Source: Rhizobium acidisoli
Lineage (GTDB): Bacteria; Pseudomonadota; Alphaproteobacteria; Rhizobiales; Rhizobiaceae
Length of the DNA: 64,000 nucleotides
Reading direction: 5' to 3'
Assembly: GCF_002531755.2 (NCBI RefSeq)
Contig: NZ_CP034998.1
Coordinates: 62,001-126,000, forward strand
Shown: positions 1-64,000 of the stretch, piece by piece
Position numbering within the stretch: position 1 is the first letter of the stretch
Layout of the letters: every line of letters begins with the position of its first letter
Position numbers and translations under genes: made by a program
Notes under the pieces: generated by a model
Database searches by the model: none
Told to the model about the DNA's origin: nothing
The model's input: the letters and a program-made list of their open reading frames with translations, nothing else

Positions 1-131
1 ACCTTGTCGACGGTGAAGCCGAGCGGCGCAAGCATAGCGTCGAGCGCCGACAGGGCGCCACCTTCGGCTGGAGTTACCGAGGGGCAGCGAATCAGCGTCT
101 GAAGATTGGCGACGGGATCGGTAGCGGTCAT
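1..131 (-). CDS. dapE: Succinyl-diaminopimelate desuccinylase, N-terminal fragment
   Basis: Only the first 43 codons lie in the window; the rest runs off the left edge. The reverse strand reads [20 protein letters not shown], the typical DapE opening with the CPSVTP motif. DapE hydrolyses N-succinyl-LL-diaminopimelate in lysine and peptidoglycan precursor synthesis. It lies about 100 bases downstream of dapD on the same strand, so the two probably form a lysine/DAP operon. The metal-binding residues of this M20-family enzyme are outside the window. Confidence 0.85.
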
Positions 132-230
132 GGCGTCGAACTATCCGGCGGGAATGGCAAAGACATGGCAAGGCGGCGGCGCCTCGCGTAAAAGACGCCG
201 CCTGTTTACCGGATCAATGTCCTGGTGTCA

Positions 231-1091
231 TCAATCTCTGAGCAGCTCGTTGATGCCGGTCTTGGATCGGGTCTGTTCATCGACGCGTTTGACGATGACG
301 GCGCAGTAGAGATGCGGCGCCGGCTTGCCGTTGCCCATGGTCGCATTGCCCGACGGCATCGAGCCGGCGACGACGACCGAATAGGGCGGCACTTCGCCGT
401 AGCTCACTTCGCCGGTGGCGCGGTCGACGATCTTGGTCGACTTGCCGATAAAGACGCCCATGCCGAGCACCGAGCCTTCGCGGACGATGCAGCCTTCGAC
501 CACCTCGGAGCGGGCGCCGATGAAGCAATTGTCTTCGATGATCGTCGGGCCGGCCTGCATCGGCTCCAGCACGCCGCCGATGCCGACGCCGCCGGAGAGA
601 TGCACATGTTTGCCGATCTGCGCGCAGGAGCCGACCGTCGCCCAGGTGTCGACCATCGTGCCTTCGCCGACATAGGCGCCGAGGTTGACGAAGGAGGGCA
701 TCAGGATGGCGTTCGGGGCGATATAGGCCGAGCGGCGCACGACGCAGTTCGGCACGGCGCGAAAGCCGGCGGCGCGGAAATGGTTCTCGCCCCAGCCCTC
801 GAATTTCGAAGGCACCTTGTCCCACCAGGTGGAATTGCCCGAGCCGCCCTTGACCACGTCCATGTCGTTGAGGCGGAAGGACAGGAGCACGGCCTTCTTC
901 AGCCACTGATTGACCGTCCAGGCGCCGTCGGCGCCGCGTGTTGCGACACGAACCTTGCCGGCATCGAGCAGGTCGAGCGCTGCTTCGACCGCATCGCGAA
1001 CTTCGCCCTTGGTCGACGTGTTCACATTGTCGCGATTGTCGAAGGCGGCTTCGATGGTCTTTTCGAGGGATGCGAGGTCGGTGGCGCTCAT
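231..1091 (-). CDS. dapD: 2,3,4,5-tetrahydropyridine-2,6-dicarboxylate N-succinyltransferase
   Basis: The 286-residue protein has the normal DapD length. It transfers succinyl from succinyl-CoA to tetrahydrodipicolinate, the step before the DapC and DapE reactions in the succinylase branch of lysine/DAP synthesis. The middle and C-terminal part carries hexapeptide-type repeats of a left-handed beta helix (for example around [20 protein letters not shown]), and the N-terminal domain starts [17 protein letters not shown]. The ATG start fits the family. It is followed by dapE on the same strand. The sequence is typical throughout and shows no defect. Confidence 0.95.
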
Positions 1092-1284
1092 GAGAATTCC
1101 TTAAACTTCGATCTTTATCGTGGAGACGGCGGAGTCTCCGGAATGCGGTTGGCAGGGATTTATCCTGCTCTACAGCATGCAGCCGTAGAACGGAATGATT
1201 TTTCCAACAAGATCATACTTGGATTCAAGGCGTTATAGCGACATATCCGGCTTTGAAGCCGGCAAGACTGAAAGGCATTTCGAC

Positions 1285-2151
1285 ATGGCGAAGGGACGAA
1301 ACGGCGGGTCGCGGCGCAAGGACGGCGTATGGGACCCGCTGAAGAGCAGCTCGACCGACAGGCAGCGCGCCGAGGCTGTGCCGAAGACGCCGCAGACGAT
1401 GTCGCCCGCCTACCGCCTTGCCTATGTCGACGAGGATTTCCTCTGCCGCGAGGAGCTGCGGCCGATCCGCCTGCAGCTGGAACTGATGAAGCCGGAAATG
1501 ATGCTGACCGAGCGCGGCATCAAGTCGACCGTCGTCATGTTCGGTGGCGCCCGTATTCCCGCCCCCGGCCAGAGTGCCTGGGCTGCCCGCAACGATATCC
1601 AGCGCGTCAATCTGGAGGCGGCCTCCGTCTATTATGACGAGGCGCGCAAATTCGCCCGGCTCTGCTCGAAATATTCGGCAAGCTTCGATTTCCACGAATA
1701 TGTCATCGTCACCGGCGGCGGCCCCGGCGTCATGGAGGCGGGCAATCGCGGCGCGACCGACGAAGGCGCGCCGTCGATCGGCCTCAACATCGTGCTGCCG
1801 CACGAACAGGCGCCGAACGCCTATGTGACGCCGGAGCTCAGCTTCAACTTCCACTATTTTGCCATTCGCAAGATGCATTTCATGGTGCGCGCCAAGGCGA
1901 TCGCCGTCTTTCCCGGCGGCTTTGGAACGCTCGACGAATTCTTCGAATGCCTGACGCTGATCCAGACCGGCCGCATGGAGCGGCTGCCGCTGATCCTCTT
2001 CGGCGAAGCCTTCTGGCGCAACATCATCAATTTCGACGCTTTGGCGGAATTCGGCACGATCGCGCCCGACGACGTCAAGCTGATCAGCTTCGTCGATACG
2101 GCCGAAGCCGCGTGGAAGATCATCCAGAATTTCTATGAGCATCGCGAATAG
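1285..2151 (+). CDS. LOG-family (TIGR00730) nucleotide-binding protein
   Basis: This 288-residue protein carries both family signatures: GGGPGVMEAGNRGA near the middle and PGGFGTLDEFFE about 50 residues later, the PGGxGTxxE motif of the LOG/lysine-decarboxylase-like fold. Characterised members are cytidine/adenosine monophosphate phosphoribohydrolases, some of which release active cytokinins, but the substrate here cannot be told. The frame is open 30 codons further upstream; I chose the ATG at 1285 because the protein then begins MAKGRNGGSRRK as in related proteins. It is a single gene, divergent from dapD, and ends just before a 13-bp-stem hairpin. Confidence 0.85.
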   Translation: MAKGRNGGSRRKDGVWDPLKSSSTDRQRAEAVPKTPQTMSPAYRLAYVDEDFLCREELRPIRLQLELMKPEMMLTERGIKSTVVMFGGARIPAPGQSAWAARNDIQRVNLEAASVYYDEARKFARLCSKYSASFDFHEYVIVTGGGPGVMEAGNRGATDEGAPSIGLNIVLPHEQAPNAYVTPELSFNFHYFAIRKMHFMVRAKAIAVFPGGFGTLDEFFECLTLIQTGRMERLPLILFGEAFWRNIINFDALAEFGTIAPDDVKLISFVDTAEAAWKIIQNFYEHRE

Positions 2152-2179
2152 CGGCTCGCCGTCCCGTTCGTGAGACGTG

Positions 2180-2208
2180 GCTCTTTCCCCGCCGGGCGGG
2201 GAAAGAGC
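2180..2208 (+). terminator. Hairpin after the LOG-family gene
   Basis: Arms 2180-2192 and 2196-2208 form a perfect 13-bp, GC-rich stem with a 3-base loop. No T-run follows, so it may terminate weakly or protect the 3' end. It lies 29 bases after the stop codon of the upstream gene. Confidence 0.5.
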
Positions 2209-2245
2209 GGAGGCAACGGTTCGCCCGGCCTTACAGCAGCAGCCT

Positions 2246-2346
2246 TAGAGCGGTTCAGCTTTTCACGGAAGCGCAGAACCGCTCTAAGCTTTTGTTTTAA
2301 CGCAATTCCGGACGGAAAACCGCTTCACACTTTTCCTGGAATTGCT
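2246..2346. repeat. Rhizobial palindromic intergenic repeat
   Basis: Two inverted repeats sit side by side: TAGAGCGGTTC (2246-2256) with its complement at 2276-2286, and GCAATTCC (2302-2309) with GGAATTGC (2338-2345). This mosaic of AGAGCGGTTC and GCAATTCCGGACGGAAAACC blocks is familiar from intergenic regions of Rhizobium. It abuts the stop codon of the EF-hand gene and could act as its 3' hairpin. A related block lies at about 39068-39184. Confidence 0.6.
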
Positions 2347-2988
2347 CTAGAGCAGCGGCCGGTCCGGCATGTCGTCGATCGAGATGACGCCGTCCTTGTT
2401 GCTGTCCATCCGCGCAAACAGCTTGTCGAAGGCGGCAACGGCTTCCTGCTTGGAAATCTGGCCGTTCTGGTCGGTATCGACCCGGTGCATCATCATCGAG
2501 GCGCGCATGAAGGTGCCGCCGTGGCGCATCCAGCGATGCCCGTCACGACCATCATGGCCGCCGTGACCGTCGCGTGGCGGCCGTTCCTGGTCGTCATTGT
2601 CCGGCGTCGCAGCTGCGGTATCCCCCTTGTTGTCGCCGGCCTCCTGCTTGCGCTGATCTCTCATCGCCTGCATCTGCGTCTTCTGGTATGCGCTGATTTC
2701 GCCGGGTGTCAGCGAGCCGTCATTATTGGTGTCGATTGCTGCGAATACCTTGTCGAGGCCGGCGGTCGCTTCTTCTTTGGAGACCTTGCCGTCCTTGTTG
2801 GCGTCGAACTGCTTGAGCATTCTGACATAGGTGATTTCGCGGAAGGCGGCAGATCCTGGACCGTGTGGACCGTGCATGCCGGCGTGCTGGCGCGGCCCGT
2901 CACCGGGTGCGGCATAGCCTGCCCCGGCGGCTGCGCCGAAGATGAGGGTGGAGGAAAGCGCTGCCAGTATCAGCTTGTTGCGGTACAT
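2347..2988 (-). CDS. Secreted EF-hand calcium-binding protein
   Basis: The 213-residue protein begins with a signal peptide (MYRNKLILAALSSTLIFGAA, cleavage near AYA/AP at about residue 26). Four EF-hand-like loops follow in two pairs: DANKDGKVSKEE, DTNNDGSLTPGE, DTDQNGQISKQE and DSNKDGVISIDD. Each keeps the acidic or polar residues at loop positions 1, 3, 5 and 12. A low-complexity His/Gly/Arg/Asp stretch separates the pairs. It is probably a periplasmic calcium-binding protein; no enzymatic domain is visible. It stands alone, and its stop codon touches the palindromic repeat. Confidence 0.85.
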   Translation of the reverse strand: MYRNKLILAALSSTLIFGAAAGAGYAAPGDGPRQHAGMHGPHGPGSAAFREITYVRMLKQFDANKDGKVSKEEATAGLDKVFAAIDTNNDGSLTPGEISAYQKTQMQAMRDQRKQEAGDNKGDTAAATPDNDDQERPPRDGHGGHDGRDGHRWMRHGGTFMRASMMMHRVDTDQNGQISKQEAVAAFDKLFARMDSNKDGVISIDDMPDRPLL

Positions 2989-3108
2989 CGTATTTGCCTT
3001 TCGTGAGGTGTCCCCTCACGAAGAAAGCTACGGCAGCGGGCCGGAAAGACCCAGTTAAACATCGGTAAGCTGAATGAAACTTTGGTAATGCCGCCAGCCG
3101 GCTAAAAC

Positions 3109-3822
3109 TTAGCCCGGAGCGGTAATCTTGCCGAGAAAGGCGGCGAGGTCGTCGGTGACGAAGTCGATATGATCCTCTTCGCCGCTGGTCTTCTCCCACC
3201 ATTCGACGAGCGTCTCTTCCAGATTGCGCGGCACCAGCAGAACGGTCTGCATGCCGAGCGCCTTCGGCACCGTCAGATTGCGCGGCAGATCCTCGAACAT
3301 CGCCGCCTTGCTGGTTTCGACGCGTTTTAACGCCGTGAACTTGTCGTAGGTCGCCTGCGCCGGCTTCGGCACATAGTCGGCGGCGACGATATCGAAGATG
3401 TCGTCGAAATGCTCGAGAATGCCGAGCGCACCGGCCGTCATTTCCGCATGTTTGACACTGCCATTGGTAAAGATGAACTTACGCCCGGGCAGCGCCTTGA
3501 TCGCCGCGCCGAGTTCCGGCTGCGGCGTCAGCGCCGTGTAGTCGATCGCATGCGCCTTTTCGAGGAAGTCGTTCGGGTCGATGCCGTGATGGATCATCAG
3601 CCCCTGCAGCGTCGTGCCGTGCTCGAGGTAATATTGCTTCTGCAGCTTGCGCGCCTCTTCCCGCTCCATCTGCAACAGGGCCGCGACATAGGCGGTCATA
3701 TTCTTGTCGATCTGCGCGAAGAGATTGACGTGATGCGGATAGAGCGTGTTGTCGAGGTCGAAGACCCAGTCTGTGACGTGCGCGAAATCGGCTTTATCAG
3801 GCGTGCGGTCGATCTTTGTCAT
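3109..3822 (-). CDS. HAD-family pyrimidine 5'-nucleotidase
   Basis: This 237-residue HAD hydrolase has motif I FDLDNTLYPH, motif II in FTNGSVKHAE, and a C-terminal stretch with the motif III lysine and motif IV acidic residues (FEDLPRNL). This arrangement is typical of the bacterial pyrimidine 5'-nucleotidase (SDT1-like) group, which dephosphorylates UMP/CMP. The frame is open 14 codons further upstream; I prefer the ATG at 3822, giving MTKIDRTPDKADF. The gene is divergent from ada. Substrate specificity is inferred from the family only. Confidence 0.8.
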   Translation of the reverse strand: MTKIDRTPDKADFAHVTDWVFDLDNTLYPHHVNLFAQIDKNMTAYVAALLQMEREEARKLQKQYYLEHGTTLQGLMIHHGIDPNDFLEKAHAIDYTALTPQPELGAAIKALPGRKFIFTNGSVKHAEMTAGALGILEHFDDIFDIVAADYVPKPAQATYDKFTALKRVETSKAAMFEDLPRNLTVPKALGMQTVLLVPRNLEETLVEWWEKTSGEEDHIDFVTDDLAAFLGKITAPG

Positions 3823-3925
3823 GGCGGTCTTATGGCATGGGTGCGGGCGCAAGGAAATCGACAAGAATAAAATAGACGCCCGATTTTCGGCGGACGGCCC
3901 ATGCGCGGGATGCTAGAAAGCCGAT

Positions 3926-4999
3926 ATGCTTTTCGAACGCCCCGACGATGATACGCTCTATGACGCCCTGATCGCGCGCAGCGCCGATTACGAGGGCCAG
4001 GCCTATGTCTGCGTCAAGACGACGGGCATCTTCTGCCGGCTGACCTGTCCGGCGCGGAAACCGAAGCGGGAAAATACTCTGTTCTTCGAGACTATTGCCG
4101 CCTGCATGCATTCCGGCTTTCGCCCCTGCCGGCGCTGCAGGCCGCTGGAACAGCCGGGCAGGGAGCCGATCGTCGACGAGCTGCTTGCGGCACTCGACGC
4201 TCAGCCGGAGGTTCGCTGGACCGAGGAGGAGATTGTCCGCCGCGGCCATGATCCCTCGACGGTGCGCCGCGCCTTCAAGCGGGCGCTCGGCATGACTTTC
4301 CATGACATCGTCCGCTATATCAGGCTCGGCGAAGCGGCCCGGCAACTCGCCGACGGGGCGCGCGTCATCGATGCGCAGATCGACGCCGGATACGAGTCTC
4401 CGAGCGGCTTCCGCACGGCATTTCAGCGGCTCGTCGGCCAGGCGCCGGCGCTTTCGCAAAACCGCGAACTGCTCTTTGCCGATTGGTTCGACACCCCGCT
4501 CGGGCCGATGATCGCGGTTGCCGACAAGACGCATCTGCATCTTCTCGAATTTCATGATCGTAAGGCGCTGCCGACCGAGCTCGACGCGCTGCAGAAGCGC
4601 GTCCGCTCCTCGGTCGCAATCGGCCGCACCCCCGTCATCGATCAGATCGAGGCGGAGATCCGGAATTATTTCGAGGGCCGGCTCACCGTTTTCACGACGC
4701 CCCTGGCGCTTGGCGGCACGCCCTTCGAGAAACATGTCTGGGCAAAGCTGATGGAAATCCCTGTCGGCAAGACGCGCGCCTATGGCGATCTGGCACGGGA
4801 GATGGAAAGGCCGGAGGTGGTGCGGGCCGTCGGCCGCGCCAACGGCGCCAATCAGCTGGCCATCATCGTGCCCTGCCATCGCATTCTCGGCGCGGATGGT
4901 TCTCTCACAGGTTACGGCGGCGGGCTCTGGCGCAAACAGTGGCTGCTGCGGCATGAAGAGAAGATCGGGACGCAAGCAAAGATGGAGGAGACAGCATGA
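3926..4999 (+). CDS. ada: Ada bifunctional methyl-DNA regulator / O6-alkylguanine transferase
   Basis: The 357-residue protein has the full Ada layout. The N-terminal zinc domain has Cys37, Cys41, Cys68 and Cys71 in the TGIFCRLTCPARKP and GFRPCRRC motifs. An AraC-type helix-turn-helix region follows at about 90-180. The C-terminal methyltransferase domain has active-site Cys317 in PCHRI. Ada accepts methyl groups from phosphotriesters and O6-methylguanine and, once methylated, activates the adaptive response. Its stop overlaps the next start by ATGA, so the two are translationally coupled. Confidence 0.93.
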   Translation: MLFERPDDDTLYDALIARSADYEGQAYVCVKTTGIFCRLTCPARKPKRENTLFFETIAACMHSGFRPCRRCRPLEQPGREPIVDELLAALDAQPEVRWTEEEIVRRGHDPSTVRRAFKRALGMTFHDIVRYIRLGEAARQLADGARVIDAQIDAGYESPSGFRTAFQRLVGQAPALSQNRELLFADWFDTPLGPMIAVADKTHLHLLEFHDRKALPTELDALQKRVRSSVAIGRTPVIDQIEAEIRNYFEGRLTVFTTPLALGGTPFEKHVWAKLMEIPVGKTRAYGDLAREMERPEVVRAVGRANGANQLAIIVPCHRILGADGSLTGYGGGLWRKQWLLRHEEKIGTQAKMEETA

Positions 5000-5766
5000 A
5001 CCAGACTGAAAAGGCCAAGGCATTCCACGCGCTGCATAAGAAGGGCGATCCGATTGTCCTCTACAATATCTGGGATGCCGGCACGGCGAAGGCGGTTGCC
5101 GATGCCGGCGCCAAGGCGCTTGCGACCGGAAGCTGGTCGGTCGCCGCGGCCCACGGGTTTGCCGATGGCGAAAAACTCCCGATGCCGGTGCTTGTGGAGA
5201 CGGCAAAATCCATCACCGCCGTCATTGACCTGCCGCTGTCGGTCGATTTCGAAGGCGCCTATTCGGCGGAGCCCGAGGGGGCGGCCGCCAATGTCGCCAG
5301 GCTGGTGGAGGTCGGCGCCATCGGCATCAATTTCGAAGATCGGGTGGTCGCCGGCGAGGGGCTCTATCCGGTCGAGAGCCAGGCGGCCCGCATCCGCGCC
5401 ATTCGCGCCATGGCCGACAGCAAAGACATCCCCTTCTTCATCAACGCCCGCACCGATCTCTTCCTCGCCGAAGGCGATCTTGCCAAACATGCCGGCCTGG
5501 TCGACGAGGCGATCGAGCGGGGCAGGGCCTATGCGGCGGCCGGCGGCAACGGCTTCTTCGTGCCCGGCCTGATCGATCCCGCCCTGATCGAAAAGATCTG
5601 CGCGGCATCGTCGCTGCCGGTCAATATCATGATGCGGGCGGGCGCCCCTGATGTGAAAACCCTGGCGAAGCTCGGCGTCGGCCGCATCAGCTATGGCCCG
5701 GGACCTTACCGGTCGATGATGGAAAAGCTGAAGCAGGAGGCGGCGGCGATTTATAGCCTGCTCTGA
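4996..5766 (+). CDS. Isocitrate lyase / PEP mutase family protein
   Basis: The 256-residue protein resembles the small isocitrate lyase/phosphoenolpyruvate mutase superfamily: a TIM-barrel with LYNIWDAGTAKAVADAGAKALATGS near the N terminus, VDFEGAYS and INFEDRV metal/phosphate-site segments, and FINARTDLF. Members include PEP mutase, carboxyPEP mutase and 2-methylisocitrate lyase; the lack of the lyase KKCGH motif argues against a true isocitrate lyase. It overlaps ada by four bases, suggesting co-expression in alkylation stress. The substrate is unknown. Confidence 0.8.
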   Translation: MNQTEKAKAFHALHKKGDPIVLYNIWDAGTAKAVADAGAKALATGSWSVAAAHGFADGEKLPMPVLVETAKSITAVIDLPLSVDFEGAYSAEPEGAAANVARLVEVGAIGINFEDRVVAGEGLYPVESQAARIRAIRAMADSKDIPFFINARTDLFLAEGDLAKHAGLVDEAIERGRAYAAAGGNGFFVPGLIDPALIEKICAASSLPVNIMMRAGAPDVKTLAKLGVGRISYGPGPYRSMMEKLKQEAAAIYSLL

Positions 5767-5780
5767 CGCCGCTATGTCAG

Positions 5781-5813
5781 AGGGCCGCAGCCGGATGCAA
5801 GGCTGCGGCCCTT
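5781..5813. terminator. Bidirectional hairpin terminator
   Basis: A perfect 12-bp stem, AGGGCCGCAGCC (5781-5792) with its complement (5801-5812) and an 8-base loop, lies between two convergent genes. It could serve both strands; only short T/A tracts flank it. Confidence 0.65.
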
Positions 5814-5832
5814 AAATGATATCCTGTTCCGC

Positions 5833-6981
5833 TCAGGAACGGAAGCGCAGATTGCGCCGTGTCAGCTGATCGACCGAGGTGCAGCCCATCAGCTTCATGT
5901 CCCGTTCGATCTCGGTGCGGATCGTCTCCAGCGCCCGTTCGACGCCCGGCCGTCCGGCGGCGGCAAGCGGGAAGAGATAGTAGCGGCCGAGCCCGACGGC
6001 CTTCGCCCCCAGCGACAGCGCTTTCAGAACATGGGTGCCTCGCTGCACGCCGCCATCCATCATCACGTCGATCCGGTCGCCGACCGCATCGACGATTTCG
6101 GCAAGCTGGTCGAAGGCGCTGCGCGAACCGTCGAGCTGGCGGCCGCCATGGTTGGAAAGCACGATGCCGGTGCAGCCGATCTCGACAGCGCGCTTGGCGT
6201 CTTCGACCGACATGATGCCCTTCAGGCAGAATTGCCCGCCCCAGGCCTGCACCATGTCAGCCACGTCGTTCCACGACATCGAAGGGTCGAGCATTTCGGT
6301 GAAGTAGCGGCTGATCGACAGGGCGCCGCCGTCCATCTTCACGTGGTTTTCGAGCTGCGGCAGCCGGAACGCCTCATGCGTCATCCAGTCGATCGCCCAG
6401 GACGGCTTGATCGCAAACTGCATCATGCCGGCGAGGTTGAGCTTGAAGGGAATGGCAAAACCGGTGCGCTTGTCGCGCTCGCGGTTGCCGCCGGTAATGC
6501 TGTCGACCGTCAGCATCATCGCCTGCACGCCGGCATTCTTCGCCCGCGCCATCATCTCGTGGTTGAGGCCGCGGTCCTTGTGGAAATAGAACTGATAGAC
6601 CTGCGGCCCGGCGCTGATCTGGCGGGCTTCCTCCAGGCTGATCGTGCCGAGCGAGGAGACGCCGAACATCGTGCCGTATTTTCCCGCCGCCGCCGCGACC
6701 GCCCGCTCGCCCTGGTGGTGGAAAAGCCGCTGCAGCGCCGTCGGCGAGCAATAGACCGGCATCGCCAGCTTCTGCCCCATCACCGTCACCGACATGTCGA
6801 CCTCAGCCACACCCCTCAGAACGTCGGGGACCAGATCGCAGGCCTCGAAGGCGGCCGTATTGCGCCGATAGGTCACCTCGTCATCGGCAGCGCCGTCGAT
6901 ATAATCGAAGATCGGCCCGGGAAGCCGCTGTTTGGCCATGCGCCGGAAATCATGAAAATTATAGCAATCTGTAAGGCGCAT
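5833..6981 (-). CDS. lldD: FMN-dependent alpha-hydroxy-acid dehydrogenase (L-lactate dehydrogenase type)
   Basis: The 382-residue enzyme begins MRLTDCYNFHDFRRMAKQRL and continues with FDYIDGAADDE, typical of the FMN-dependent lactate/glycolate/mandelate family. The catalytic base motif SNHGGRQLDG and the phosphate-binding DGGVQRGTHVLKALSLGAKAVGLGR are both present. It oxidises L-lactate or another 2-hydroxy acid at the inner membrane and passes electrons to quinone. The frame is open another 37 codons upstream; the ATG at 6981 fits the family. Substrate choice within the family is an inference. Confidence 0.85.
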   Translation of the reverse strand: MRLTDCYNFHDFRRMAKQRLPGPIFDYIDGAADDEVTYRRNTAAFEACDLVPDVLRGVAEVDMSVTVMGQKLAMPVYCSPTALQRLFHHQGERAVAAAAGKYGTMFGVSSLGTISLEEARQISAGPQVYQFYFHKDRGLNHEMMARAKNAGVQAMMLTVDSITGGNRERDKRTGFAIPFKLNLAGMMQFAIKPSWAIDWMTHEAFRLPQLENHVKMDGGALSISRYFTEMLDPSMSWNDVADMVQAWGGQFCLKGIMSVEDAKRAVEIGCTGIVLSNHGGRQLDGSRSAFDQLAEIVDAVGDRIDVMMDGGVQRGTHVLKALSLGAKAVGLGRYYLFPLAAAGRPGVERALETIRTEIERDMKLMGCTSVDQLTRRNLRFRS

Positions 6982-7088
6982 CTTTTTGCTCGACCCGTTT
7001 GGTTTCGGGCCGCAACCTAAAGCACGATTCGAAATCTTGCCAAGTCTAGATCGGGCGATTTCCGGCCCCTTGTGAGGAGATATCGCAT

Positions 7089-8051
7089 TCACGGGCGCGA
7101 TTTCGCCTGGCCGGCCGCCTGATATGGCGGATGACTGCCACCAGAAGCTTCAGCGGCGTTGACGCGCTTCAGCCCTTGCCGCGGCACGATCATATGCGGG
7201 AGCTTGATCGCCGAAGCCAGGCCGAGCCGCGACAGCACTCGGATGAAATGCCAGCCGAGGTCCAACTGCCCCGGCTCGATGCCGAGCCGCGCCGATTCCG
7301 GAAAGGCGTGATGGTTGCCGTGGAAGCTCTCCCCGAAGGTGACCAGCCCGAAATGCGGCAGGTTATAACCCTGCACCGCGACATCATCGACGCTCCAGCC
7401 CTGATGGCCGGCCCGGTGCGCGAAATGACCGACCAGCCAGTGTCCGGTCAGCGATACCGATACCCGCACGGCAATACCCCAGACCACCCACGGCAGTCCG
7501 CCAAGCGCCAGGAGCGCGAGTGCCAAGGGGATCTGCTGCGCCATCCATGTCGCCTCCAGGAAGCGATAAAAGCGGTCGCGCCGCTCGCGCTCATCGAGGA
7601 CGAAGCGTGGCGGATGATTAAGCGCCACTGCGCAATGCATCTGCCAGAAGGCGTCGGTGAAGAAAGACCGCCGATGGGCATAGAGGTCATGGCAGTCTCT
7701 CTGCCGTTGCGCCCAGTCGCGAATATCGTGCGCGTAGATCATGCCGAAGGGGCCGGCCATGCCGACCAGCGTGCCGAGATAGACGAGAAAGTGCTCGATC
7801 CAGAGAGGGGTGCTGAAGGAACGGTGGATCAACAGCCGGTGCATGCCGACCGAATGACCAAGGCAGATGGTCATGGCGGTCAGGAGGATGAAGACGGCAA
7901 AGGCGCTCCAGGTGAAGGTTAGTGGCCCGCCGATTATGGCGGTCATGGTCATTGCAGAGATCCAGACCGACTTTGCCGGCATCCAGACCACTCTGCCCTT
8001 CACGGGATCGCTGCTATCGTCGATCATGCGTCCGGTGGAAATACTGCTCAT
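7089..8051 (-). CDS. Membrane fatty acid desaturase (acyl-CoA/acyl-lipid type)
   Basis: This 320-residue protein has hydrophobic segments and histidine clusters of membrane desaturases: HSVGMHR, a degenerate second box near CHDLYAHRRSF, and HGNHHAFPES. The diiron site introduces a double bond into fatty acyl chains. The frame is open to 8102, but the ATG at 8051 has AAGGAG placed correctly upstream and gives MSSISTGRMIDD. The divergent ArsR-type regulator and the palindrome between them suggest regulated membrane fluidity. The second box departs from the usual HxxHH, so activity and regiospecificity are uncertain. Confidence 0.8.
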   Translation of the reverse strand: MSSISTGRMIDDSSDPVKGRVVWMPAKSVWISAMTMTAIIGGPLTFTWSAFAVFILLTAMTICLGHSVGMHRLLIHRSFSTPLWIEHFLVYLGTLVGMAGPFGMIYAHDIRDWAQRQRDCHDLYAHRRSFFTDAFWQMHCAVALNHPPRFVLDERERRDRFYRFLEATWMAQQIPLALALLALGGLPWVVWGIAVRVSVSLTGHWLVGHFAHRAGHQGWSVDDVAVQGYNLPHFGLVTFGESFHGNHHAFPESARLGIEPGQLDLGWHFIRVLSRLGLASAIKLPHMIVPRQGLKRVNAAEASGGSHPPYQAAGQAKSRP

Positions 8052-8110
8052 GGCAAACTCCTTCTCCATCGGGCGCATTCCCACTTGAACATCGCCCGCC
8101 AATTCATTAA

Positions 8111-8173
8111 TTAAGCAATTATCTAATTACTTTGCGCCAATGAAAACGATTAAGCAATACATTAATTGCTTAA
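8111..8173. promoter_or_regulatory. Palindromic operator between desaturase and ArsR gene
   Basis: TTAAGCAAT (8150-8158), a 6-base spacer, and ATTGCTTAA (8165-8173) form a perfect inverted repeat. The same half-site TTAAGCAATT recurs at 8111-8120. The stretch is strikingly AT-rich for this genome and lies between two divergent genes, as expected for an operator of the winged-helix repressor encoded next door. Binding is inferred. Confidence 0.6.
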
Positions 8174-8222
8174 TTGATCGGCGGAATCGACGCGATGATT
8201 GCCGCAGGCACGGAGACCGGCT

Positions 8223-8588
8223 TTGGAAGATGAGACTTTCGACGATATTTCAGAAGGCAGCTCTGTCGGCGCCGCCCAGCGGGTGTTCCACGCGCTTTCC
8301 AGTGCGCCGCGGCGGAAGATCCTTGCCTATCTCTCGGCATCCGGCCTGACCGCCGGCGAGATTGCTGACCGCTTCAGCATGTCCAAACCGGCGGTTTCCC
8401 AGCATCTTTCCATCCTCGAAACGGCCGGACTGATTAAACGGGAGAAACAGGGCCAGTTCGTCCACTATTCCCTCATCGAGAACAATCTCGTCAATACGCT
8501 CAACGGCTTCGTCCAGGAGGTCTGCCCGGTCGGCCGGCCGATCAAGAAGGAAAGCCAGGCGCGCATCCGCGCCAAAGAATTGCCTTGA
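8223..8588 (+). CDS. ArsR-family winged-helix transcriptional regulator
   Basis: The roughly 121-residue protein has a classical ArsR winged helix: RVFHALSSAPRRKILAYLSA, then LTAGEIADRFSMSKPAVSQHLSILETAGLIKREKQGQ and a beta-wing ending FVHYSL. No cysteine metal-binding motif (ELCVCDL type) is present, so it is not an obvious metal sensor. I chose the TTG at 8223 because GGAG lies 7 bases upstream; a TTG at 8199 is an alternative. It is divergent from the desaturase and probably controls that gene and itself through the shared palindrome. Confidence 0.75.
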   Translation: MEDETFDDISEGSSVGAAQRVFHALSSAPRRKILAYLSASGLTAGEIADRFSMSKPAVSQHLSILETAGLIKREKQGQFVHYSLIENNLVNTLNGFVQEVCPVGRPIKKESQARIRAKELP

Positions 8589-8729
8589 GCATCGGGGCCG
8601 ATCCCGTGCTGGCGTGATCGCGAGGAACATGGAAGAGGTCGGGCAGGCGCCTCTGACGCACGGGCGCTACTGGCTGCTCTTCCCGATGGAAAAGCTGAAA
8701 CAGGACGTCAAGAGCAGGAGGAGGGAGAC

Positions 8730-8755
8730 GCGCCCTTCATTTTGATGAAGGGCGC
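8730..8755 (-). terminator. Hairpin downstream of argB
   Basis: A perfect 11-bp stem, GCGCCCTTCAT (8730-8740) with ATGAAGGGCGC (8745-8755) and a 4-base loop, lies 8 bases after the argB stop codon. There is no T-run on the argB strand, so it may depend on Rho or stabilise the transcript. Confidence 0.55.
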
Positions 8756-8763
8756 AGCCTCGA

Positions 8764-9651
8764 TCAGGGAACGATCAGCGTTCCGATGCCGTGCTCGGTG
8801 AAGATTTCGAGCAGGACGGAGTGGGCGGTCTTGCCGTTCAGGATAACGACGCCCTGGACGCCGGCCTTGATCGCATCGATGCAGGTCTCGACCTTCGGGA
8901 TCATACCGCCCGAGATCGTGCCGTCGGCGATCAGCGCATGGGCTTCGGCAACGGAGAGCTCCTTGATCAGCTGGCCGTTCTTGTCGAGCACGCCGGCCAC
9001 ATCGGTCAGGAACAGCAGCCGAGTGGCGTTCAGCGCGCCGGCAATGGCGCCGGCGAACGTGTCGGCGTTGATATTGTAGGTGGCGCCGTCGCGGCCGGGT
9101 GCGACCGGGGCGATCACCGGGATCATCTCCGAGCGGGCGAGCAGATCGAGCAGCGTGCGGTCGACCTCGACCACTTCGCCGACGAAGCCGAGATCGAGCA
9201 CGCGCTCGATGTTGGAATCCGGATCCTTGACGGTCTTGCGCGCCTTCTCGGCGAAGACCATGTTGCCGTCCTTGCCGCAAAGGCCGATCGCCCATTCGCC
9301 GGTCTGGTTGATCAGCGCGACGATTTCTTTGTTGATCGAGCCGGCCAGCACCATCTCGACGATCTCGACCGTCTTCTGGTCGGTGACGCGCAGCCCACCC
9401 TCGAATTTCGATTCGATGCCCATCTTGTTCAGCATGGCGCCGATCTGCGGGCCGCCGCCGTGGACGACGATCGGGTTGACGCCCGATTGCTTCAGGAGGG
9501 CGATGTCGCTGGCAAAGGCCTTGCCGAGCTCGGGATTGCCCATGGCGTGGCCGCCATATTTCACGACGATCGTCTTGTTTTCATAACGCTGCATGAAGGG
9601 CAGCGCCTTGGCCAGAAGCCGTGCCTGCAGTTCGCTTTCGGACTCGTTCAT
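8764..9651 (-). CDS. argB: Acetylglutamate kinase
   Basis: The 295-residue protein is full length for ArgB. It has the amino-acid-kinase motifs [10 protein letters not shown] near residue 35, [13 protein letters not shown] near residue 75, the glutamate-site segment [15 protein letters not shown], and [10 protein letters not shown] toward the C terminus. It phosphorylates N-acetyl-L-glutamate in arginine biosynthesis and is usually feedback-inhibited by arginine in this long form. The start [20 protein letters not shown] at 9651 was chosen over a longer open frame. It is divergent from the ECF sigma gene. Confidence 0.93.
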
Positions 9652-9794
9652 GGGGACCCCGCGGAATTGTTCGCGGCCTTTTATCGCAAGTTTCCGACAG
9701 AGGGAATAATCCAGAGGGCAATAGTTTTTCGTATCTGGCGCGGAGCCGGTGGCCTTTAGCGTCCGGCGCACCCAAGCATGAGATGAGGAACGGC

Positions 9795-10334
9795 ATGCAA
9801 GGCGATGAGATTGCAGACCTGATCGGCCGCGTCGCGCTCCGCGACCGCAGGGCCTTTGTGGCCCTTTACAATCAGACCGGGCCGAAACTTTTTGCCATCT
9901 GCCTGCGTATCTTGAAGGATCGCACGGAAGCCGAAGAAGCCCTGCAGGAAGTCTATATCAGCATCTGGCAGAGGGCCGGAAGCTACCAGTCAGCCACGGG
10001 TTCGTCCTCGGCCTGGTTGTCGGCGATCGCCCGTAACCGGTCGATCGACGCGTTGCGGTCGCGCAAGCCGGTCGCCGACGAAATCGACAGTGCCTATGAT
10101 CTTGCCGACGCCGCGCCCGACCCGGAAATGCAGACGGTGACGAAGGATGAAGGAAGGCGGATTGACACCTGCATGGAAGAGTTGGAAGCTGATCGTGCGG
10201 TCGCGGTGAAACGGGCTTATGTCGAAGGGCTGAGCTATCAGGAACTGGCCGATCAGTTTGGTGTCCCGCTGAACACGATGCGGACCTGGCTCAGGCGCAG
10301 CCTGTTGAAACTGAGAGAGTGCATGGAACGATGA
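9795..10334 (+). CDS. ECF-type RNA polymerase sigma factor
   Basis: The 179-residue protein has sigma region 2 ([18 protein letters not shown], then [18 protein letters not shown]) and region 4 ([18 protein letters not shown], then [16 protein letters not shown]) and nothing else, which is the ECF layout. The ATG at 9795 is preceded by GAGGAA. Its stop overlaps the start of the downstream anti-sigma gene by ATGA, and a secreted fasciclin gene follows. This sigma/RskA-like anti-sigma/fasciclin set suggests an envelope or redox stress regulon. The signal is not evident from sequence. Confidence 0.88.
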
Positions 10335-11050
10335 CATCGCCCGACAAAAGCAAGGGAGACCGCTCCCGCGACGAGGTTCTCGCCGGCGAATATGTGCTTG
10401 GCGTCCTGTCGCTGCAGGACCGGCGGGTGGTGGAAGAGCGCATGCGCCACGATCGGCCCTTTGCCGCGATCGTCAGCCGCTGGGAAACCAACCTTTCCGC
10501 CTTCAATGACGAGTATGAAACCGCCTCGCCGAACCGGGAAACCTTCAAGCAGATCGAGGCGCGGCTATTCGGCGATGCTGAAAAACCTGCATCCTTTTCG
10601 CAAGGCCTCTGGAATTCGGCGGTCTTCTGGCGCTCGCTGAGCTTTGCCTGCGTCGTCGTCGCTGTCAGCGCCGTGATCTTCGCCTCGGGCGTGGTGCCTG
10701 AGCCGCAGGGACCGACACCGCTGGTGGCCTCGCTTGCCGGCCAGAACAGCGCCATCAATCTTCTTGCCTCCTACGAGCTGCAGAGCGGCCGGCTGAAGAT
10801 CGTGCCGGTCGCCGCCGGCAAGCCGGAGGAGAAGTCGCTGGAACTCTGGCTGGTGCCCGGCAGCGGCCTGCCGAAATCGCTCGGCGTCTTCCAGCCGGGT
10901 GAGAGCGGCGAACTCGTCATTCCCGCCGATCTGCGCAGCAATCTCGCCGATGGTGCGACGCTTGCCGTCAGCCTCGAACCTTTCGGCGGCTCGCCGACCG
11001 GCCAGGCGACCGGTCCGGTGATCGCAAGCGGCGCCTTGCGCCGGCCATGA
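10331..11050 (+). CDS. RskA-type membrane anti-sigma factor
   Basis: The 239-residue protein has a cytoplasmic N-terminal helical part (LAGEYVLGVLSLQDRRVVEERM) typical of RskA anti-sigma factors, one transmembrane segment at about residues 100-122 (WRSLSFACVVVAVSAVIFAS), and a periplasmic C-terminal domain with the anti-sigma-K signature (LELWLVPGSGLPKSLGVF). No zinc-binding HxxxCxxC is present. It is translationally coupled to the sigma gene through ATGA and most likely holds that sigma factor inactive at the membrane until signalled. Confidence 0.85.
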   Translation: MTSPDKSKGDRSRDEVLAGEYVLGVLSLQDRRVVEERMRHDRPFAAIVSRWETNLSAFNDEYETASPNRETFKQIEARLFGDAEKPASFSQGLWNSAVFWRSLSFACVVVAVSAVIFASGVVPEPQGPTPLVASLAGQNSAINLLASYELQSGRLKIVPVAAGKPEEKSLELWLVPGSGLPKSLGVFQPGESGELVIPADLRSNLADGATLAVSLEPFGGSPTGQATGPVIASGALRRP

Positions 11051-11191
11051 TCGGGCGCCGGCCGTAATCGCGCCGGCCATAAAATCATTTTCACCTCGCT
11101 GAAACTCTTTGGCGTAAGCCGCCGTAGTTCGAAATGTCCGGACGACGCTCAGGCATAAAGCCCGCGGATGGTGTCCGGTGAGGAGAAAATC

Positions 11192-11746
11192 ATGATCAAG
11201 TCCGTATTGCGCGGTTTTGCGCTCGCCACCGCCCTGTCCGCTGTCGCCTTTGCCGCCGCCAAGAACCCGGAGGTCGGCGGTGCGCCGATGTTCGCCACCA
11301 AGAACATCATCGAAAACGCCGTAAATTCCAAGGATCACACGACGCTGGTCGCAGCCGTCAAGGCGGCCGGCCTGGTCAGCACCCTCGAGGGCAAGGGGCC
11401 CTTCACCGTCTTTGCGCCGACCAACGAAGCCTTCGCCGCCCTGCCGAAGGGCACCGTCGAGACGCTGCTGAAGCCGGAAAACAAGTCGACGCTCACCAAG
11501 GTTCTGACCTGTCATGTCGTTGCCGCCGATGCGATGGCCAAGACCGTTGCCAAGATGATCAAGGATGATGGCGGCGAGCACGACATCAAGACCGTCGGCG
11601 GATGCGTGCTGAAAGCCAAGGAAAGCATGGGCAAGATCACCCTGACCGACGAAAACGGCGGCGTCTCGCATGTGACGATCGCCGACGTCAAACAGTCGAA
11701 CGGCGTCATTCACGTCGTCGACAAGGTGCTGCTGCCGAAGATGTAA
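11192..11746 (+). CDS. Secreted fasciclin-domain protein
   Basis: The 184-residue protein has a signal peptide (MIKSVLRGFALATALSAVAF) and a single fasciclin (FAS1) domain with the conserved blocks TTLVAAVKAAGLVSTLEGKGPFTVFAPTNEAF, then VLTCHVVAADAM, and a C-terminal NGVIHVVDKVLLP. FAS1 proteins act in adhesion; in S. meliloti a fasciclin protein affects nodulation, but that role is only known for the family. GAGGAGAAAA precedes the ATG at 11192. It lies 141 bases after the anti-sigma gene and is probably part of the sigma regulon. Confidence 0.88.
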   Translation: MIKSVLRGFALATALSAVAFAAAKNPEVGGAPMFATKNIIENAVNSKDHTTLVAAVKAAGLVSTLEGKGPFTVFAPTNEAFAALPKGTVETLLKPENKSTLTKVLTCHVVAADAMAKTVAKMIKDDGGEHDIKTVGGCVLKAKESMGKITLTDENGGVSHVTIADVKQSNGVIHVVDKVLLPKM

Positions 11747-11843
11747 GCCCGCCCATCTTGGCAGGGCCCGGGGCGCTCTTCGGGGCGCCCCGGATACAGA
11801 CGGATGACTTATTGCGACTTCCGACCAGTTTTCCCGCGATGAG

Positions 11844-12920
11844 CTATCGGGCCGCTTCGGCTATTGGGAAAACGAGCGAGACGCTCACGCCGGCGTCGGG
11901 GGACGAGGTGACTTCGACCTTGGCGCGAGCGTTCTGTTTCAGCGACTGTACGATCATCGCGCTGAGTTTGCCCGGGTGCGGCCAAGTCACATCTTGTGGA
12001 AGGCCGACCCCGTTATCGGCGACGGTGATCCTGCACCCGGCATCGCTGACGACACAGCGCAGCGTGATTTCTCCGCCATCACGCCCCACGAAGGCATGTT
12101 TGAGCGTATTGGTCAGCAGTTCGTTGATGACCAACCCGGCGGGCATGGCCACATCGACCGAAACCGGCCAGGTGTCGACCTTCATGTCCAGCCGGATCCC
12201 TTCCACGGCATGAGCCGCCATGACCGAGGCGGCAATCTGGCTCACATAGGTTCCAAGATCGACTGTGGCGCCCTTCTCTTCGTCCGATAGCGAGCGATAC
12301 AACAGCGCCAGGGCCTCAATTCGCCCGGCAAGCCGTGCAAACCTTTCGCTTTCCTCGCTCTGTTGCGCATTGCGCGCCTCCATCCGGATCAGCGCCGTGA
12401 TCATCTGGAGATTGTTTTTCACGCGATGCTGAAGTTCGCGCAGAAGGACATCCTTCTCCGTCAGCAGTTCGCCGAAGCTTTGGTCAGCCGCCGCCTCATT
12501 GCGCGCCGCAAAGGCCACCAATCGGAACAGCGGGGTGTCATCATCGTTGACGATGGTATTCGACCAGACATCGATTATGGCAGTGCTTTCGGGTTCGGCC
12601 ACCAGCGAGAATGCGCCAATATACTCCTCGGCAGAGGTCACGGCGGCGGTGAGCGTCGCGCCTCCCGAAATAGCGGTGGAATTCAATTCGAGCTCGGACC
12701 AGGTCTTTCCCTCGACCTGCTTTGCGCTCAGCGCCGTCAGCCGTTCGAATTCGAGATTGACGTAGATCAGCGCTTCGTTGTCGCCGAGCTCGGAGACAGC
12801 CACGGCAAAGGGGACGTGATCGAGAAAGTGTCGAAACCGATGGTCATCAAGGGCTTCGGCCAGGTGGGGCAGGTTGCCGACGCCTTCCGGCGACAGCGGC
12901 TGGTCTTTGCTATCGGTCAT
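11844..12920 (-). CDS. PAS-domain sensor histidine kinase (HisKA_2/HWE-like)
   Basis: The approximately 358-residue protein has an N-terminal PAS-like region (FRHFLDHVPFAVAVSELGDN), then the H-box LLRELQHRVKNNLQMITALI with phospho-acceptor His165, and a C-terminal ATPase domain with LVINELLTNTLKHAF and VADNGVGLP. This H-box type belongs to the HisKA_2/HWE kinases common in rhizobia, often linked to general stress signalling. It has no transmembrane segment, so it is a cytosolic sensor. No response regulator is adjacent. The frame is open to a GTG at 12953; the true start is uncertain. Confidence 0.85.
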   Translation of the reverse strand: MTDSKDQPLSPEGVGNLPHLAEALDDHRFRHFLDHVPFAVAVSELGDNEALIYVNLEFERLTALSAKQVEGKTWSELELNSTAISGGATLTAAVTSAEEYIGAFSLVAEPESTAIIDVWSNTIVNDDDTPLFRLVAFAARNEAAADQSFGELLTEKDVLLRELQHRVKNNLQMITALIRMEARNAQQSEESERFARLAGRIEALALLYRSLSDEEKGATVDLGTYVSQIAASVMAAHAVEGIRLDMKVDTWPVSVDVAMPAGLVINELLTNTLKHAFVGRDGGEITLRCVVSDAGCRITVADNGVGLPQDVTWPHPGKLSAMIVQSLKQNARAKVEVTSSPDAGVSVSLVFPIAEAAR

Positions 12921-13096
12921 CTCATTACTCGCGCACGCGGACTGCTCTTGCACCGCCTGGGATGGAGGGTTGCTTTAAAAACTCCGGGGACGCAAGTGCA
13001 ATCACCGCCGGTCCGCTTACCCAAGCAATTTCACCAATGCATGTCGCCCGGAAGTGTGCAGCGGTTCCGCGAACGACATGCATCAAGACAAAGAGC

Positions 13097-13138
13097 TAAA
13101 GCGCGTCGCGTGGATCAAGTTCGATGCGACGCGCTTTA
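13097..13138. repeat. Rhizobial palindromic repeat hairpin
   Basis: A perfect 13-bp inverted repeat, TAAAGCGCGTCGC (13097-13109) with its complement at 13126-13138 and a 16-base loop, sits between two genes transcribed in the same direction. The GCGCGTCGC block with a GATCAAGTTCGAT loop is familiar from many Rhizobium intergenic spacers. It may act as the 3' end of the gene at 13186-13461. Confidence 0.6.
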
Positions 13139-13185
13139 TGCGACGATAATCAAGATCCGAACCCTTCGGGCCAAACCCGGCAGGG

Positions 13186-13461
13186 TTATGCCCGGTCATA
13201 GGTAAACGAGGTCAGCAGCGTCGTCACGAAATTGCTCGCCCGTTCCTTGACCAAGACCTCTGTCCATTCATCCGTGCCGCGCAGCCGCAAGTCCGTGTAA
13301 ATGCTGTCCACGGCTGCCTCTTCGATACGCTTGATGTGCGTCTTGAACGAAGCCTCGCCGCCACCGTGATACATGTCCCTGATAACCATGCGGAGAATCT
13401 CCTGAATGGCGATCTGCCAGGCCGTATTGATCGACTGGATTTCCTTGATTTCGTCTGCCAT
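13186..13461 (-). CDS. Small conserved hypothetical protein
   Basis: The 91-residue protein is mostly helical (MADEIKEIQSINTAWQIAIQ, then ILRMVIRDMYHGGGEASFKT) with no signal peptide, cysteine or recognised motif. A plausible purine-rich stretch (AGGAAGCTTGA) precedes the ATG at 13461. It is followed downstream by the 13-bp palindrome and preceded by another small gene on the same strand. I do not recognise its function. Confidence 0.6.
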   Translation of the reverse strand: MADEIKEIQSINTAWQIAIQEILRMVIRDMYHGGGEASFKTHIKRIEEAAVDSIYTDLRLRGTDEWTEVLVKERASNFVTTLLTSFTYDRA

Positions 13462-13505
13462 TCAAGCTTCCTTTAGGATGAGTTCACGGTCGGCACGGTG
13501 TGGGG

Positions 13506-13730
13506 TCAGCCGGCCCGGGCGCGCCTTGCAACAAGGACGGCCGTTGCTGAGGCCCGGTCGCTGCGTTCCCTGGAAAGCCGCGCCTCGCGAAGCCGCAAGG
13601 TCTTTGCCTGTTGCGATTGGACGTCGGATTCGAGCTCCTCGACCGCCTTGTTTTTTGCGAAGAACTGGCTCTGGACATTGCCGAAGGCAATCTCCGCCCG
13701 CTGGCGGGATTTGCTGAATGTCTCTGTCAT
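13506..13730 (-). CDS. Small coiled-coil hypothetical protein
   Basis: The 74-residue protein starts MTETFSKSRQRAEIAFGNVQ and is a charged, heptad-rich helix (AVEELESDVQSQQAKTLRLR) ending in a basic tail (ASATAVLVARRARAG). It looks like a small cytosolic coiled-coil protein of unknown function. The open frame extends further upstream across the csp terminator, so the internal ATG at 13730 is the only sensible start. It lies between the terminator and the 91-residue gene. Confidence 0.55.
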   Translation of the reverse strand: MTETFSKSRQRAEIAFGNVQSQFFAKNKAVEELESDVQSQQAKTLRLREARLSRERSDRASATAVLVARRARAG

Positions 13731-13771
13731 GGTTGATCCGATACTGAGGGCTCGTGAGGGCGAGCGAAAAC

Positions 13772-13799
13772 AAAAAGGCCAGGCAGATCGCCTGGCCTT
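13772..13799 (-). terminator. Rho-independent terminator of the cold shock gene
   Basis: A perfect 10-bp stem, AAGGCCAGGC (13775-13784) with GCCTGGCCTT (13790-13799), has a 5-base loop. On the minus strand it is followed by TTTTTG, a proper U-tract. It lies about 65 bases after the csp stop codon. Confidence 0.8.
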
Positions 13800-13862
13800 G
13801 AATGGATAACGTGCTTCCGGCAGTGCCAGTACATCCGTGGTCAAAGGAAAGCAGATATCGAT

Positions 13863-14072
13863 TTAAGCGTTTTGGAGATTGCAAGCGGACATCTTGCCCG
13901 ACTTGTTGTCACGCTCGAGATCGAAACCGATCTTCTGGCCTTCGACGAGTTCGCGCATTCCGGCGCGCTCGACGGCGGAGATGTGAACGAAGGCGTCAGC
14001 GCCGCCGTTGTCAGGCTGAATGAAGCCGAAGCCCTTGGTGGAGTTGAACCATTTAACGGTGCCAGTGGTCAT
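13863..14072 (-). CDS. cspA: Cold shock protein (CspA family)
   Basis: The 69-residue OB-fold protein has both RNA-binding motifs: KGFGFIQPD (RNP1) and DAFVHIS (RNP2), beginning [18 protein letters not shown]. It binds single-stranded RNA/DNA and acts as an RNA chaperone. A perfect terminator follows, and the upstream spacer is long, which suits the structured leaders of csp genes, though I did not identify a specific cold-box. The symbol is generic: rhizobia carry several csp paralogues. Confidence 0.9.
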
Positions 14073-14431
14073 GATGAACCCTTTCATAGCAATATTGAAG
14101 AACCGCAGCGCCAAGGGCGATACGGATGGTGATAGCGATTTTTGAAAGGAAGTTCGTTCAGGCCGCGGTGCCAATCGCGCGATAACCAAGCCAGCAAGCA
14201 AAATTCGATAGTCGTCATGTAATGTAACGAACGCGCGTCGTCAACCGTTAGTTTTTCATCGCCACTAGATTCAACCTTTGGATGCTCAGGCGACCTTTGC
14301 ACCAAATCGGACTCTGCCGAGCGAAAAACCGCGGATCCGAAACTGCAAGAGGGCGCTTCCGAACGGGCGGGACTCCCGCGTCGCCGGACATCCCGCAGCC
14401 GTCGGCAAGCGCTGGGCCAGCCGGCGCCCCT
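14073..14431. other. Intergenic region: csp leader and engB 3' side
   Basis: This 359-base stretch holds the csp 5' leader and promoter (transcribed leftwards) and the region after engB. The part at 14180-14280 is AT-richer than its surroundings. I found no convincing gene, and no promoter boxes I would assign with confidence. Confidence 0.4.
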
Positions 14432-15085
14432 TTATTTCCAGCGGGCGACGCCCACGGTTTCGCCGATCGCCTGGCGCAGATCGTCCAGCCCGTCACCCTT
14501 TTCCGACGAGGTGGACAGCACGCCGGGATAGGCGGCCGGGCGCTTGCGGATCTTTTCCGCGGTCTCGGCAAGCAGCTTCGGCACGGCCGGCGCCTTGATC
14601 TTGTCGGTCTTGGTCAGCACGATCTGATAGGAGACGGCCGCCTTGTCGAGCAGGTCGAGCACGTCGTCGTCGTTCTTCTTGATGCCGTGGCGGCTGTCGA
14701 TCAGCACATAGACGCGCTTCAGCGTCGCGCGGCCGCGCAGATAGTCGAAAACCAGCTTGGTCCACTTGTCGACCTGCTCCTTCGGCGCCTGCGCATAACC
14801 ATAGCCGGGCATGTCGACGATCGCCATCGGCGGCATGTCGCCGCTTTCGCCGGAATAACCGTCCGGAACGAAATAATTGAGCTCCTGGGTGCGCCCCGGC
14901 GTGTTCGAGGTGCGCGCCAGCCCCTTCTGGCCGACAAGCGCATTGATCAGCGACGACTTGCCGACATTGGAACGGCCGGCAAAGGCCACCTCAAGCGGCC
15001 CTTCCGGCGGCAGGAAGTTGAGCGAGGGTACGCCGCGGATGAAGATCCATGGGTGGCCGAAGAGCGGCTTTTCGGTTTCGGGCAT
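14432..15085 (-). CDS. engB: Ribosome-biogenesis GTP-binding protein EngB (YihA/YsxC)
   Basis: The 217-residue TRAFAC GTPase has G1 [20 protein letters not shown]3 [10 protein letters not shown]4 LTKTDK and the G5-like STSS near the C terminus. It acts in large-subunit assembly. I chose the ATG at 15085 ([20 protein letters not shown]), which matches the normal family start; a TTG 22 codons upstream is possible. In related rhizobia engB usually lies close to yidC; here a TetR/methyltransferase pair occupies the space between them. Confidence 0.92.
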
Positions 15086-15200
15086 GCGGGCTCTGCAATC
15101 TCCGGGTTCTGTCTCTTCACCGGGCTTCGTGGTTTTGAAGGGAGATGTCAAGCTTTGAGGCGGTTTGCAGCCTATTGCCAGCCGACGGTCTTACATCTCA

Positions 15201-15830
15201 TCACGCACCCAGGCTGACAAGGTAGGCGCAAAGCATATCGGCCATTGCCTCCGAATAGGCTTCCACGTCTTTACTCTTCCGCGGCCTTTCGGAGAAATCC
15301 TTTCCGACGGTCGTCAGGGTGGTCATCATCACGTCGCCGGCGAGCGCACGGGCTGTCTCGGGGAGGGCGGGAAGCACCTCCTTCAGGAACGCCTCGATCA
15401 CGGGATCGCCCGCCTGTCGCGCCTCCCGGGCTTCCGGCGCATCCCTGTAAAGGGGAGCGGCATCGCCGAGCGCCACACGGACGGCGGCTTCTTCGCACTC
15501 CGATCGAATAAAAGCCTGGACCAATCGGCGCACCCGGCGAAGCGGCGGCTCCGACCGGTCGTTGAGGATCTCGCTGAGAAGACCGGTGGTCTCGCGCCAC
15601 TCGTCGCTCTGCAGCCGAAACAGGATCGCCGCCTTGTTCGGAAAATATTGGTAGAGCGACCCAACGCTGACGCCTGCTTTCTCAGCCACGCGGGCAGTGG
15701 TGAAGCGGTGCGCGCCTTGCTGTCCCAAAACCTGAACAGCGGCCTGCAGAATAGCCGAAACGAGTTCGTTCGACCGCGCCTGCTTGGGGTGCTTTCGTGA
15801 GGATATTCCGGAGCTTGGGCGATCGGCCAT
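15201..15830 (-). CDS. TetR-family transcriptional regulator
   Basis: The 209-residue protein has a basic N terminus (RKHPKQARSNELVSAILQAA) and a TetR helix-turn-helix (FTTARVAEKAGVSVGSLYQYFPNKAAILF), followed by a helical ligand-binding domain. The ATG at 15830 gives MADRPSSGISSRK. It is divergent from the O-methyltransferase gene with an 89-base spacer containing a candidate inverted repeat, so it probably represses that gene and itself. Its ligand is unknown. Confidence 0.85.
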   Translation of the reverse strand: MADRPSSGISSRKHPKQARSNELVSAILQAAVQVLGQQGAHRFTTARVAEKAGVSVGSLYQYFPNKAAILFRLQSDEWRETTGLLSEILNDRSEPPLRRVRRLVQAFIRSECEEAAVRVALGDAAPLYRDAPEAREARQAGDPVIEAFLKEVLPALPETARALAGDVMMTTLTTVGKDFSERPRKSKDVEAYSEAMADMLCAYLVSLGA

Positions 15831-15847
15831 TTCCAGGTTCCCGGATG

Positions 15848-15874
15848 CGATTAGCGAATGCGACGAATTAATCG
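15848..15874. promoter_or_regulatory. Candidate TetR operator
   Basis: CGATTA (15848-15853) and TAATCG (15869-15874) form an inverted repeat with 15 bases between the arms, in the spacer between the divergent TetR and methyltransferase genes. The size fits TetR operators, but the arms are short and there is only one copy. Confidence 0.35.
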
Positions 15875-15919
15875 TATTTTCCCGATCGGCACAACAACTC
15901 TCTCGACAAAGGATTTGCC

Positions 15920-16576
15920 ATGACCACGTTAACGACCGCACCGCTCGCGCCGCTGCTCGAGCATTTGTTCGAAGAGGCCGACAAGGCGACGAGCCCCGGC
16001 CTGGCGGCATTGCCGCGGGAGGAGCGGGATCGCCTCTTCCACAGCAAGACGGAATACCGCAGTTTCTACGGGCTGATAAAGGACCTGTGGCTGCCCGTGT
16101 CGCGCCAAACCGGCGAGCTGCTCTATATGCTGGCACGCGCCAGCGGAGCACGAGTGATCGTCGAGTTCGGCACGTCGTTCGGCATTTCCACGCTCTATCT
16201 CGCCGCCGCATTGCGCGATAACGGCGGCGGCTGGCTGATCACCACCGAGTTCGAGCCTGACAAGGTCGCCAGAGCGAGGCAGAACCTTGCGGCGGCAGGA
16301 CTGGCCGATCTCGTCGAGTTTCGGCAGGGCGATGCGCTTGAAACCCTTGGCGCCGATCTTCCCGGCAGCATCGATCTGGTCCTGATGGACGGCGCAAAGT
16401 CGCTCTATTTGGAGATTTTGCAGATCCTGGAAGGCCGCCTCCGGCAGGGCGCGATTGTCATCGCCGACGATGTGGACGCCTGCCCGGAATACCTCGGCCA
16501 CGTGCGTACGCCTGGCCGCGGCTACATGTCGACGCCGTTTTCCGAAGACATCGAACTTTCCATGCGCGCCGCCTGA
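15920..16576 (+). CDS. Class I SAM-dependent O-methyltransferase
   Basis: The 218-residue protein has a Rossmann methyltransferase core: VIVEFGTSFGISTLYLAAAL (motif I), ITTEFEPDKVARARQNL (acidic end of beta 2) and LVLMDGAKSLYLEIL (motif IV), as in the YrrM/caffeoyl-CoA O-methyltransferase-like group. The substrate is unknown. It is controlled by the divergent TetR gene and closed by a strong hairpin. The pair looks like a small regulated detoxification or modification cassette set between engB and yidC. Confidence 0.8.
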   Translation: MTTLTTAPLAPLLEHLFEEADKATSPGLAALPREERDRLFHSKTEYRSFYGLIKDLWLPVSRQTGELLYMLARASGARVIVEFGTSFGISTLYLAAALRDNGGGWLITTEFEPDKVARARQNLAAAGLADLVEFRQGDALETLGADLPGSIDLVLMDGAKSLYLEILQILEGRLRQGAIVIADDVDACPEYLGHVRTPGRGYMSTPFSEDIELSMRAA

Positions 16577-16615
16577 AGCCGCGTCGGCGCAGGGCGGTTG
16601 TCCACGGATACGAAC

Positions 16616-16645
16616 AGAAAAGCCCCGCCGGAGCGGGGCTTTTCT
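16616..16645. terminator. Strong bidirectional Rho-independent terminator
   Basis: A perfect 13-bp stem, AGAAAAGCCCCGC (16616-16628) with its complement (16633-16645) and a 4-base loop, separates the methyltransferase from convergent yidC. The stem base supplies T- or A-tracts on either strand, so it can end both transcripts. Confidence 0.8.
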
Positions 16646-16679
16646 GTAGCACTTTAACCTGCTGCAATAGGCAGCTGCA

Positions 16680-18476
16680 TCATTTCGACGGCGCCGTTTT
16701 TCGCCGGAACAGGCCCTTCAGATTGTCGAAGAGTTCGACCTTGACGCCCTGGCGCTTCATGATCACCGACTGCTGGATCACCGAGAGCGTGTTGTTCCAG
16801 GCCCAGTAGATGACCAGGCCGGCCGGGAAGCTTGCCAGCATGAACATGAACACCAGCGGCATCCAGGTGAAGATCATCGCCTGCGTCGGATCGGGCGGCG
16901 TCGGGTTCATGCGCATCTGCAGGAACATGGTGACGCCCATGATCAGCGGCCAGACGCCGAGATGCAGGATGGTCGGCGCTTCGAAGGGCAGCAGGCCGAA
17001 CAGATTGACGATCGTCGTCGGATCGGGGGCCGAAAGGTCCTTGATCCAGCCGAAGAACGGCGCGTGCCGCATCTCGATGGTGATGTAGATCACCTTGTAG
17101 AGCGAGAAGAAGATCGGGATCTGCAGCGCCACCGGCCAGCAGCCGGCGATCGGGTTGATCTTCTCTTCCTTGTAGAGCTGCATCGTCGCCTGCTGCAGCC
17201 CCATGCGGTCGTCGGCGAATTTCGCCTTCAACTCCTCCATCTTCGGCTGCATGCGCTTCATGTTCGCCATCGAAGCATATTGCTTGCTGGCGAGCGGGAA
17301 GAACAGCGCCTTGACGACGATGGTGGTGCACAGGATCGCCACGCCGAAATTGCCGAAGAAGCGATAGAAGAAGTCCATCAGCTTGAACATCGGCTTGGTG
17401 ATGAAATAGAACCAGCCCCAGTCGATCAGCCGGTCGAACTTCGGGATCGAATAGCTGGTCTCGTAGCCGTCGATGACGGGCACTTCCTTGGCGCCGGCGA
17501 AGACGAGGTTCTTGAGCTCGATCGATTGGCCCGGTGCAACGGTGAAGGCATCGTCCTTGTAGTCGGCCTGATAGCGCGGCTGACCATCGGCAAAATGCGA
17601 GAAGCGTGCTTCATAGGCCGATGTCTGCGGCGGAATGATCGTCGCGGCCCAGTATTTGTCGGTAATGCCAAGCCAGCCGCCGGTGGATTTCGGCGGCATG
17701 ACGGCTTCTTTCTCGGCGGCGGTATATTTGGTTTCGACGAGCCCGTCATCGCCGATGACGCCGATGAAGCCTTCATGCAGCACGTAGACGGAGGGCGTCG
17801 TCGGCTTGTTGTAACGCGTCACGCGGCCGTAGGAAGACAGTGATACCGGAGCCTGGCCGGTATTTTCGACCTTGTCGGCGACGGTGAACATGTAGCGTTC
17901 GTCGACGGAAATCGTCCGCGTAAAGGTCAGGCCCTTGTCATTGGTATAGGAGAGCGTCACCGGCGTCTTGTCGGTGAGCTTGGCGCCCTCGGGCGCCGTC
18001 CAGAGCGTCGAGGCGCCGGGAACGTTGCCCGTGGCGTCGCTGCCGATATAGCCGAGCTCGGTGAAGTAACCGTCCTTGGTTTCCGCCGGGCTGAACAGGG
18101 TGATGGTTGGGCTCGAGTCGTCGACGGTCTCGTGATAGCCCTTGAGTTTCAGGTCGTCGAGCCGGGCGCCGGCGAGGTTGATCGAGCCGGAAAGCGCAGG
18201 CGTATCGATGACGACGCGCGGGTTCTTTGCCAGCGCCTGTTCGAGCGTCGCCGTGGCGACGGCCTGACCGGAGGGGGCGGTCCCACTCGTCGGGGCCGGC
18301 GCCGCGCCGTTTGCTGCGGGCTGCTGCACCTGTTCGGTCTTCTGCTGCGCCTTCTGGGCTTCCTGCGCCTTGCGCTGGGCCTCGATGCGCGGATTCATAT
18401 AGAGAAACTGCCAGCCGAGGACGATCAGCACCGAGAGAGCGATCGCAATGAAGTAATTGCGGTTTTTTTCCATCAT
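16680..18476 (-). CDS. yidC: Membrane protein insertase YidC
   Basis: The 598-residue protein has an N-terminal membrane anchor ([20 protein letters not shown]), a Pro/Gln/Ala-rich linker, a large periplasmic P1 domain, and the conserved C-terminal insertase core with transmembrane segments (for example [20 protein letters not shown] and the [20 protein letters not shown] region). It inserts inner-membrane proteins with or without SecYEG. Its start overlaps the rnpA stop by ATGA, giving the classical rpmH-rnpA-yidC operon. Confidence 0.96.
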
Positions 18477-18874
18477 ACGTTCCTGGGGCGTCCGTCTCCG
18501 GAGCGCCGGGGTTTCGGCCTGGTTTCCACGCGAAATTTCAGTTCCGCGGCCAATTCTTTGAAGGACGCCTCAAGCACGTCCCTGCGCGCGACAACCACAT
18601 AGTCGTGTCCGGGCTGCATTGCAAACCCCGCATGAAGCCGCACCGCCTCTTTCAGGCGGCGGCGCATGCGGTTGCGTTCGACTGCGTTGCCATGTTTTTT
18701 GGTGACTGTAAATCCGACGCGGGCTTGGCTGTCGGGTTCCTTCCGGTCGAGGACTTCGAGAAGGAAGAGGCCGCCGCGGCGTTTTTCGCCCTCGCGCACG
18801 GCAAGAAACTGCGGGCGGCTTTTCAGCCGCCCGACAGCGTGTTTTTCTTTTTTGGTCGTCAATTCGCCCGCCAT
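18473..18874 (-). CDS. rnpA: Ribonuclease P protein component
   Basis: The 133-residue basic protein has the RnpA signature [28 protein letters not shown]. It supports the catalytic RNase P RNA in 5' maturation of tRNAs. It follows rpmH by 21 bases and overlaps yidC by four bases. The C-terminal tail ([15 protein letters not shown]) is basic and probably disordered. Confidence 0.93.
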
Positions 18875-18895
18875 CTCTTTTCGGGCAACCCGGCC

Positions 18896-19030
18896 TTAAG
18901 CCGAAAGACGCTTGCGGCCCTGCGCGCGGCGGCCGGCGATGACCTTGCGGCCACCCTTGGTAGACATGCGCGCACGGAAGCCGTGGCGACGCTTGCGAAC
19001 AAGCTTGGATGGTTGGTAGGTACGCTTCAT
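18896..19030 (-). CDS. rpmH: 50S ribosomal protein L34
   Basis: The reverse strand from 19030 encodes the 44-residue L34: [20 protein letters not shown] at the start and [12 protein letters not shown] at the end, with stop TAA at 18896-18898. It is the first gene of the rpmH-rnpA-yidC operon; the upstream spacer must carry the promoter. Confidence 0.95.
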
Positions 19031-19448
19031 TTATTTAAACACCGCGGAGTGCGGCCCTTCTTGAATTTGCATAATGCAAGGAGCGTTATTTTTCGAACGG
19101 GCGGGCCATAAAAGGCTGAGTGACCGGACGTGCGGCGGCTTATAGGGATGAAGCCGGTGAAAGTCAATTATACCGGATAATTTCACAGCAAGCGCCGGCT
19201 TGGTAAGTATTTTCGCACTCCGGTATTAATAAACTCGATCTGCGCCGCGTGGTTGTGATTTGTCGGCGCGGCAGATCGATGGCCCCGGTTTCCAGGGCTT
19301 TGTGCGTCCAGGCCTCTGGTCCACATGGATAATTTCTCCAGCCATAATCGTAAATATTGGAAATCTAACTTTAATAAATTTCGCCGATATTCCGATCATC
19401 GGCTGGAATTTGCTTTCCAGGCAGTGGCGTAGCTCAGGAGACAGTGCA
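19031..19448. other. Divergent intergenic region (rpmH / chemoreceptor)
   Basis: This 418-base region separates rpmH (leftward) from the chemoreceptor (rightward) and must hold both promoters. It is AT-rich at 19130-19230 and 19330-19390. An open frame runs through the right part from 19260, but it lacks a ribosome-binding site and its extension does not look like chemoreceptor sequence. I saw no RNA gene. Confidence 0.4.
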
Positions 19449-21446
19449 TTGAAGATCCGCGGCAAAATTAATCTGCTGGTATGCGTGATGGGCGCGGTGG
19501 CGCTTTTGATCGGCGCAACGGCGCTCTCGGCCATGCACGAATACAATCGCAACCTGACGGCTTACGAGCAGGCTGCCGCCCGCGCCTATGCCGGCGAACG
19601 CCTCAACCGCTTCGTCACGGCGGTGGTCATGGAAGCGCGCGGCATCTATGCGGCCAAGACGATTAAAGACACCCCGAACTTCGCCAAGGGCCTGCTGGCC
19701 GGCCTCGACGAGATCGACAAGGTCATCGCGGGCTGGGCGCCGCTGGTTCCGGAAGACGAGAAGGGCGATTTCGCCAAGCTCGTCGCCCGCGCTGCGGAAT
19801 TCCGCACCTTCCGTATGGAGACTGCCCGTCTCGGCACCGAAGTCGGCCCCGAGGCCGCCAGCGCCCAGGGCAACAATGACGCCAACCGCGCCAACCGCAA
19901 GGCGTTCCAGGCCGAAATCGACGCGGTCGTCGCCACCGACAAGGCAGCGCTCGAAACCGTCAACACCGAGATCGAAAGCTTCCGGACCTGGGTACTGATG
20001 CTCGTCCTCAGCATCACCGGCATCGGCATCGCGGTCGGCATCGGCATGGGCTTCTATATCGGCACCAGCCATCTGAGCCGCCCGATCAAGCGCGTCACCC
20101 GGGCGATCAACGAGGTCGCCAGCGGCAATTTCGAAGCCGAGGTCCCCTTTGCCGGGCGCCAGGATGAAATCGGCGAGATGGCCGCAGCCGTTGCGGTCTT
20201 CAAGGCCAACGGCCTTGCCGTCCAGCGCCTGAATGCCCAGGAGACGGCGATGCGCGCCAAGAGCGACGACCTGCAGTCGAGCATGTCCGTCGTCGTGGCT
20301 GCGGCTGCGGCCGGCGACTTTGGCCATCGCATCAGCAAGGACTACGAGGACGAGAACCTCAACCGCTTCGCCGGCAACATCAACACGCTGTTGTCGAGCG
20401 TCGATGCCGGCATCGGCGAGACCCGCCGCGTCATTGCAAGCCTTGCCGATGGCGACCTCACCCAGACGATGAACGGCAGTTTCCAGGGCGCCTTCGCCGA
20501 GCTGCAGCAGAACGTCAACAACACCTTCGTCACCCTGCAGGCGACCATGCGCGAAGTGCGCCAGACGACGGAAGCAATGAACGGCAACACCGCCGAACTG
20601 CGCAATGCCAGCGACGACCTGTCGAAGCGCACCGAGCAGCAGGCCGCCGCCCTCGAACAGACTTCGGCGGCACTCGATCAGATCACCGCCGTCGTTCAGA
20701 ATTCCACCGAGCGGGCGCATGAAGCCACCATCATGGTGTCGGAAGCCAAGGACAAGTCAGGCGCATCAGGCGTCGTCGTCGGCAATGCCGTCGAGGCCAT
20801 GGGCCGCATCGAGCAGGCATCGCGCGAAATCAGCCAGATCATCAACGTCATCGATGAGATCGCCTTCCAGACCAACCTGCTGGCGCTGAACGCCGGCGTC
20901 GAGGCGGCACGCGCCGGCGAGGCCGGCAAGGGCTTTGCGGTTGTGGCACAGGAAGTGCGCGAGCTCGCCCAGCGTTCGGCAAAGGCTGCCAAGGACATCA
21001 AGGCGCTGATCACCAAATCGGGCAACGAGGTGCAGGTCGGCGTCAAGCTCGTCCAGGCGACCGGCGAGGCTCTGGCTGAAATCGGCACCCGCGTCATTGC
21101 CATCAACGATCATATCCATTCGATCGCCACGGCTGCGACCGAACAGTCGACCGGCCTCAAGGAAGTCAATACCGCCGTCAACCAGATGGACCAGGTCACC
21201 CAGCAGAACGCCGCGATGGTCGAAGAGACCTCCGCCGCCACGCACAGGCTTTCGGCCGAAGCCGGCGGGCTGGTCCGCCTCATCTCCCGCTTCAAGCTGT
21301 CGGATGATGCGCCGGCACCGGTGGCGCTTGTGCGCAACGAGCCGCAACGGCCGGTCGCCTCGCCCGCCCGCCGGGCGATCGCCAAGGTCGCCCGCGCCTT
21401 CGGCGGCAACGCGGCCGCTGCCGAACAGAGCTGGGAAGAGTTCTGA
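19449..21446 (+). CDS. Methyl-accepting chemotaxis protein
   Basis: The 665-residue receptor has transmembrane segments at about 8-27 and 180-203 flanking a periplasmic helical domain, a HAMP domain ([20 protein letters not shown]), and a signalling domain with the hairpin tip [33 protein letters not shown]. It ends in SWEEF, matching the xWxxF pentapeptide that tethers CheR/CheB. I chose the TTG at 19449 because CAGGAGA lies just upstream and the protein then begins with its first membrane helix. The ligand is unknown. Confidence 0.92.
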
Positions 21447-21473
21447 TCCCGACCGATCGGATAATCTACGCGG

Positions 21474-21615
21474 CAGCCCCTCATCCGGCTGCCGCCACCT
21501 TCTCCCCGCGCGCGGGGAGAAGGGAATATGCCGCAACCTCTCCGTCCCTCGCCAACGTCGCGCTAGGCACGTCCCCTCGCCCCGTTTACGGGGAGAGGGT
21601 TAGGGTGAGGGGCAG
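21474..21615. repeat. RIME-like palindromic repeat
   Basis: The spacer after the chemoreceptor is filled by a compound palindrome: outer ends CAGCCCCTCATCCG and GTGAGGGGCAG, and inner hairpins CTTCTCCCCGCGCGCGGGGAGAAG and CCCCGTTTACGGGG. A second copy in opposite orientation lies at 37195-37373. The structure resembles the Rhizobium-specific intergenic mosaic elements (RIME); the name is given by resemblance only. Confidence 0.75.
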
Positions 21616-21784
21616 CCCTCATCGCGAGCTGGACGGCCGAGTGATTCAATGAGCCCGACGCCGCCTCCGGGCGGCGTTTTCTTGTGGCGACATGACGCTG
21701 CTCGCAAAGATTTGAAAGCGGAGGCTTTTGGTCTAATATAGAACTCGAGGGCGGCTGAAGTGCTGCCGATCGGGCGAGACGAAA

Positions 21785-23317
21785 ATGCCGGTACAAGATC
21801 AGGGCGACAATCCATCGGCGGAGCTTCCCGCAGCCGGCGAGACCGCAAGGGCGCCGTGCCCGTCTGCTGGCATGTTCGGCGGCATGTTCGGCGGATTGTC
21901 GGGCAAGCTGCTCTGGCTCACTGTTTTCTTTATCATGCTCGCCGAAATTCTGATCTTCATCCCCTCGGTCGCCAGCATGCGCATCCGCTGGCTGGAGGAA
22001 AGGCTGAACACGGCCGCCGCCGCCGCCATCGTCATCGATGGGCTGCAGCCGGTCGAGCTGCCGCGTGCGCTGCAGAAGGAGACGCTGGAGGCGACCGGCA
22101 CCAAGGCGATCGTGCTGCGCAAGGACGGCACGTCGCGGCTCTTGGCGACGACGGATATGCCGACCTCGGTCGATGAAGCCTATGATCTGACCGACGTGCC
22201 GCCGGCAACGGCGATGCGCGATGCGCTCGACACCTTGATCTTCGGCGGCAGCCGGATGATCCGTGTCTACGGCCCCGTCGGCGACACCAATACCGGCGTT
22301 GAGGTGGTGATGAAGGACAAGCAGCTGCGCACGGCGATGTTTGCCTATTCCCGCAACGTTCTCCTGCTGTCGGTGCTGATCGCGCTGTTCACCGCGACGC
22401 TGATCTTCTTTGCGATCAACCGCATCCTGATCGGCCCGATCCGCCGGCTGACCGGCAGCATGCAGCAATTCTCCTCCGATCCGGAGAACCCCGCCCACAT
22501 TTATATCGGCGACGGCGGCCGCGACGAACTGGCGGTCGCCGGCCGCAATCTCACCTCGATGCAGATGGAGCTGCAGAAGACGCTGAAGCAGCAGAAGAAC
22601 CTCGCCGCTCTCGGCCTCGCCGTCTCCAAGATCAATCACGACATGCGCAATATCCTGGCCTCGGCGCAGCTGATGTCGGACCGGCTGGTCGATGTCGATG
22701 ATCCGATGGTCAAGAGCTTCGCCCCGAAGCTGCTGCGCACCATCGACCGCGCCGTCGGTTATACCACCGAGGTGCTGTCCTACGGCAAGGCGAGCGAATC
22801 GGCCCCGCGCCGCCGCCATGTCCTGCTTTTGGAACTCACCCAGGACGTCAAGGACATGCTGGCGATCGATCCGCAAAGCGGCATCGAATTCACCGAGCAG
22901 ATTGGCGCCGATCTCAAGGTCGATGCCGATGGTGAGCAACTGTTCCGGGTCATCCACAATCTCTGCCGCAACGCGCTGCAGGCGCTGACGGCGCCGGGCG
23001 AGGGTGCCCCGGGTACGGTCAGGCGCATCACCGTCGCCGCCCAGCGCGTCGGCAGTGTCGTCAGCATCACCGTGGATGATACCGGCCCCGGTATGCCGCT
23101 GAAGGCGCGCCAGAACCTGTTTGCTGCCTTTCGCGGCTCCGCCCGCTCCGGCGGCACCGGCCTTGGCCTGACGATCGCCCGCGAGCTGGTGCTCGCCCAT
23201 GGCGGCACGATCGCGCTTGTGGAAAAGCCGACGGTGGGAACCCAGTTCCGCATCGAGATCCCCGATCGCCCGGTTTCGCTGGAGGATTACCGTAGCCGGA
23301 CGCACAGCGAAAAGTGA
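21785..23317 (+). CDS. Membrane sensor histidine kinase
   Basis: The 510-residue kinase has transmembrane segments at about 41-60 and 198-222 enclosing a periplasmic sensor, a HAMP-like linker (NRILIGPIRRLTGSMQQFS), a dimerisation region with phospho-acceptor His285 in SKINHDMRNILASAQ, and an ATPase domain ending in DTGPGMP and GGTGLGLTIARELV. The N-terminal 35 residues are a Gly/Pro-rich cytosolic tail. No response regulator is adjacent. The ATG at 21785 has only a weak ribosome-binding site. The signal is unknown. Confidence 0.88.
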   Translation: MPVQDQGDNPSAELPAAGETARAPCPSAGMFGGMFGGLSGKLLWLTVFFIMLAEILIFIPSVASMRIRWLEERLNTAAAAAIVIDGLQPVELPRALQKETLEATGTKAIVLRKDGTSRLLATTDMPTSVDEAYDLTDVPPATAMRDALDTLIFGGSRMIRVYGPVGDTNTGVEVVMKDKQLRTAMFAYSRNVLLLSVLIALFTATLIFFAINRILIGPIRRLTGSMQQFSSDPENPAHIYIGDGGRDELAVAGRNLTSMQMELQKTLKQQKNLAALGLAVSKINHDMRNILASAQLMSDRLVDVDDPMVKSFAPKLLRTIDRAVGYTTEVLSYGKASESAPRRRHVLLLELTQDVKDMLAIDPQSGIEFTEQIGADLKVDADGEQLFRVIHNLCRNALQALTAPGEGAPGTVRRITVAAQRVGSVVSITVDDTGPGMPLKARQNLFAAFRGSARSGGTGLGLTIARELVLAHGGTIALVEKPTVGTQFRIEIPDRPVSLEDYRSRTHSEK

Positions 23318-23440
23318 CGGGCTTCCGAAAGCCGCGGCCGCAAATTATGAAACGCGCGATTTTTTCCGAAATGCTCTTGCATTGTCCCGAAGGACGCTTT
23401 AGAGGATCGCCCACGCAAGCGGCACCGCCGCTTCTGCCAC

Positions 23441-23517
23441 GCACCCGTAGCTCAGCTGGATAGAGCACCAGACTACGAATCTGGGGGTCAGGAGTTCGAA
23501 TCTCTTCGGGTGCGCCA
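23441..23517 (+). tRNA. tRNA-Arg (anticodon ACG)
   Basis: The sequence folds as a cloverleaf: acceptor arms GCACCCG (23441-23447) and CGGGTGC (23507-23513), D arm AGCTCAGCTGGATAGAGC, anticodon stem CCAGA/TCTGG with loop CTACGAA (anticodon ACG at 23475-23477), T loop TTCGAATC, and an encoded CCA at 23515-23517. It reads CGN arginine codons after A34-to-inosine editing. It marks the left border of the accessory stretch. Confidence 0.95.
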
Positions 23518-23690
23518 CTTCCTCTTTTTCATTGCAAGACTATGTTAAGGCCTTGAACGGGAAGCTCAAATCCGCCGTTCTAAATCCTTCATTCCGCTTA
23601 TACCTTAGCCTATCGGCGAAGGTTAGTTTCAGCATCGCGCGGCGATTTTCCAATCTTGGCGGTACCGCCGCGATATGGCAGAATGAACAC

Positions 23691-23927
23691 ATGAAGAACA
23701 ATGTAGATATTTCCGACGATCTTAGCCGTCGCATCGACATGCTGGCAGAGCGTTCAAACTTGACACGCAGCCAGATTATCGAAGACGCGCTTTCCCATGG
23801 TCGCTCTCTTGCGTGGCAGGAAAAATGGATCGCGGGCGTTCAGGCGGGGATCGAAGACGCCGACAGAGGCAACTTCGCCACGGATGAAGAAATTGCTGCC
23901 GTACTGAACAAATACAGTCAGGCATAA
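23691..23927 (+). CDS. Ribbon-helix-helix antitoxin (ParD/CopG-like)
   Basis: The 78-residue protein begins MKNNVDISDDLSRRIDMLAE and continues RSNLTRSQIIEDAL, a ribbon-helix-helix DNA-binding fold, followed by an acidic C-terminal tail (QAGIEDADRGNFATDEEIAA) suited to wrap a toxin. The next gene, 7 bases downstream, is a RelE/ParE-like toxin, so this is the antitoxin and probable autorepressor. The frame is open upstream, but the ATG at 23691 is the credible start. Confidence 0.8.
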   Translation: MKNNVDISDDLSRRIDMLAERSNLTRSQIIEDALSHGRSLAWQEKWIAGVQAGIEDADRGNFATDEEIAAVLNKYSQA

Positions 23928-23934
23928 CAGCCCC

Positions 23935-24222
23935 GTGCGCCTTGTCTGGACGAAACGCTGTCTCAAAGAGCTTGCAGACATCAACGATTACATCGGCGAG
24001 AGAAACCCGCGCGCTGCAGCGCGCGTCGTCAATGGCATTCATTCAAAGACGGAGAAGCTTTTATCCGCCAATCCCTTCTTAGGGCGTGCCGGCGAAATCA
24101 GAGGAACACGCGAGCTTGTCATTCCGGCAACGCCTTACATCGTTGCTTACCGCGTTCGAGACGACCATATCGAAGTTCTGTTTGTCCAGCACGGCGCGCG
24201 TGAGTGGCCGGACGAGGTCTAA
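23935..24222 (+). CDS. RelE/ParE-family toxin
   Basis: The 95-residue protein has the ParE/RelE fold signature: VWTKRCLKELADINDYIGER, then NPFLGRAGEIRGTRELVI, and YIVAYRVRDDHIEVLFVQHG. It starts with GTG 7 bases after the antitoxin stop. ParE toxins poison gyrase and RelE toxins cut mRNA; sequence alone does not separate them here. All family segments are present, so the pair looks intact. Confidence 0.85.
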   Translation: MRLVWTKRCLKELADINDYIGERNPRAAARVVNGIHSKTEKLLSANPFLGRAGEIRGTRELVIPATPYIVAYRVRDDHIEVLFVQHGAREWPDEV

Positions 24223-24356
24223 TCGTCCTGGCAATGCGCCGACGAAATCAGCGTTCGACGCTTCACCCCCGCCATCAAATGATATCGTACTTCCCTGGTG
24301 CCTCGAAGGAGCTATGTCCGGGAAGAAAAAGCTGATGCGAAGCGAGGAAGTTTGCC

Positions 24357-25013
24357 GTGGCAATTTCAGAATTATGGACGGTCTCCAACCGACATCAATT
24401 TCCCTTGCCGGATTTTCAGAACGGGGATGAAATCAGGTTTCCCGGCGCTTTGGTGTCGGCATTGCTTGATCGGTTTACAAAATCAGGAGACGCCGTCTTC
24501 GATCCCTTTGTCGGCTTGGGGACGACTTTCTTTGTCTGCGAGCAGAGGGGCAGAATCCCCTATGGGATAGAAGCCGACCGGCAGAGATATGAATGGGTCA
24601 AGCAACGCATCACGACAAAGCATCATCTGGTCTGCGGTGATAGCGCAGAGCTGGCAGCCTTCGATTTTCCCGAGATGGATTTCTGCATCACATCCCCGCC
24701 ATACATGCCTCATTGGCATAAATGGAACCCGCTTTACAACGGCGATGCGGATTATGACGGCTATGACATCTATCTGAAAAGAATGCAGGAAATATACGGC
24801 CGGATCTGCAAACGCATGAAGACGAACGCTTACCTTGTCGTTCAGGCCGACAATCTGACCAACGAACAATTCTCTCCCCTTGTCTGGGATCTGGGAAGAG
24901 CTTTGTCGGAGGTCATGATGCTTGAAGGGGAAATTGTGGTGAATTGGTCTGAAGCGGTGGACAACGGCAACCGATTCACACAGTGCCTCGTGTTCAAGAA
25001 TGCAAGCGGATGA
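24357..25013 (+). CDS. Solitary DNA methyltransferase (N4-cytosine / N6-adenine type)
   Basis: The 218-residue protein has the SAM motif DPFVGLGTT (residues 49-57) and the catalytic motif TSPPY (112-116), the signature of amino-DNA methyltransferases. It lacks a large target-recognition domain. The GTG start at 24357 is preceded by GAGGAAG. No restriction endonuclease gene is adjacent, so it is an orphan modification enzyme or phage/plasmid-derived. Its position between a toxin-antitoxin pair and secreted unknown proteins marks accessory DNA. The target sequence is unknown. Confidence 0.8.
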   Translation: MAISELWTVSNRHQFPLPDFQNGDEIRFPGALVSALLDRFTKSGDAVFDPFVGLGTTFFVCEQRGRIPYGIEADRQRYEWVKQRITTKHHLVCGDSAELAAFDFPEMDFCITSPPYMPHWHKWNPLYNGDADYDGYDIYLKRMQEIYGRICKRMKTNAYLVVQADNLTNEQFSPLVWDLGRALSEVMMLEGEIVVNWSEAVDNGNRFTQCLVFKNASG

Positions 25014-25069
25014 AAAGTTCGCCGCGATAGCCGCTACAGTCTGTGCCCCCAAGGCAGCGAAGCGAAAAA

Positions 25070-25462
25070 CTATTGCTCGGCCGGGAAGTCCCTTTCATAG
25101 GCTTCCCTTTCTTCCTTCCCAGAGGCGGATGAGTAATAGCCACTGCAGATCAGATAAGAGCACTCATCCGGGTCGCCCATTTCCCATCCCGGCAGGCAGG
25201 TTACCACGCGCCGGAATTTTTCATTGCAAAGGCCGTGGTTTGCCAAGAGCCGCGGCTCGTTTCCGAAATACGCGCTTATGGCTTTCTGGCGAGTCCATGC
25301 AGGAACGACTTTCCAATCAGCGGCGCCGCCCTCAGCGCTGACATTGCCGGTCGCACAGAGCGACCAGTTGGAAATCACGATCGGCTGATCGCAGGCAAAA
25401 GTCTGGACGGTGCTTCCCAGCAGGATCGAAACCAGTGCCAGCAACCGCTGGCCATAGATCAT
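25070..25462 (-). CDS. Secreted cysteine-containing hypothetical protein
   Basis: The 130-residue product begins with a signal peptide (MIYGQRLLALVSILLGSTVQ, cleavage near TFA/CD). The mature part has six cysteines that could form disulfides, the last ones in CNEKFRRVVTCLPGWE and ECSYLICSGYY. The frame is open 15 codons further upstream; the ATG at 25462 gives the clean signal peptide. No family is recognised. It is convergent with the DNA methyltransferase gene. Confidence 0.55.
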   Translation of the reverse strand: MIYGQRLLALVSILLGSTVQTFACDQPIVISNWSLCATGNVSAEGGAADWKVVPAWTRQKAISAYFGNEPRLLANHGLCNEKFRRVVTCLPGWEMGDPDECSYLICSGYYSSASGKEEREAYERDFPAEQ

Positions 25463-25566
25463 CGCGCCCTTCTCCCTCACGCCGAACTTTCGCATTCTGG
25501 CCTCCAACCGTGTGCAATTGCCTGTCCCTGATGGGATCAGGCGATCTCAAAAGACGCCCTAAGATT

Positions 25567-25638
25567 TTTTTCCTAGTTCATGAAACGTTCTTACGCTGGA
25601 TTGCTCGCCGTTGCAACCATGGAATGTTGAATGTCGAA
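25567..25638. repeat. Diverged repeated leader, copy A
   Basis: About 70 bases align without gaps to 31394-31465: both contain TTTTCCTAGT, CATG, CGTTC, CGCT, TTGC, TTGCAACCA and end in ATGTCGA. About three quarters of positions match by eye. In this copy the following reading frame (MSKNIVAIGDADARAG from 25631) runs into the DUF982 gene on the other strand and looks like a remnant. Confidence 0.5.
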
Positions 25639-25791
25639 GAATATTGTGGCGATAGGTGATGCGGACGCTCGGGCCGGTTTTTCCGACCGCACGCGTGAGA
25701 GAACGACAAAAGCCGCACCAATGCCAAAAAGCCGCCGGCTCGTGCCTCTCGGTGGAGGCGTCACGCCCAACAGAGTCCAAATGCCCTGGCG

Positions 25792-26037
25792 CTACTCCTT
25801 GATTGGGATTCCGGCTTCGATTGCAGCTTCGATAAAGGCCTGCCGCGCTTCTTCCCGGTTTCGTTTGCCCGACATGACATCGGCGCAAACCGCGCACGCC
25901 CGATCGAGAGCCGGACCCTCCTCGGTCGGCCAGTCTTCGACCAGCGCCCATGTTGCGGCCTGGGTCGTCTGGATCACCACCCATTGATCCGGGCCTTCAA
26001 GGGCTAACGTCACCGGCTTCTTCCAAATGGTTTGCAT
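25792..26037 (-). CDS. DUF982 family protein
   Basis: The 81-residue protein starts MQTIWKKPVTLALEGPDQWV and continues TTQAATWALVEDWPTEEGPA, the DUF982 pattern found in many copies in rhizobia and relatives. Family function is unknown. The start at 26037 gives the family-typical N terminus; the longer open frame upstream is not conserved-looking. Confidence 0.8.
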   Translation of the reverse strand: MQTIWKKPVTLALEGPDQWVVIQTTQAATWALVEDWPTEEGPALDRACAVCADVMSGKRNREEARQAFIEAAIEAGIPIKE

Positions 26038-26167
26038 TGTCTGAGGACCTCCGCTGCATCTTCTCTGCCGCCTCCTCACATAAGGCGGTTTATCCCGCAT
26101 GGCGAGGCGACGGCTTGCACGAGATGCTTTTTCCAGCAAAGCCGATTGCAGGCCTATGCGGCTCCTC

Positions 26168-26689
26168 TCAGAAATCCTGGGTGAATTCGCACGCCAGCAA
26201 TGTTTTGCCTGGCAAGGCGTCCCCTTGGCGGGCGACAATCCGGACTTTTCCGGGGCCGGCAAGTCCCGGTTCGGGCTGCTGATCGGCGGCAAGCTCGCGC
26301 GAATAGCCCTTGGTGGATGTTCCAAGCAGGTCCGAACTCTCCGGCTTCAACCGGTATTTTTTCGCCAGATCGTCAGCGCGTTGGCCCTCGACCAGAATTC
26401 CGACCGCATTACTGGCAAAGAAAACCTCTGTCGACTTGAAGCCGTCGCGGCCGATCTGGCTCGGGATCTTGTAGATCGCCGCACCGAGCGACGAGGTGTC
26501 CGGCTTGGCCAGAGCTTCCGCGGCATCATAAATCTCCGTTGCCGATGTCATCGAATAGGGTGGTTTGCACAGGGCCGCGTCGAAGAACTTGTCATTGGCC
26601 GAAGCGGCCATGACCTGTTCGGCCTGAAATGTCTGAAAAGCAACGCATAGCGAGAAGGCAGCGGTGCGAATGAATTTGGCGTTATGCAT
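26168..26689 (-). CDS. Secreted hypothetical protein
   Basis: The 173-residue protein begins MHNAKFIRTAAFSLCVAFQT with probable signal-peptide cleavage after VMA (about residue 28). The mature part has no recognised domain; it contains TEIYDAAEALAKPDTSSLGA and a Pro/Gly-rich segment, and two cysteines (ALCKPPYS and LLACEFTQ) that could pair. It lies upstream of the DUF982 gene on the same strand. Confidence 0.6.
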   Translation of the reverse strand: MHNAKFIRTAAFSLCVAFQTFQAEQVMAASANDKFFDAALCKPPYSMTSATEIYDAAEALAKPDTSSLGAAIYKIPSQIGRDGFKSTEVFFASNAVGILVEGQRADDLAKKYRLKPESSDLLGTSTKGYSRELAADQQPEPGLAGPGKVRIVARQGDALPGKTLLACEFTQDF

Positions 26690-26873
26690 GAAATATTCCC
26701 AAGAGTGGCAGCAGCGGGGCCGCGTTCGATTAAGTCCGGATGCTTAGGGGATTCGGAACGGCATTGCCACCTTAAGTTTAGGTTTCGGTCTTTTCGAAAG
26801 TGCTGCGAGATGTTTAATTGCAGCTCGCTGTCCGAGACAGAGCATCACAGTCCCTTACGACGGCGGGAGAGCC

Positions 26874-27053
26874 ATGATCGCAGCCTATATCGACGAAATC
26901 ATCATGTTTTGCGCCGGCCTGTGGATGACCTCGGTGGGCTTTGGCTATCTGCCGCTGCCCGGCTACTCGGCCAACCCGCCTCTGGTTCGTCACTTCAAGT
27001 GGATGGGCCCCATGCTGCTCGTCATCGCCATCGTATTGGCGGCCGCCTCATAG
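26874..27053 (+). CDS. Small membrane protein
   Basis: A 59-residue frame starts at ATG 26874 behind GGCGGGAGA and ends with TAG at 27051-27053. It has two hydrophobic segments (AAYIDEIIMFCAGLWMTSVG and WMGPMLLVIAIVLAAAS) joined by a Pro/Gly-rich turn (YLPLPGYSANPP). It could be a two-helix inner-membrane protein. I know no family for it. Confidence 0.5.
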   Translation: MIAAYIDEIIMFCAGLWMTSVGFGYLPLPGYSANPPLVRHFKWMGPMLLVIAIVLAAAS

Positions 27054-27196
27054 GCTCGCCATCTTGGAGGCCTGGGAAGAGCCCTTGAGGTTGCGTCCTT
27101 GGCGGCTCGCCAAGCAATATATGCTGGCCTGCATGTCGTGCGAATTGTCCAGCAAAAAGCTCTTCACTCACTCGGGGCAGGTGATAACATTCGCCT

Positions 27197-27475
27197 ATGC
27201 CGACACCAAAGACCCAACCGCTCGATATTGACGCGCATTTGCAAGCGCGTCTTGGCCTCCTTGCCAAAAAGCAAGGCGCTTCGCTTGCAGATTTTGCCGA
27301 AAGCGTGCTGCGTTCCTATGCCGATGAAGCGGAGCGCGCGACTAGCGAACAGGCTGAGGATGAAGGGCGCTGGCAGCGGTATCTGGAAGCCGGAGTTTCG
27401 GTGCCATTCGAGACAGTCCGGGCCAAACTGCGCGGTTTTGCCGCCGAAGCCGCCCGTAAAGCGGACCCATGGTGA
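27197..27475 (+). CDS. Ribbon-helix-helix antitoxin without intact toxin
   Basis: The 92-residue protein (LDIDAHLQARLGLLAKKQGA, then SLADFAESVLRSYADEAER) has a CopG/RHH-like N terminus and a helical C-terminal tail (EDEGRWQRYLEAGVSVPFET) typical of antitoxins paired with RelE/ParE toxins. The expected toxin start overlaps its stop codon, but only the first residues of a toxin remain. It is therefore an orphan antitoxin, possibly still a DNA-binding regulator. Confidence 0.7.
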   Translation: MPTPKTQPLDIDAHLQARLGLLAKKQGASLADFAESVLRSYADEAERATSEQAEDEGRWQRYLEAGVSVPFETVRAKLRGFAAEAARKADPW

Positions 27476-27588
27476 AATTCGTTTTCCTGCCGGAGGCAGA
27501 AGGCTCTAGTCGACCGACAGCCGCGCCGCGCACCAATGCCATACCGCATCGACCGCCTTTCGCGGCGATGATGTGCGTTTGCGGATAA
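27469..27588 (+). pseudogene. Truncated RelE/ParE-type toxin stub
   Basis: The frame begins MVKFVFLPEAE, a typical toxin first strand and helix start, overlapping the antitoxin stop. It then loses similarity (GSSRPTAAPRTNAIPHRPPF) because from 27506 the DNA belongs to the 3' end of the convergent LysR gene, and it stops after 39 codons. This reads as a toxin deleted down to its first dozen codons. Confidence 0.5.
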
Positions 27589-28381
27589 GGAAGTAGTCGG
27601 GTTCGATGAGCGTCGTCGCATCGATCACCTGCACCAGCCGCCCCGCCTCGAGATCGGCCGCCACGAACGCCCGGCACGCCAAGGCGACGCCCTGGCCGGC
27701 GAGGGCGGCATCCAGCGCCAGCGTGGTGTGGTTGAACACCGCACCCGGCAGCTTCTCGCGCGATCGCAGCACGAGCGGCCAGGGACTGACGGCGTCATGC
27801 AGAAGCGGCAGCTTGCGAAGCGCGTCGGCCGTCAACGGAAGGGGCAGGCCCTTGACCAGGTATGGGCTGGCGACGGCGACGAGTTCCTGGCGGAACAGCA
27901 GCCTTGCCTCCAGCGAGGCCGGAAAAGGCCCGCGGGTGAGCCGCACCGCAATGTCCACCTGATCGCGGTCGAAGTCGGACAGCGCCTCGGTGGCGACCGT
28001 CCGCAGTTCCACATCAGGGAGGGCGGTTTTGAACTCTGCGAGGCGCGGGATCAGCAGCTTGGCGGCGACCGTCGGGGTGACGCTGATCGTCACGGCGTCC
28101 GGCCGCGCGAGAAGCCGCCCGGTCGCTTCACCGAGCGTATCGAAGGCGCGGGTCACATCCGCCAGATAGGCAGCACCCTGCGGGGTCAGAGCCAGGCCGC
28201 GCGGCAGGCGCTGAAACAACATCAGGCCGAGTTGATCTTCCAGCGCGCGCACCTGCTGGGCGACCGCACCCTGCGACACCCCCAGCTCCTCGGCGGCGGC
28301 GCGGAAATTCAACCGGCGGCCCGAGACTTCGAAGGCGCGAAGCGCATTCAGCGGCGGCAGCTTGCGGCGGGGTTGGACCAT
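27506..28381 (-). CDS. LysR-family transcriptional regulator (GcvA-like)
   Basis: The 291-residue protein has an N-terminal winged helix (PLNALRAFEVSGRRLNFRAA, then ELGVSQGAVAQQVRALEDQL) and a LysR substrate domain. It belongs to the GcvA-like branch (LFQRLPRGLALTPQGAAYLAD). It is divergent from a short-chain dehydrogenase gene with about 115 bases between, so it probably controls that dehydrogenase and the PNPOx-like gene after it. Its effector is unknown. Confidence 0.88.
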   Translation of the reverse strand: MVQPRRKLPPLNALRAFEVSGRRLNFRAAAEELGVSQGAVAQQVRALEDQLGLMLFQRLPRGLALTPQGAAYLADVTRAFDTLGEATGRLLARPDAVTISVTPTVAAKLLIPRLAEFKTALPDVELRTVATEALSDFDRDQVDIAVRLTRGPFPASLEARLLFRQELVAVASPYLVKGLPLPLTADALRKLPLLHDAVSPWPLVLRSREKLPGAVFNHTTLALDAALAGQGVALACRAFVAADLEAGRLVQVIDATTLIEPDYFLIRKRTSSPRKAVDAVWHWCAARLSVD

Positions 28382-28495
28382 TGAGATTTCCGGATATTCC
28401 AGTAGAATTTCTACAGTCTGACACGTTTCTTTCTGACGCGAAAGCCGGCGCTGTCTCTGTCATAATGCTTCGCAAATCAATCGTTGGAGGCTCCG

Positions 28496-29200
28496 ATGTC
28501 TACAGAAAAAGTCGCTCTCATTACCGCAGGCGGTTCCGGCATGGGTGCTGCCGCTGCAAGGAAACTGGCTGCGGATGGCTATCGCATTGCTGTGCTCTCC
28601 TCATCGGGCAAGGGCGAAGCGCTCGCCAAAGAATTGGGCGGGGTCGGCGTCACCGGCTCGAACCTGGTGAATGACGATGTGAAGCGGCTCGTCGACCTGG
28701 CGATGGAGAGATGGGGGCGGATCGACGCGCTGGTCAATTCCGCCGGCCACGGGCCGCGCGCCCCGATCCTCGAGATCACCGACGAGGACTGGCACAAGGG
28801 CATGGAGGTCTATTTCCTCAGCGCCGTACGGCCGATCCGGCTGGTCGCGCCGATCATGGAGGCTCAAGGGGGCGGCGCCATCGTCAATATCTCGACGGCA
28901 TGGGCTTTCGAGCCATCGGCGATGTTCCCCACCTCGGCCTTCGCCAGAGCCGGACTGGCGAGCTTCACCAAGATTTTCGCCGACACCTATGCGGCGAAGA
29001 ACATCCGCATGAACAATGTCCTGCCCGGCTGGATCGACAGCCTGCCCGCGGCCGACGAGCGGCGCGACAGCGTGCCGATGGGCCGCTATGGCACGGCCGA
29101 GGAAATCGCCGCAACGGTCGCCTTCCTGCTGTCGGAGGGCGCCGGCTACATCACCGGCCAGAACATCCGCGTCGACGGCGGCATTACCCGCTCCGTTTGA
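28496..29200 (+). CDS. Short-chain dehydrogenase/reductase
   Basis: The 234-residue SDR has the nucleotide motif TAGGSGMGAAAA near the N terminus, NSAGHGPRAP at about 85, and VDGGITRSV at the C terminus. The catalytic region is unusual: the serine lies in NISTAWAFEP, but the expected YxxxK is replaced by TSAFARAGL, so the catalytic Tyr and Lys are not evident. It may be a non-classical or inactive SDR. GGAGG precedes the ATG at 28496. The divergent LysR gene probably regulates it. Confidence 0.85.
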   Translation: MSTEKVALITAGGSGMGAAAARKLAADGYRIAVLSSSGKGEALAKELGGVGVTGSNLVNDDVKRLVDLAMERWGRIDALVNSAGHGPRAPILEITDEDWHKGMEVYFLSAVRPIRLVAPIMEAQGGGAIVNISTAWAFEPSAMFPTSAFARAGLASFTKIFADTYAAKNIRMNNVLPGWIDSLPAADERRDSVPMGRYGTAEEIAATVAFLLSEGAGYITGQNIRVDGGITRSV

Positions 29201-29204
29201 CGCC

Positions 29205-29813
29205 ATGGAGACCGATGATGAAGCGGTGCCGTTGAACCCCGCAGATATAGACGCGTCGGCATGGCGTGCGCTGGAAACGGCGGCATCGAGCCGGCAGTCG
29301 GGTTTCCGGTTCTTGAACCTCTGCTCCGTGGATGCGGAGCAGAGGCCGCAGGCGCGCATGGTGGTCCTGCGGCGCGCCGACGGGTCATTGCGGGTTCTGG
29401 AATTTCACACCGATACCCGCAGCCCGAAATGGCGGGAGCTTTCGGCAAATCCCCATGCCACCGTCCTCGGATTCTGCCCGCAGACACGGCTGCAGTTTCG
29501 CCTTCCGGGAACGGTCGAGCTGCATGCCCCCGGCAGCGATCGGGCAAACGCCGCCTGGGAGAAGCTCTCCTTCTGGACGCGGACGACCTATACCGGCGGT
29601 CCGCCCGGGGACGAGTGTGGTTTTAACGTCACCGACGAGGCGGCTCTTCCAAAGCCTGCGGATGAGGCGGAGGGAAAGCTGCACTTCGGCCTGTTGATTT
29701 TTCGTGCCCGGACACTGGATTGGTTCCAGTTGCGCAGGCAGGGCAATCGAAGGGCGCTGTCGACCTATGACGAGACGGGCGCTCTTGCGGCCTGCCGATG
29801 GGTCAATCCATGA
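29205..29813 (+). CDS. Pyridoxamine 5'-phosphate oxidase-like FMN protein
   Basis: The 202-residue protein resembles the PNPOx-like split-barrel flavoproteins: FRFLNLCSVDAEQRPQARMVVLRRAD, then LEFHTDTRSPKWRELSANPH and a C-terminal DWFQLRRQGNRRALS corresponding to the family end. It begins 5 bases after the SDR stop, so the two are co-transcribed. It may not be true PdxH: the C-terminal motif differs, and biosynthetic pdxH is normally elsewhere. The role is unknown. Confidence 0.75.
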   Translation: METDDEAVPLNPADIDASAWRALETAASSRQSGFRFLNLCSVDAEQRPQARMVVLRRADGSLRVLEFHTDTRSPKWRELSANPHATVLGFCPQTRLQFRLPGTVELHAPGSDRANAAWEKLSFWTRTTYTGGPPGDECGFNVTDEAALPKPADEAEGKLHFGLLIFRARTLDWFQLRRQGNRRALSTYDETGALAACRWVNP

Positions 29814-29844
29814 TATGCGGCCATAATATGGGATCAGCGCACCC

Positions 29845-31317
29845 TCATGGGCGCAGCCGGACGACGATCGAAGCGCCCGGAACCTTCAACTGTTCCGCCA
29901 TCGCCTCCAGCTCTTTTCCATCCGTGCCCGCCAGAACAATGCGGCCATCCATGATCGGCTCCCTCATCCAGGGTTCCATGACGACCTGGTCGTTGATCAG
30001 CAACTGCGTTTGCCGCCCCAATGCCGCTTGCGTGAAATCGCGGAATTTGGCGGCGCTTTCCGGCGTCAGCTCAATATTCAGCACCCGGTCGTAGGAGATG
30101 GCGGACCGGGCGACCTCCGCGCTCTTCGCCTCGAGCGAGACGGGCGCGATCGCTTCAGCCCCGTCTTTTTCCGTCGCCACCGCGGTCTCCTGCGATGCTG
30201 GTGGCGAAGGCGGCGTGGAAAGCTCGTCCAGGATGCCCGGCTCGGCCTTTGCAGACGGCAGCGGCTCGACATGCAGATCGGGCGTCTGCAACACCTTGGC
30301 CGTCAGCACGGCGGGGAGCGGCAAGCGGGCCGGCATGTCCTCTCGCAGGATGTGGGTGTAGGTGCGCAACGTAAACCCGCCTGTGGTCACGCTGACGATC
30401 TCGGTTGCTTCGACCGCCGAGCCGTCGTCCAGCGACACCACGAATTTGACGCTTCGGGTCTTGCCGGCGCGTTTGATCGACGCCAGCTGATCGGCGGTAA
30501 GGTTCTTTACCCGTTCCGGAAAGGCCGCCATCATCTTTGCCGTCGCCGGCTCCTGCGACCGGCTCAACGCTGCTGGATCGAATTCCTCCGAGACGGAAAG
30601 AGTTGCCGTGCGGGAGGCCGCGTCGGTGGACTCAAGGGTCCAGGTCGACGTCACCGGGACATTGACGCCATTATAATCCTCGGTCCGCGACGCCACCTCG
30701 GCCTGCCCGATCTGCATGAGCTGGTCCTGATAGAATTGTCCTGTCGCCAGCAGCTGCGCCTCCGGCACCAAGGCGGTGACAATCAGCAGCGGGTTTTGCT
30801 CTATCTTGCCGATGATGCCGTTGACGCCGTTGTCTGGAGGCGCGGCCGCCCCACCCGGCGCATTGGCGGCCATCTCCCGCATATGCGCCAGGATCCGGTC
30901 GACGCCGACCGGATTGCTGGGAAAGCCGTTCAAGTCCGTTTCGAGCTCGAGTGTGCTGGTGCCATAGGCTGCCAGGGAGTTCCGATAGAGCAGGTTCATC
31001 TGGTAGCTGTCGGCAGGGCCTGCGGTGCCTTCCGGCAGCTCGGCGTTGAGTGACCAACGTACCCGCATACCGGTTTCATCCCGCGACAGAACCGTCATGC
31101 GTGGGTGAAATACGCCCCGCGCCGTCACCGAGGCGCCTGAATTGTCGAACCAAAACGACATATCGGTTTTGGTGGCTTTTTGAACGCTGTAACCGCGCTC
31201 GACGCCGGTCGCCGGCGCATAGCCGGGAATGGTGACGCCGTCGTCGGACCATGCCGGACTGGAGAGCGCGGCGCAGACGCAAAACCAGACAACTCTTTTC
31301 CAGTGCGATGATTTCAT
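29845..31317 (-). CDS. Periplasmic protein with C-terminal SecD-head-like domain
   Basis: The 490-residue protein has a signal peptide (MKSSHWKRVVWFCVCAALSS, cleavage near AWS/DD), a long unrecognised beta-rich central region, a Pro/Ser/Ala linker (LSTPPSPPASQETAVATEKD), and a C-terminal segment of about 85 residues. That segment (NIELTPESAAKFRDFTQAAL, then LLINDQVVMEPWMREPIMDG and EAMAEQLKVPGASI) resembles the SecD P1 head subdomain. There are no membrane helices after the signal, so it is not a translocase. The function is unknown. Confidence 0.65.
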   Translation of the reverse strand: MKSSHWKRVVWFCVCAALSSPAWSDDGVTIPGYAPATGVERGYSVQKATKTDMSFWFDNSGASVTARGVFHPRMTVLSRDETGMRVRWSLNAELPEGTAGPADSYQMNLLYRNSLAAYGTSTLELETDLNGFPSNPVGVDRILAHMREMAANAPGGAAAPPDNGVNGIIGKIEQNPLLIVTALVPEAQLLATGQFYQDQLMQIGQAEVASRTEDYNGVNVPVTSTWTLESTDAASRTATLSVSEEFDPAALSRSQEPATAKMMAAFPERVKNLTADQLASIKRAGKTRSVKFVVSLDDGSAVEATEIVSVTTGGFTLRTYTHILREDMPARLPLPAVLTAKVLQTPDLHVEPLPSAKAEPGILDELSTPPSPPASQETAVATEKDGAEAIAPVSLEAKSAEVARSAISYDRVLNIELTPESAAKFRDFTQAALGRQTQLLINDQVVMEPWMREPIMDGRIVLAGTDGKELEAMAEQLKVPGASIVVRLRP

Positions 31318-31393
31318 GCTGGTTGGCCTCTGACATCCCTTCTCACACCTTAGCAGGAAGACCTCGGTGACATAAGATCAAGACTAAGAATAT

Positions 31394-31465
31394 TTTCCTA
31401 GTCCATGGATCGTTCGTGCGCTAGGTTGCCCGCAATTGCAACCACGGAGTGCCGGATGTCGAGCA
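31394..31465. repeat. Diverged repeated leader, copy B
   Basis: This copy aligns without gaps to 25567-25638 and, like it, ends in an ATGTCGA start-like sequence (ATG at 31457). Here it precedes the winged-helix gene by about 120 bases, so it may be its promoter/leader or a recombination-prone sequence shared by related loci. Confidence 0.5.
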
Positions 31466-31586
31466 AATTTTTCCCTGTTGGCGAGGCGATCGCCTGGACG
31501 AGCTTCGGCCGTCGCCTGCAGAATTCTCGGCCTTGCAAGGTTGGCGTCATGCCGAAGGATCGGCCGGAAACGAGGGTGAGGGGCTG

Positions 31587-32174
31587 ATGGTGGAGTTCAA
31601 CCCGCGCGACAAGAGCCGCACCAGTGCCGGAAAGACGCGGGCGATGGTGCGCAAACATACCGCTCCGCCCAGTGGGAGTGATGACGGCAGCCTCCGCTGG
31701 CAGTGGCTGACGATCCAGCTGCTGGAATCCCCCTCATTCACGACATTGAGCGCCAATGCCTGCCGCGCCTTCTTCCGCATCGTCATCGAGCACACCGCCC
31801 ATGCCGCTTTGGAAAACGGCAGGCTTGTCGTGACCCATCCGCAGTTCGTGTCCTACGGCGTCACCGGCGAATATGTCGCCGATGCGCTCGACGAGTTGGC
31901 ATATAAGGGGCTGATCAAAATTCGCCGCGGCCGGGCAGGCAGCGGGGTCGCGCATCCCAACCGCTTCACCCTGACATTTGTCGGTGATCATGAAGGCGCG
32001 CCGGCCACCGACGATTGGAAGCGCTGTACAGTCGAAAACTGCCGGAAATGGTCCGAGACCGACCGCAAGCTTGCTGCCGACAAACGCGGGCGCGTCGGCC
32101 GCAAGAAAAAAACGCCACTTCGGAATCCCGAAATCCCACCGCTTCGGGATTCCGAAATTCGCCGCGCTTCGTGA
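31587..32174 (+). CDS. Winged-helix replication-initiator-like DNA-binding protein
   Basis: The 195-residue protein has a winged-helix core (WQWLTIQLLESPSFTTLSAN, then ACRAFFRIVIEHTAHAALEN and YVADALDELAYKGLIKIRRG) followed by GVAHPNRFTLTF and a basic C-terminal tail. Similar alpha-proteobacterial proteins of unknown role look like plasmid or phage replication-initiator DNA-binding domains. Its last codons are built from the TTCGGGATTCCGAA repeat, which recurs just after the stop. The ATG at 31587 (MVEFNPRDKSRT) follows GAGGGTGAGGGGC. Function is inferred only. Confidence 0.6.
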   Translation: MVEFNPRDKSRTSAGKTRAMVRKHTAPPSGSDDGSLRWQWLTIQLLESPSFTTLSANACRAFFRIVIEHTAHAALENGRLVVTHPQFVSYGVTGEYVADALDELAYKGLIKIRRGRAGSGVAHPNRFTLTFVGDHEGAPATDDWKRCTVENCRKWSETDRKLAADKRGRVGRKKKTPLRNPEIPPLRDSEIRRAS

Positions 32175-32238
32175 GTTCTGACCCTCAGGAAATATCGAGG
32201 GATTTCAATGCCGCAACCAATTTCGGGATTCCGAAGTG
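32116..32238. repeat. Iteron-like repeats at the 3' end of the winged-helix gene
   Basis: CACTTCGGAATCCCGAAAT (32116-32134) is perfectly inverted at 32220-32238, and a third copy (CTTCGGGATTCCGAAA) lies at 32142-32157. Each unit is itself nearly palindromic. The first two lie inside the coding end of the winged-helix gene and the third after its stop. They look like binding sites for that protein, or a transcription-ending structure. Confidence 0.6.
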
Positions 32239-32263
32239 CTATATAGAGTTTGGTGGGAGTGAT

Positions 32264-32962
32264 CTAACGCAGGCACTTTGCCACGATCAGAAACTCCGTC
32301 TCCCGCCCGCCGATCTTTCCGGCCGAAGCTGTGCGAAGCAGCAGCCCGAAAGCCTCATAGAGCCAATAAAGCGGGGGAATTCGGTCCTTGAGCGCATGCA
32401 CCTGCGTCGACACATATTCGCCGACGAAGACGATATCCATGCCGAGTTCCTTCAATGTCCCGGCGATCTCCGAATGCGAGGCCTCTGCGGCGTGCTCGAC
32501 GCGAAACGGGGCATAACCCGGCTTTCCCGCGTTTTTCTGCCTGAGGACGTAGCGATAGAACAGGACGTGGGTCCACCAGGGCGTGAGGTCGGTGAATATC
32601 CCTTTGGCCGAGTTCAGGATCGGACCCTTCACGAACACCAGGCCACCGGGAGACAGGGTGTCATGGGCTCTGAGCAAGGCCGAGCGCGGGCTTTCCAAAT
32701 GCTCGAGAACGTCCCAGAAGACGCAGGCGTCGAAGCGGCGGTCTCCGTAGTCGATGGTTTGCGCGTCGCCGAGGATGCGCTCGGAAGCGTCGCGGTTCCT
32801 TTCGAGCTGCTCCTTCGAGATGTCCAGCACCGTATATCTGGCGCCCTCCAACGGAATATGGGTGCGAGAGCCGCCGCCAACCTCAAGAATGTCAGTGTTG
32901 ATCTTGTTGGAAAAGGCTGATCGCGCATGCGACAGCGCGTCGTTTACCCACGGCGAAGCCAT
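32264..32962 (-). CDS. Class I SAM-dependent methyltransferase
   Basis: The 232-residue protein has a SAM-binding core: DILEVGGGSRTHIP (motif I), YTVLDISKEQLERN (motif II), GDRRFDACVFWDVLEHLESP (motif IV), and a post-core LSPGGLVFVKGPI. This is the Methyltransf_11/UbiE-like group, which acts on small molecules or sugars; the C-terminal ALKDRIPPLYWLYEAFGLL resembles those linked to surface-polysaccharide work. No neighbour supports a pathway. The substrate is unknown. Confidence 0.8.
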   Translation of the reverse strand: MASPWVNDALSHARSAFSNKINTDILEVGGGSRTHIPLEGARYTVLDISKEQLERNRDASERILGDAQTIDYGDRRFDACVFWDVLEHLESPRSALLRAHDTLSPGGLVFVKGPILNSAKGIFTDLTPWWTHVLFYRYVLRQKNAGKPGYAPFRVEHAAEASHSEIAGTLKELGMDIVFVGEYVSTQVHALKDRIPPLYWLYEAFGLLLRTASAGKIGGRETEFLIVAKCLR

Positions 32963-33128
32963 AATCTTCCTCCCCCGGAGAGATTAGCGTCTGCGACTAT
33001 AAGTAAGCATTAATATATTATTTAAGCAATATTTAAACACCGGAAGCCGGCTCGCCTAGTTTCGCGCAACCTTGCTGATGTACCCGCAGGTCTGATGAGT
33101 CTCAGAGGCGCTTCGGCCGGAGGAATGC

Positions 33129-33449
33129 ATGATGGTGGGAATTTTTCGGGCTCTGGCAGTCCTTGCGATGATGACGGCGCTTGCCGGTTGCATCGACCAT
33201 GCCAATGATCCGGTGCTGCTCGCGGTCGGCGTGCCGGTCAATCCGCCTGCCGTGGCCCATGGCATTTGCATGACCGACGGCAACGCCATGTATGACGAGG
33301 CGAGGAAGCAGTATCAGATACGGGCCCAGCTGACCGGCTATGCTCAGGCCGACGAGCTGGAGGCGGAAACGATCGCGCGCGCCGCGGCCCACCGGCAATA
33401 TGTCGCCTGCCTCTCCGGCCAGGGCTACCGGACATTATACGCGAATTGA
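33129..33449 (+). CDS. Small putative lipoprotein
   Basis: The 106-residue protein has a lipoprotein signal (MMVGIFRALAVLAMMTALAG, then Cys) with lipobox LAGC at residues 18-21. The mature part is helical and rich in Ala and charged residues (DEARKQYQIRAQLTGYAQAD) with two further cysteines. GGAGGAA precedes the start. No family is recognised; it is probably attached to a membrane in the cell envelope. Confidence 0.65.
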   Translation: MMVGIFRALAVLAMMTALAGCIDHANDPVLLAVGVPVNPPAVAHGICMTDGNAMYDEARKQYQIRAQLTGYAQADELEAETIARAAAHRQYVACLSGQGYRTLYAN

Positions 33450-33639
33450 GAACAGAGAATTCAGAATTCCGCTCCAGCGCCGTTTGAGCCTTTGGCCGAT
33501 CGCGACTTTTCACGTTTTTCGCCGATTTGGTCACGCCGGATCGCCTGCAATCACGAGTTTTGGAAGTTGCATGTGAGCGGGGAACCGGGCGGCTGGAGAA
33601 GGCATTTTCATCAGGTAAATCCACGAAGGAGGGTTTATC

Positions 33640-34011
33640 ATGAAGATGTTCAGACTGACCCCTTCCACCACAGCGCTCAGTGCCTTTCTCGCCCTCGCGT
33701 CGATCGCGCCGGCACAGGCAGCACCCGTTCAGGTGGTTCGGCCGCCCGATATCCAAACCGTAAAAATGGTGCAATATAAACCACATGCCGGATCCTGGCA
33801 TGGCTATCAAGGGTTTCGCACCGAGCGCCCCGGCACCCGCCGCCATTCCGATGGCTACTGGTATCCGCTTGCCGCCTTCGGCGTCGAGCCGGGCACCACC
33901 GGCTCTATCGTCCGCCAGCCGGTGAACAGACCGGCGGCCCCGGAAATGTGCAACCCTACGTTTTCCGGATCGATCGGCCCCGGCAGCATGCCCTGCGATA
34001 ACGGCTATTGA
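33640..34011 (+). CDS. Secreted BA14K-like small protein
   Basis: The 123-residue protein has a signal peptide (MKMFRLTPSTTALSAFLALA, cleavage near AQA/AP). The mature part contains GYQGFRTERPGTRRHSDGYW followed by YPLAAFG, which resembles the BA14K-like motif of rhizobial and Brucella secreted proteins. The C terminus has two cysteines (EMCNPTF and MPCDNGY). AGGAGGG precedes the ATG, and a 12-bp hairpin follows the stop. Confidence 0.65.
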   Translation: MKMFRLTPSTTALSAFLALASIAPAQAAPVQVVRPPDIQTVKMVQYKPHAGSWHGYQGFRTERPGTRRHSDGYWYPLAAFGVEPGTTGSIVRQPVNRPAAPEMCNPTFSGSIGPGSMPCDNGY

Positions 34012-34021
34012 GCCGGCAAAT

Positions 34022-34050
34022 GAAAGAGGCGGCGACGAGCCGCCTCTTTC
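34022..34050 (+). terminator. Hairpin terminator
   Basis: A perfect 12-bp stem, GAAAGAGGCGGC (34022-34033) with GCCGCCTCTTTC (34039-34050) and loop GACGA, lies 10 bases after the BA14K-like gene. The T-tract is short and within the stem. Confidence 0.7.
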
Positions 34051-34165
34051 TCAATCATCGGGCCGCTCACATATCCGTGACCTCCATTTTGGCGCCGTAG
34101 TATGTGACAGATCGCCTTCCTAACTCCGGGGCGTAAATTCCCTGAATCCTCCCAAGGAGACGATT

Positions 34166-34462
34166 ATGACCACCACCTTCAAGATCGGCCTGGCCGCCGC
34201 CACCCTCAGTGCAATCCTGGGCCTCTCTGCCTTTTCGGCCACGGCAGCTCCCCTCCAGTCGAGCGCGACGGAGCAAGGTGCGACAGTGCGCCCGGTTGCT
34301 CAGGAAACCAAGGTTGAACATGACAGGCGCACGACCGGTTCGATCGGCGAGCGCGCGGAAAGCATGGGTTCGACACATTATATGATGAACCCGAAGAAGC
34401 CCCTCAACATGGATTGCAAACTCGGCTTCAACCCGACAAGCAGCTCCAGCTGCAACTATTGA
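34166..34462 (+). CDS. Small secreted hypothetical protein
   Basis: The 98-residue protein has a signal peptide (MTTTFKIGLAAATLSAILGL, cleavage near ATA/AP). Its mature part shares a TTGSI motif and a C-terminal Cys pair (MDCKLGF and SSCNY) with the preceding secreted protein, suggesting distant relation. AAGGAGACG precedes the ATG. Function is unknown. Confidence 0.6.
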   Translation: MTTTFKIGLAAATLSAILGLSAFSATAAPLQSSATEQGATVRPVAQETKVEHDRRTTGSIGERAESMGSTHYMMNPKKPLNMDCKLGFNPTSSSSCNY

Positions 34463-34514
34463 TGAGGCGCTCGGCCGTTCGCGGCTGAGTTGGCAGACTT
34501 TGTCGGCAATCTGG

Positions 34515-34536
34515 AGGCGGCCTTTTTGGGCCGCCT
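34515..34536 (+). terminator. Hairpin terminator
   Basis: AGGCGGCC (34515-34522) pairs with GGCCGCCT (34529-34536) around a TTTTTG loop, 52 bases after the secreted-protein stop. The tail is TTCC, so it is a moderate terminator. Confidence 0.5.
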
Positions 34537-34749
34537 TTCCGCGGTAGGGGACCGGTGTAACCGTCCTTTATCAAATCTTGCATCAACTGCAAAAATGCAA
34601 TAAGTAAAAAATCAATGGAGAGTTCGACAGGAAAAGTCGCGCAAATCGCTTGTTCGCACAGGTGTTTGATGCGTCTGCCTTGGAATTGCCATGCTCGCCG
34701 CGATGGTCGCATTTCATAATCAATCGAATTTCAGACAGGTGGGATAGTC

Positions 34750-35421
34750 ATGACCGCAAAGGCTGCATGCTCCGATTTCCTGCATTTTTTCCGCTCCTGG
34801 ATCAGCAACCCGCTTCGCGTCGCCGCCATCGCGCCGTCGGGCGATTCACTTGCCAGGATCATGACCAGTGAAATTGCCGCACTCGACGGTCCGATCATCG
34901 AGCTTGGCCCCGGAACCGGCGTCTTCACCCGGGCGCTGCTGGCGCGCGGTGTCAGCGAAGCGGATCTGACCCTGATCGAGTACGGTCCGGAGTTCATCAC
35001 CGCGCTGCAGGCGCGTTTCCCGACGGCGCGCGTGTTGCAGATGGATGCGGCCCATCTCGCCCATGCCGATATTTTTGAGGGCGAACCGGTCGGCGCCGTT
35101 GTCAGCGGCCTGCCGCTTTTGTCGATGTCGCCGCGCAAGATTGCCTCGATCCTGGCCGGCGCCTTTGCCTATATGCGGCCGGGTGGGGCCGTCTATCAGT
35201 TTACCTATGGTCCGCGCTGCCCGGTGCCGCGGCCGATCCTCGACCGCCTCGGCCTGAAGGCGGTGCGCATCGGCGGCACGGTGCGTAACCTGCCGCCGGC
35301 CTCCGTCTACCGGATTTCCCGCCGCAAACCGCTGGAGCTGTCGCGCGAGCGCTTCAGCTATCGTGAGAGCGAAGCCGAACTCGACGATATCGCCGCTTTC
35401 TCAAACGAAACCGGCGGCTGA
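34750..35421 (+). CDS. PmtA-like phospholipid/KsgA-fold methyltransferase
   Basis: The 223-residue protein begins with a helix (FLHFFRSWISNPLRVAAIAP) and has motif I IIELGPGTGVFTRALLARGV, then LTLIEYGPEFITALQARFP and VVSGLPLLSMSPRKI. This layout matches the small phosphatidylethanolamine N-methyltransferases of rhizobia (PmtA group), which make phosphatidylcholine, and is close to KsgA-like folds. It is probably a paralogue. A TetR gene follows 19 bases downstream, perhaps co-transcribed. Confidence 0.65.
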   Translation: MTAKAACSDFLHFFRSWISNPLRVAAIAPSGDSLARIMTSEIAALDGPIIELGPGTGVFTRALLARGVSEADLTLIEYGPEFITALQARFPTARVLQMDAAHLAHADIFEGEPVGAVVSGLPLLSMSPRKIASILAGAFAYMRPGGAVYQFTYGPRCPVPRPILDRLGLKAVRIGGTVRNLPPASVYRISRRKPLELSRERFSYRESEAELDDIAAFSNETGG

Positions 35422-35440
35422 GCGATGATGCCGGGCTGAC

Positions 35441-36073
35441 ATGGCTGACAGCAAGCGGGCGGCGACGGAAGGCCGGCGGGAACGTAAGCGGCGGCAGACG
35501 CGCGAGCGCATCGAGCAGGCGGCGATGAGCCTCTTTCTCCAGCGCGGTTTCGAGGCCACGACCGTCGAGGACATCACCGAAGCGGCCGACGTCTCCAAAC
35601 GCAGCTTCTTCGATTATTTCCCCTCGAAGGAAGAGGTGGTTTTCGCCTGGCAGGATAGTTTTGCCGATCGGCTGATGGCGGCGATCGCCGCAAGGCCGGC
35701 GGAAGAGCCCTTGGTGACTGTGGTCGAGGCGGCGATCACCGCCACCGTCATCGCCTCTATCGACGAGCGCGGCCTGGCGCTTGCTGAACTCATCCATCGC
35801 ACACCGGCGCTGAGGGCCCGTGACCAGCTGAAATATGCGAGGGTCGAACAGAAGCTCGCCGAGGCGCTGCTTCTGCGTAAGGGAAATGATCCGCAAGAGC
35901 GGTTGCGCATGCGCATTCTGGCGGCGATCGTCATCGGCGCGCTGCGCGTCGGGGCCGAACTCTGGCAGCAGCGCCCGCCGGGTGCCGCGCCGCAGGATTT
36001 TGCCAAGGAAATCTTCGCCGAGCTCTGGAGGATCCTGGCGGATTTCGGTGACGAGGCGAAGGCCAGGCTTTGA
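35441..36073 (+). CDS. TetR-family transcriptional regulator
   Basis: The 210-residue protein has a basic leader (RRERKRRQTRERIEQAAMSL) and a TetR helix-turn-helix (TTVEDITEAADVSKRSFFDYFPSKEEVV), followed by a helical C-terminal domain (LRMRILAAIVIGALRVGAEL). It starts 19 bases after the methyltransferase stop, so the two genes probably form one unit. Its ligand is unknown; targets could include the adjacent aldo/keto reductase. Confidence 0.85.
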   Translation: MADSKRAATEGRRERKRRQTRERIEQAAMSLFLQRGFEATTVEDITEAADVSKRSFFDYFPSKEEVVFAWQDSFADRLMAAIAARPAEEPLVTVVEAAITATVIASIDERGLALAELIHRTPALRARDQLKYARVEQKLAEALLLRKGNDPQERLRMRILAAIVIGALRVGAELWQQRPPGAAPQDFAKEIFAELWRILADFGDEAKARL

Positions 36074-36287
36074 TGTCGGTCGCTGATACCGCGCGCCTGC
36101 GGCATTTTCGGTTCCGTCCCTGTCCGCGCCCGCGGCGCCCTCCTATATGTGCAAGCGTCGTAACGGCCATAGTCTCGATATCACCGTGATCGGCGGATCA
36201 TCACCACGCGCCGATGACCGGTGAACCCGGCGGCACCGCGCCGCTCCACCGACTTTAACGATTTCACTGACCAGGAGAGGAAAGATC

Positions 36288-37169
36288 ATGTCCAGTCATA
36301 ACGCAGCCAAGTCAGGCACCTTCAAGATCGGCGGCGAGATCGCGGTCAACCGCCTCGGTTTCGGCGCCATGCGCGTCACCGGCAAGGGCATCTGGGGCGA
36401 GCCCGACGATCATGCCGAATCCATCCGCACGCTGCGGCGCCTGCCGGAACTCGGCGTCAACTTCATCGATACCGCCGATTCTTACGGTCCCGATATTTCC
36501 GAATGGCTGATCAAGGAAGCGCTGCATCCCTATGGCGGCAAATCCGTCGTCGCCACCAAGGGCGGCCTCACCCGCCACGGCCCCGACATCTGGCTGCCGG
36601 TCGGCCGCCCGGAATATCTGATCCAGCAGGCGCATAAAAGCCTGCGCAATCTGGGGCTCGAGCAGATCGACCTCTGGCAACTGCACCGCATCGATCCGAA
36701 AGTGCCGGCCAAGGAGCAATTCGATGCGATCAAATCGCTGCTCGATGCCGGTCTCATCCGCCATGCCGGCTTGAGCGAAGTCTCTGTCGCCGACATCGAG
36801 GCGGCGTCGAAACACTTCAAGGTCGCCACCGTCCAGAACCGCTACAATCTCGTCGACCGCACCAGCGAAGACGTGCTCGATTACTGCGCCAAGCACAATA
36901 TCGGCTTCATCCCCTGGTTCCCGCTGGCAGCCGGCGATCTCGCCAAATCCGGCTCGCTGCTCGATACGATCGCTAGGAAACACAATGCCGCGCCAAGCCA
37001 GATCGCGCTCGCCTGGGTGCTGAAGCGCAGCCCGGTGATGTTGCCGATCCCCGGCACCTCCAAGGTCAAGCATCTCGAAGAAAACGTCGCGGCTGTCGAT
37101 ATCACGCTGTCGGACGAGGAATTCTCGGCGCTCGACGCTGAGGGCCGGAAGGTGTTTAAGGCAGCTTGA
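36288..37169 (+). CDS. Aldo/keto reductase
   Basis: The 293-residue enzyme has the AKR barrel with the catalytic tetrad visible: Asp and Tyr in [10 protein letters not shown], Lys in [10 protein letters not shown], and His in LWQLHRIDP. The NADPH-binding end is present in [20 protein letters not shown]. It reduces aldehydes or ketones; the closest look is the YafB/Tas-like group. AGGAGAGG precedes the ATG at 36288. The substrate is unknown. Confidence 0.88.
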
Positions 37170-37194
37170 GGGAGCTGACGGGCGGCGCAGGTGG

Positions 37195-37373
37195 CTGCCT
37201 CTCACCCTAACCCTCTCCCCATTTTACGGGGAGAGGGGACGTGCCTTACGAGAGGTTTGTGGGGAACCGAGAGGTCGCGGCATATCCCCTTCTCCCCGTA
37301 AATCGGGGGTCCGAAGGACGGGTCGAGACCCGTGGCTCGACCCCGGTGGTCCCGGCAGGCGGATGAGGGGCAG
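37195..37373. repeat. RIME-like palindromic repeat, second copy
   Basis: This is the reverse-orientation counterpart of the element at 21474-21615: it starts CTGCCTCTCACCCTAACCCT and ends GGATGAGGGGCAG. It is longer because a GC-rich block with its own inverted repeat (around GGTCGAGACCCGTGGCTCGACC, 37321-37342) interrupts it. It fills the space after the aldo/keto reductase. Confidence 0.7.
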
Positions 37374-37546
37374 CGGCACCTCCGGTCAGGCCTAAATTTT
37401 CCGCACAATTTTGACCATCCGGTTAAACATGCTGCAAAATGAGGCGGTGGCCTGTTAATTTCAGGGCAAGCCATGCGCTTGCTGCATTGCTGCATTGCGG
37501 TATTTTCGCTGTTCCCGCTCGCATGAACGCGGTACATATATCTCCG

Positions 37547-37666
37547 TAAGCAGCGCACTCCTCCTCCCAGCGCTCTTACATCGGACTGACAACACTCCTC
37601 CTCCCAGTTGTCAGTCAGGATCAAGAGCCTGGCGCACCTCCTCCCGCGCCAGGCTCTTTTCTTTTG
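37547..37666 (+). ncRNA. Small RNA with three anti-Shine-Dalgarno hairpin loops (alpha-r14/cuckoo-like)
   Basis: Three consecutive hairpins each expose CCTCCTCCC in the loop: stem AGCGC/GCGCT (37552-37556, 37570-37574); stem ACTGACAAC/GTTGTCAGT (37585-37593, 37607-37615); and stem AAGAGCCTGGCGC/GCGCCAGGCTCTT (37623-37635, 37646-37658) followed by TTCTTTT, a Rho-independent terminator. This is the layout of the alpha-proteobacterial anti-SD small RNAs (the alpha-r14 or cuckoo family), which can pair with ribosome-binding sites. The 5' end is estimated; ACATATAT at about 37534-37541 could be the -10 region. It lies just before a lipoprotein gene. Confidence 0.85.
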
Positions 37667-37773
37667 TCCCCCCCCGGGGCATTCCACCACGCGCAAATTT
37701 GACTCGGCAAGCACCGTCAGCCTATTTGAACGGGCGCCGCCCGTCCGGTGCGCGAACCGGTTGGAGTTTGATC

Positions 37774-39051
37774 ATGATCGGCAGATGGCGCGGCCCGCGG
37801 GCGGCTTTGACAGGTCTTCTGCTGGCGGCGTTCGCGCTTGCCGGCTGCGGCGGCAGGCCGGTCGGCGTCATGCAGGCGGCCGGCAGCGTGCCGCCCGGCA
37901 CGTCGAAGGTCGATCTTCTCGTCGCGACGACGCGCGCTGCCGACGACAATCCCGCTGTGCTTTTCTCAGGCGAACGCGGCACTGGGCTCACCGTCAACGC
38001 CGTCGATGTCTCGATCCCGCCGGAGGCCAATCGCAAGGTCGGCCAGGTGCAATGGCCAAAGCGGCTGCCGGCCGATCCCTTACGCGATTTCGTCACCGTC
38101 TCCGTCGATCCACTCGAAGGCGAGCGGGCGGGGGAGACCTGGCTGAAGGGCCATATGCCGAAAAGCCGCCGGGTGCTGGTCTTCGTGCACGGCTTCAACA
38201 ATCGCTATGAGGACGCCGTCTACCGCTTCGCCCAGATCGTTCATGATTCGCATGCCGACGTCGCTCCCGTCGTCTTCACCTGGCCCTCGCGCGCCAGCAT
38301 CTTCGATTATAATTACGACAAGGAAAGCACCAACTATTCCCGCGATGCGCTGGAAGAGCTGCTGACCCGCACCGCCGCCAATCCCGCCGTCAGCGACGTC
38401 ACCATCATGGCCCATTCGATGGGCACATGGCTGACCGTCGAAGCGCTCAGGCAGATGGCGATCCGCAATGGTCACGTCGCGCCCAAGATCAACAATGTCA
38501 TCCTCGCCTCGCCGGATCTCGATGTCGACGTCTTCGGCCGCCAATTCGCAAGCCTCGGCAAGGACAAGCCGCATTTCACCATCTTCGTCTCCAGGGATGA
38601 CCGGGCTCTGGCGCTGTCGCGGCGCATTTCCGGCAATGTCGACCGCCTCGGCCAGATCGATCCTTCGGTCGAGCCCTATCGCAGCAAGCTGGAGGCGGCC
38701 GGCATCACCGTGCTCGATCTGACCAAGCTCAAGGGCGGCGACCGGCTGAACCACGGCAAATTCGCCGAAAGCCCCGAGGTGGTGAAGCTGATCGGCGACC
38801 GGCTGATTGCCGGCCAGACGATCACCGATTCCAATGTCGGCCTCGGCGAGGCCGTCGGCGCGGTGGCGATGGGCGCTGCCCAGACGGCCGGAAGTGCCGT
38901 CAGCGTCGCCGTCAGCACGCCGATCGCGATCTTCGATCCGCGCACCCGCCGCAATTACGACGCCCAGCTGAAGCGCCTCGGCCGGTCGGTCGACAATACC
39001 GTCGGCTCGGTCGGCGACAGCGTCGGCGCCGGCCTGCCGGAAAGCCAGTAA
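37774..39051 (+). CDS. DUF900 alpha/beta hydrolase lipoprotein
   Basis: The 425-residue protein has a lipoprotein signal (RGPRAALTGLLLAAFALAGC) with lipobox LAGC. The hydrolase core of COG4782/DUF900 follows: VLVFVHGFNNRYEDAVYRFA, then APVVFTWPSRASIFDYNYDK, and the nucleophile elbow MAHSMGTW. A Gly/Ala/Ser-rich C-terminal tail follows (AVGAVAMGAAQTAGSAVSVA). It is likely anchored in the envelope. The start at ATG 37774 is behind TTGGAG. The substrate is unknown. Confidence 0.85.
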   Translation: MIGRWRGPRAALTGLLLAAFALAGCGGRPVGVMQAAGSVPPGTSKVDLLVATTRAADDNPAVLFSGERGTGLTVNAVDVSIPPEANRKVGQVQWPKRLPADPLRDFVTVSVDPLEGERAGETWLKGHMPKSRRVLVFVHGFNNRYEDAVYRFAQIVHDSHADVAPVVFTWPSRASIFDYNYDKESTNYSRDALEELLTRTAANPAVSDVTIMAHSMGTWLTVEALRQMAIRNGHVAPKINNVILASPDLDVDVFGRQFASLGKDKPHFTIFVSRDDRALALSRRISGNVDRLGQIDPSVEPYRSKLEAAGITVLDLTKLKGGDRLNHGKFAESPEVVKLIGDRLIAGQTITDSNVGLGEAVGAVAMGAAQTAGSAVSVAVSTPIAIFDPRTRRNYDAQLKRLGRSVDNTVGSVGDSVGAGLPESQ

Positions 39052-39067
39052 AAATTCCACAAAGCAA

Positions 39068-39184
39068 TTCCAGCAAAAGCGCATGGCGGTCTTGCCGGGA
39101 AAAGCGAAAAGCGACTTTCCCAGCGAATTGCGAAAACAAAGAGATAGAGAATTTCCGTGCTTCGGAGAAAACGGAAATTCTCTA
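39068..39184. repeat. Palindromic intergenic repeat
   Basis: It contains GCAATTCC followed by a GC-rich mid part and a perfect 14-bp inverted repeat, TAGAGAATTTCCGT (39145-39158) with its complement (39171-39184). The blocks resemble those at 2246-2346. It sits between the DUF900 gene and the FAD oxidoreductase. Confidence 0.5.
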
Positions 39185-39256
39185 GGCATCACAGCCGATC
39201 TGATATATCAGAGTGACGAACGGCACTTCTGTCTGCCGTATGGGTGGGTTGACGGC

Positions 39257-40507
39257 ATGGCTGAAGAGATGAAGAAGAGGGTTGTTGTCGTCGGCGCAGG
39301 CGTGATCGGCGCCTCGATCGCCTTCGAGCTGCAGCGGCGTGGCCTTGCGGTGACGCTGATCGACAAGGCTGAGCCCGGACGCGGCACCTCTTACGGCAAT
39401 ATGGCGAGCATCGCGCTCGATTTCGTCGCCGGTTCCGGCCCCTCGACCTGGAGGAAAATGCCCGGCTGGCTGCTCGATCCCGAAGGCCCGGTCTGGCTTC
39501 GGCCCTCCTATGCGGCAAAGATGCTGCCCTGGTTCCTGCGGTTCCTCGCCGCCGGCCGCCCGTCGCGCCTGCGAGCGATCGAAGATGCCGGCATGAGCCT
39601 GTCACAGCGCGCTCTGAGCGACTTCAGGCAGATGCTCGAGGCGATCGGCGCGCCCGAGCTGATGACCGAGGAGGGGTGTCTGGCGATCTACGAGACCGAG
39701 GCGGAATTTGCCGCCGATCGCGGCCATCTCGCCATGATGCAGCGCTACGGCCTTGAATTCGAAGTGTTGAGCAACGGCGCCATCCAATATTACGAACCGG
39801 CGCTTTCGCCTTCGATCGCCAAGGCCGTGCTGCTCCCCGACAACAAGTCGATCCACGATCCCTATCAGCTGGTGGTCAAACTCGCCGAGGCGGCCAAAGC
39901 TGCGGGCGCGGCCTTCGTCTCCGGTGCGGTGCGGAATATCGAGCGCAGGGGCGATGGCAGCGCCGTCGTCCTGCTTGAAGACGGCAGCCGCATCGGGGCG
40001 GATTCCGTCGTGCTTGCCGCTGGCGTCCACACCCGCTTCCTCGCCGAAAAGCTCGGTGAGCCGATCCCGCTTGAAACCGAGCGCGGCTATCACACGCAGA
40101 TCATGAAACCCGGCATCTCCATGCGCTATTCGATGATCTGGCCGGCGCGCGCCTTCATGGTGACGCCGACGGCGGGCGGCATCCGCGTCGGCGGCAATGT
40201 CGAACTCGCCGGCCTCGATGCGGCTCCGGATTTCCGCCGCCCGCGGGTGCTGGTGCGCCATGCCCAGCGCGCGCTGCCGGGTCTCAAACTCGAGGAGGCG
40301 ACGGACTGGATGGGCCATCGCCCGGCGCTGCCCGATACGATCCCGATCATTTCGCCGTCCTCGAAAATGCCGGGGGTTTTCTATGCGACCGGTCATGGCC
40401 ATCTCGGCCTGACCTATGCGGCAACGACAGCGCGGCTGATCGGCGATCTGGTGACCGGGCTCAAACCATCCCTCGACATCACCCCGTTCCGCATAGATCG
40501 ATATTAG
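39257..40507 (+). CDS. FAD-dependent D-amino acid / D-hydroxyproline dehydrogenase-like oxidoreductase
   Basis: The 416-residue DadA-like enzyme starts with an FAD Rossmann motif (VVVVGAGVIGASIAFELQRR) and has C-terminal FAD contacts in FYATGHGHLGLTYAATTARL. It is followed 53 bases later by a proline-racemase-family gene, the pair expected for hydroxyproline use: the epimerase makes cis-4-hydroxy-D-proline and the dehydrogenase oxidises it. The ATG at 39257 gives MAEEMKKRVVVVG; a second ATG at 39272 is possible. The substrate is an inference from context. Confidence 0.8.
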   Translation: MAEEMKKRVVVVGAGVIGASIAFELQRRGLAVTLIDKAEPGRGTSYGNMASIALDFVAGSGPSTWRKMPGWLLDPEGPVWLRPSYAAKMLPWFLRFLAAGRPSRLRAIEDAGMSLSQRALSDFRQMLEAIGAPELMTEEGCLAIYETEAEFAADRGHLAMMQRYGLEFEVLSNGAIQYYEPALSPSIAKAVLLPDNKSIHDPYQLVVKLAEAAKAAGAAFVSGAVRNIERRGDGSAVVLLEDGSRIGADSVVLAAGVHTRFLAEKLGEPIPLETERGYHTQIMKPGISMRYSMIWPARAFMVTPTAGGIRVGGNVELAGLDAAPDFRRPRVLVRHAQRALPGLKLEEATDWMGHRPALPDTIPIISPSSKMPGVFYATGHGHLGLTYAATTARLIGDLVTGLKPSLDITPFRIDRY

Positions 40508-40560
40508 GATTTACTGTCGATGGCGGCGTCGGCCGTCACATCCGAACTGGAGTTTACGAC

Positions 40561-41598
40561 ATGAGATGGAAGCGCACGATCCAGCTGCTGGACGTTCATG
40601 CCGAAGGCGAGATCGGCCGCGTCGCGATCGGCGGCGTGCCGAAGATCCCCGGCGAGACCATCGCCGCCCAGCTGCATTGGCTGAACACCGATCCGAAGGG
40701 TGACGAGCTGCGCCGCTTCCTTTGCCTGGAACCGCGCGGCGCCCCGATCGGCTCGGTCAACCTGCTGCTGCCGGCAAGGCATCCGGAAGCAGACGCCGCC
40801 TTCATCATCCTGCAGCCCGACCAGGCGCATGCGAGCTCCGGCTCGAACTCGATCTGCGTAACGACGGCTTTGCTCGAATCCGGCATTGTTGAGATGCAGG
40901 AGCCGGAGACGATCGTGACGCTCGAAACCGCGGCCGGCCTCGTCAAGGCGACGGCAACCTGCCGCGACGGGCGCTGCGAGAAGGTCAAGCTCACCATGGT
41001 GCCGTCCTTCGTGCATCAGCTCGACGTCGAAATCGACACGCCGCATTGGGGCAAGATCAAGGCCGATCTCTGCTATGGCGGCATCTTCTATGCGCTGGTC
41101 GATGTCGGCCAGATCGGTCTGACGATCGAGAAGGCCAATGCCGCCGGCCTCGTCCAGGCCGGCATGATCCTGAAAGAACTGATCAACCGCGATATCAAGG
41201 TCGTCCACCCCGAGATCCCGGCAATATCAGGCGTCGCCTATGTGATGTTCCGCGATAGCGAAGCCGATGGCACGGTGCGCACCTGCACCACCATGTGGCC
41301 GGGCCGGGCCGACCGCTCGCCCTGCGGCACCGGCAATTCCGCCAACCTCGCCGCGCTCCATGCCCGCGGCAAGGCGAAAGTCGGCGATGTCTTCACCTCG
41401 AAATCGATCATCGGCTCCGAGTTCGAGGTCGGGTTGCAGGCGCTGACCGAGGTCGCCGGCCGCCCGGCCGTCATTCCCACCATCACCGGCCGCGGCTTCA
41501 CCTTCGGCCTGACCCAGGTGGCCCTCGACCCCTTCGACCCGCATCCCGGCGGCTTTGCGCTCACGGATGTCTGGGGACCGTCGGCTGGGGAGATCTGA
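40561..41598 (+). CDS. Proline racemase / 4-hydroxyproline epimerase family enzyme
   Basis: The 345-residue protein belongs to the proline racemase superfamily. The second catalytic cysteine is Cys255 in DRSPCGTGNSANLAAL. At the first catalytic position the usual Cys of MCGH is replaced by Ser93 in ASSGSNSICV. A Ser/Cys pair is known in some hydroxyproline epimerases, while a Thr pairs with Cys in the trans-3-hydroxyproline dehydratases. Its neighbour is a DadA-like dehydrogenase. Whether it epimerises or dehydrates is open. Confidence 0.85.
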   Translation: MRWKRTIQLLDVHAEGEIGRVAIGGVPKIPGETIAAQLHWLNTDPKGDELRRFLCLEPRGAPIGSVNLLLPARHPEADAAFIILQPDQAHASSGSNSICVTTALLESGIVEMQEPETIVTLETAAGLVKATATCRDGRCEKVKLTMVPSFVHQLDVEIDTPHWGKIKADLCYGGIFYALVDVGQIGLTIEKANAAGLVQAGMILKELINRDIKVVHPEIPAISGVAYVMFRDSEADGTVRTCTTMWPGRADRSPCGTGNSANLAALHARGKAKVGDVFTSKSIIGSEFEVGLQALTEVAGRPAVIPTITGRGFTFGLTQVALDPFDPHPGGFALTDVWGPSAGEI

Positions 41599-41633
41599 GC
41601 GTTAGGCTGTGGTGGGCCGGGTGGACATCGGCA

Positions 41634-42014
41634 TCAGCCAGGCAGGCTGACGGCGAGGGTGGCTTTTGAGCGTTTGCGGGCGGGCCGCGTGGTCGCGTCA
41701 AATGCGCGCTCCGAGCACCTGCGCAGCAGCGAGGGATCGTCGATCACATGCGCCGGCACCGCGTAATAGCGGCGAACCGTCACCTCCCTGCCGGCAGCGC
41801 GGTAGCTGAACGGTTCGGAGCCATCTGCCTCGAACTCCGCGCGCATTGTGGCGTCGACGCGCAGATATAACGTGCCCTTCATGACGAACCCGAACTGCGC
41901 GCCGTTTCGAACGAGGGCGGATCCACCGAAGAACCGCCTTATATCGATGGCGCCCGGTGGGGCGATCTGGCTCGCAAATTCGAGCGCCAGGCTGCGTGTC
42001 GCCTCGTTACCCAT
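41634..42014 (-). CDS. TfoX N-terminal domain protein
   Basis: The 126-residue protein (MGNEATRSLALEFASQIAPP, then IRRFFGGSALVRNGAQFGFVMKGTLYLRVD) matches the TfoX N-terminal domain of competence regulators; no C-terminal DNA-binding half is present. Its start overlaps the end of the SnoaL gene by 8 bases, so it is the third gene of a TetR-SnoaL-TfoX operon. Its role is unknown. Confidence 0.75.
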   Translation of the reverse strand: MGNEATRSLALEFASQIAPPGAIDIRRFFGGSALVRNGAQFGFVMKGTLYLRVDATMRAEFEADGSEPFSYRAAGREVTVRRYYAVPAHVIDDPSLLRRCSERAFDATTRPARKRSKATLAVSLPG

Positions 42015-42369
42015 GGTGCCGCCCCGCCAGAGGATCGAAGAAGCCGTTGATAGCGCTGAGCCGGCCATCGGACATGGCAGCGAAACTCGTCCCCGTTTGC
42101 AGGACGGTCTCGTCCTCGTGGCGCAGTTCCCAGCGTGCCAGCGACCGTTCATTGTGATGGAGGACGCCCAAAATTATGAACCGGCCTGCCGGTACGCTCT
42201 CCTTGAAGCCGGCCATGTAAGCCGCGAGACCGGCTCGCCCAGCGATCGCTCCATTCGGATCGCAATAGGTCACATCGTCGGCGAGGCAAGCCGACATTTC
42301 CGGCTCGCGCGCGTCAGCGTCCAGCGACCAGATGGCCGCATATCGATTCCATAGCGCCTCAGGCGTCAT
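42007..42369 (-). CDS. SnoaL-like / NTF2-fold protein
   Basis: The 120-residue protein shows a SnoaL/NTF2-like pattern: LWNRYAAIWSLDADAREPEM, then DDVTYCDPNGAIAGRAGLAA and HNERSLARWELRHEDETVLQ. Such proteins are small-molecule isomerases/hydrolases or ligand-binding modules. Its start overlaps the TetR stop by four bases and its end overlaps the TfoX gene, so the three genes are translationally coupled. Confidence 0.75.
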   Translation of the reverse strand: MTPEALWNRYAAIWSLDADAREPEMSACLADDVTYCDPNGAIAGRAGLAAYMAGFKESVPAGRFIILGVLHHNERSLARWELRHEDETVLQTGTSFAAMSDGRLSAINGFFDPLAGRHHG

Positions 42370-42947
42370 AACAGTGTCTCCAGTTGATTGAATTCATCTT
42401 CGATCGCCTGCCGCAGGCTGGCTTTGTCTTCGCCGCCGCGAATGAGCACGAGCAAGCCTTGATAGAGGGCAAGGAGACGGACAGCTGTCCTGTCCGCCTT
42501 GGCTTCGTCGGTATCTCGAGCCAAGGTCGACGACTCGCAGAGCCTCGAGCGGAACGTGCTGCGAAGAAGACCGAGGGCTGCCTCGACACGGGGATGCGTG
42601 TTGACGTCACCTCCGAACTCCACGGCCGTGTTGGTGATCAGGCAGCCCAGGGAGCCATTGTCGGGCTCATGCAGCAGTGAAAGGAACAGTTCGCGCAAGC
42701 CTTTAACTCCGCTCCCCGGCGGCGCAAATCGCTCGATCCGCCCCTCCAGAACCGTCCGATTATAATGCCGGAACGCCGCGTCGAAGAGGCCGGCCTTGTC
42801 GCCGAAGGCGTGATAGATGCTCCCGCCCTTGAGGCCCGTCGCCTCTTCCAGGTCTCGGATCGACGCACCTTGATAGCCGTGCTTGCGAAAGGCCTGCATC
42901 GCCCCCTTCAGCACCGCCTCCTCATCAAATTCCCGCGTTCTGCCCAC
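42366..42947 (-). CDS. TetR-family regulator (first gene of three)
   Basis: The 193-residue regulator has the N-terminal helix-turn-helix (EEAVLKGAMQAFRKHGYQGA, then SIRDLEEATGLKGGSIYHAFGDKAGLFDAAF). It starts with GTG at 42947. The SnoaL-like and TfoX-like genes follow by overlap. Upstream, divergent, lies the hydrolase/oxidoreductase operon with operator-like repeats in between, so it may regulate both directions. Confidence 0.85.
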   Translation of the reverse strand: MGRTREFDEEAVLKGAMQAFRKHGYQGASIRDLEEATGLKGGSIYHAFGDKAGLFDAAFRHYNRTVLEGRIERFAPPGSGVKGLRELFLSLLHEPDNGSLGCLITNTAVEFGGDVNTHPRVEAALGLLRSTFRSRLCESSTLARDTDEAKADRTAVRLLALYQGLLVLIRGGEDKASLRQAIEDEFNQLETLL

Positions 42948-43051
42948 ACTCGCTCCGATTCTTTATCGCTTGTTCTAGAATGACTGATCAAGAATGCAGA
43001 TGCAAGACTCTTCCCTGACAATCTGCGGAAAAATTCCACTTGACAATTTTG

Positions 43052-43091
43052 ATGATGAGTATCATTAAAGATCTATGATGACGGTTGTCAT
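43052..43091. promoter_or_regulatory. Operator pair upstream of the hydrolase operon
   Basis: ATGAT-GAGT-ATCAT (43052-43065) and the related ATGAC-GGTT-GTCAT (43078-43091) lie between the divergent TetR gene and the hydrolase gene. The first matches the sites at 46919-46966, next to the second TetR gene. Spacing of 26 bases centre to centre places them on a similar helix face. Confidence 0.6.
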
Positions 43092-43210
43092 TAAAAATTT
43101 GGGTGACCGCAGTTGGTTTCCTTTTGCGCGAAAGTCGGCGGTCGATGCGGAAGGGCAAGGATAATGGCGATGATGAGCGTGCCGGTACGAGCCGGGGTGT
43201 GGAGTAAACC

Positions 43211-44074
43211 ATGAACGCGACGATAAGATACCTTCGGTCTGCCACCTGCTACGCCGAGGCGCCAAATCTCTGGGTCAATGTTGGGGAGACGCCTTTCGTC
43301 TATCGCGACCTCGGTCCCCAAGGCGGCGTGCCGGTCATTCTTCTCAACCATTGGGGCGCGGTGTTGGACAATTTCGATCCTCGGATTGTCGACGGTCTGG
43401 CCAGCAAGCATCACGTCATCGCGATCGATTACCGGGGGATCGGCGCCTCAGGCGGCACGGCCCCTGTGACCATCGACGAGATGGCGCGCGACGCGATCGC
43501 GTTGATCCGAGCGCTTGGGTTCAAACAAGTCGATCTGCTCGGTTTTTCCCTTGGGGGATTTGTCGCGCAGGACATCGTGCTGAAGGCGCCGGACCTTGTG
43601 CGGAAACTCATTTTGACTGGAACGGGCCCGGCCGGCGGAAAAGGGATAGAGAAGGTCGGAGCCGTGTCCTGGCCGCTGATGATCAAGGGTCTGCTGACGC
43701 TGCGCGACCCGAAAACCTATTTGTTTTTCACCTCCACCGCCAATGGTCGCCGAGCCGCGAAAGCCTTTCTCGATCGCCTGAAAGAGCGCAAGGCGGGAAG
43801 GGACAAGAGCCCGACGCCAAGGGCCTTCCTGCGGCAACTCAAGGCGATCAAGGCCTGGGGGCGGCAGGCGCCTCAGAATTTCGGCCGTATCACTATCCCG
43901 GTCCTGATCGCCAATGGCGACAGTGATATCATGGTCCCCACGGTCAACAGCGCCGATATGGCCAGGCGCATTCCGGGCGCGCAACTGGTTACCTATAACG
44001 ACGCCGGACATGGCGGGATCTTCCAGAACCACGCCGATTTCGTGCCGAAGGCTTTGTCCTTCCTTGCAGCCTGA
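43211..44074 (+). CDS. Alpha/beta hydrolase
   Basis: The 287-residue enzyme has the alpha/beta hydrolase pattern: VPVILLNHWGAVLDNFDPRI (oxyanion strand), VIAIDYRGIGASGG, nucleophile elbow LLGFSLGGFVAQ, the acid in LIANGDSDIMVP, and the His in NDAGHGGIF. It is the first gene of a hydrolase / MDR oxidoreductase / Old Yellow Enzyme operon. The adjacent repeats and TetR genes suggest control by an electrophilic or phenolic compound. Substrate unknown. Confidence 0.85.
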   Translation: MNATIRYLRSATCYAEAPNLWVNVGETPFVYRDLGPQGGVPVILLNHWGAVLDNFDPRIVDGLASKHHVIAIDYRGIGASGGTAPVTIDEMARDAIALIRALGFKQVDLLGFSLGGFVAQDIVLKAPDLVRKLILTGTGPAGGKGIEKVGAVSWPLMIKGLLTLRDPKTYLFFTSTANGRRAAKAFLDRLKERKAGRDKSPTPRAFLRQLKAIKAWGRQAPQNFGRITIPVLIANGDSDIMVPTVNSADMARRIPGAQLVTYNDAGHGGIFQNHADFVPKALSFLAA

Positions 44075-44107
44075 CATCCCACAAGACTTCGAATTGGAGA
44101 AAGCCTC

Positions 44108-45112
44108 ATGAAGGCATTCGTCGTTGATAAGTACAAAAAGAAGGGCGCTTTGCGCCTGGCCAGCCTGCCGGAACCGGAATTGCAGGACAATGATGTCCTT
44201 GTCCGGGTTCAGGCTACGGCCGTAAACCTTCTGGACTCCAAGCTGCGGGACGGAGAGTTCAAGCTCATTCTTCCCTATCGTCCGCCCTTCGTCCTCGGCC
44301 ACGACGTTGCCGGAACAGTTGTTAGGGCGGGACCGAGGGTCAGGCGGCTCAAGGTGGGTGACGAGGTCTATGCACGGCCGCGCGATCATCGGGTCGGCAC
44401 ATTCGCCGAATTCATCGCCATCGATGAAGCCGATGTGGCGCTGAAACCAAACAACCTCAGCATGGCCGAAGCGGCGTCCATCCCCCTGGTGGGGCTAACC
44501 GCGTGGCAGGCGCTGGTCGAGGTGGGCAAGGTGAAGCCCGGCCAGAAGGTCTTCATTCAGGCCGGTTCCGGCGGTGTCGGGACTTTCGCCATTCAGCTCG
44601 CCAAACATCTTGGCGCGATGGTGGCGACGACGACCAGCGCTGGAAATGCCGAGCTCGCCAAAAGTCTCGGGGCGGATGTGATTGTCGACTACAAGAGCCA
44701 GGATTTTGAGAAGGTCTTGTCGGGCTATGATCTGGTGCTGAACAGTCAGGATCCGAAGACGCTTGAAAAATCACTGGCTGTGCTGAAGCCGGGTGGCCGG
44801 CTCATCTCCATTTCCGGTCCGCCCGATCCTGCTTTCGCCAGGGAACTCGGCCTGAACCTGTTTCTGAAACTGGTGCTGCGCTTGCTGAGCCGAGGGGTTC
44901 GGAAAAAGGCCAAGCGTCTAGGCATAGGCTATTCATTCCTGTTCATGCGCGCCGAGGGGCGGCAGTTGAATGAGATCACGCGCCTGATCGAACAAGGCGT
45001 GATCCGGCCGGTCGTCGACAAGGTCTTCCCGTTTGAAAAAACCGGCGATGCGCTGGCTTATGTCGAGACCGGGCGTGCAAAGGGCAAGGTGGTCATCACG
45101 GTCGCAGACTGA
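44108..45112 (+). CDS. Zinc-independent MDR NADPH oxidoreductase (quinone reductase-like)
   Basis: The 334-residue protein is a medium-chain reductase: DVLVRVQATAVNLLDSKLRD, HDVAGTVVRAG, the NADPH Rossmann segment KVFIQAGSGGVGTFAIQLAK and VIVDYKSQDFEKVL. It lacks the catalytic and structural zinc cysteines, as in quinone reductases and enone reductases. It follows the hydrolase by 33 bases and precedes Old Yellow Enzyme, suggesting a shared role in reducing quinones or enones. Confidence 0.85.
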   Translation: MKAFVVDKYKKKGALRLASLPEPELQDNDVLVRVQATAVNLLDSKLRDGEFKLILPYRPPFVLGHDVAGTVVRAGPRVRRLKVGDEVYARPRDHRVGTFAEFIAIDEADVALKPNNLSMAEAASIPLVGLTAWQALVEVGKVKPGQKVFIQAGSGGVGTFAIQLAKHLGAMVATTTSAGNAELAKSLGADVIVDYKSQDFEKVLSGYDLVLNSQDPKTLEKSLAVLKPGGRLISISGPPDPAFARELGLNLFLKLVLRLLSRGVRKKAKRLGIGYSFLFMRAEGRQLNEITRLIEQGVIRPVVDKVFPFEKTGDALAYVETGRAKGKVVITVAD

Positions 45113-45183
45113 GGTCGACCTGACCGACGCGGCGTGCGTTGCGAGACGAACGCGAGAAATAATTCCAACTCTGAAAGCGAAAA

Positions 45184-46278
45184 ATGACCAGCAAGACACT
45201 CTTTGAACCCTTCGTACTCGGCTCTCTCACACTATCCAACCGCATCGTCATGGCGCCATTGACGCGCAACAGAGCGGGTGCCGGGTTTGTGCCGGGCGAT
45301 CTGATTGCCGAATATTATGCTCAACGGGCCTCGGCAGGCCTGATCATCTCGGAGGCGACCCAGATTTCGCAGCAGGGTCAAGGCTACCAGGACACGCCCG
45401 GCATATACACGCAGGCGCAGATCGACGGCTGGCGCAAGGTGACCGATGCGGTGCATGCCAAGGGCGGCCACATCTTTCTGCAGCTCTGGCATGTCGGTCG
45501 GGTATCGCATGTCGACCTACAGCCGAATGGGCAGCCCCCGGTGGCGCCTTCCGCGATCAAGGCCGAAACCAAGACCTTTGTGAACAACAGCTTCGTCGAC
45601 GTGTCGGCACCTCGGGCGCTCGAATTGCATGAGATCTCCGGCATCGTCGAGGATTTCCGCCGGGCCGCCGCCAATGCCATTGCCGCCGGGTTCGATGGTG
45701 TCGAAATTCACGGCGCCAACGGCTACCTGCTCGACCAGTTCGCCAGGGACGGAGCCAACACCCGCACCGACGCCTATGGCGGCTCGATCGAAAACCGGGC
45801 CCGGCTGATGCTCGAGGTGACGGCGGCGGTCATTAAGGAAGTGGGGGCGAAGCGTACCGGAGTTCGGATTTCACCGGTGTCGCCGGCCAACGGAATATCA
45901 GCAACCGATCCGCAGGCGCAGTTCAACTACATCGTCGAGAAGCTCGACGAGATGGGCATTGCCTACCTCCATGTCGTCGAAGGTGCGACGGGCGGGCCGC
46001 GCGATATTGCGCCCTTCGATTACGAGGCGCTTCGCCGCAGGTTCAGGAACACTTACATCGCCAATAACGGCTACGATCGGGAACTCGCGACGGCCAGGCT
46101 GGAGCAGGGGCTGGCGGACCTGTTTGCCTTCGGCAGCCCGTTCATCGCCAACCCCGATTTTGTCGAGCGTCTGAAAATCGGTGCATCGCTGGCCAATCTC
46201 GATATGGCGACGCTCTATGGCGGCGGCGCGGCGGGCTATACGGACTATCCCGAAATGACCGAGCCAGTCGGCGCTTGA
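45184..46278 (+). CDS. nemA: Old Yellow Enzyme family alkene reductase
   Basis: The 364-residue FMN enzyme has the OYE/NemA layout: MAPLTRNRAGAGFVPGDLIAEYYAQRAS, ISEATQIS, QLWHVGRVSH, the His/Asn pair in FDGVEIHGANGYLLDQF, and the C-terminal DLFAFGSPFIANPDF. NemA-like proteins reduce activated C=C bonds and nitro compounds with NADPH. The symbol is by resemblance. Its regulation by TetR (compare NemR in E. coli) is suggested by the divergent TetR gene and shared operators. Confidence 0.88.
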   Translation: MTSKTLFEPFVLGSLTLSNRIVMAPLTRNRAGAGFVPGDLIAEYYAQRASAGLIISEATQISQQGQGYQDTPGIYTQAQIDGWRKVTDAVHAKGGHIFLQLWHVGRVSHVDLQPNGQPPVAPSAIKAETKTFVNNSFVDVSAPRALELHEISGIVEDFRRAAANAIAAGFDGVEIHGANGYLLDQFARDGANTRTDAYGGSIENRARLMLEVTAAVIKEVGAKRTGVRISPVSPANGISATDPQAQFNYIVEKLDEMGIAYLHVVEGATGGPRDIAPFDYEALRRRFRNTYIANNGYDRELATARLEQGLADLFAFGSPFIANPDFVERLKIGASLANLDMATLYGGGAAGYTDYPEMTEPVGA

Positions 46279-46292
46279 CGGCATAGGGCCGC

Positions 46293-46886
46293 CTATACGG
46301 CGGCCCTATTATCCCGGCTCCGATTTTCGATGGCGTCGCGGCAATCCGCCCGGCAGGCGTCGAGCAGTTCGTCGGCCAGCGGGGAATCATCCGGGCAGGC
46401 CCTCGACAGCACGATCGCCCCGACGGCCTGAGCAAGGACGGTGATGGCTTGTGCGCGGTCACCGGCGCCGGAAGCGTGATGTCGAGCAATGCCGTCCTCG
46501 ATCGCGCGCACCAGTCTGTCTATTCCCTCAGCAAAAACGGCCTTCGTTTCTTCAGGCTGTCGCGCTGCATCGCAACTCAGCGCCGCGGCGGTGCATCCCT
46601 GGCCGCGCCCATCCCGGTGTTCGCGCGCGAGATAAAGTTCCATGACGGCGAGGACGTCATAACCGGCATAGCGCTTCAAGGTCTCGCTCAAACCATTCTC
46701 GGTCGACTCCGCGATCAAATCCTCCTTGGAGCGGAAGTGATTGTAGAAGCCGCCATGGGTGAGCCCCGCGCGCTCCATCAACTCCGCCACCCCGACGCCA
46801 TCGAACCCGCGCTCGCGAAACAGCGCCGAGGCGGTGGCGATAATCCGTTCGTAGTTTTCCTGCTTCTTTTCCTTGGTGATCCGCAC
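46293..46886 (-). CDS. TetR-family regulator next to the alkene reductase
   Basis: The 197-residue protein starts with GTG and has a TetR helix-turn-helix (ERIIATASALFRERGFDGVG, then AELMERAGLTHGGFYNHFRSKEDLI). The C-terminal domain contains cysteines (GCTAAALSCDAA, SRACPDDS and LDACRADCRDA) that could sense electrophiles by modification, as NemR does. It is convergent with nemA, 14 bases apart; its promoter region carries two ATGAT/ATCAT repeats like the one at the hydrolase operon. Confidence 0.85.
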   Translation of the reverse strand: MRITKEKKQENYERIIATASALFRERGFDGVGVAELMERAGLTHGGFYNHFRSKEDLIAESTENGLSETLKRYAGYDVLAVMELYLAREHRDGRGQGCTAAALSCDAARQPEETKAVFAEGIDRLVRAIEDGIARHHASGAGDRAQAITVLAQAVGAIVLSRACPDDSPLADELLDACRADCRDAIENRSRDNRAAV

Positions 46887-47220
46887 TTTACAGCCCTTTC
46901 GACCGTCATGCCCGAACTATGATGTCAAGTATCATTATAGCTCGACTTATTGATGATGTATATCATTAATAACAGCGATCGGCACAGGGGACTATCTCCG
47001 CTCCGATCGCCGTGGTGCTCGAACTTGCTTGCTGGAAGACAGTGTGCATGGAGAGGCTGGCGCTATGGGGGACGATGACACCGGCGCGCAGTCACGCGGT
47101 TCAGCCGCGATAACCATGGTTTCATGCCACTGTCGGCAAACGGGTAGGCCCAGCTTGCTTACCGCTGCATGCCGACCGTGTCGGGGCGGGCGGTGACCTC
47201 TAGGGCGAAACCGAAATCCC
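46887..47220. other. Intergenic region with operators
   Basis: This 334-base region lies upstream of the TetR gene at 46293 and after the GlxA-type gene (47221). The left part carries the two operator repeats listed separately. The right part (46990-47220) shows no gene, tRNA or terminator I would support. Confidence 0.4.
46919..46966. promoter_or_regulatory. Operator pair upstream of the TetR gene at 46293
   Basis: ATGAT-N7-ATCAT (46919-46935) and ATGAT-GTAT-ATCAT (46953-46966) lie just upstream of the TetR gene. The second has the same arms and spacer length as the site at 43052-43065 in front of the hydrolase operon, pointing to one regulator for both. Confidence 0.6.
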
Positions 47221-48276
47221 TTATCTCAATTGCCGCGGCGACTGGTTGAATTTTTGGCGGAAAGCGGTTGCGAAATGTGCCGCATCCGAAAAGCCGGTCT
47301 CGAAGGCGATCTGCGTCATCGAGAGCGTGCTGTTTTCTACCAGAAAGCGGGCGTAACGCAGGCGGGTCTCGATGATGAACCGCTTCGGAGTCATGCCGAT
47401 GCCTTGCTGGAACAGGCGCCCGAACTGACGCGGCGACAGCCCGATCATGCTGGCTGCCTGCTCGGGTGATACGTCACGGCCCTTGCGGCTCTCGATCAAA
47501 ACGACCGCGCGCTGAATGCGGGAATCCTCGACATGTCGAAAGCTGGAAACCCGGCCTTGGTCGAAAGCGCTCAAGCCCTTGTGCTCGGTCAGCGACAGCT
47601 GGTGAACTGCCTTGGCCGCCCGGTCGGGGCCGCAATGGGTGCCGATGAGTTCCGTCATCAGCGACAGGATCGAGACGCCGCCGGGAACGGTGATGCGGCC
47701 GTTCTCGATCAGGAAGTCGTCGCGCGTCGAGAATGCCTGGCGCGGAAAGGCGATCTTGAAATCCTCGGCATGGAAGGGATGAACGGAGGCTTTGCGCCCG
47801 GTCAGCAGACCTTCTTGGGCGAGTACGAAGACGCCGGTGCAGACACCGATCACCGGGACTCCGGCGGATGCGGCCACCCGCAGGTAGTCGCGATGCTTGC
47901 TGGGTGCCGCGCGCAGATGCGGCAGGAGGCCGCCGATGACGGCGATATAGTCGAAGTCCGTCGGGTTGATATAGGGCGCATCTGCCTGCACGCGGATGCC
48001 GCAGCTCGCCACCGCGGCGTGGCCCGGCGCTCCCATGATTGACCAGCGGCAATGCAGAGGCCGGGAGTTGTCGGCGAAATCGGCCGCATGCCGCAAGGGC
48101 TCGACGATGCCGGTCAGCGACATCATAGGGAAGCTCGGCCAGAGCAGAATGCCGATGGAGAGATCGGCTTTGCGGTCTCGGGCGGCCAAAAGCCGTTCGG
48201 CCCACAAACCATCGAGCCAGCGGACATAGTCCGGCTCGATGGCAGGTGCATCTGAAAGGTTGGCGTCTGCGTTCAT
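47221..48276 (-). CDS. GlxA-family AraC regulator with DJ-1/PfpI-like domain
   Basis: The approximately 351-residue protein has an N-terminal DJ-1/PfpI-like domain (IGILLWPSFPMMSLTGIVEP, then YIAVIGGLLPHLRA and VIGVCTGVFVLAQEGLL) and a C-terminal AraC helix-turn-helix (DVSPEQAASMIGLSPRQFGRLF, then MTQIAFETGFSDAAHFATAF). Regulators of this type control amine and amino-acid catabolism. It is divergent from the ABC transporter cluster and so likely activates it. An alternative ATG lies at 48300. Confidence 0.85.
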   Translation of the reverse strand: MNADANLSDAPAIEPDYVRWLDGLWAERLLAARDRKADLSIGILLWPSFPMMSLTGIVEPLRHAADFADNSRPLHCRWSIMGAPGHAAVASCGIRVQADAPYINPTDFDYIAVIGGLLPHLRAAPSKHRDYLRVAASAGVPVIGVCTGVFVLAQEGLLTGRKASVHPFHAEDFKIAFPRQAFSTRDDFLIENGRITVPGGVSILSLMTELIGTHCGPDRAAKAVHQLSLTEHKGLSAFDQGRVSSFRHVEDSRIQRAVVLIESRKGRDVSPEQAASMIGLSPRQFGRLFQQGIGMTPKRFIIETRLRYARFLVENSTLSMTQIAFETGFSDAAHFATAFRQKFNQSPRQLR

Positions 48277-48438
48277 GGCGGTCGACCTTACGTCAGCCAT
48301 GTCGCTATTTCAAAGAAAATGTCCGATTTCTAAAATTCAGCGCCGCCTTTCGGTGGCAAGCTCTCCCTCGTCGAACTCGACATCCGGCGACAAGACCCAC
48401 CGGACCGGGGAACCAAAAACAAATCAAGGATCAGAACA

Positions 48439-49317
48439 ATGGCACTTTCTCTTTCGAGAAGGGTGGTGATGTGCGCGCTGCTGGCAGGCAGCTTCATGGC
48501 ATCGGCACCGCTCGCAAACGCATTCGAACTTGCCGAGCAGGGCAAGCTGACGGTCGCCTTTACGGGAGACATGCCGGGCTCCGGCTGGCAGGACGGCAAG
48601 CTGATCGGTTACGATGGCGAGATCATGCAGCGCATCGCCGACAAGCTCGGCCTCAAGATACAGCCGGCCCTGATGGAATGGTCGGGCACAATCGCCTCCG
48701 TGCAATCCGGTCGCGTCGACGTGATGCTCGGCACGATGGGCTGGACCGAGAAACGTACGAAGATCATGACGTTGTCCGAGCCGATCCATTATTTCAAGAA
48801 CGGCATCATGCAGTCGAACAAGACCAACTGGGACAAGCTTTCCGACCTGGAAGGCAAGAAGGTCGGCACGATCACCGGCTTCTCCTTTGTCCCGGAACTG
48901 AAGACGATCAAGGGCATTGAGCTCTCGCTCTACGACACCTCCGACGCTGCCGTGCGCGATCTCATCGCCGGGCGTATCGATGCCGTCATCGGCGACCCGC
49001 CGGTGGTTTCCTACGCAATCAAGCAGAATCCGAGTTGGAACATGCACTTCCTCGCCTTCACGGATAACAGCCCGGATTTCCCGCTGCTCACCGGGCTCGG
49101 TCAAGTCGTCTACGGTCTCAACCAGAAGAACGACGATCTGCGCCAGAAGATGGACGCGATCATCGCCGATATGTGGAAGAGCTGTGAGATGAAAGAGATC
49201 GGCGCCCGCTACGGATTGTCCGCCGATGTCTGGTTCAAGCCGGTAGGCGCAAACTTCCGTGCCGGCGTCGACCGCCCCGGCGATTACAAGCTGCCCTCCT
49301 GCGCAGCCGGCGGCTGA
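48439..49317 (+). CDS. Polar amino-acid ABC transporter, substrate-binding protein
   Basis: The 292-residue protein has a signal peptide (cleavage near ANA/FE at about residue 29) and a family-3 solute-binding domain: GKLTVAFTGDMPGSGWQDGK, then IGYDGEIMQRIADKLGLKIQ and SGRVDVMLGTMGWTEKRTKI. It captures an amino acid or amine in the periplasm for the permeases downstream. The ligand is unknown. A hairpin follows its stop. Confidence 0.88.
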   Translation: MALSLSRRVVMCALLAGSFMASAPLANAFELAEQGKLTVAFTGDMPGSGWQDGKLIGYDGEIMQRIADKLGLKIQPALMEWSGTIASVQSGRVDVMLGTMGWTEKRTKIMTLSEPIHYFKNGIMQSNKTNWDKLSDLEGKKVGTITGFSFVPELKTIKGIELSLYDTSDAAVRDLIAGRIDAVIGDPPVVSYAIKQNPSWNMHFLAFTDNSPDFPLLTGLGQVVYGLNQKNDDLRQKMDAIIADMWKSCEMKEIGARYGLSADVWFKPVGANFRAGVDRPGDYKLPSCAAGG

Positions 49318-49326
49318 CCCGGCTGA

Positions 49327-49359
49327 CGGATGAAGGCTGCGGCAAGCGGCTTTCATCCG
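49327..49359 (+). terminator. Intercistronic hairpin after the binding-protein gene
   Basis: CGGATGAAGGC (from 49327) pairs with GGCTTTCATCCG (ending 49359) with one mismatch and a 10-base loop. It lies between the binding-protein and ATPase genes, where such hairpins keep the binding protein more abundant than the rest. Confidence 0.4.
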
Positions 49360-49397
49360 ACCTCTTCGCCAAGACACAACAGCATAAGGAAACGGCG

Positions 49398-50150
49398 ATG
49401 AATGCGCTTTTGAGCGTGGCAGGCCTGCGCAAGAGTTATGGCCCAGTCGAGGTCCTGAAGGGGATCGATTTTACCGTCGCAGCCGGTGAGAAGATTGCCC
49501 TGATCGGCCCCTCGGGCTCCGGGAAATCGACCTGTCTGCGTTGCATGAATTTCTTGGAGAAACCGAGTGCCGGTGAGATTAGCCTCGATGGCGAGCGGAT
49601 CGGCATTCGCAACGGCCAGGTGATGAGAGACCGGCAGCTTGCGCCACAGCGCGCCGAGATGGGCATGGTCTTCCAGCTCTTCAATCTCTGGCCGCATCTC
49701 TCGGTGACGGAAAACGTTGCGATCGCCGCACGCAAGGTCCGCGGCCTGTCTGCCGCCGAGGCCCGCGAATTGGCCTTGGAGATGTTGGCGAAAGTCCACA
49801 TGACGCATCGCGCCGATGCCTCACCGCTGGAGCTCTCCGGCGGCCAGCAGCAGCGTGTGGCGATCGCCCGGGCGCTCGCCCAGAAGCCGAAACTCATGCT
49901 TTTCGACGAACCGACCTCCGCTCTTGATCCCGAACTGGTCCACGAAGTTCTGAAAGTGATGGAAGAACTCGCCGCCGAAGGACGCACGATGCTGATCGTC
50001 ACGCACGAGATTGCCTTTGCCCGCGACATCGCTGACCGTGTGCTGTTCCTCGACGGCGGAAAGATCGTCGAGGCCGGACCGGCGCGCCAGGTCATTACCG
50101 CGCCGCGCGAGGCACGCACGCAAGCCTTTCTCAACAAGATTCGGCACTAG
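49398..50150 (+). CDS. Amino-acid ABC transporter, ATP-binding protein
   Basis: The 250-residue ATPase has Walker A GPSGSGKST, Q-loop VFQLFNLWPHLSV, signature LSGGQQQRVAIARAL, Walker B LMLFDEPTSALDPE and H-loop VTHEI, close to GlnQ/HisP proteins. It energises uptake with the two permeases that follow (5-base gap, then a 4-base overlap). Confidence 0.92.
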   Translation: MNALLSVAGLRKSYGPVEVLKGIDFTVAAGEKIALIGPSGSGKSTCLRCMNFLEKPSAGEISLDGERIGIRNGQVMRDRQLAPQRAEMGMVFQLFNLWPHLSVTENVAIAARKVRGLSAAEARELALEMLAKVHMTHRADASPLELSGGQQQRVAIARALAQKPKLMLFDEPTSALDPELVHEVLKVMEELAAEGRTMLIVTHEIAFARDIADRVLFLDGGKIVEAGPARQVITAPREARTQAFLNKIRH

Positions 50151-50155
50151 GCGCC

Positions 50156-50815
50156 ATGAGCGGATTTTCGCTATTCTTCTCCGTCGTCCAGGGGCTTGCC
50201 GCCGGGCTTGGGGTAACCGTCCTGGTGACGCTGGCCTCGCTGGCTTTTGCAATCGGCATCGGCTTCCTTCTCGCTCTCGTCAGGCAATTCACAGCGATCA
50301 GGGTCGTCAATCTGGCGATCGACGCCTATTGCGAAATCCTCTGCAACGTGCCGGCCCTCACGCATCTGTTCATCCTCTATTTCGGGCTTGCCAGCATTGG
50401 CGTGAGGCTGACCTCGATTGCCGCCGCCATTCTGGGCCTCGGGCTGATCGGCGCAGCCATTACCTCATCGATCTTCCGCGCCGGTTTCGCCTCTTTGCCA
50501 AAAGGCCAGGCGGAGGCGTCGCTTGCTGCAGGTCTGACGCCGCTCCAGACGATTTTCGAAATCTTGACGCCGCAGGCCATGCGGATCGCCCTGCCGGCGC
50601 TCGGGAATTACGCGGTGCAGCTCCTAAAGGACACCTCCGTCGTCTCGGCCATCGCGGCGCCTGAAATCATGTTCTTCGCCCGCTCCATGGTCACCTCGTC
50701 CTTCCAGACAACGATGATCTACGCGACGGCGGCGGCACTCTATCTGCTGCTGAGCCTGCCATTGATGCAGGCGACGAAATTCCTCGAAAGGCGTTACGGG
50801 AGACTGAAAGGATGA
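50156..50815 (+). CDS. Amino-acid ABC transporter permease 1
   Basis: The 219-residue membrane protein has about five transmembrane segments and the HisMQ-type EAA region (LPKGQAEASLAAGLTPLQTI, then LPALGNYAVQLLKDTSVVSA). Its stop overlaps the start of the next permease by four bases. The two permeases probably form a heterodimer. Confidence 0.9.
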   Translation: MSGFSLFFSVVQGLAAGLGVTVLVTLASLAFAIGIGFLLALVRQFTAIRVVNLAIDAYCEILCNVPALTHLFILYFGLASIGVRLTSIAAAILGLGLIGAAITSSIFRAGFASLPKGQAEASLAAGLTPLQTIFEILTPQAMRIALPALGNYAVQLLKDTSVVSAIAAPEIMFFARSMVTSSFQTTMIYATAAALYLLLSLPLMQATKFLERRYGRLKG

Positions 50816-51471
50816 GCGGGTTTTTCGCACCCTACCGCGACTATGGTGGCGAATGGCTGCCCTTGTTGTTGCGAGCAATGGTGAATACGGCAGTACTTTC
50901 CGTGTGCGCCTTTGCTCTGGCGCTCGTGCTCGGTCTGCTGCTTTCGCTCTGCCAGAGATCAGGCTTAGCGGCACTACGGCATTTCGCGGCCCTTTATGTA
51001 ACGGTCGTGCGCGGCGTGCCGCTGCTCGCGGTGCTGTTTCTGCTTTACTTCGGCCTGCCGGGCATTGGGATCGTCTTCGATGCTTTCGGCGCGGCGATCG
51101 CAGGTTTGGCGCTGTGTTTTGCGGCTCAGATCGCCGAACTCTTCCGGGCCGGACTGAAGGCGATCCCGGCGGGGCAGGGCGAGGCGGCACTGGCCGTCGG
51201 TCTCACGCCGGTTCAGAGCTTCCGGCTGATCATCTTCCCGCAGGTCGTCCGCGTCATCCTGGCCCCGATGATCGTCACCTTTGTCGCGCTTCTCAAGGAT
51301 TCTTCGCTCGCATCGCTGATCACCGTCAACGAACTGGTTCTGACCGGCCGGGCGATGGCGACCGAATATTTCCTGCCGCTGCAGATCTATGTGGCGGTCG
51401 GCCTCTGCTACTTCGCGATCGCCTGGCCGTTTTCGGTCGTCTCCCGCCGGCTTGCTGTGCCCGCCCGCTAA
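50812..51471 (+). CDS. Amino-acid ABC transporter permease 2
   Basis: The 219-residue membrane protein is the second HisMQ-type permease, with ALKDSSL region (VTFVALLKDSSLASLITVNE) and EAA loop (IPAGQGEAALAVGLTPVQSF). It begins four bases inside the first permease gene and is followed 20 bases later by the fused amidotransferase gene. Confidence 0.9.
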   Translation: MSGFFAPYRDYGGEWLPLLLRAMVNTAVLSVCAFALALVLGLLLSLCQRSGLAALRHFAALYVTVVRGVPLLAVLFLLYFGLPGIGIVFDAFGAAIAGLALCFAAQIAELFRAGLKAIPAGQGEAALAVGLTPVQSFRLIIFPQVVRVILAPMIVTFVALLKDSSLASLITVNELVLTGRAMATEYFLPLQIYVAVGLCYFAIAWPFSVVSRRLAVPAR

Positions 51472-51491
51472 TTCATCACAAGGTTCAGATC

Positions 51492-52715
51492 ATGACCACC
51501 GATATGGCCGTTGCCGCGGTCACCGCGTTTCCCGCCGCACCCGCACGCAAGGCCCGCCCCCTCATTCTCATAACGCCCGATCTCGGCGAGACGCCGCAAC
51601 AGCCGACCGAGTGCGAATATGTGGTGCGCTCGAACTATGCCGAAGCAATCACCAGCGCCGGCGGGGTCCCGCTGATCCTGCCTTATGAGGCCGAAAACAT
51701 TGAGGCGGCGCTGGCGCTTGCCGATGGTATCGTTCTGACCGGCTCCCGGCCGGGTGCCGAAGTGGCCGATCGGCGCCGCGACTTCGAGCGTCAGCTGGTG
51801 GCCAAGGCGCTGACGACAGGCAAACCGCTCCTCGGTATCTGCCATGGCATGCAGCTGATCGGCGAGTGCCTTGGCGGCGAATTCCTCAGCGAGCTTCCGG
51901 CCGCCGGCATTTCGCACATCCCGCAGGACCTGCCCGATGAACTGGCGCACGAGATCATCGTCGAACCGGACAATCTGCTTGCCGGCTGGGTCGGGACAGG
52001 GCCGATCCGGGTCAACAGCCTGCATCGCCACGCGCTGTCCGGTCACGGGCGCTTTCGCGTTATCGCGCGGGCACCCGATGGGATCATCGAGGCATTCGAG
52101 GGCGAGACCGAGGCATTTTGCCTGGGCGTCCAGTGGCATCCGGAATACCGTCTGACGGCCCTTGATCTCGAAATCCTCAAGGCTTTTGTCGCGCGCAGCG
52201 CCGAAGCCGGGGAAAGCAGAAGGGCGAAGCACGGCATGAGCGGCAGCGATGCCGTGCACCGGCGCCTTGCCGCCCTCGGCCTCACTTTGCCGGAAGCCGC
52301 AATGCCGCCCGGGGCTTTCGCCGGCGCTGTGCGAACCGGCAATATCGTCACCGTGTCCGGTCAGGTGCCGGTGGCCGGTGGAGCCGTTTGGCGCACCGGT
52401 CGGCTCGGGGCGGCTATCTCGATCGAGGAGGGCCGCGAATGCGCGCGGATCTGCCTTCTCAACGTGCTTGCTCAGCTTGAGCGCGCCAGCGGTGGGTTCG
52501 ACAAGGTGCGCGGATTCGTGCGGCTTGCCGGCTATGTTGCCGCGGCGGACGGTTTTACCCGCCACGGCGCGGTCGTCGACGGCGCGTCCGAGCTGCTGCG
52601 CGATCTCTTTCCGGATCGGTGGGAGCATGCCCGCATTGCGATCGGCGTGTCATCCCTTCCGCGGGGCGTTCCGGTCGAAATCGAGCTGACCGCGCTTGTG
52701 GGAAACGAGGTGTGA
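51492..52715 (+). CDS. Fused gamma-glutamyl hydrolase (class I amidotransferase, PuuD-like) and RidA-family protein
   Basis: The 407-residue protein joins two domains. Residues 22-235 are a peptidase C26/PuuD-like amidotransferase with nucleophile Cys117 in GICHGM and His216/Glu218 in WHPEYR. From Met249 (MSGSDAVHRRLAALGLTLPE) to the end is a RidA/YjgF-type domain with the imine-site Arg381 in HARIAIGV. The domains share one frame at 52236 where a separate ATG-start gene could have overlapped. It fits a gamma-glutamylated amine pathway: hydrolase, then oxidase and imine hydrolysis. Confidence 0.8.
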   Translation: MTTDMAVAAVTAFPAAPARKARPLILITPDLGETPQQPTECEYVVRSNYAEAITSAGGVPLILPYEAENIEAALALADGIVLTGSRPGAEVADRRRDFERQLVAKALTTGKPLLGICHGMQLIGECLGGEFLSELPAAGISHIPQDLPDELAHEIIVEPDNLLAGWVGTGPIRVNSLHRHALSGHGRFRVIARAPDGIIEAFEGETEAFCLGVQWHPEYRLTALDLEILKAFVARSAEAGESRRAKHGMSGSDAVHRRLAALGLTLPEAAMPPGAFAGAVRTGNIVTVSGQVPVAGGAVWRTGRLGAAISIEEGRECARICLLNVLAQLERASGGFDKVRGFVRLAGYVAAADGFTRHGAVVDGASELLRDLFPDRWEHARIAIGVSSLPRGVPVEIELTALVGNEV

Positions 52716-52716
52716 C

Positions 52717-53940
52717 ATGGCGCGCATCGCGGTCATCGGAGCAGGCGTGATCGGCGTTTCCTCGGCCTACCTTTTGGCCAAGGCAGGGCATGATGTGACG
52801 CTAATCGATGCAGCAGCCGAACCCGGCAGCGGCGCCAGCGCTGGCAACGCCGCGCAGCTCTCCTGGGCCTATGGCGATGCGATGGCATCTCCCGGACTGC
52901 TCCGGCATTTGCCGGCCATTGCGCTGGGCCGCGATCCGGCGTTCCGGATTCGCTGGCAGCTCGATCCAGATTTTTTTCTCTGGGGGCTGCGCTTCCTCGC
53001 CAACGCACCATTTTCGCGATGGTGGAGCAATACCCGGGCCATTCTGGAACTTGCCGGAGAGTCGCGCCGCGAGCTCGCATCGCTGCTGGCGGAAACCGGT
53101 CTTTCCTTCGACTACCGGCTTGCGGGAAAGCTGCATCTCTATCCAGATCAGCACAGCTTTGCCGCGGCCCAATCGGCCGTCTCGCGGAAAAATGCACTCG
53201 GATTCGAGCAGCAGATGCTGTCGCGCGCAGAAGCCCAGGAAATCGAGCCTGCTCTTGCCGGTTACCAAGGCGAAATCGCTGGTGCGGTCTACACGCCGGG
53301 TGATGCGCTCGGCGATGCAGCCGGCTTTTGCCGTCAGCTGACACACCATATTGCACAGCACCACCGGGTGTCGCTGCTCTTCGGCCGGAAAGTGGCGGGC
53401 TTCTCGCGAGAGGCGGACAGGCTTGCGGCCGTGAGGTTCGACGACCGGGAGGAACTCGCGGTCGATGCTGCCGTCGTCGCTGCGGGCGCACAGGTCCGTC
53501 TGCTTGCTGCGGAGCTGCCGGAGGTTCGCCCGGTGCGTCCGGTGAGAGGCTATTCGCTGACCGTGCCGCGGACCGCTGCCGCACCCGCCATCAGTCTCAC
53601 CGACGTCAAACGCAAGCTGGCTTTTGCATCGATCGGGGATCGTTTCCGCGTCGCCGGTCTTGCCGATATCGAACGCCCCGGCGCGGGCTTCGACCCAGCA
53701 CGATTCGAAGCGCTGCGCAGCGCAGGCGCCGGCGTCCTGCCGCATCTCTTCGATAACAGCGTCGTTCTGATGCGCTGGTCGGGCGAGCGGCCGATGACCC
53801 CGTCATCCCGCCCGATCATCGGGCCCTCCGAGCATCTGAAAGGTGTTTACATCAACACCGGCCACGGAATGCTCGGCTGGACCCTGGCATTGGGCTCGGC
53901 CCGAAAAATGGTTGACCTGATCGCCACACAGACGAGATGA
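52717..53940 (+). CDS. FAD-dependent amino acid oxidase/dehydrogenase (DadA-like)
   Basis: The 407-residue flavoprotein starts with the FAD motif IAVIGAGVIGVSSAYLLAKA and shows the DadA-like C-terminal block VYINTGHGMLGWTLALGSAR. It would oxidise a D-amino acid or amine to an imine. It begins right after the amidotransferase/RidA gene, so the RidA domain could clear the imine it makes. The ATG at 52717 follows GAGG. The substrate is unknown. Confidence 0.85.
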   Translation: MARIAVIGAGVIGVSSAYLLAKAGHDVTLIDAAAEPGSGASAGNAAQLSWAYGDAMASPGLLRHLPAIALGRDPAFRIRWQLDPDFFLWGLRFLANAPFSRWWSNTRAILELAGESRRELASLLAETGLSFDYRLAGKLHLYPDQHSFAAAQSAVSRKNALGFEQQMLSRAEAQEIEPALAGYQGEIAGAVYTPGDALGDAAGFCRQLTHHIAQHHRVSLLFGRKVAGFSREADRLAAVRFDDREELAVDAAVVAAGAQVRLLAAELPEVRPVRPVRGYSLTVPRTAAAPAISLTDVKRKLAFASIGDRFRVAGLADIERPGAGFDPARFEALRSAGAGVLPHLFDNSVVLMRWSGERPMTPSSRPIIGPSEHLKGVYINTGHGMLGWTLALGSARKMVDLIATQTR

Positions 53941-53954
53941 CGACCAGACGATCG

Positions 53955-54431
53955 CTAGTAAACGAACGGATCTACCCCGGCCGCCGACTGCGCGCCTGGT
54001 TCTTTCGGATAGATCACGCCCTTGCGCAGGATGATGTTGGCATAGAGCCTCGGCTCCGCGGTCTGGATCACCGCATGGGCGGCCTTTACCCGACCGTAGA
54101 AATCCGGGCCGAGCAGCGGCACCACCTGCCGGTGCGGCTCGTGGCGGGCGCAGCAGTCGATCATCTCCTCATGCACCGGGTCGAGTTTGTCGCGCTCGGC
54201 CTTGACGGTCGAGCGGAAGATCGCCTCGGGAACGAAATCGTCGATCGGCATCACGCTGAGCACGGCGTTGAGCACCGGCACGAGGTGGTGGCCGTCGAGC
54301 CGGATCAGCCGGCGCGCATGTTCGACGCCCGGATAATTGCCGTCGACGATGGCGATCTCGTCGCCGTGGCCCATGGCCCGAAGCGTAAAAAGCAGCTCCG
54401 GGCTCAACAGCGGATCAAGTCCTTTCAGCAT
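53955..54431 (-). CDS. RbsD/FucU-family sugar mutarotase
   Basis: The 158-residue protein begins MLKGLDPLLSPELLFTLRAM and contains HGDEIAIVDGNYPG and the C-terminal YANIILRKGVIYP, the RbsD/FucU pattern. It interconverts sugar anomers, here probably fucose- or fructose-type. Its start overlaps the end of frcR by 17 bases, so it is co-transcribed with the regulator. Confidence 0.85.
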   Translation of the reverse strand: MLKGLDPLLSPELLFTLRAMGHGDEIAIVDGNYPGVEHARRLIRLDGHHLVPVLNAVLSVMPIDDFVPEAIFRSTVKAERDKLDPVHEEMIDCCARHEPHRQVVPLLGPDFYGRVKAAHAVIQTAEPRLYANIILRKGVIYPKEPGAQSAAGVDPFVY

Positions 54432-55662
54432 GGTCTACCTCCTTGAAGAGTACGTTCTGGTCGGTGAGGTAACGCGCAAAGATCGGCAGGCTGGCGCCGC
54501 CGATGGCGCGCGCCTGGGCGCCGACTGCGCCCTCGATGATTTCGGGCATGACGACGCCCTGCAGGTCGAGTTTGGCGGCTTCGTCGATGGTGGCCTGCAC
54601 CACGCGGCTGCGCACCCACTGGGGAAAACCGCCGTCGATGACGGCGGCGCTGAAATCGACGATCGAGGCGGCGGCGACGATCGCCTGCGCCAGCGCCTTG
54701 GCGCTGTCCTGGATCCAGGTCTCCATCGGCTCGCCGAAATCCACCCAGTCGTCGGCCGAATACCACAGCGGCTCGGGATCGATGCCGCGCTCGCGCAGCA
54801 TGTTTTCGAGCACGAAGATCGAGGCGATTTCAAGCAGCTGCATCGTCTCGCCGTTCTTTCCGCGCACCGGTAGTGGCCCGATTGCGCCGGCCGTGCCGGT
54901 GCGGCCGGAAAAGATCGCCGAATTGAGCACGATGCCGCCGCCGATGAAGGAGCCGATGAAGAAATAGACGAAATCCGGGTAGGACGGCCCGACGCCGAAC
55001 ACCAGTTCGGCGCCACAGGCGCTGGTCGCATCGTTCTGCATGAAGACCGGATGGGAGACGCGGGCGGCGATGTCGGCCTGCAGGTCGACATCGCGCCAGA
55101 CCTCCATGGCTCCAGGCGGCGCGCCCACCTCTTCGGCCCAGTTCCAGAGCTCGAAGGGGGCGGCGATGCCGAGCCCGGCAATGCGGCCGCGCTGCTTGTC
55201 GTCGAGCCGGTCTTCGAGCTCCTGGATGCCCGAAGTGACGAAGGCGAGGATTTCTTCCGGCAGCGGGTAGGCATAGGTGCGGTGCAGCTGCATGCGGATG
55301 CGGCCGACGAAATCCATCAGCACCAAATCGGCGCTGCGCCGGCCCATCTTCAGGCCGAAGGAATAGACAGCATCGGCATTGAGATGCATCGGGATCGACG
55401 GCTGTCCCACACGGCCGCGCACCGGCGCCCCGCGCGACAGCAGCCCTTCCTTCTCAAGCACCCGCATGATCACCGAGACGGTCTGCGCCGATAGGCCGCT
55501 GCGGCGCGCGATATCGGCCTTCGACAGCGCACCGTAGAGACGCACCAGCGACAGCACGAGCCGTTCGTTATAGGCCCGGACCCTGACCTGGTTCGCACCG
55601 CCGGCCGGATTTAGAATTGGCGGCGGGACCGGCGTGTGTTCCGGTCCATCCAAAGACGACAT
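54415..55662 (-). CDS. frcR: ROK-family repressor of the fructose operon
   Basis: The 415-residue protein has an N-terminal winged helix (YNERLVLSLVRLYGALSKAD, then IARRSGLSAQTVSVIMRVLE) and a ROK domain, but the sugar-kinase catalytic and zinc motifs are degenerate (FIGGGIVLNSAIFSGRTGTAGAIG), as in regulators. It is divergent from frcB, matching the frcR-frcBCAK order of S. meliloti. AT-rich half-sites between the genes are candidate operators. Confidence 0.85.
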   Translation of the reverse strand: MSSLDGPEHTPVPPPILNPAGGANQVRVRAYNERLVLSLVRLYGALSKADIARRSGLSAQTVSVIMRVLEKEGLLSRGAPVRGRVGQPSIPMHLNADAVYSFGLKMGRRSADLVLMDFVGRIRMQLHRTYAYPLPEEILAFVTSGIQELEDRLDDKQRGRIAGLGIAAPFELWNWAEEVGAPPGAMEVWRDVDLQADIAARVSHPVFMQNDATSACGAELVFGVGPSYPDFVYFFIGSFIGGGIVLNSAIFSGRTGTAGAIGPLPVRGKNGETMQLLEIASIFVLENMLRERGIDPEPLWYSADDWVDFGEPMETWIQDSAKALAQAIVAAASIVDFSAAVIDGGFPQWVRSRVVQATIDEAAKLDLQGVVMPEIIEGAVGAQARAIGGASLPIFARYLTDQNVLFKEVDHAERT

Positions 55663-55693
55663 GGCCGCTCCTCCCGATTGTTGGCCTATGCCC

Positions 55694-55733
55694 TAATTCA
55701 ATCGAGCATGCCACATCGAATTAATAATTCAAT
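55694..55733. promoter_or_regulatory. Candidate FrcR operator
   Basis: A perfect 13-base palindrome, GAATTA-A-TAATTC (55718-55730), and two direct copies of TAATTCAAT (55694-55702 and 55725-55733, 31 bases apart) lie between frcR and frcB. ROK repressors often use AT-rich palindromes. The site would cover the frcR promoter and lie upstream of the frcB promoter. Confidence 0.5.
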
Positions 55734-55889
55734 TGGATTTATTTATTGACAAGCCGATTTCTTTTCGCTCTTAATTGCCCTCGTCAAGGGCACGGGACGG
55801 CTTTGGAAGCTTAACAATCCACGGCAAAGTGTCATATCTTTAAATTCCGGCCCGCACGGGCGGCGCCGGCAAACTCTGGGAGGAGTTCC

Positions 55890-56909
55890 ATGAAGAAATC
55901 AGTTCTCGCTTTCGGCGCGCTCGCGCTTGGTGTCGCCTTTTCCGCTCCGGCGATGGCGGCGGATGTTTCCGCCTGCCTGATCACCAAGACCGACACCAAC
56001 CCCTTCTTCGTCAAGATGAAGGAAGGTGCGACGGCCAAGGCCAAGGAACTCGGCGTCTCGCTGAAGTCCTATGCCGGCAAGATCGACGGTGACAGCGAAA
56101 GCCAGGTGGCCGCGATCGAAAGCTGCATCGCCGACGGCGCCAAGGGCATTCTGCTCACGGCTTCGGACACCAAGGGCATCGTGCCTGCGGTCAAGAAGGC
56201 ACGCGACGCCGGCCTGCTGGTCATCGCTCTCGACACGCCGCTCGAGCCGGCCGATGCTGCCGACGCCACCTTCGCCACCGACAACCTGCTCGCCGGCAAG
56301 CTGATCGGCCAGTGGGCCAAGGAAACTATGGGCGACAAGGCCAAGGACGCCAAGGTTGGCTTCCTCGACCTGACCCCGTCGCAGCCGACGGTCGACGTTC
56401 TCCGTGACCAGGGCTTCATGATGGGCTTCGGCATCGACCCGAAGAACCCGGACAAGATCGGCGACGAAGACGACAAGCGCATCGTCGGTCACGACGTGAC
56501 CAACGGCAATGAAGAAGGCGGCCGCAAGGCCATGGAAAACCTTCTGCAGAAGGATCCGGGCATCAACGTCATCCACACGATCAACGAGCCGGCTGCTGTC
56601 GGCGCCTATCAGGCGCTGAAGGCCGTCGGCATGGAAAAGAACGTGCTGATCGTTTCGGTCGACGGCGGTTGCCCCGGTGTGAAGTCTGTCAAGGAAGGCG
56701 TCATCGGCGCCACCTCGCAGCAGTATCCGCTGCTGATGGCGTCGCTCGGTATCGAGGCGATCAAGAAGTTCGCCGATAGCGGCGAAAAGCCGAAGCCGAC
56801 CGAAGGCAAGTCCTTCTTCGACACCGGCGTCTCGCTCGTCACCGACAAGCCGGTTTCCGGCGTCAAGTCGATCGACACCAAGGAAGGCACGGACAAGTGC
56901 TGGGGCTGA
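55890..56909 (+). CDS. frcB: Fructose ABC transporter, substrate-binding protein
   Basis: The 339-residue periplasmic protein has a signal peptide (cleavage near AMA/AD at residue 24) and a ribose/fructose-type binding domain: [20 protein letters not shown], then [20 protein letters not shown] and [20 protein letters not shown]. It matches FrcB of rhizobia, which binds fructose, ribose and mannose. GGGAGGAG precedes the ATG. A stable hairpin follows the gene. Confidence 0.92.
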
Positions 56910-56931
56910 GCCCAATCTCTTGAAACCAGAG

Positions 56932-56959
56932 CGGCCGGGGCTTGATCCCCGGCCGTTTT
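56932..56959 (+). terminator. Intercistronic hairpin between frcB and frcC
   Basis: CGGCCGGGG (56932-56940) and CCCCGGCCG (56947-56955) form a perfect 9-bp stem followed by TTTTC. In binding-protein operons such partial terminators keep the binding protein more abundant than the membrane parts. Confidence 0.65.
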
Positions 56960-57064
56960 CGACGGACGATGTACCGTCGCCCCACGAACCGGCTCAGAAT
57001 AGACCGGAAGGATATCGGTGACGGCCCCCGTGCGAGTTCGGCGCACGGATGCGGAGGAGGAACC

Positions 57065-58129
57065 ATGACCGGAACTCAGGAATTCGAACGTGTCCTCGAC
57101 GGCAGCGACAAGAGCGTCGCCTCCTTCGAGCACCAGGATGTCTCGCTGATCAAGCGCGCCCAGCATTTTCTGCACTCGACGCCGGCCGCCGTGCCGCTGA
57201 TCGTGCTGGTGCTGGCGATCATCATCTTCGGGGCAACGATCGGCGGACGGTTCTTCTCGTCCTATACGCTGACGCTAATCCTGCAGCAGATCGCCATCGT
57301 CGGCATTCTCGGCGCCGCCCAGACGCTGGTCATCCTGACCGCCGGCATCGATCTTTCGATCGGCGTCATCATGGTGATCTCGGCTGTCATCATGGGCAAT
57401 GTCGCCATCACCTACGGCATACCGACGCCGATCGCCGTTATCGGCGGCCTCCTCGTCGGCGGCCTCTGCGGCTTGCTGAACGGCTTTCTCGTCGCCTACA
57501 TGAAACTGCCGCCGTTCATCGTCACGCTCGGCACCTGGAATATCGTCATGGCGACGAATTTCATCTATTCCGCCAATGAGACGATCCGCGACACCGATGT
57601 CGACGAACAGGCGCCGCTGCTGCATCTGTTCGCCATGAGTTTCAAGGCAGGCACCGCCGTGCTCACCCTCGGCGTCATCGCCATGGTGCTGCTCGTCCTG
57701 GTGCTCTGGTATGTGCTCAATCACACCGCCTGGGGCCGGCATGTCTATGCGGTCGGCGACGATCCTGAGGCGGCCAAGCTCTCCGGCATCCAGACCAAGA
57801 AGGTGCTGCTCACCGTCTACACCATCTCGGGCGTCATCGCCGCCTTCGCCGCCTGGGTTTCGATCGGCCGCAACGGCTCGATCTCGCCATCCTCGGCGGT
57901 CACCGATTATAACCTGCAGGCGATCACCGCGACTGTGATCGGCGGCATCTCGCTCTTCGGCGGCCGCGGCTCCATTCTCGGCACGCTGTTTGGCGCGATG
58001 ATCGTCGGCGTCGTGTCGATGGGCCTCAATATGCTCGGCGCCGACCCTCAATGGAAAGTGCTTTTGACCGGCGTGCTGATCATTGCCGCCGTCGCCATCG
58101 ACCAGTGGATCAGAAAGGTTTCGGTGTAA
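57065..58129 (+). CDS. frcC: Fructose ABC transporter permease
   Basis: The 354-residue membrane protein begins with a charged cytosolic part (MTGTQEFERVLDGSDKSVAS) and has about eight to ten transmembrane segments of the RbsC type, with the conserved ILTAGIDLSIGVIMVISAVI and the LSGIQTKKVLLTVYTISGVI loop. GGAGGAACC precedes the ATG at 57065. It forms the membrane channel with FrcA. Confidence 0.92.
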   Translation: MTGTQEFERVLDGSDKSVASFEHQDVSLIKRAQHFLHSTPAAVPLIVLVLAIIIFGATIGGRFFSSYTLTLILQQIAIVGILGAAQTLVILTAGIDLSIGVIMVISAVIMGNVAITYGIPTPIAVIGGLLVGGLCGLLNGFLVAYMKLPPFIVTLGTWNIVMATNFIYSANETIRDTDVDEQAPLLHLFAMSFKAGTAVLTLGVIAMVLLVLVLWYVLNHTAWGRHVYAVGDDPEAAKLSGIQTKKVLLTVYTISGVIAAFAAWVSIGRNGSISPSSAVTDYNLQAITATVIGGISLFGGRGSILGTLFGAMIVGVVSMGLNMLGADPQWKVLLTGVLIIAAVAIDQWIRKVSV

Positions 58130-58131
58130 TC

Positions 58132-58929
58132 ATGGCTCGCGAACCCCTTCTCACCGCCCCCCTTCTCACTGCCCGGGGTCTCGTCAAGCGCTACGGCCGC
58201 GTGACCGCGCTCGACAATGCCGATTTCGACCTCTACCCCGGCGAAATCCTCGCCGTCATCGGCGATAACGGCGCCGGCAAGTCCTCGCTGATCAAGGCGA
58301 TTTCAGGCGCCGTCACGCCGGACGAGGGGGTGATCACCCTCGAAGGCAAGCAGGTGCAGTTCCGCTCGCCGATGGAAGCGCGCGAGGCCGGCATCGAAAC
58401 CGTCTATCAGAACCTGGCTCTGTCGCCGGCGCTGTCGATCGCCGACAACATGTTCCTCGGCCGTGAGATCCGCAAACCGGGCATGCTCGGCTCGATGCTC
58501 CGCATGCTCGACCGGCCGGCCATGGAAAAGCTGGCGCGCAACAAGCTCTCCGAACTCGGCCTGATGACCATTCAGAACATCAACCAGGCGGTGGAGACCC
58601 TCTCCGGCGGTCAGCGCCAGGGTGTCGCGGTCGCCCGCGCCGCCGCCTTCGGCTCCAAGGTCATCATCATGGATGAGCCGACGGCAGCGCTCGGCGTCAA
58701 GGAAAGCCGCCGCGTGCTGGAACTGATCCTCGACGTCAGGGCCCGCGGCCTGCCGATCGTGCTGATCTCGCACAACATGCCGCATGTTTTCGAGGTGGCC
58801 GACCGGATCCATATCCACCGCCTCGGCCGCCGCCTCACGGTGATCGATCCGAAGGAATACACCATGTCCGACGCCGTCGCCTTCATGACCGGCGCCAAGG
58901 CAGTGCCGACGGAGCCCGTTGCGGCATGA
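58132..58929 (+). CDS. frcA: Fructose ABC transporter ATP-binding protein
   Basis: The 265-residue ATPase has Walker A GDNGAGKSS, signature LSGGQRQGVAVARAA, Walker B VIIMDEPTAALG, and H-loop ISHNM. It has a single ATPase domain, unlike the two-domain RbsA type; this matches FrcA. The start is two bases after the frcC stop and its end overlaps frcK by ATGA. Confidence 0.92.
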   Translation: MAREPLLTAPLLTARGLVKRYGRVTALDNADFDLYPGEILAVIGDNGAGKSSLIKAISGAVTPDEGVITLEGKQVQFRSPMEAREAGIETVYQNLALSPALSIADNMFLGREIRKPGMLGSMLRMLDRPAMEKLARNKLSELGLMTIQNINQAVETLSGGQRQGVAVARAAAFGSKVIIMDEPTAALGVKESRRVLELILDVRARGLPIVLISHNMPHVFEVADRIHIHRLGRRLTVIDPKEYTMSDAVAFMTGAKAVPTEPVAA

Positions 58930-59558
58930 CGGTCAGCACCGAGGAAATCGCCGGCGAGGTCATCAACCGCGCCGGTGATTCCAGACGCTTTCTCATCGGC
59001 ATTGCCGGCCCGCCGGGTTCCGGCAAGTCGACCATGGCCGACAATCTGGCGGCGGCGTTGAAAGCCAGACGCGAGAGCGCCGCGGTCCTGCCGATGGACG
59101 GCTTCCACATGGACAACGCCATCCTGATCGAACGCGGCCTCTTGGCCCGCAAGGGTATCCCCGAGACCTTCGATGTCCGCGGCTTCCTCGATATCATCAG
59201 GGCCGTCAGGCCGGCCGATCAGGAGGTTCTCGTGCCGGTCTTCGACCGCTCCCGGGAACTGGCCATCGCATCGGCCCGGCCGATCGATCCGAAGGACCGT
59301 TTCATCATCGTCGAGGGCAATTATCTGCTCTTCACAGAGGGGAAATGGGCTGAACTCGACGGGATCTTCGATTACACCATCATGCTGGCGCCGCCGATGG
59401 AGGTGCTCGAGGAGCGGCTCTGGGCGCGCTGGCGCGGCTATAATCTGAGCGAGGAGGCCGCCAGCGCCAAGGTCTACGGCAACGACCTGCCGAACGGCCG
59501 GCTGATCCTCGAAAACCGCCGTCCGGCCGATGTGACGCTGGAGATCGCGCTGGCGTGA
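58926..59558 (+). CDS. frcK: FrcK-type kinase of the fructose operon
   Basis: The 210-residue P-loop protein has Walker A GIAGPPGSGKST at residues 23-34 and the segment VLPMDGFHMDNAIL typical of uridine/pantothenate-kinase-like folds, then RFIIVEGNYLL. It is translationally coupled to frcA by ATGA. In S. meliloti FrcK is described as a kinase of this operon, but its substrate is not settled. Confidence 0.88.
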   Translation: MTVSTEEIAGEVINRAGDSRRFLIGIAGPPGSGKSTMADNLAAALKARRESAAVLPMDGFHMDNAILIERGLLARKGIPETFDVRGFLDIIRAVRPADQEVLVPVFDRSRELAIASARPIDPKDRFIIVEGNYLLFTEGKWAELDGIFDYTIMLAPPMEVLEERLWARWRGYNLSEEAASAKVYGNDLPNGRLILENRRPADVTLEIALA

Positions 59559-59631
59559 TGCGGCAGCGATTGTTTTCGTGTAAAAGATAGTGCTATTCGA
59601 AGCCGCAGACGCATCGCTTCGGAGGCCTGCC

Positions 59632-60672
59632 ATGCAATCGATCACAATCCGCCGCCCTGACGACTGGCACCTGCATCTGCGCGATGGCGCCATGCTGGAG
59701 GGCGTGATCGCCGATACGAGCCGCACTTTCGCCCGCGCCATCATCATGCCCAATCTGGTGCCGCCGGTCGTCACCACGTCGGATGCGACGGCCTATCGCG
59801 AGCGCATCCTGAAGGCGCTGCCGGCCGGCCATCGTTTCCAGCCGCTGATGACGCTTTATCTCACCGAGCATACCAGCCCCGACGATGTCGAAGCCGGTGC
59901 CAGGAGCGGCCTCATCACTGCCGTCAAGCTTTATCCGGCCGGCGCCACCACCAATTCGCATGGCGGCGTCCGCGACATGGAAAAGGCGATGCCGGTGCTG
60001 GAGCGCATGGCTGCGATTGGCCTGCCGCTCTGCGTCCATGGCGAAGTGACGACGCCTGAGGTCGATATCTTCGATCGCGAAGCCGTCTTCATCGATACCG
60101 TGCTCGATCCGCTGCGCCGGCGCCTGCCGGAGCTGAAGGTGACGATGGAGCATGTGACGACATCGGACGGTATCGACTACATCAAGGCGGCCAAGGCCAA
60201 TCTTGCCGGCTCGATCACCAGCCATCATCTCATCATCAACCGCAACGCCATCCTCGTCGGCGGTATCCGCCCGCATTATTATTGCCTGCCGGTCGCCAAG
60301 CGCGAGAACCATCGGTTGGCGCTGCGCGCCGCCGCCGTGAGCGGTGACGCCCGCTTCTTCCTCGGCACCGATTCCGCCCCGCATGTCGACCCGCTGAAGG
60401 AATGCGCCTGCGGCTGCGCCGGCATCTACACCTCGATCAACACGATGAGCTGCCTTGCGCATGTCTTCGAGGAGGAGGACGCGCTGGACAGGCTCGAAGC
60501 CTTCACCTCGCTGAACGGACCGGCCTGGTACGGGCTTCAGCCGAACGAGGAGCGCATCACCCTGTCCAGGCAGGCCGAGCCGGTCGTTTTTCCCGCCAAG
60601 ATAGAAACCGGCGCCGGTTCGGTGACGGTGTTCGATCCGATGTATCCGCTGCATTGGCACGTTGTGGCGTAG
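59632..60672 (+). CDS. pyrC: Dihydroorotase
   Basis: The 346-residue amidohydrolase is the short PyrC class: metal ligands His in [13 protein letters not shown], carbamylated Lys in [14 protein letters not shown], His in CVHGEVTT and EHVTTSDGI, and Asp in [10 protein letters not shown]. It makes dihydroorotate from carbamoyl aspartate in pyrimidine synthesis. GGAGG precedes the ATG at 59632. It is a single gene after frcK. Confidence 0.93.
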
Positions 60673-60851
60673 GTGCTGCGGCCCCGTTATCAATTTTAAA
60701 TAGAATATTCATTAAAGTTGTGCGCCGACGTTAGGCGCATAACATTTTCTTTGTGCAATGCATCATTTGTTAACGGATGCATAAGACATTTCTCACGCGG
60801 ACACAGGCTGCCGATCATCCGGCGGGAAAACACCTGCGGAGACTGAAAAGC

Positions 60852-62030
60852 ATGATGCTTGACTATAACTCCCTCTTGCTGGCGCTCGGCGTGTCGACAG
60901 CATGTCTTGCCGTGACCTTGATGGGCGGCTGGCTCGTCCGCCGGGCCGAAACCGTGCTGCTCACCGCCACCGTCGGCCTGGTCTTCGTCGTCAGCGGCAT
61001 TTTTGTCTACAGCGGCTATGTGGACAGGCCGGAGATAGGGTTCGGCATTGCCAATTTCGTGCTGTTCCATGCCGGTTTCGCCACCATCTGGGGTGCCGGC
61101 CGACAGTTTCTCACCGGCCGCCTGCCCTTGCCGGGCATTGCGATCCGCGCGCTGGCGGCGATGACCTTCTCCATCGTGCCGCTGTTATCGGGTTATGACG
61201 GCCTGGCCTTCATATCGGACAATCTTGCCATCGCCCTGCTGCTCTTTGCCACCGCCCGGCAATATTGGCTTGCCCGCGCCGAGGCGCCGGCGCCGATCCT
61301 CGGCATCACGGCGCTCTATACGCTGACGGGGATTTCTTTCGTGCTTTGCGCCGCCGTGCTGATCTCCGACGGCAAACTGGTGCTCGGCAAGGCGCCGAGC
61401 AACTGGGCCGAAGATCTGAGCCTTGCCGTCTGCATCGCCGGCATGACCGGGATCGGCGCCCTGTCGCTGGCGCTGCATCAGTGGCGGCTTGCCGCCCGCC
61501 ATCGGCTCGAGGCGATCACCGATCCGCTGACCGGGCTGCTCAACCGCCGCGCCCTGTTCGATCAATACGGCACGCGGCCGATGGGCTCGACCACCGCCGT
61601 CATCGTCTTCGATATCGACCACTTCAAATCGGTCAACGACCGCTTCGGCCATGCGAGCGGCGACCGGGTGATCAAGGCCTTCGCCGCCGAGCTCGCCACC
61701 CATTGCCGCGCCGGTGATATCGCCGCACGGTTGGGCGGTGAGGAGTTCGCGCTGGTGCTGAAGGAAACCATGCCCGGTCGGGCGGAACTGGCGGCCGAGC
61801 GCATCCGCAGGGCTTTCGAGGCGCGCGAGATCGAGATCGATGACGAGGTGCTGACATGCACCGTCAGCGTCGGCGTTGCGCCCGGCCGCGCCAAGAGCCT
61901 GGATTTCGACGCCATGCTGAGTGCCGCCGACAAGGCGCTCTACGCCGCCAAGCGGGGCGGCCGCAACCGGGTCGAGCTTGCCGGCCACCTCGAGGCGGTT
62001 CCGGTCGAGGCGTCGCGCACGGCGTCTTGA
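60852..62030 (+). CDS. Membrane diguanylate cyclase (GGDEF)
   Basis: The 392-residue protein has six to seven transmembrane segments in its first 210 residues and a C-terminal GGDEF domain (TDPLTGLLNRRALFDQYGTR, then VFDIDHFKSVNDRFGHASGD and LGGEEFALVLKE). The active-site motif GGEEF is intact, so it can make cyclic-di-GMP. The ATG at 60852 follows CGGAGACTG. A hairpin-prone AT-rich promoter region precedes it. The membrane sensor ligand is unknown. Confidence 0.9.
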   Translation: MMLDYNSLLLALGVSTACLAVTLMGGWLVRRAETVLLTATVGLVFVVSGIFVYSGYVDRPEIGFGIANFVLFHAGFATIWGAGRQFLTGRLPLPGIAIRALAAMTFSIVPLLSGYDGLAFISDNLAIALLLFATARQYWLARAEAPAPILGITALYTLTGISFVLCAAVLISDGKLVLGKAPSNWAEDLSLAVCIAGMTGIGALSLALHQWRLAARHRLEAITDPLTGLLNRRALFDQYGTRPMGSTTAVIVFDIDHFKSVNDRFGHASGDRVIKAFAAELATHCRAGDIAARLGGEEFALVLKETMPGRAELAAERIRRAFEAREIEIDDEVLTCTVSVGVAPGRAKSLDFDAMLSAADKALYAAKRGGRNRVELAGHLEAVPVEASRTAS

Positions 62031-62217
62031 TTCCTGACGGCAGCCCTCATAATATCGCCCCTGGCCGGATGCGGCCAGCCGCCCCGCGACGCTTCGGCGT
62101 TATGGTGAATGCATCCAAACCATCCTTCACATCCCTTGCCGTTTGGCGATCGATGGCGAACGGGTCAGCAGACGCGGGCACTGATCGTCCTGTTTGCCGC
62201 CGACGGAAGGATGACAT

Positions 62218-62754
62218 ATGCGCGATTTTCGCGATGCCAAACTCATGGCAAAGACCTTGCGGCAGGCCCTTGCCGACCGCGACATTTCCCTCACCCACAG
62301 CGAAACGCTCGAAATCGTCGCCCGCCAGTTCGGGCTCGAGCAATGGAATATCCTCTCGGCCAAGATCGATGCGGCGGGTGCGCCCCGCTCCGCGATCGGC
62401 ATCGAGCCGCCGATGCCGATCTTCCGCATCTTCTCGGTGGAAAAGGCCATGGAATTCTATTGCGATTTCCTCGGCTTCCATCTCGACTGGGAGCATCGCT
62501 TCGGCGAGAATTTCCCGCTCTATTGCCAGGTCTCGCGCGACGGCATGGCGCTGCACCTGAGCGAACATTCCGGCGACGCCAGCCCCGGCGCCAAGGCCTT
62601 CGTCCGCGTCGCCAATGTGCGCGCCTACCACGCCGAACTCGCCGGCAAGGACTATCACTACATGAAGCCCGGCGTGGAGGAAGCCCCCTGGGGCCTGGAG
62701 ATGACCGTCATCGACCCGTTCAGCAACCGCATCGTATTTTGTGAGCAGAGATAG
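62218..62754 (+). CDS. Glyoxalase/bleomycin-resistance superfamily protein
   Basis: The 178-residue protein has an N-terminal helical part (MRDFRDAKLMAKTLRQALAD, then LTHSETLEIVARQFGLEQWN) of the type seen with glyoxalase-superfamily domains, followed by a VOC domain: IFRIFSVEKAMEFYCDFLGF, HLDWEHRFGENFPLYCQVSR and a final NRIVFCEQR. It may bind or modify a small toxic compound. GGAAGGATGAC precedes the ATG. No partner gene is adjacent. Confidence 0.8.
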   Translation: MRDFRDAKLMAKTLRQALADRDISLTHSETLEIVARQFGLEQWNILSAKIDAAGAPRSAIGIEPPMPIFRIFSVEKAMEFYCDFLGFHLDWEHRFGENFPLYCQVSRDGMALHLSEHSGDASPGAKAFVRVANVRAYHAELAGKDYHYMKPGVEEAPWGLEMTVIDPFSNRIVFCEQR

Positions 62755-62904
62755 GCGGGGCTGACAAAGTCCGCTGCCCCCCCTGTGACATCCCCCGGGT
62801 CGAAGCCCGAGGACAGGAGGGAGGGCGTGGTAAGTGCCGGCCGAATGAAACACCCGCTGTGGCGTACCTCAGTACGCTGACGGCACGTTTGGCGAAAACG
62901 CCAA

Positions 62905-63010
62905 CCCCACTCTCCGTCATCCCAGGCCTTGAGCCTGGGATCCATGCCACGACTGCCGGTGGACCCGGCGTGGATGCTCGGCTCAAGGCCTGGGATGACG
63001 GAGAGTGGGG
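62905..63010. repeat. Large palindromic repeat with 30-bp perfect arms
   Basis: Arms at 62905-62934 and 62981-63010 are perfect reverse complements (each 30 bases, starting CCCCACTCTCCGTCATCCCA). The 46-base centre contains an inner hairpin (GCCGG/CCGGC) and TCCATGCCACG. The TCATCCCAGGCCTTGAGCCTGGGATCC pattern belongs to palindromic elements common in alpha-proteobacteria. A fragment of a related type lies at about 62787-62817. The 62755-63143 spacer holds nothing else I would support. Confidence 0.8.
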
Positions 63011-63143
63011 TAGGCACGGGAAACCATTCAATCGCAGACGCCCGGTCAGAGGCGCCATCCGCTAGTGAAACCAGCCAATGTCAGTCACGGCCTAAACTGA
63101 CTTGGTAAGGGTGGTGAGCCCGCGTGGCTACCGCGCCGCTTTC

Positions 63144-63626
63144 TCAAACCATCATCAGCGTCCTGACAAAGGCGACCGAGGCGAGTAGCGAGGCCACCGT
63201 CCGCACATGGTTCCACCATGTCCAGTCCTTCAGATAGGTCGCCCAGAGTGCGGCCGCTTCCGGCCCGCCGACGGTTACCTTTTCCAGCGCATCGTTCATC
63301 GGCACGTTGAAGATGATGGTCGAGAGGAAGGAGGCGAAGACATAGAGGGCCGCACCCGCCAGCATCAGCGCGGATGCGCCGCCGCGCCAGTTCATCAGCG
63401 CCAGCGCCGCGATGACGAGGCAGAGGATTGCCGTCGGCACGAAGAGCGCCATGAACGGCGAGCGGACGATCGTCACGTTGATCGAGTTCATCGCCGCAAT
63501 GCCCTGCTCCGCCGGGATGCGCGAGAAGGCGGTCATGATGAAGGTCGAGAAGGCGAAGAAGATGCCGGCAACGAGGCCGCTGCCGATGGCTGCGGCGACG
63601 AGCGAGAGGATGAGGACGAACTGCAT
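63144..63626 (-). CDS. DUF1772 (anthrone oxygenase-like) membrane protein
   Basis: The 160-residue protein has four hydrophobic segments (MQFVLILSLVAAAIGSGLVA, then FMALFVPTAILCLVIAALAL, ALMLAGAALYVFASFLSTII and VRTVASLLASVAFVRTLMMV) and the DUF1772 pattern FFAFSTFIMTAF and NVPMNDAL. AAGGAG precedes the ATG at 63626. It is divergent from the TetR gene with a short repeated operator region, so it is probably controlled by it. Confidence 0.82.
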   Translation of the reverse strand: MQFVLILSLVAAAIGSGLVAGIFFAFSTFIMTAFSRIPAEQGIAAMNSINVTIVRSPFMALFVPTAILCLVIAALALMNWRGGASALMLAGAALYVFASFLSTIIFNVPMNDALEKVTVGGPEAAALWATYLKDWTWWNHVRTVASLLASVAFVRTLMMV

Positions 63627-63658
63627 GTCGAAGCTCCTTCCAAGGGCCAAAATCAGAG

Positions 63659-63698
63659 AAACTCTCTTATTTGCAAAATGAGATAAACTCTCTTATTT
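63659..63698. promoter_or_regulatory. Direct-repeat operator between DUF1772 and TetR genes
   Basis: AAACTCTCTTATTT occurs twice (63659-63672 and 63685-63698), 26 bases apart, in the 97-base spacer between the divergent genes. GAGA sequences just before each copy give partial dyads. It is a good candidate for the TetR binding site. Confidence 0.55.
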
Positions 63699-63723
63699 TC
63701 ATTGTCAACCATGAGGAGCAGGC

Positions 63724-64000
63724 ATGTCGGAACAGCCGGTCGCAACGCGCAGGCGCAATCAGCAGCATCCCGGCCAGCCGCGCCGGATCCCGAGCCAACA
63801 GCGCGGCCGCGACCGCTTCGATAAGATCCTCGCCGTCGCTTCCGAGCTGATCGAAAGCCATGGCAGCGATGGCTTGAAGATGAGCGAGATCGTCGAAAAG
63901 GCCGGTCTGTCCTTCGGCGCTCTCTACCAATATTTTCCCGACAAGAGCGCGATCATCCGCACATTGGCCGAGCGCTTCAACGAGGAGGGCAGGCGCTGCG
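63724..64000 (+). CDS. TetR-family regulator, N-terminal fragment
   Basis: The frame starts at ATG 63724 behind GAGGAG and runs off the window. The 92 visible residues include a basic leader (MSEQPVATRRRNQQHPGQPR) and the TetR helix-turn-helix (LKMSEIVEKAGLSFGALYQYFPDKSAIIR). It is divergent from the DUF1772 gene, its probable target. Confidence 0.85.
   Translation, partial: MSEQPVATRRRNQQHPGQPRRIPSQQRGRDRFDKILAVASELIESHGSDGLKMSEIVEKAGLSFGALYQYFPDKSAIIRTLAERFNEEGRRC

Follow-up and report, generated by a model that had tools for sequence, protein, structure and literature searches.

A predicted ar14-family small RNA in Rhizobium acidisoli with an upstream region resembling that of NfeR1

Identity and structure of the small RNA

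A segment of about 120 nt in the Rhizobium acidisoli genome very probably encodes a small RNA (sRNA) of the ar14 family with an anti-Shine-Dalgarno (anti-SD) mode of action. It lies in a 64-kb stretch of DNA that was analysed as a whole and is referred to here as the window. The RNA is a further copy of a known family and not a new kind of RNA. As read from the sequence, the locus combines three covarying stems, a C-rich loop shared by all three hairpins and predicted to be exposed, and a terminator, and the region upstream of the locus is conserved. The coordinates of all features are given in Table 1.

The Rfam covariance model of ar14 (RF02344) matched the locus over its full length (model positions 1–123; E 2.1e-21), and the score of 118.8 bits stands against a curated cut-off of 58.8 bits. 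This search bore out the assignment to the alpha-r14 family proposed in an earlier note on this DNA. At the gathering threshold, the Rfam scan did not report ar15 anywhere in the window, and membership of the ar15 family was rejected on that basis. The sole other Rfam match in the window at the gathering threshold was a tRNA gene at 23441–23514.

The earlier note had also described three consecutive hairpins with the same C-rich loop, the last of them a Rho-independent terminator, and both descriptions held. The sequence CCTCCTCCC occurred exactly three times in the 64 kb, once in each ar14 hairpin loop, and its reverse complement did not occur in the 64 kb at all. The loop letters were ACTCCTCCTCCCA in hairpins 1 and 2 and ACCTCCTCCC in hairpin 3. 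All three stems consisted of standard pairs only, and the perfect 13-bp stem of hairpin 3 was followed by the T-rich sequence TTTTCTTTT. A consensus terminator scan, which covered loops of 3–8 only, reported one other site, at 37488–37502 (shuffled mean 0.3). The minimum free energy of the ar14 fold was -51.7 kcal/mol (z -7.73), and none of 200 shuffled sequences was equally stable. Transcription probably begins near 37545, a little to the left of position 37547 given in the earlier note, and probably ends within the T-tract.

Table 1. Features of the ar14 locus and its surroundings (positions in the window)
Feature	Position	Strand	Remarks
Aldo/keto reductase gene, upstream neighbour	36288..37169	+	Pfam PF00248, E 8.1e-69
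RIME-like repeat	37195..37385 (about)		Upstream of the sRNA promoter, outside the sRNA; 59 own-genome matches
Palindrome-like TTTGACC-N4-GGTTAAA, possible operator	37410..37427	+	TTTGACC-N4-GGTCAAA in orthologues
NtrC-like motif TGC-N11-GCG	37430..37446	+	TGC-N11-GC[AG] here in 23/30 loci; published S. meliloti form TGC-N11-GCA
LsrB-like motif TGCG-N6-GCAT	37474..37487	+	TGCR-N6-GCAW here in 30/30 loci, exact TGCA-N6-GCAT in 7/30
LsrB/VtlR consensus GCAT-N3-TG-N3-T	37484..37496	+	Exact here; in 28/30 related loci; predicted site
Putative -35 CTGTTCC	37509..37515	+	Inferred from 30-locus alignment; weak; missed by consensus scan
Putative -10 TACATA, 17 nt past -35	37533..37538	+	Inferred from 30-locus alignment; weak; missed by consensus scan
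ar14 small RNA (Rfam RF02344)	37540..37661	+	118.8 bits, full model
Hairpin 1	37546..37579	+	Loop 37557–37569 with CCTCCTCCC
Hairpin 2	37584..37616	+	Loop 37594–37606 with CCTCCTCCC
Hairpin 3 and Rho-independent terminator	37623..37665	+	13-bp stem 37623–37658, loop 37636–37645 with CCTCCTCCC, T-tract 37657–37665
Likely separate DUF900 promoter TTGACT-N17-CTATTT	37699..37727	+	TTGAC-N16..18-TAT in 18/22 loci; missed by consensus scan
DUF900 alpha/beta-hydrolase gene, downstream neighbour	37774..39051	+	Pfam PF05990, E 1.1e-100

Conservation and copies of ar14

A DNA query spanning 37390–37780 found matches in all 60 genomes of the genus, and the best 30 loci (L068–L097, one per genome; 25 distinct sequences) were aligned and treated as orthologues. 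At least one neighbour of the window copy was kept in 23 of these loci (the DUF900 gene in 22, the aldo/keto reductase gene in 18). In the other seven (L087 and L092–L097), orthology is based on the DNA match alone, which takes in part of the promoter. Standard pairs made up 99.8% of the 825 stem cells of the alignment, a value reached by none of 500 shuffles, and sliding the pair partners by 1–3 columns lowered the paired cells to 29–45%. Compensatory changes, the absence of which the earlier note had held would refute its reading, were present: 7 of the 33 pairs changed on both sides (41 cells), compared with a shuffled mean of 4.5, and one of 500 shuffles reached 7. The covariation score of 0.165 was likewise reached by none of 500 shuffles. 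The stems contained 16 further pair types, a number reached by 55 of 500 shuffles and hence not exceptional. The motif CCUCCUCCC, on which the proposal of anti-SD loops had rested, is predicted to be exposed in each hairpin and did not change in any of the 30 loci. Conservation began near 37407 and fell off past the terminator. At the level of sequence, invariant loops, compensated stems and a conserved upstream region are what would be expected under selection, not decay.

The 7.5-Mb genome (five contigs) contains eight ar14 matches, all above the cut-off, of which the window copy scored highest. Contig C1 carries three of them and C3 two, while C2, C4 and C5 have a single copy each. The second copy on C1 is locus L003 (C1:4089305-4089425; locus positions 1501-1621). 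Four copies on contigs other than C1 (L004–L007) have an extra 5′ hairpin in the fold, and in L008 the motif is intact in a single loop. In database draws, run with stricter filters under which weak matches are lost, ar14 was found in 60 of 60 genomes of the genus (own genome included), in 116 of 121 genomes of the family draw (above the cut-off in 108) and in 9 of 190 genomes of the class draw, where the own genome alone exceeded the cut-off. At 9 of 20 scanned loci of the family draw (L100, L101, L103, L104, L105, L107, L110, L111 and L112), two or three adjacent ar14 copies were present within 1 kb.

Matches to the sRNA were also present in 348 plasmid records, most commonly of Rhizobium (224) and Sinorhizobium (97). 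These included record NC_003078 of S. meliloti 1021 (80%), which we take to be pSymB. For L005, the plasmid match ranked first came from Rhizobium etli bv. mimosae IE4771, at 92.4% along the full query. The flanking ORFs of 18 loci were compared by tblastn with ar14 loci L001–L037 (without L011) and L099–L126, keeping the top 14 matches per query. Among the matches listed, the flanks of L003 recurred in L013, L018, L026, L027 and L034, and those of the window copy lay within the genus except for one 31% match in L113.

The upstream region

The sequence upstream of the window copy resembles the published promoters PnfeR1 and PabcR1. In PnfeR1 of S. meliloti, as described in the accessible part of PMC10746234, LsrB acts at TGCA-N6-GCAT from -72, NtrC acts at TGC-N11-GCA from -116 to -101, and the core promoter is CTTAGAC-N17-CTATAT. 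For PabcR1, the portion of PMC8844928 at hand places the LsrB/VtlR consensus GCAT-N3-TG-N3-T at -61 to -49. When the transcript was assumed to start at 37545, GCAT-N3-TG-N3-T fell at -61, TGCR-N6-GCAW at -71 and TGC-N11-GC[AG] at -115, close to the published distances, which here depend on that assumed start and could shift by one or two. The window copy differs from PnfeR1 in its core, CTGTTCC-N17-TACATA, and by one base in each of the NtrC-like and TGCA-N6-GCAT motifs. L003 has the same upstream layout, contains exact TGCA-N6-GCAT and TGC-N11-GCA, and thus fits the motifs reported for NfeR1 better than the window copy. Near-matches to TGC-N11-GCA were common in the flanks (6.6 per kb). The consensus promoter scan reported one other site, at 37411–37440, overlying the palindrome (shuffled mean 0.2).

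Similar elements occurred at other ar14 loci. The LsrB/VtlR consensus was exact in four of the eight own copies, carried one mismatch at the corresponding place in two and was absent in two. The four-hairpin copies L004–L007 have a related LsrB/VtlR box 91–93 nt ahead of the model start; two of these boxes are exact and the other two deviate by one base. The LsrB-like motif (at most one mismatch) was at the same place in 8 of the 28 loci from other genera (L099–L126). In the 7.5-Mb genome, the extended pattern TGCR-N6-GCATTGCTGCANTGC was matched exactly twice, once upstream of the window copy and once upstream of L003. This result is partly built in, since these two groups had served to derive the pattern. 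With up to three mismatches, 27 matches were obtained, compared with 12 for the reversed control. Six of the 27 closely precede ar14 or ar15 copies, and four of these six had not been used for drawing the pattern (ar14 on C2, C4 and C5, and ar15 on C2). We consider it likely that LsrB/VtlR activates transcription of the window copy through 37474–37496. Repression by NtrC at the NtrC-like motif is a more tentative proposal, to which we give slightly less than even weight.

Upstream of the NtrC-like motif lies the palindrome TTTGACCANNTGGTCAAA, a relaxed form of which was found in 23 of the 30 loci and which is mismatched in the window copy. Its pattern occurred at 20 places in the genome, compared with 18 for the reversed control, so that by itself the motif shows no enrichment; ar14 or ar15 promoters account for 3 of the 20 places. 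Two ar15 copies, and some relatives of these copies, have a related element, TTTTNCCAANNGGTCAAA, in their promoters. The parts of the NfeR1 and AbcR literature at our disposal contain no mention of the palindrome TTTGACCA-NN-TGGTCAAA. From these observations a wider arrangement can be sketched, which we regard as speculative and rather doubtful. The ar14 and ar15/AbcR anti-SD sRNAs of this genome would belong to a single LsrB/VtlR regulon distributed across several contigs, with the window copy and L003 under NfeR1-type control by LsrB plus an NtrC-like element. The window lineage would add a palindromic operator with a relative in two ar15 promoters, and one regulator might link both families.

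Proposed function, alternatives and related systems

The family, in versions with three or four hairpins and comparable loops, was reported in 2011 (PMC3927594). The window copy is like the three-hairpin type (RF02344; RFMSmelA075 in PMC3927594) in the number of its hairpins, in the CCUCCUCCC loops, in having variable stems that covary, and in its terminator and multiple copies per genome, and no structural difference was seen. The four-hairpin type (RFMSmelA099), to which L004–L007 correspond, has similar loops and a related LsrB/VtlR box but differs from the three-hairpin window copy by its extra 5′ hairpin. NfeR1 of S. meliloti (Smr14C2, SmelC397; reviewed in PMC7143759) belongs to the same family and has the same structure, and the presumed ntrB start is a possible target of the window copy as well. 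In S. meliloti the nfeR1 locus is tabulated at 1667613-1667492 on the minus strand. As far as the accessible text goes, it silences ntrB and two transporter mRNAs via three redundant anti-SD motifs (PMC10746234, PMC7143759). The single match from a promoter-pattern scan for the S. meliloti NfeR1 locus lay in a Clostridium record and was taken as chance. The AbcR1/2 RNAs (ar15) resemble the window copy in their anti-SD motifs and in a promoter box of the LsrB/VtlR type (own ar15 copies read by eye; PMC8844928, accessible part) but constitute a distinct RNA family.

A similar anti-SD loop is also present in the CcsR sRNAs of Rhodobacter, which the portion of PMC10253847 at hand links to a DUF1127 protein (CIN1 locus). 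Among ORFs of at least 80 residues, no DUF1127 gene was found beside the window copy, the flanks being the aldo/keto reductase and DUF900 genes, and assignment to this DUF1127-linked type was rejected. In L113, a locus from another genus, a 48-residue DUF1127 gene (Pfam E 2.4e-15) directly precedes ar14, as in the CcsR arrangement; coding sequence similar to it, judged by eye, occurs in L116, L119 and L121.

The RNA would act in trans. It would be transcribed from its own promoter and ended by hairpin 3, and its loops, by analogy with NfeR1 of S. meliloti, would pair redundantly with the Shine-Dalgarno sequences of several mRNAs, thereby blocking translation. Transcription, activation by LsrB, repression by NtrC and silencing of ntrB are properties that we propose for this organism. 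The presumed ntrB gene was assigned by position, because it immediately precedes the single ntrC match to exceed the curated cut-off. At its first possible start, which contains GGGAGGCGGCATG, each loop was predicted to pair over the Shine-Dalgarno sequence at -15.0 to -15.6 kcal/mol. For loop 1, 9% of 500 mononucleotide shuffles paired as well, so that this pairing is compatible with targeting and no proof of it. Predicted pairing was -9.0 kcal/mol or weaker at the second possible ntrB start and -11.6 kcal/mol at best at the aldo/keto reductase start. Our confidence that ntrB is a target of the window copy falls a little short of even. Were LsrB activation, NtrC repression and ntrB targeting all to apply, they would create a nitrogen-dependent feedback on NtrBC.

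The surroundings of the sRNA raise the question of whether the three hairpins belong to the adjoining gene. The repeat upstream, behind which the earlier note had placed ar14, was recovered here and is presumably of the kind called RIME, and the DUF900 gene was found directly downstream as had been described. It begins about 110 nt 3′ of ar14 on the same strand, and a stop-free open frame (37495–39051) crosses the sRNA into it, as would suit a cis-acting leader or attenuator of DUF900. We judged this frame accidental because of the sRNA terminator and the likely promoter of DUF900 itself. The terminator stem is perfect, conservation drops beyond it, and TTGAC-N16..18-TAT precedes the DUF900 match in 18 of the 22 loci that have one. 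The four exceptions are L089–L091, where the true upstream sequence may be unseen because the protein match is shorter, and L081, where the second hexamer differs. Moreover, no DUF900 match was found in 8 of the 30 sRNA loci (roughly 1.5 kb fetched). Among the best 30 DUF900 loci of the 121-genome family draw, ar14 exceeded the gathering score in two, the window and a locus from the one further member of its genus that the draw contained. Loop pairing with the DUF900 start was also weak (-9.2 kcal/mol at best). The drop in conservation, the likely separate promoter and the poor co-occurrence thus make the sRNA and DUF900 look like neighbours, not one unit, with some read-through conceivable. 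The leader shared with DUF900, as suggested in the earlier note, was rejected as unsupported, and a cis-acting role of the hairpins is very improbable.

Two further explanations accept the ar14 assignment. The third loop has CACCTCCT in common with the 3′ end of 16S rRNA, and the RNA might on that account act on the translation machinery as a general decoy instead of regulating chosen mRNAs. The defined targets and loop mutants published for NfeR1 (PMC10746234, accessible part) speak against such a role, which we find scarcely credible. Somewhat less remote, yet still unlikely, is that the window copy is a silent or redundant paralogue and that L003 is the real NfeR1 equivalent. The window copy could be silent because, according to the available text of PMC7143759, only one of six copies in S. 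meliloti was reliably detected by Northern blot, and L003 is the copy with both published motifs exact. Against silence stand the top ar14 score of the window copy in its genome and its invariant loops, compensated stems and conserved upstream region in the 30 genus loci, L003 having been compared less deeply. We retain the reading of the window copy as a trans-acting anti-SD RNA of the ar14 family.

The present analysis separates this sRNA from the adjoining DUF900 gene, and RNAs of the ar14 family probably block translation by masking ribosome-binding sites. The window copy is of note mainly because its promoter region resembles that of NfeR1, an sRNA linked to nitrogen regulation in the symbionts of legumes. 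Since two ar14 loci in a single Rhizobium genome have a promoter layout of the NfeR1 type, the NtrBC–sRNA feedback proposed for S. meliloti becomes testable in another genus.
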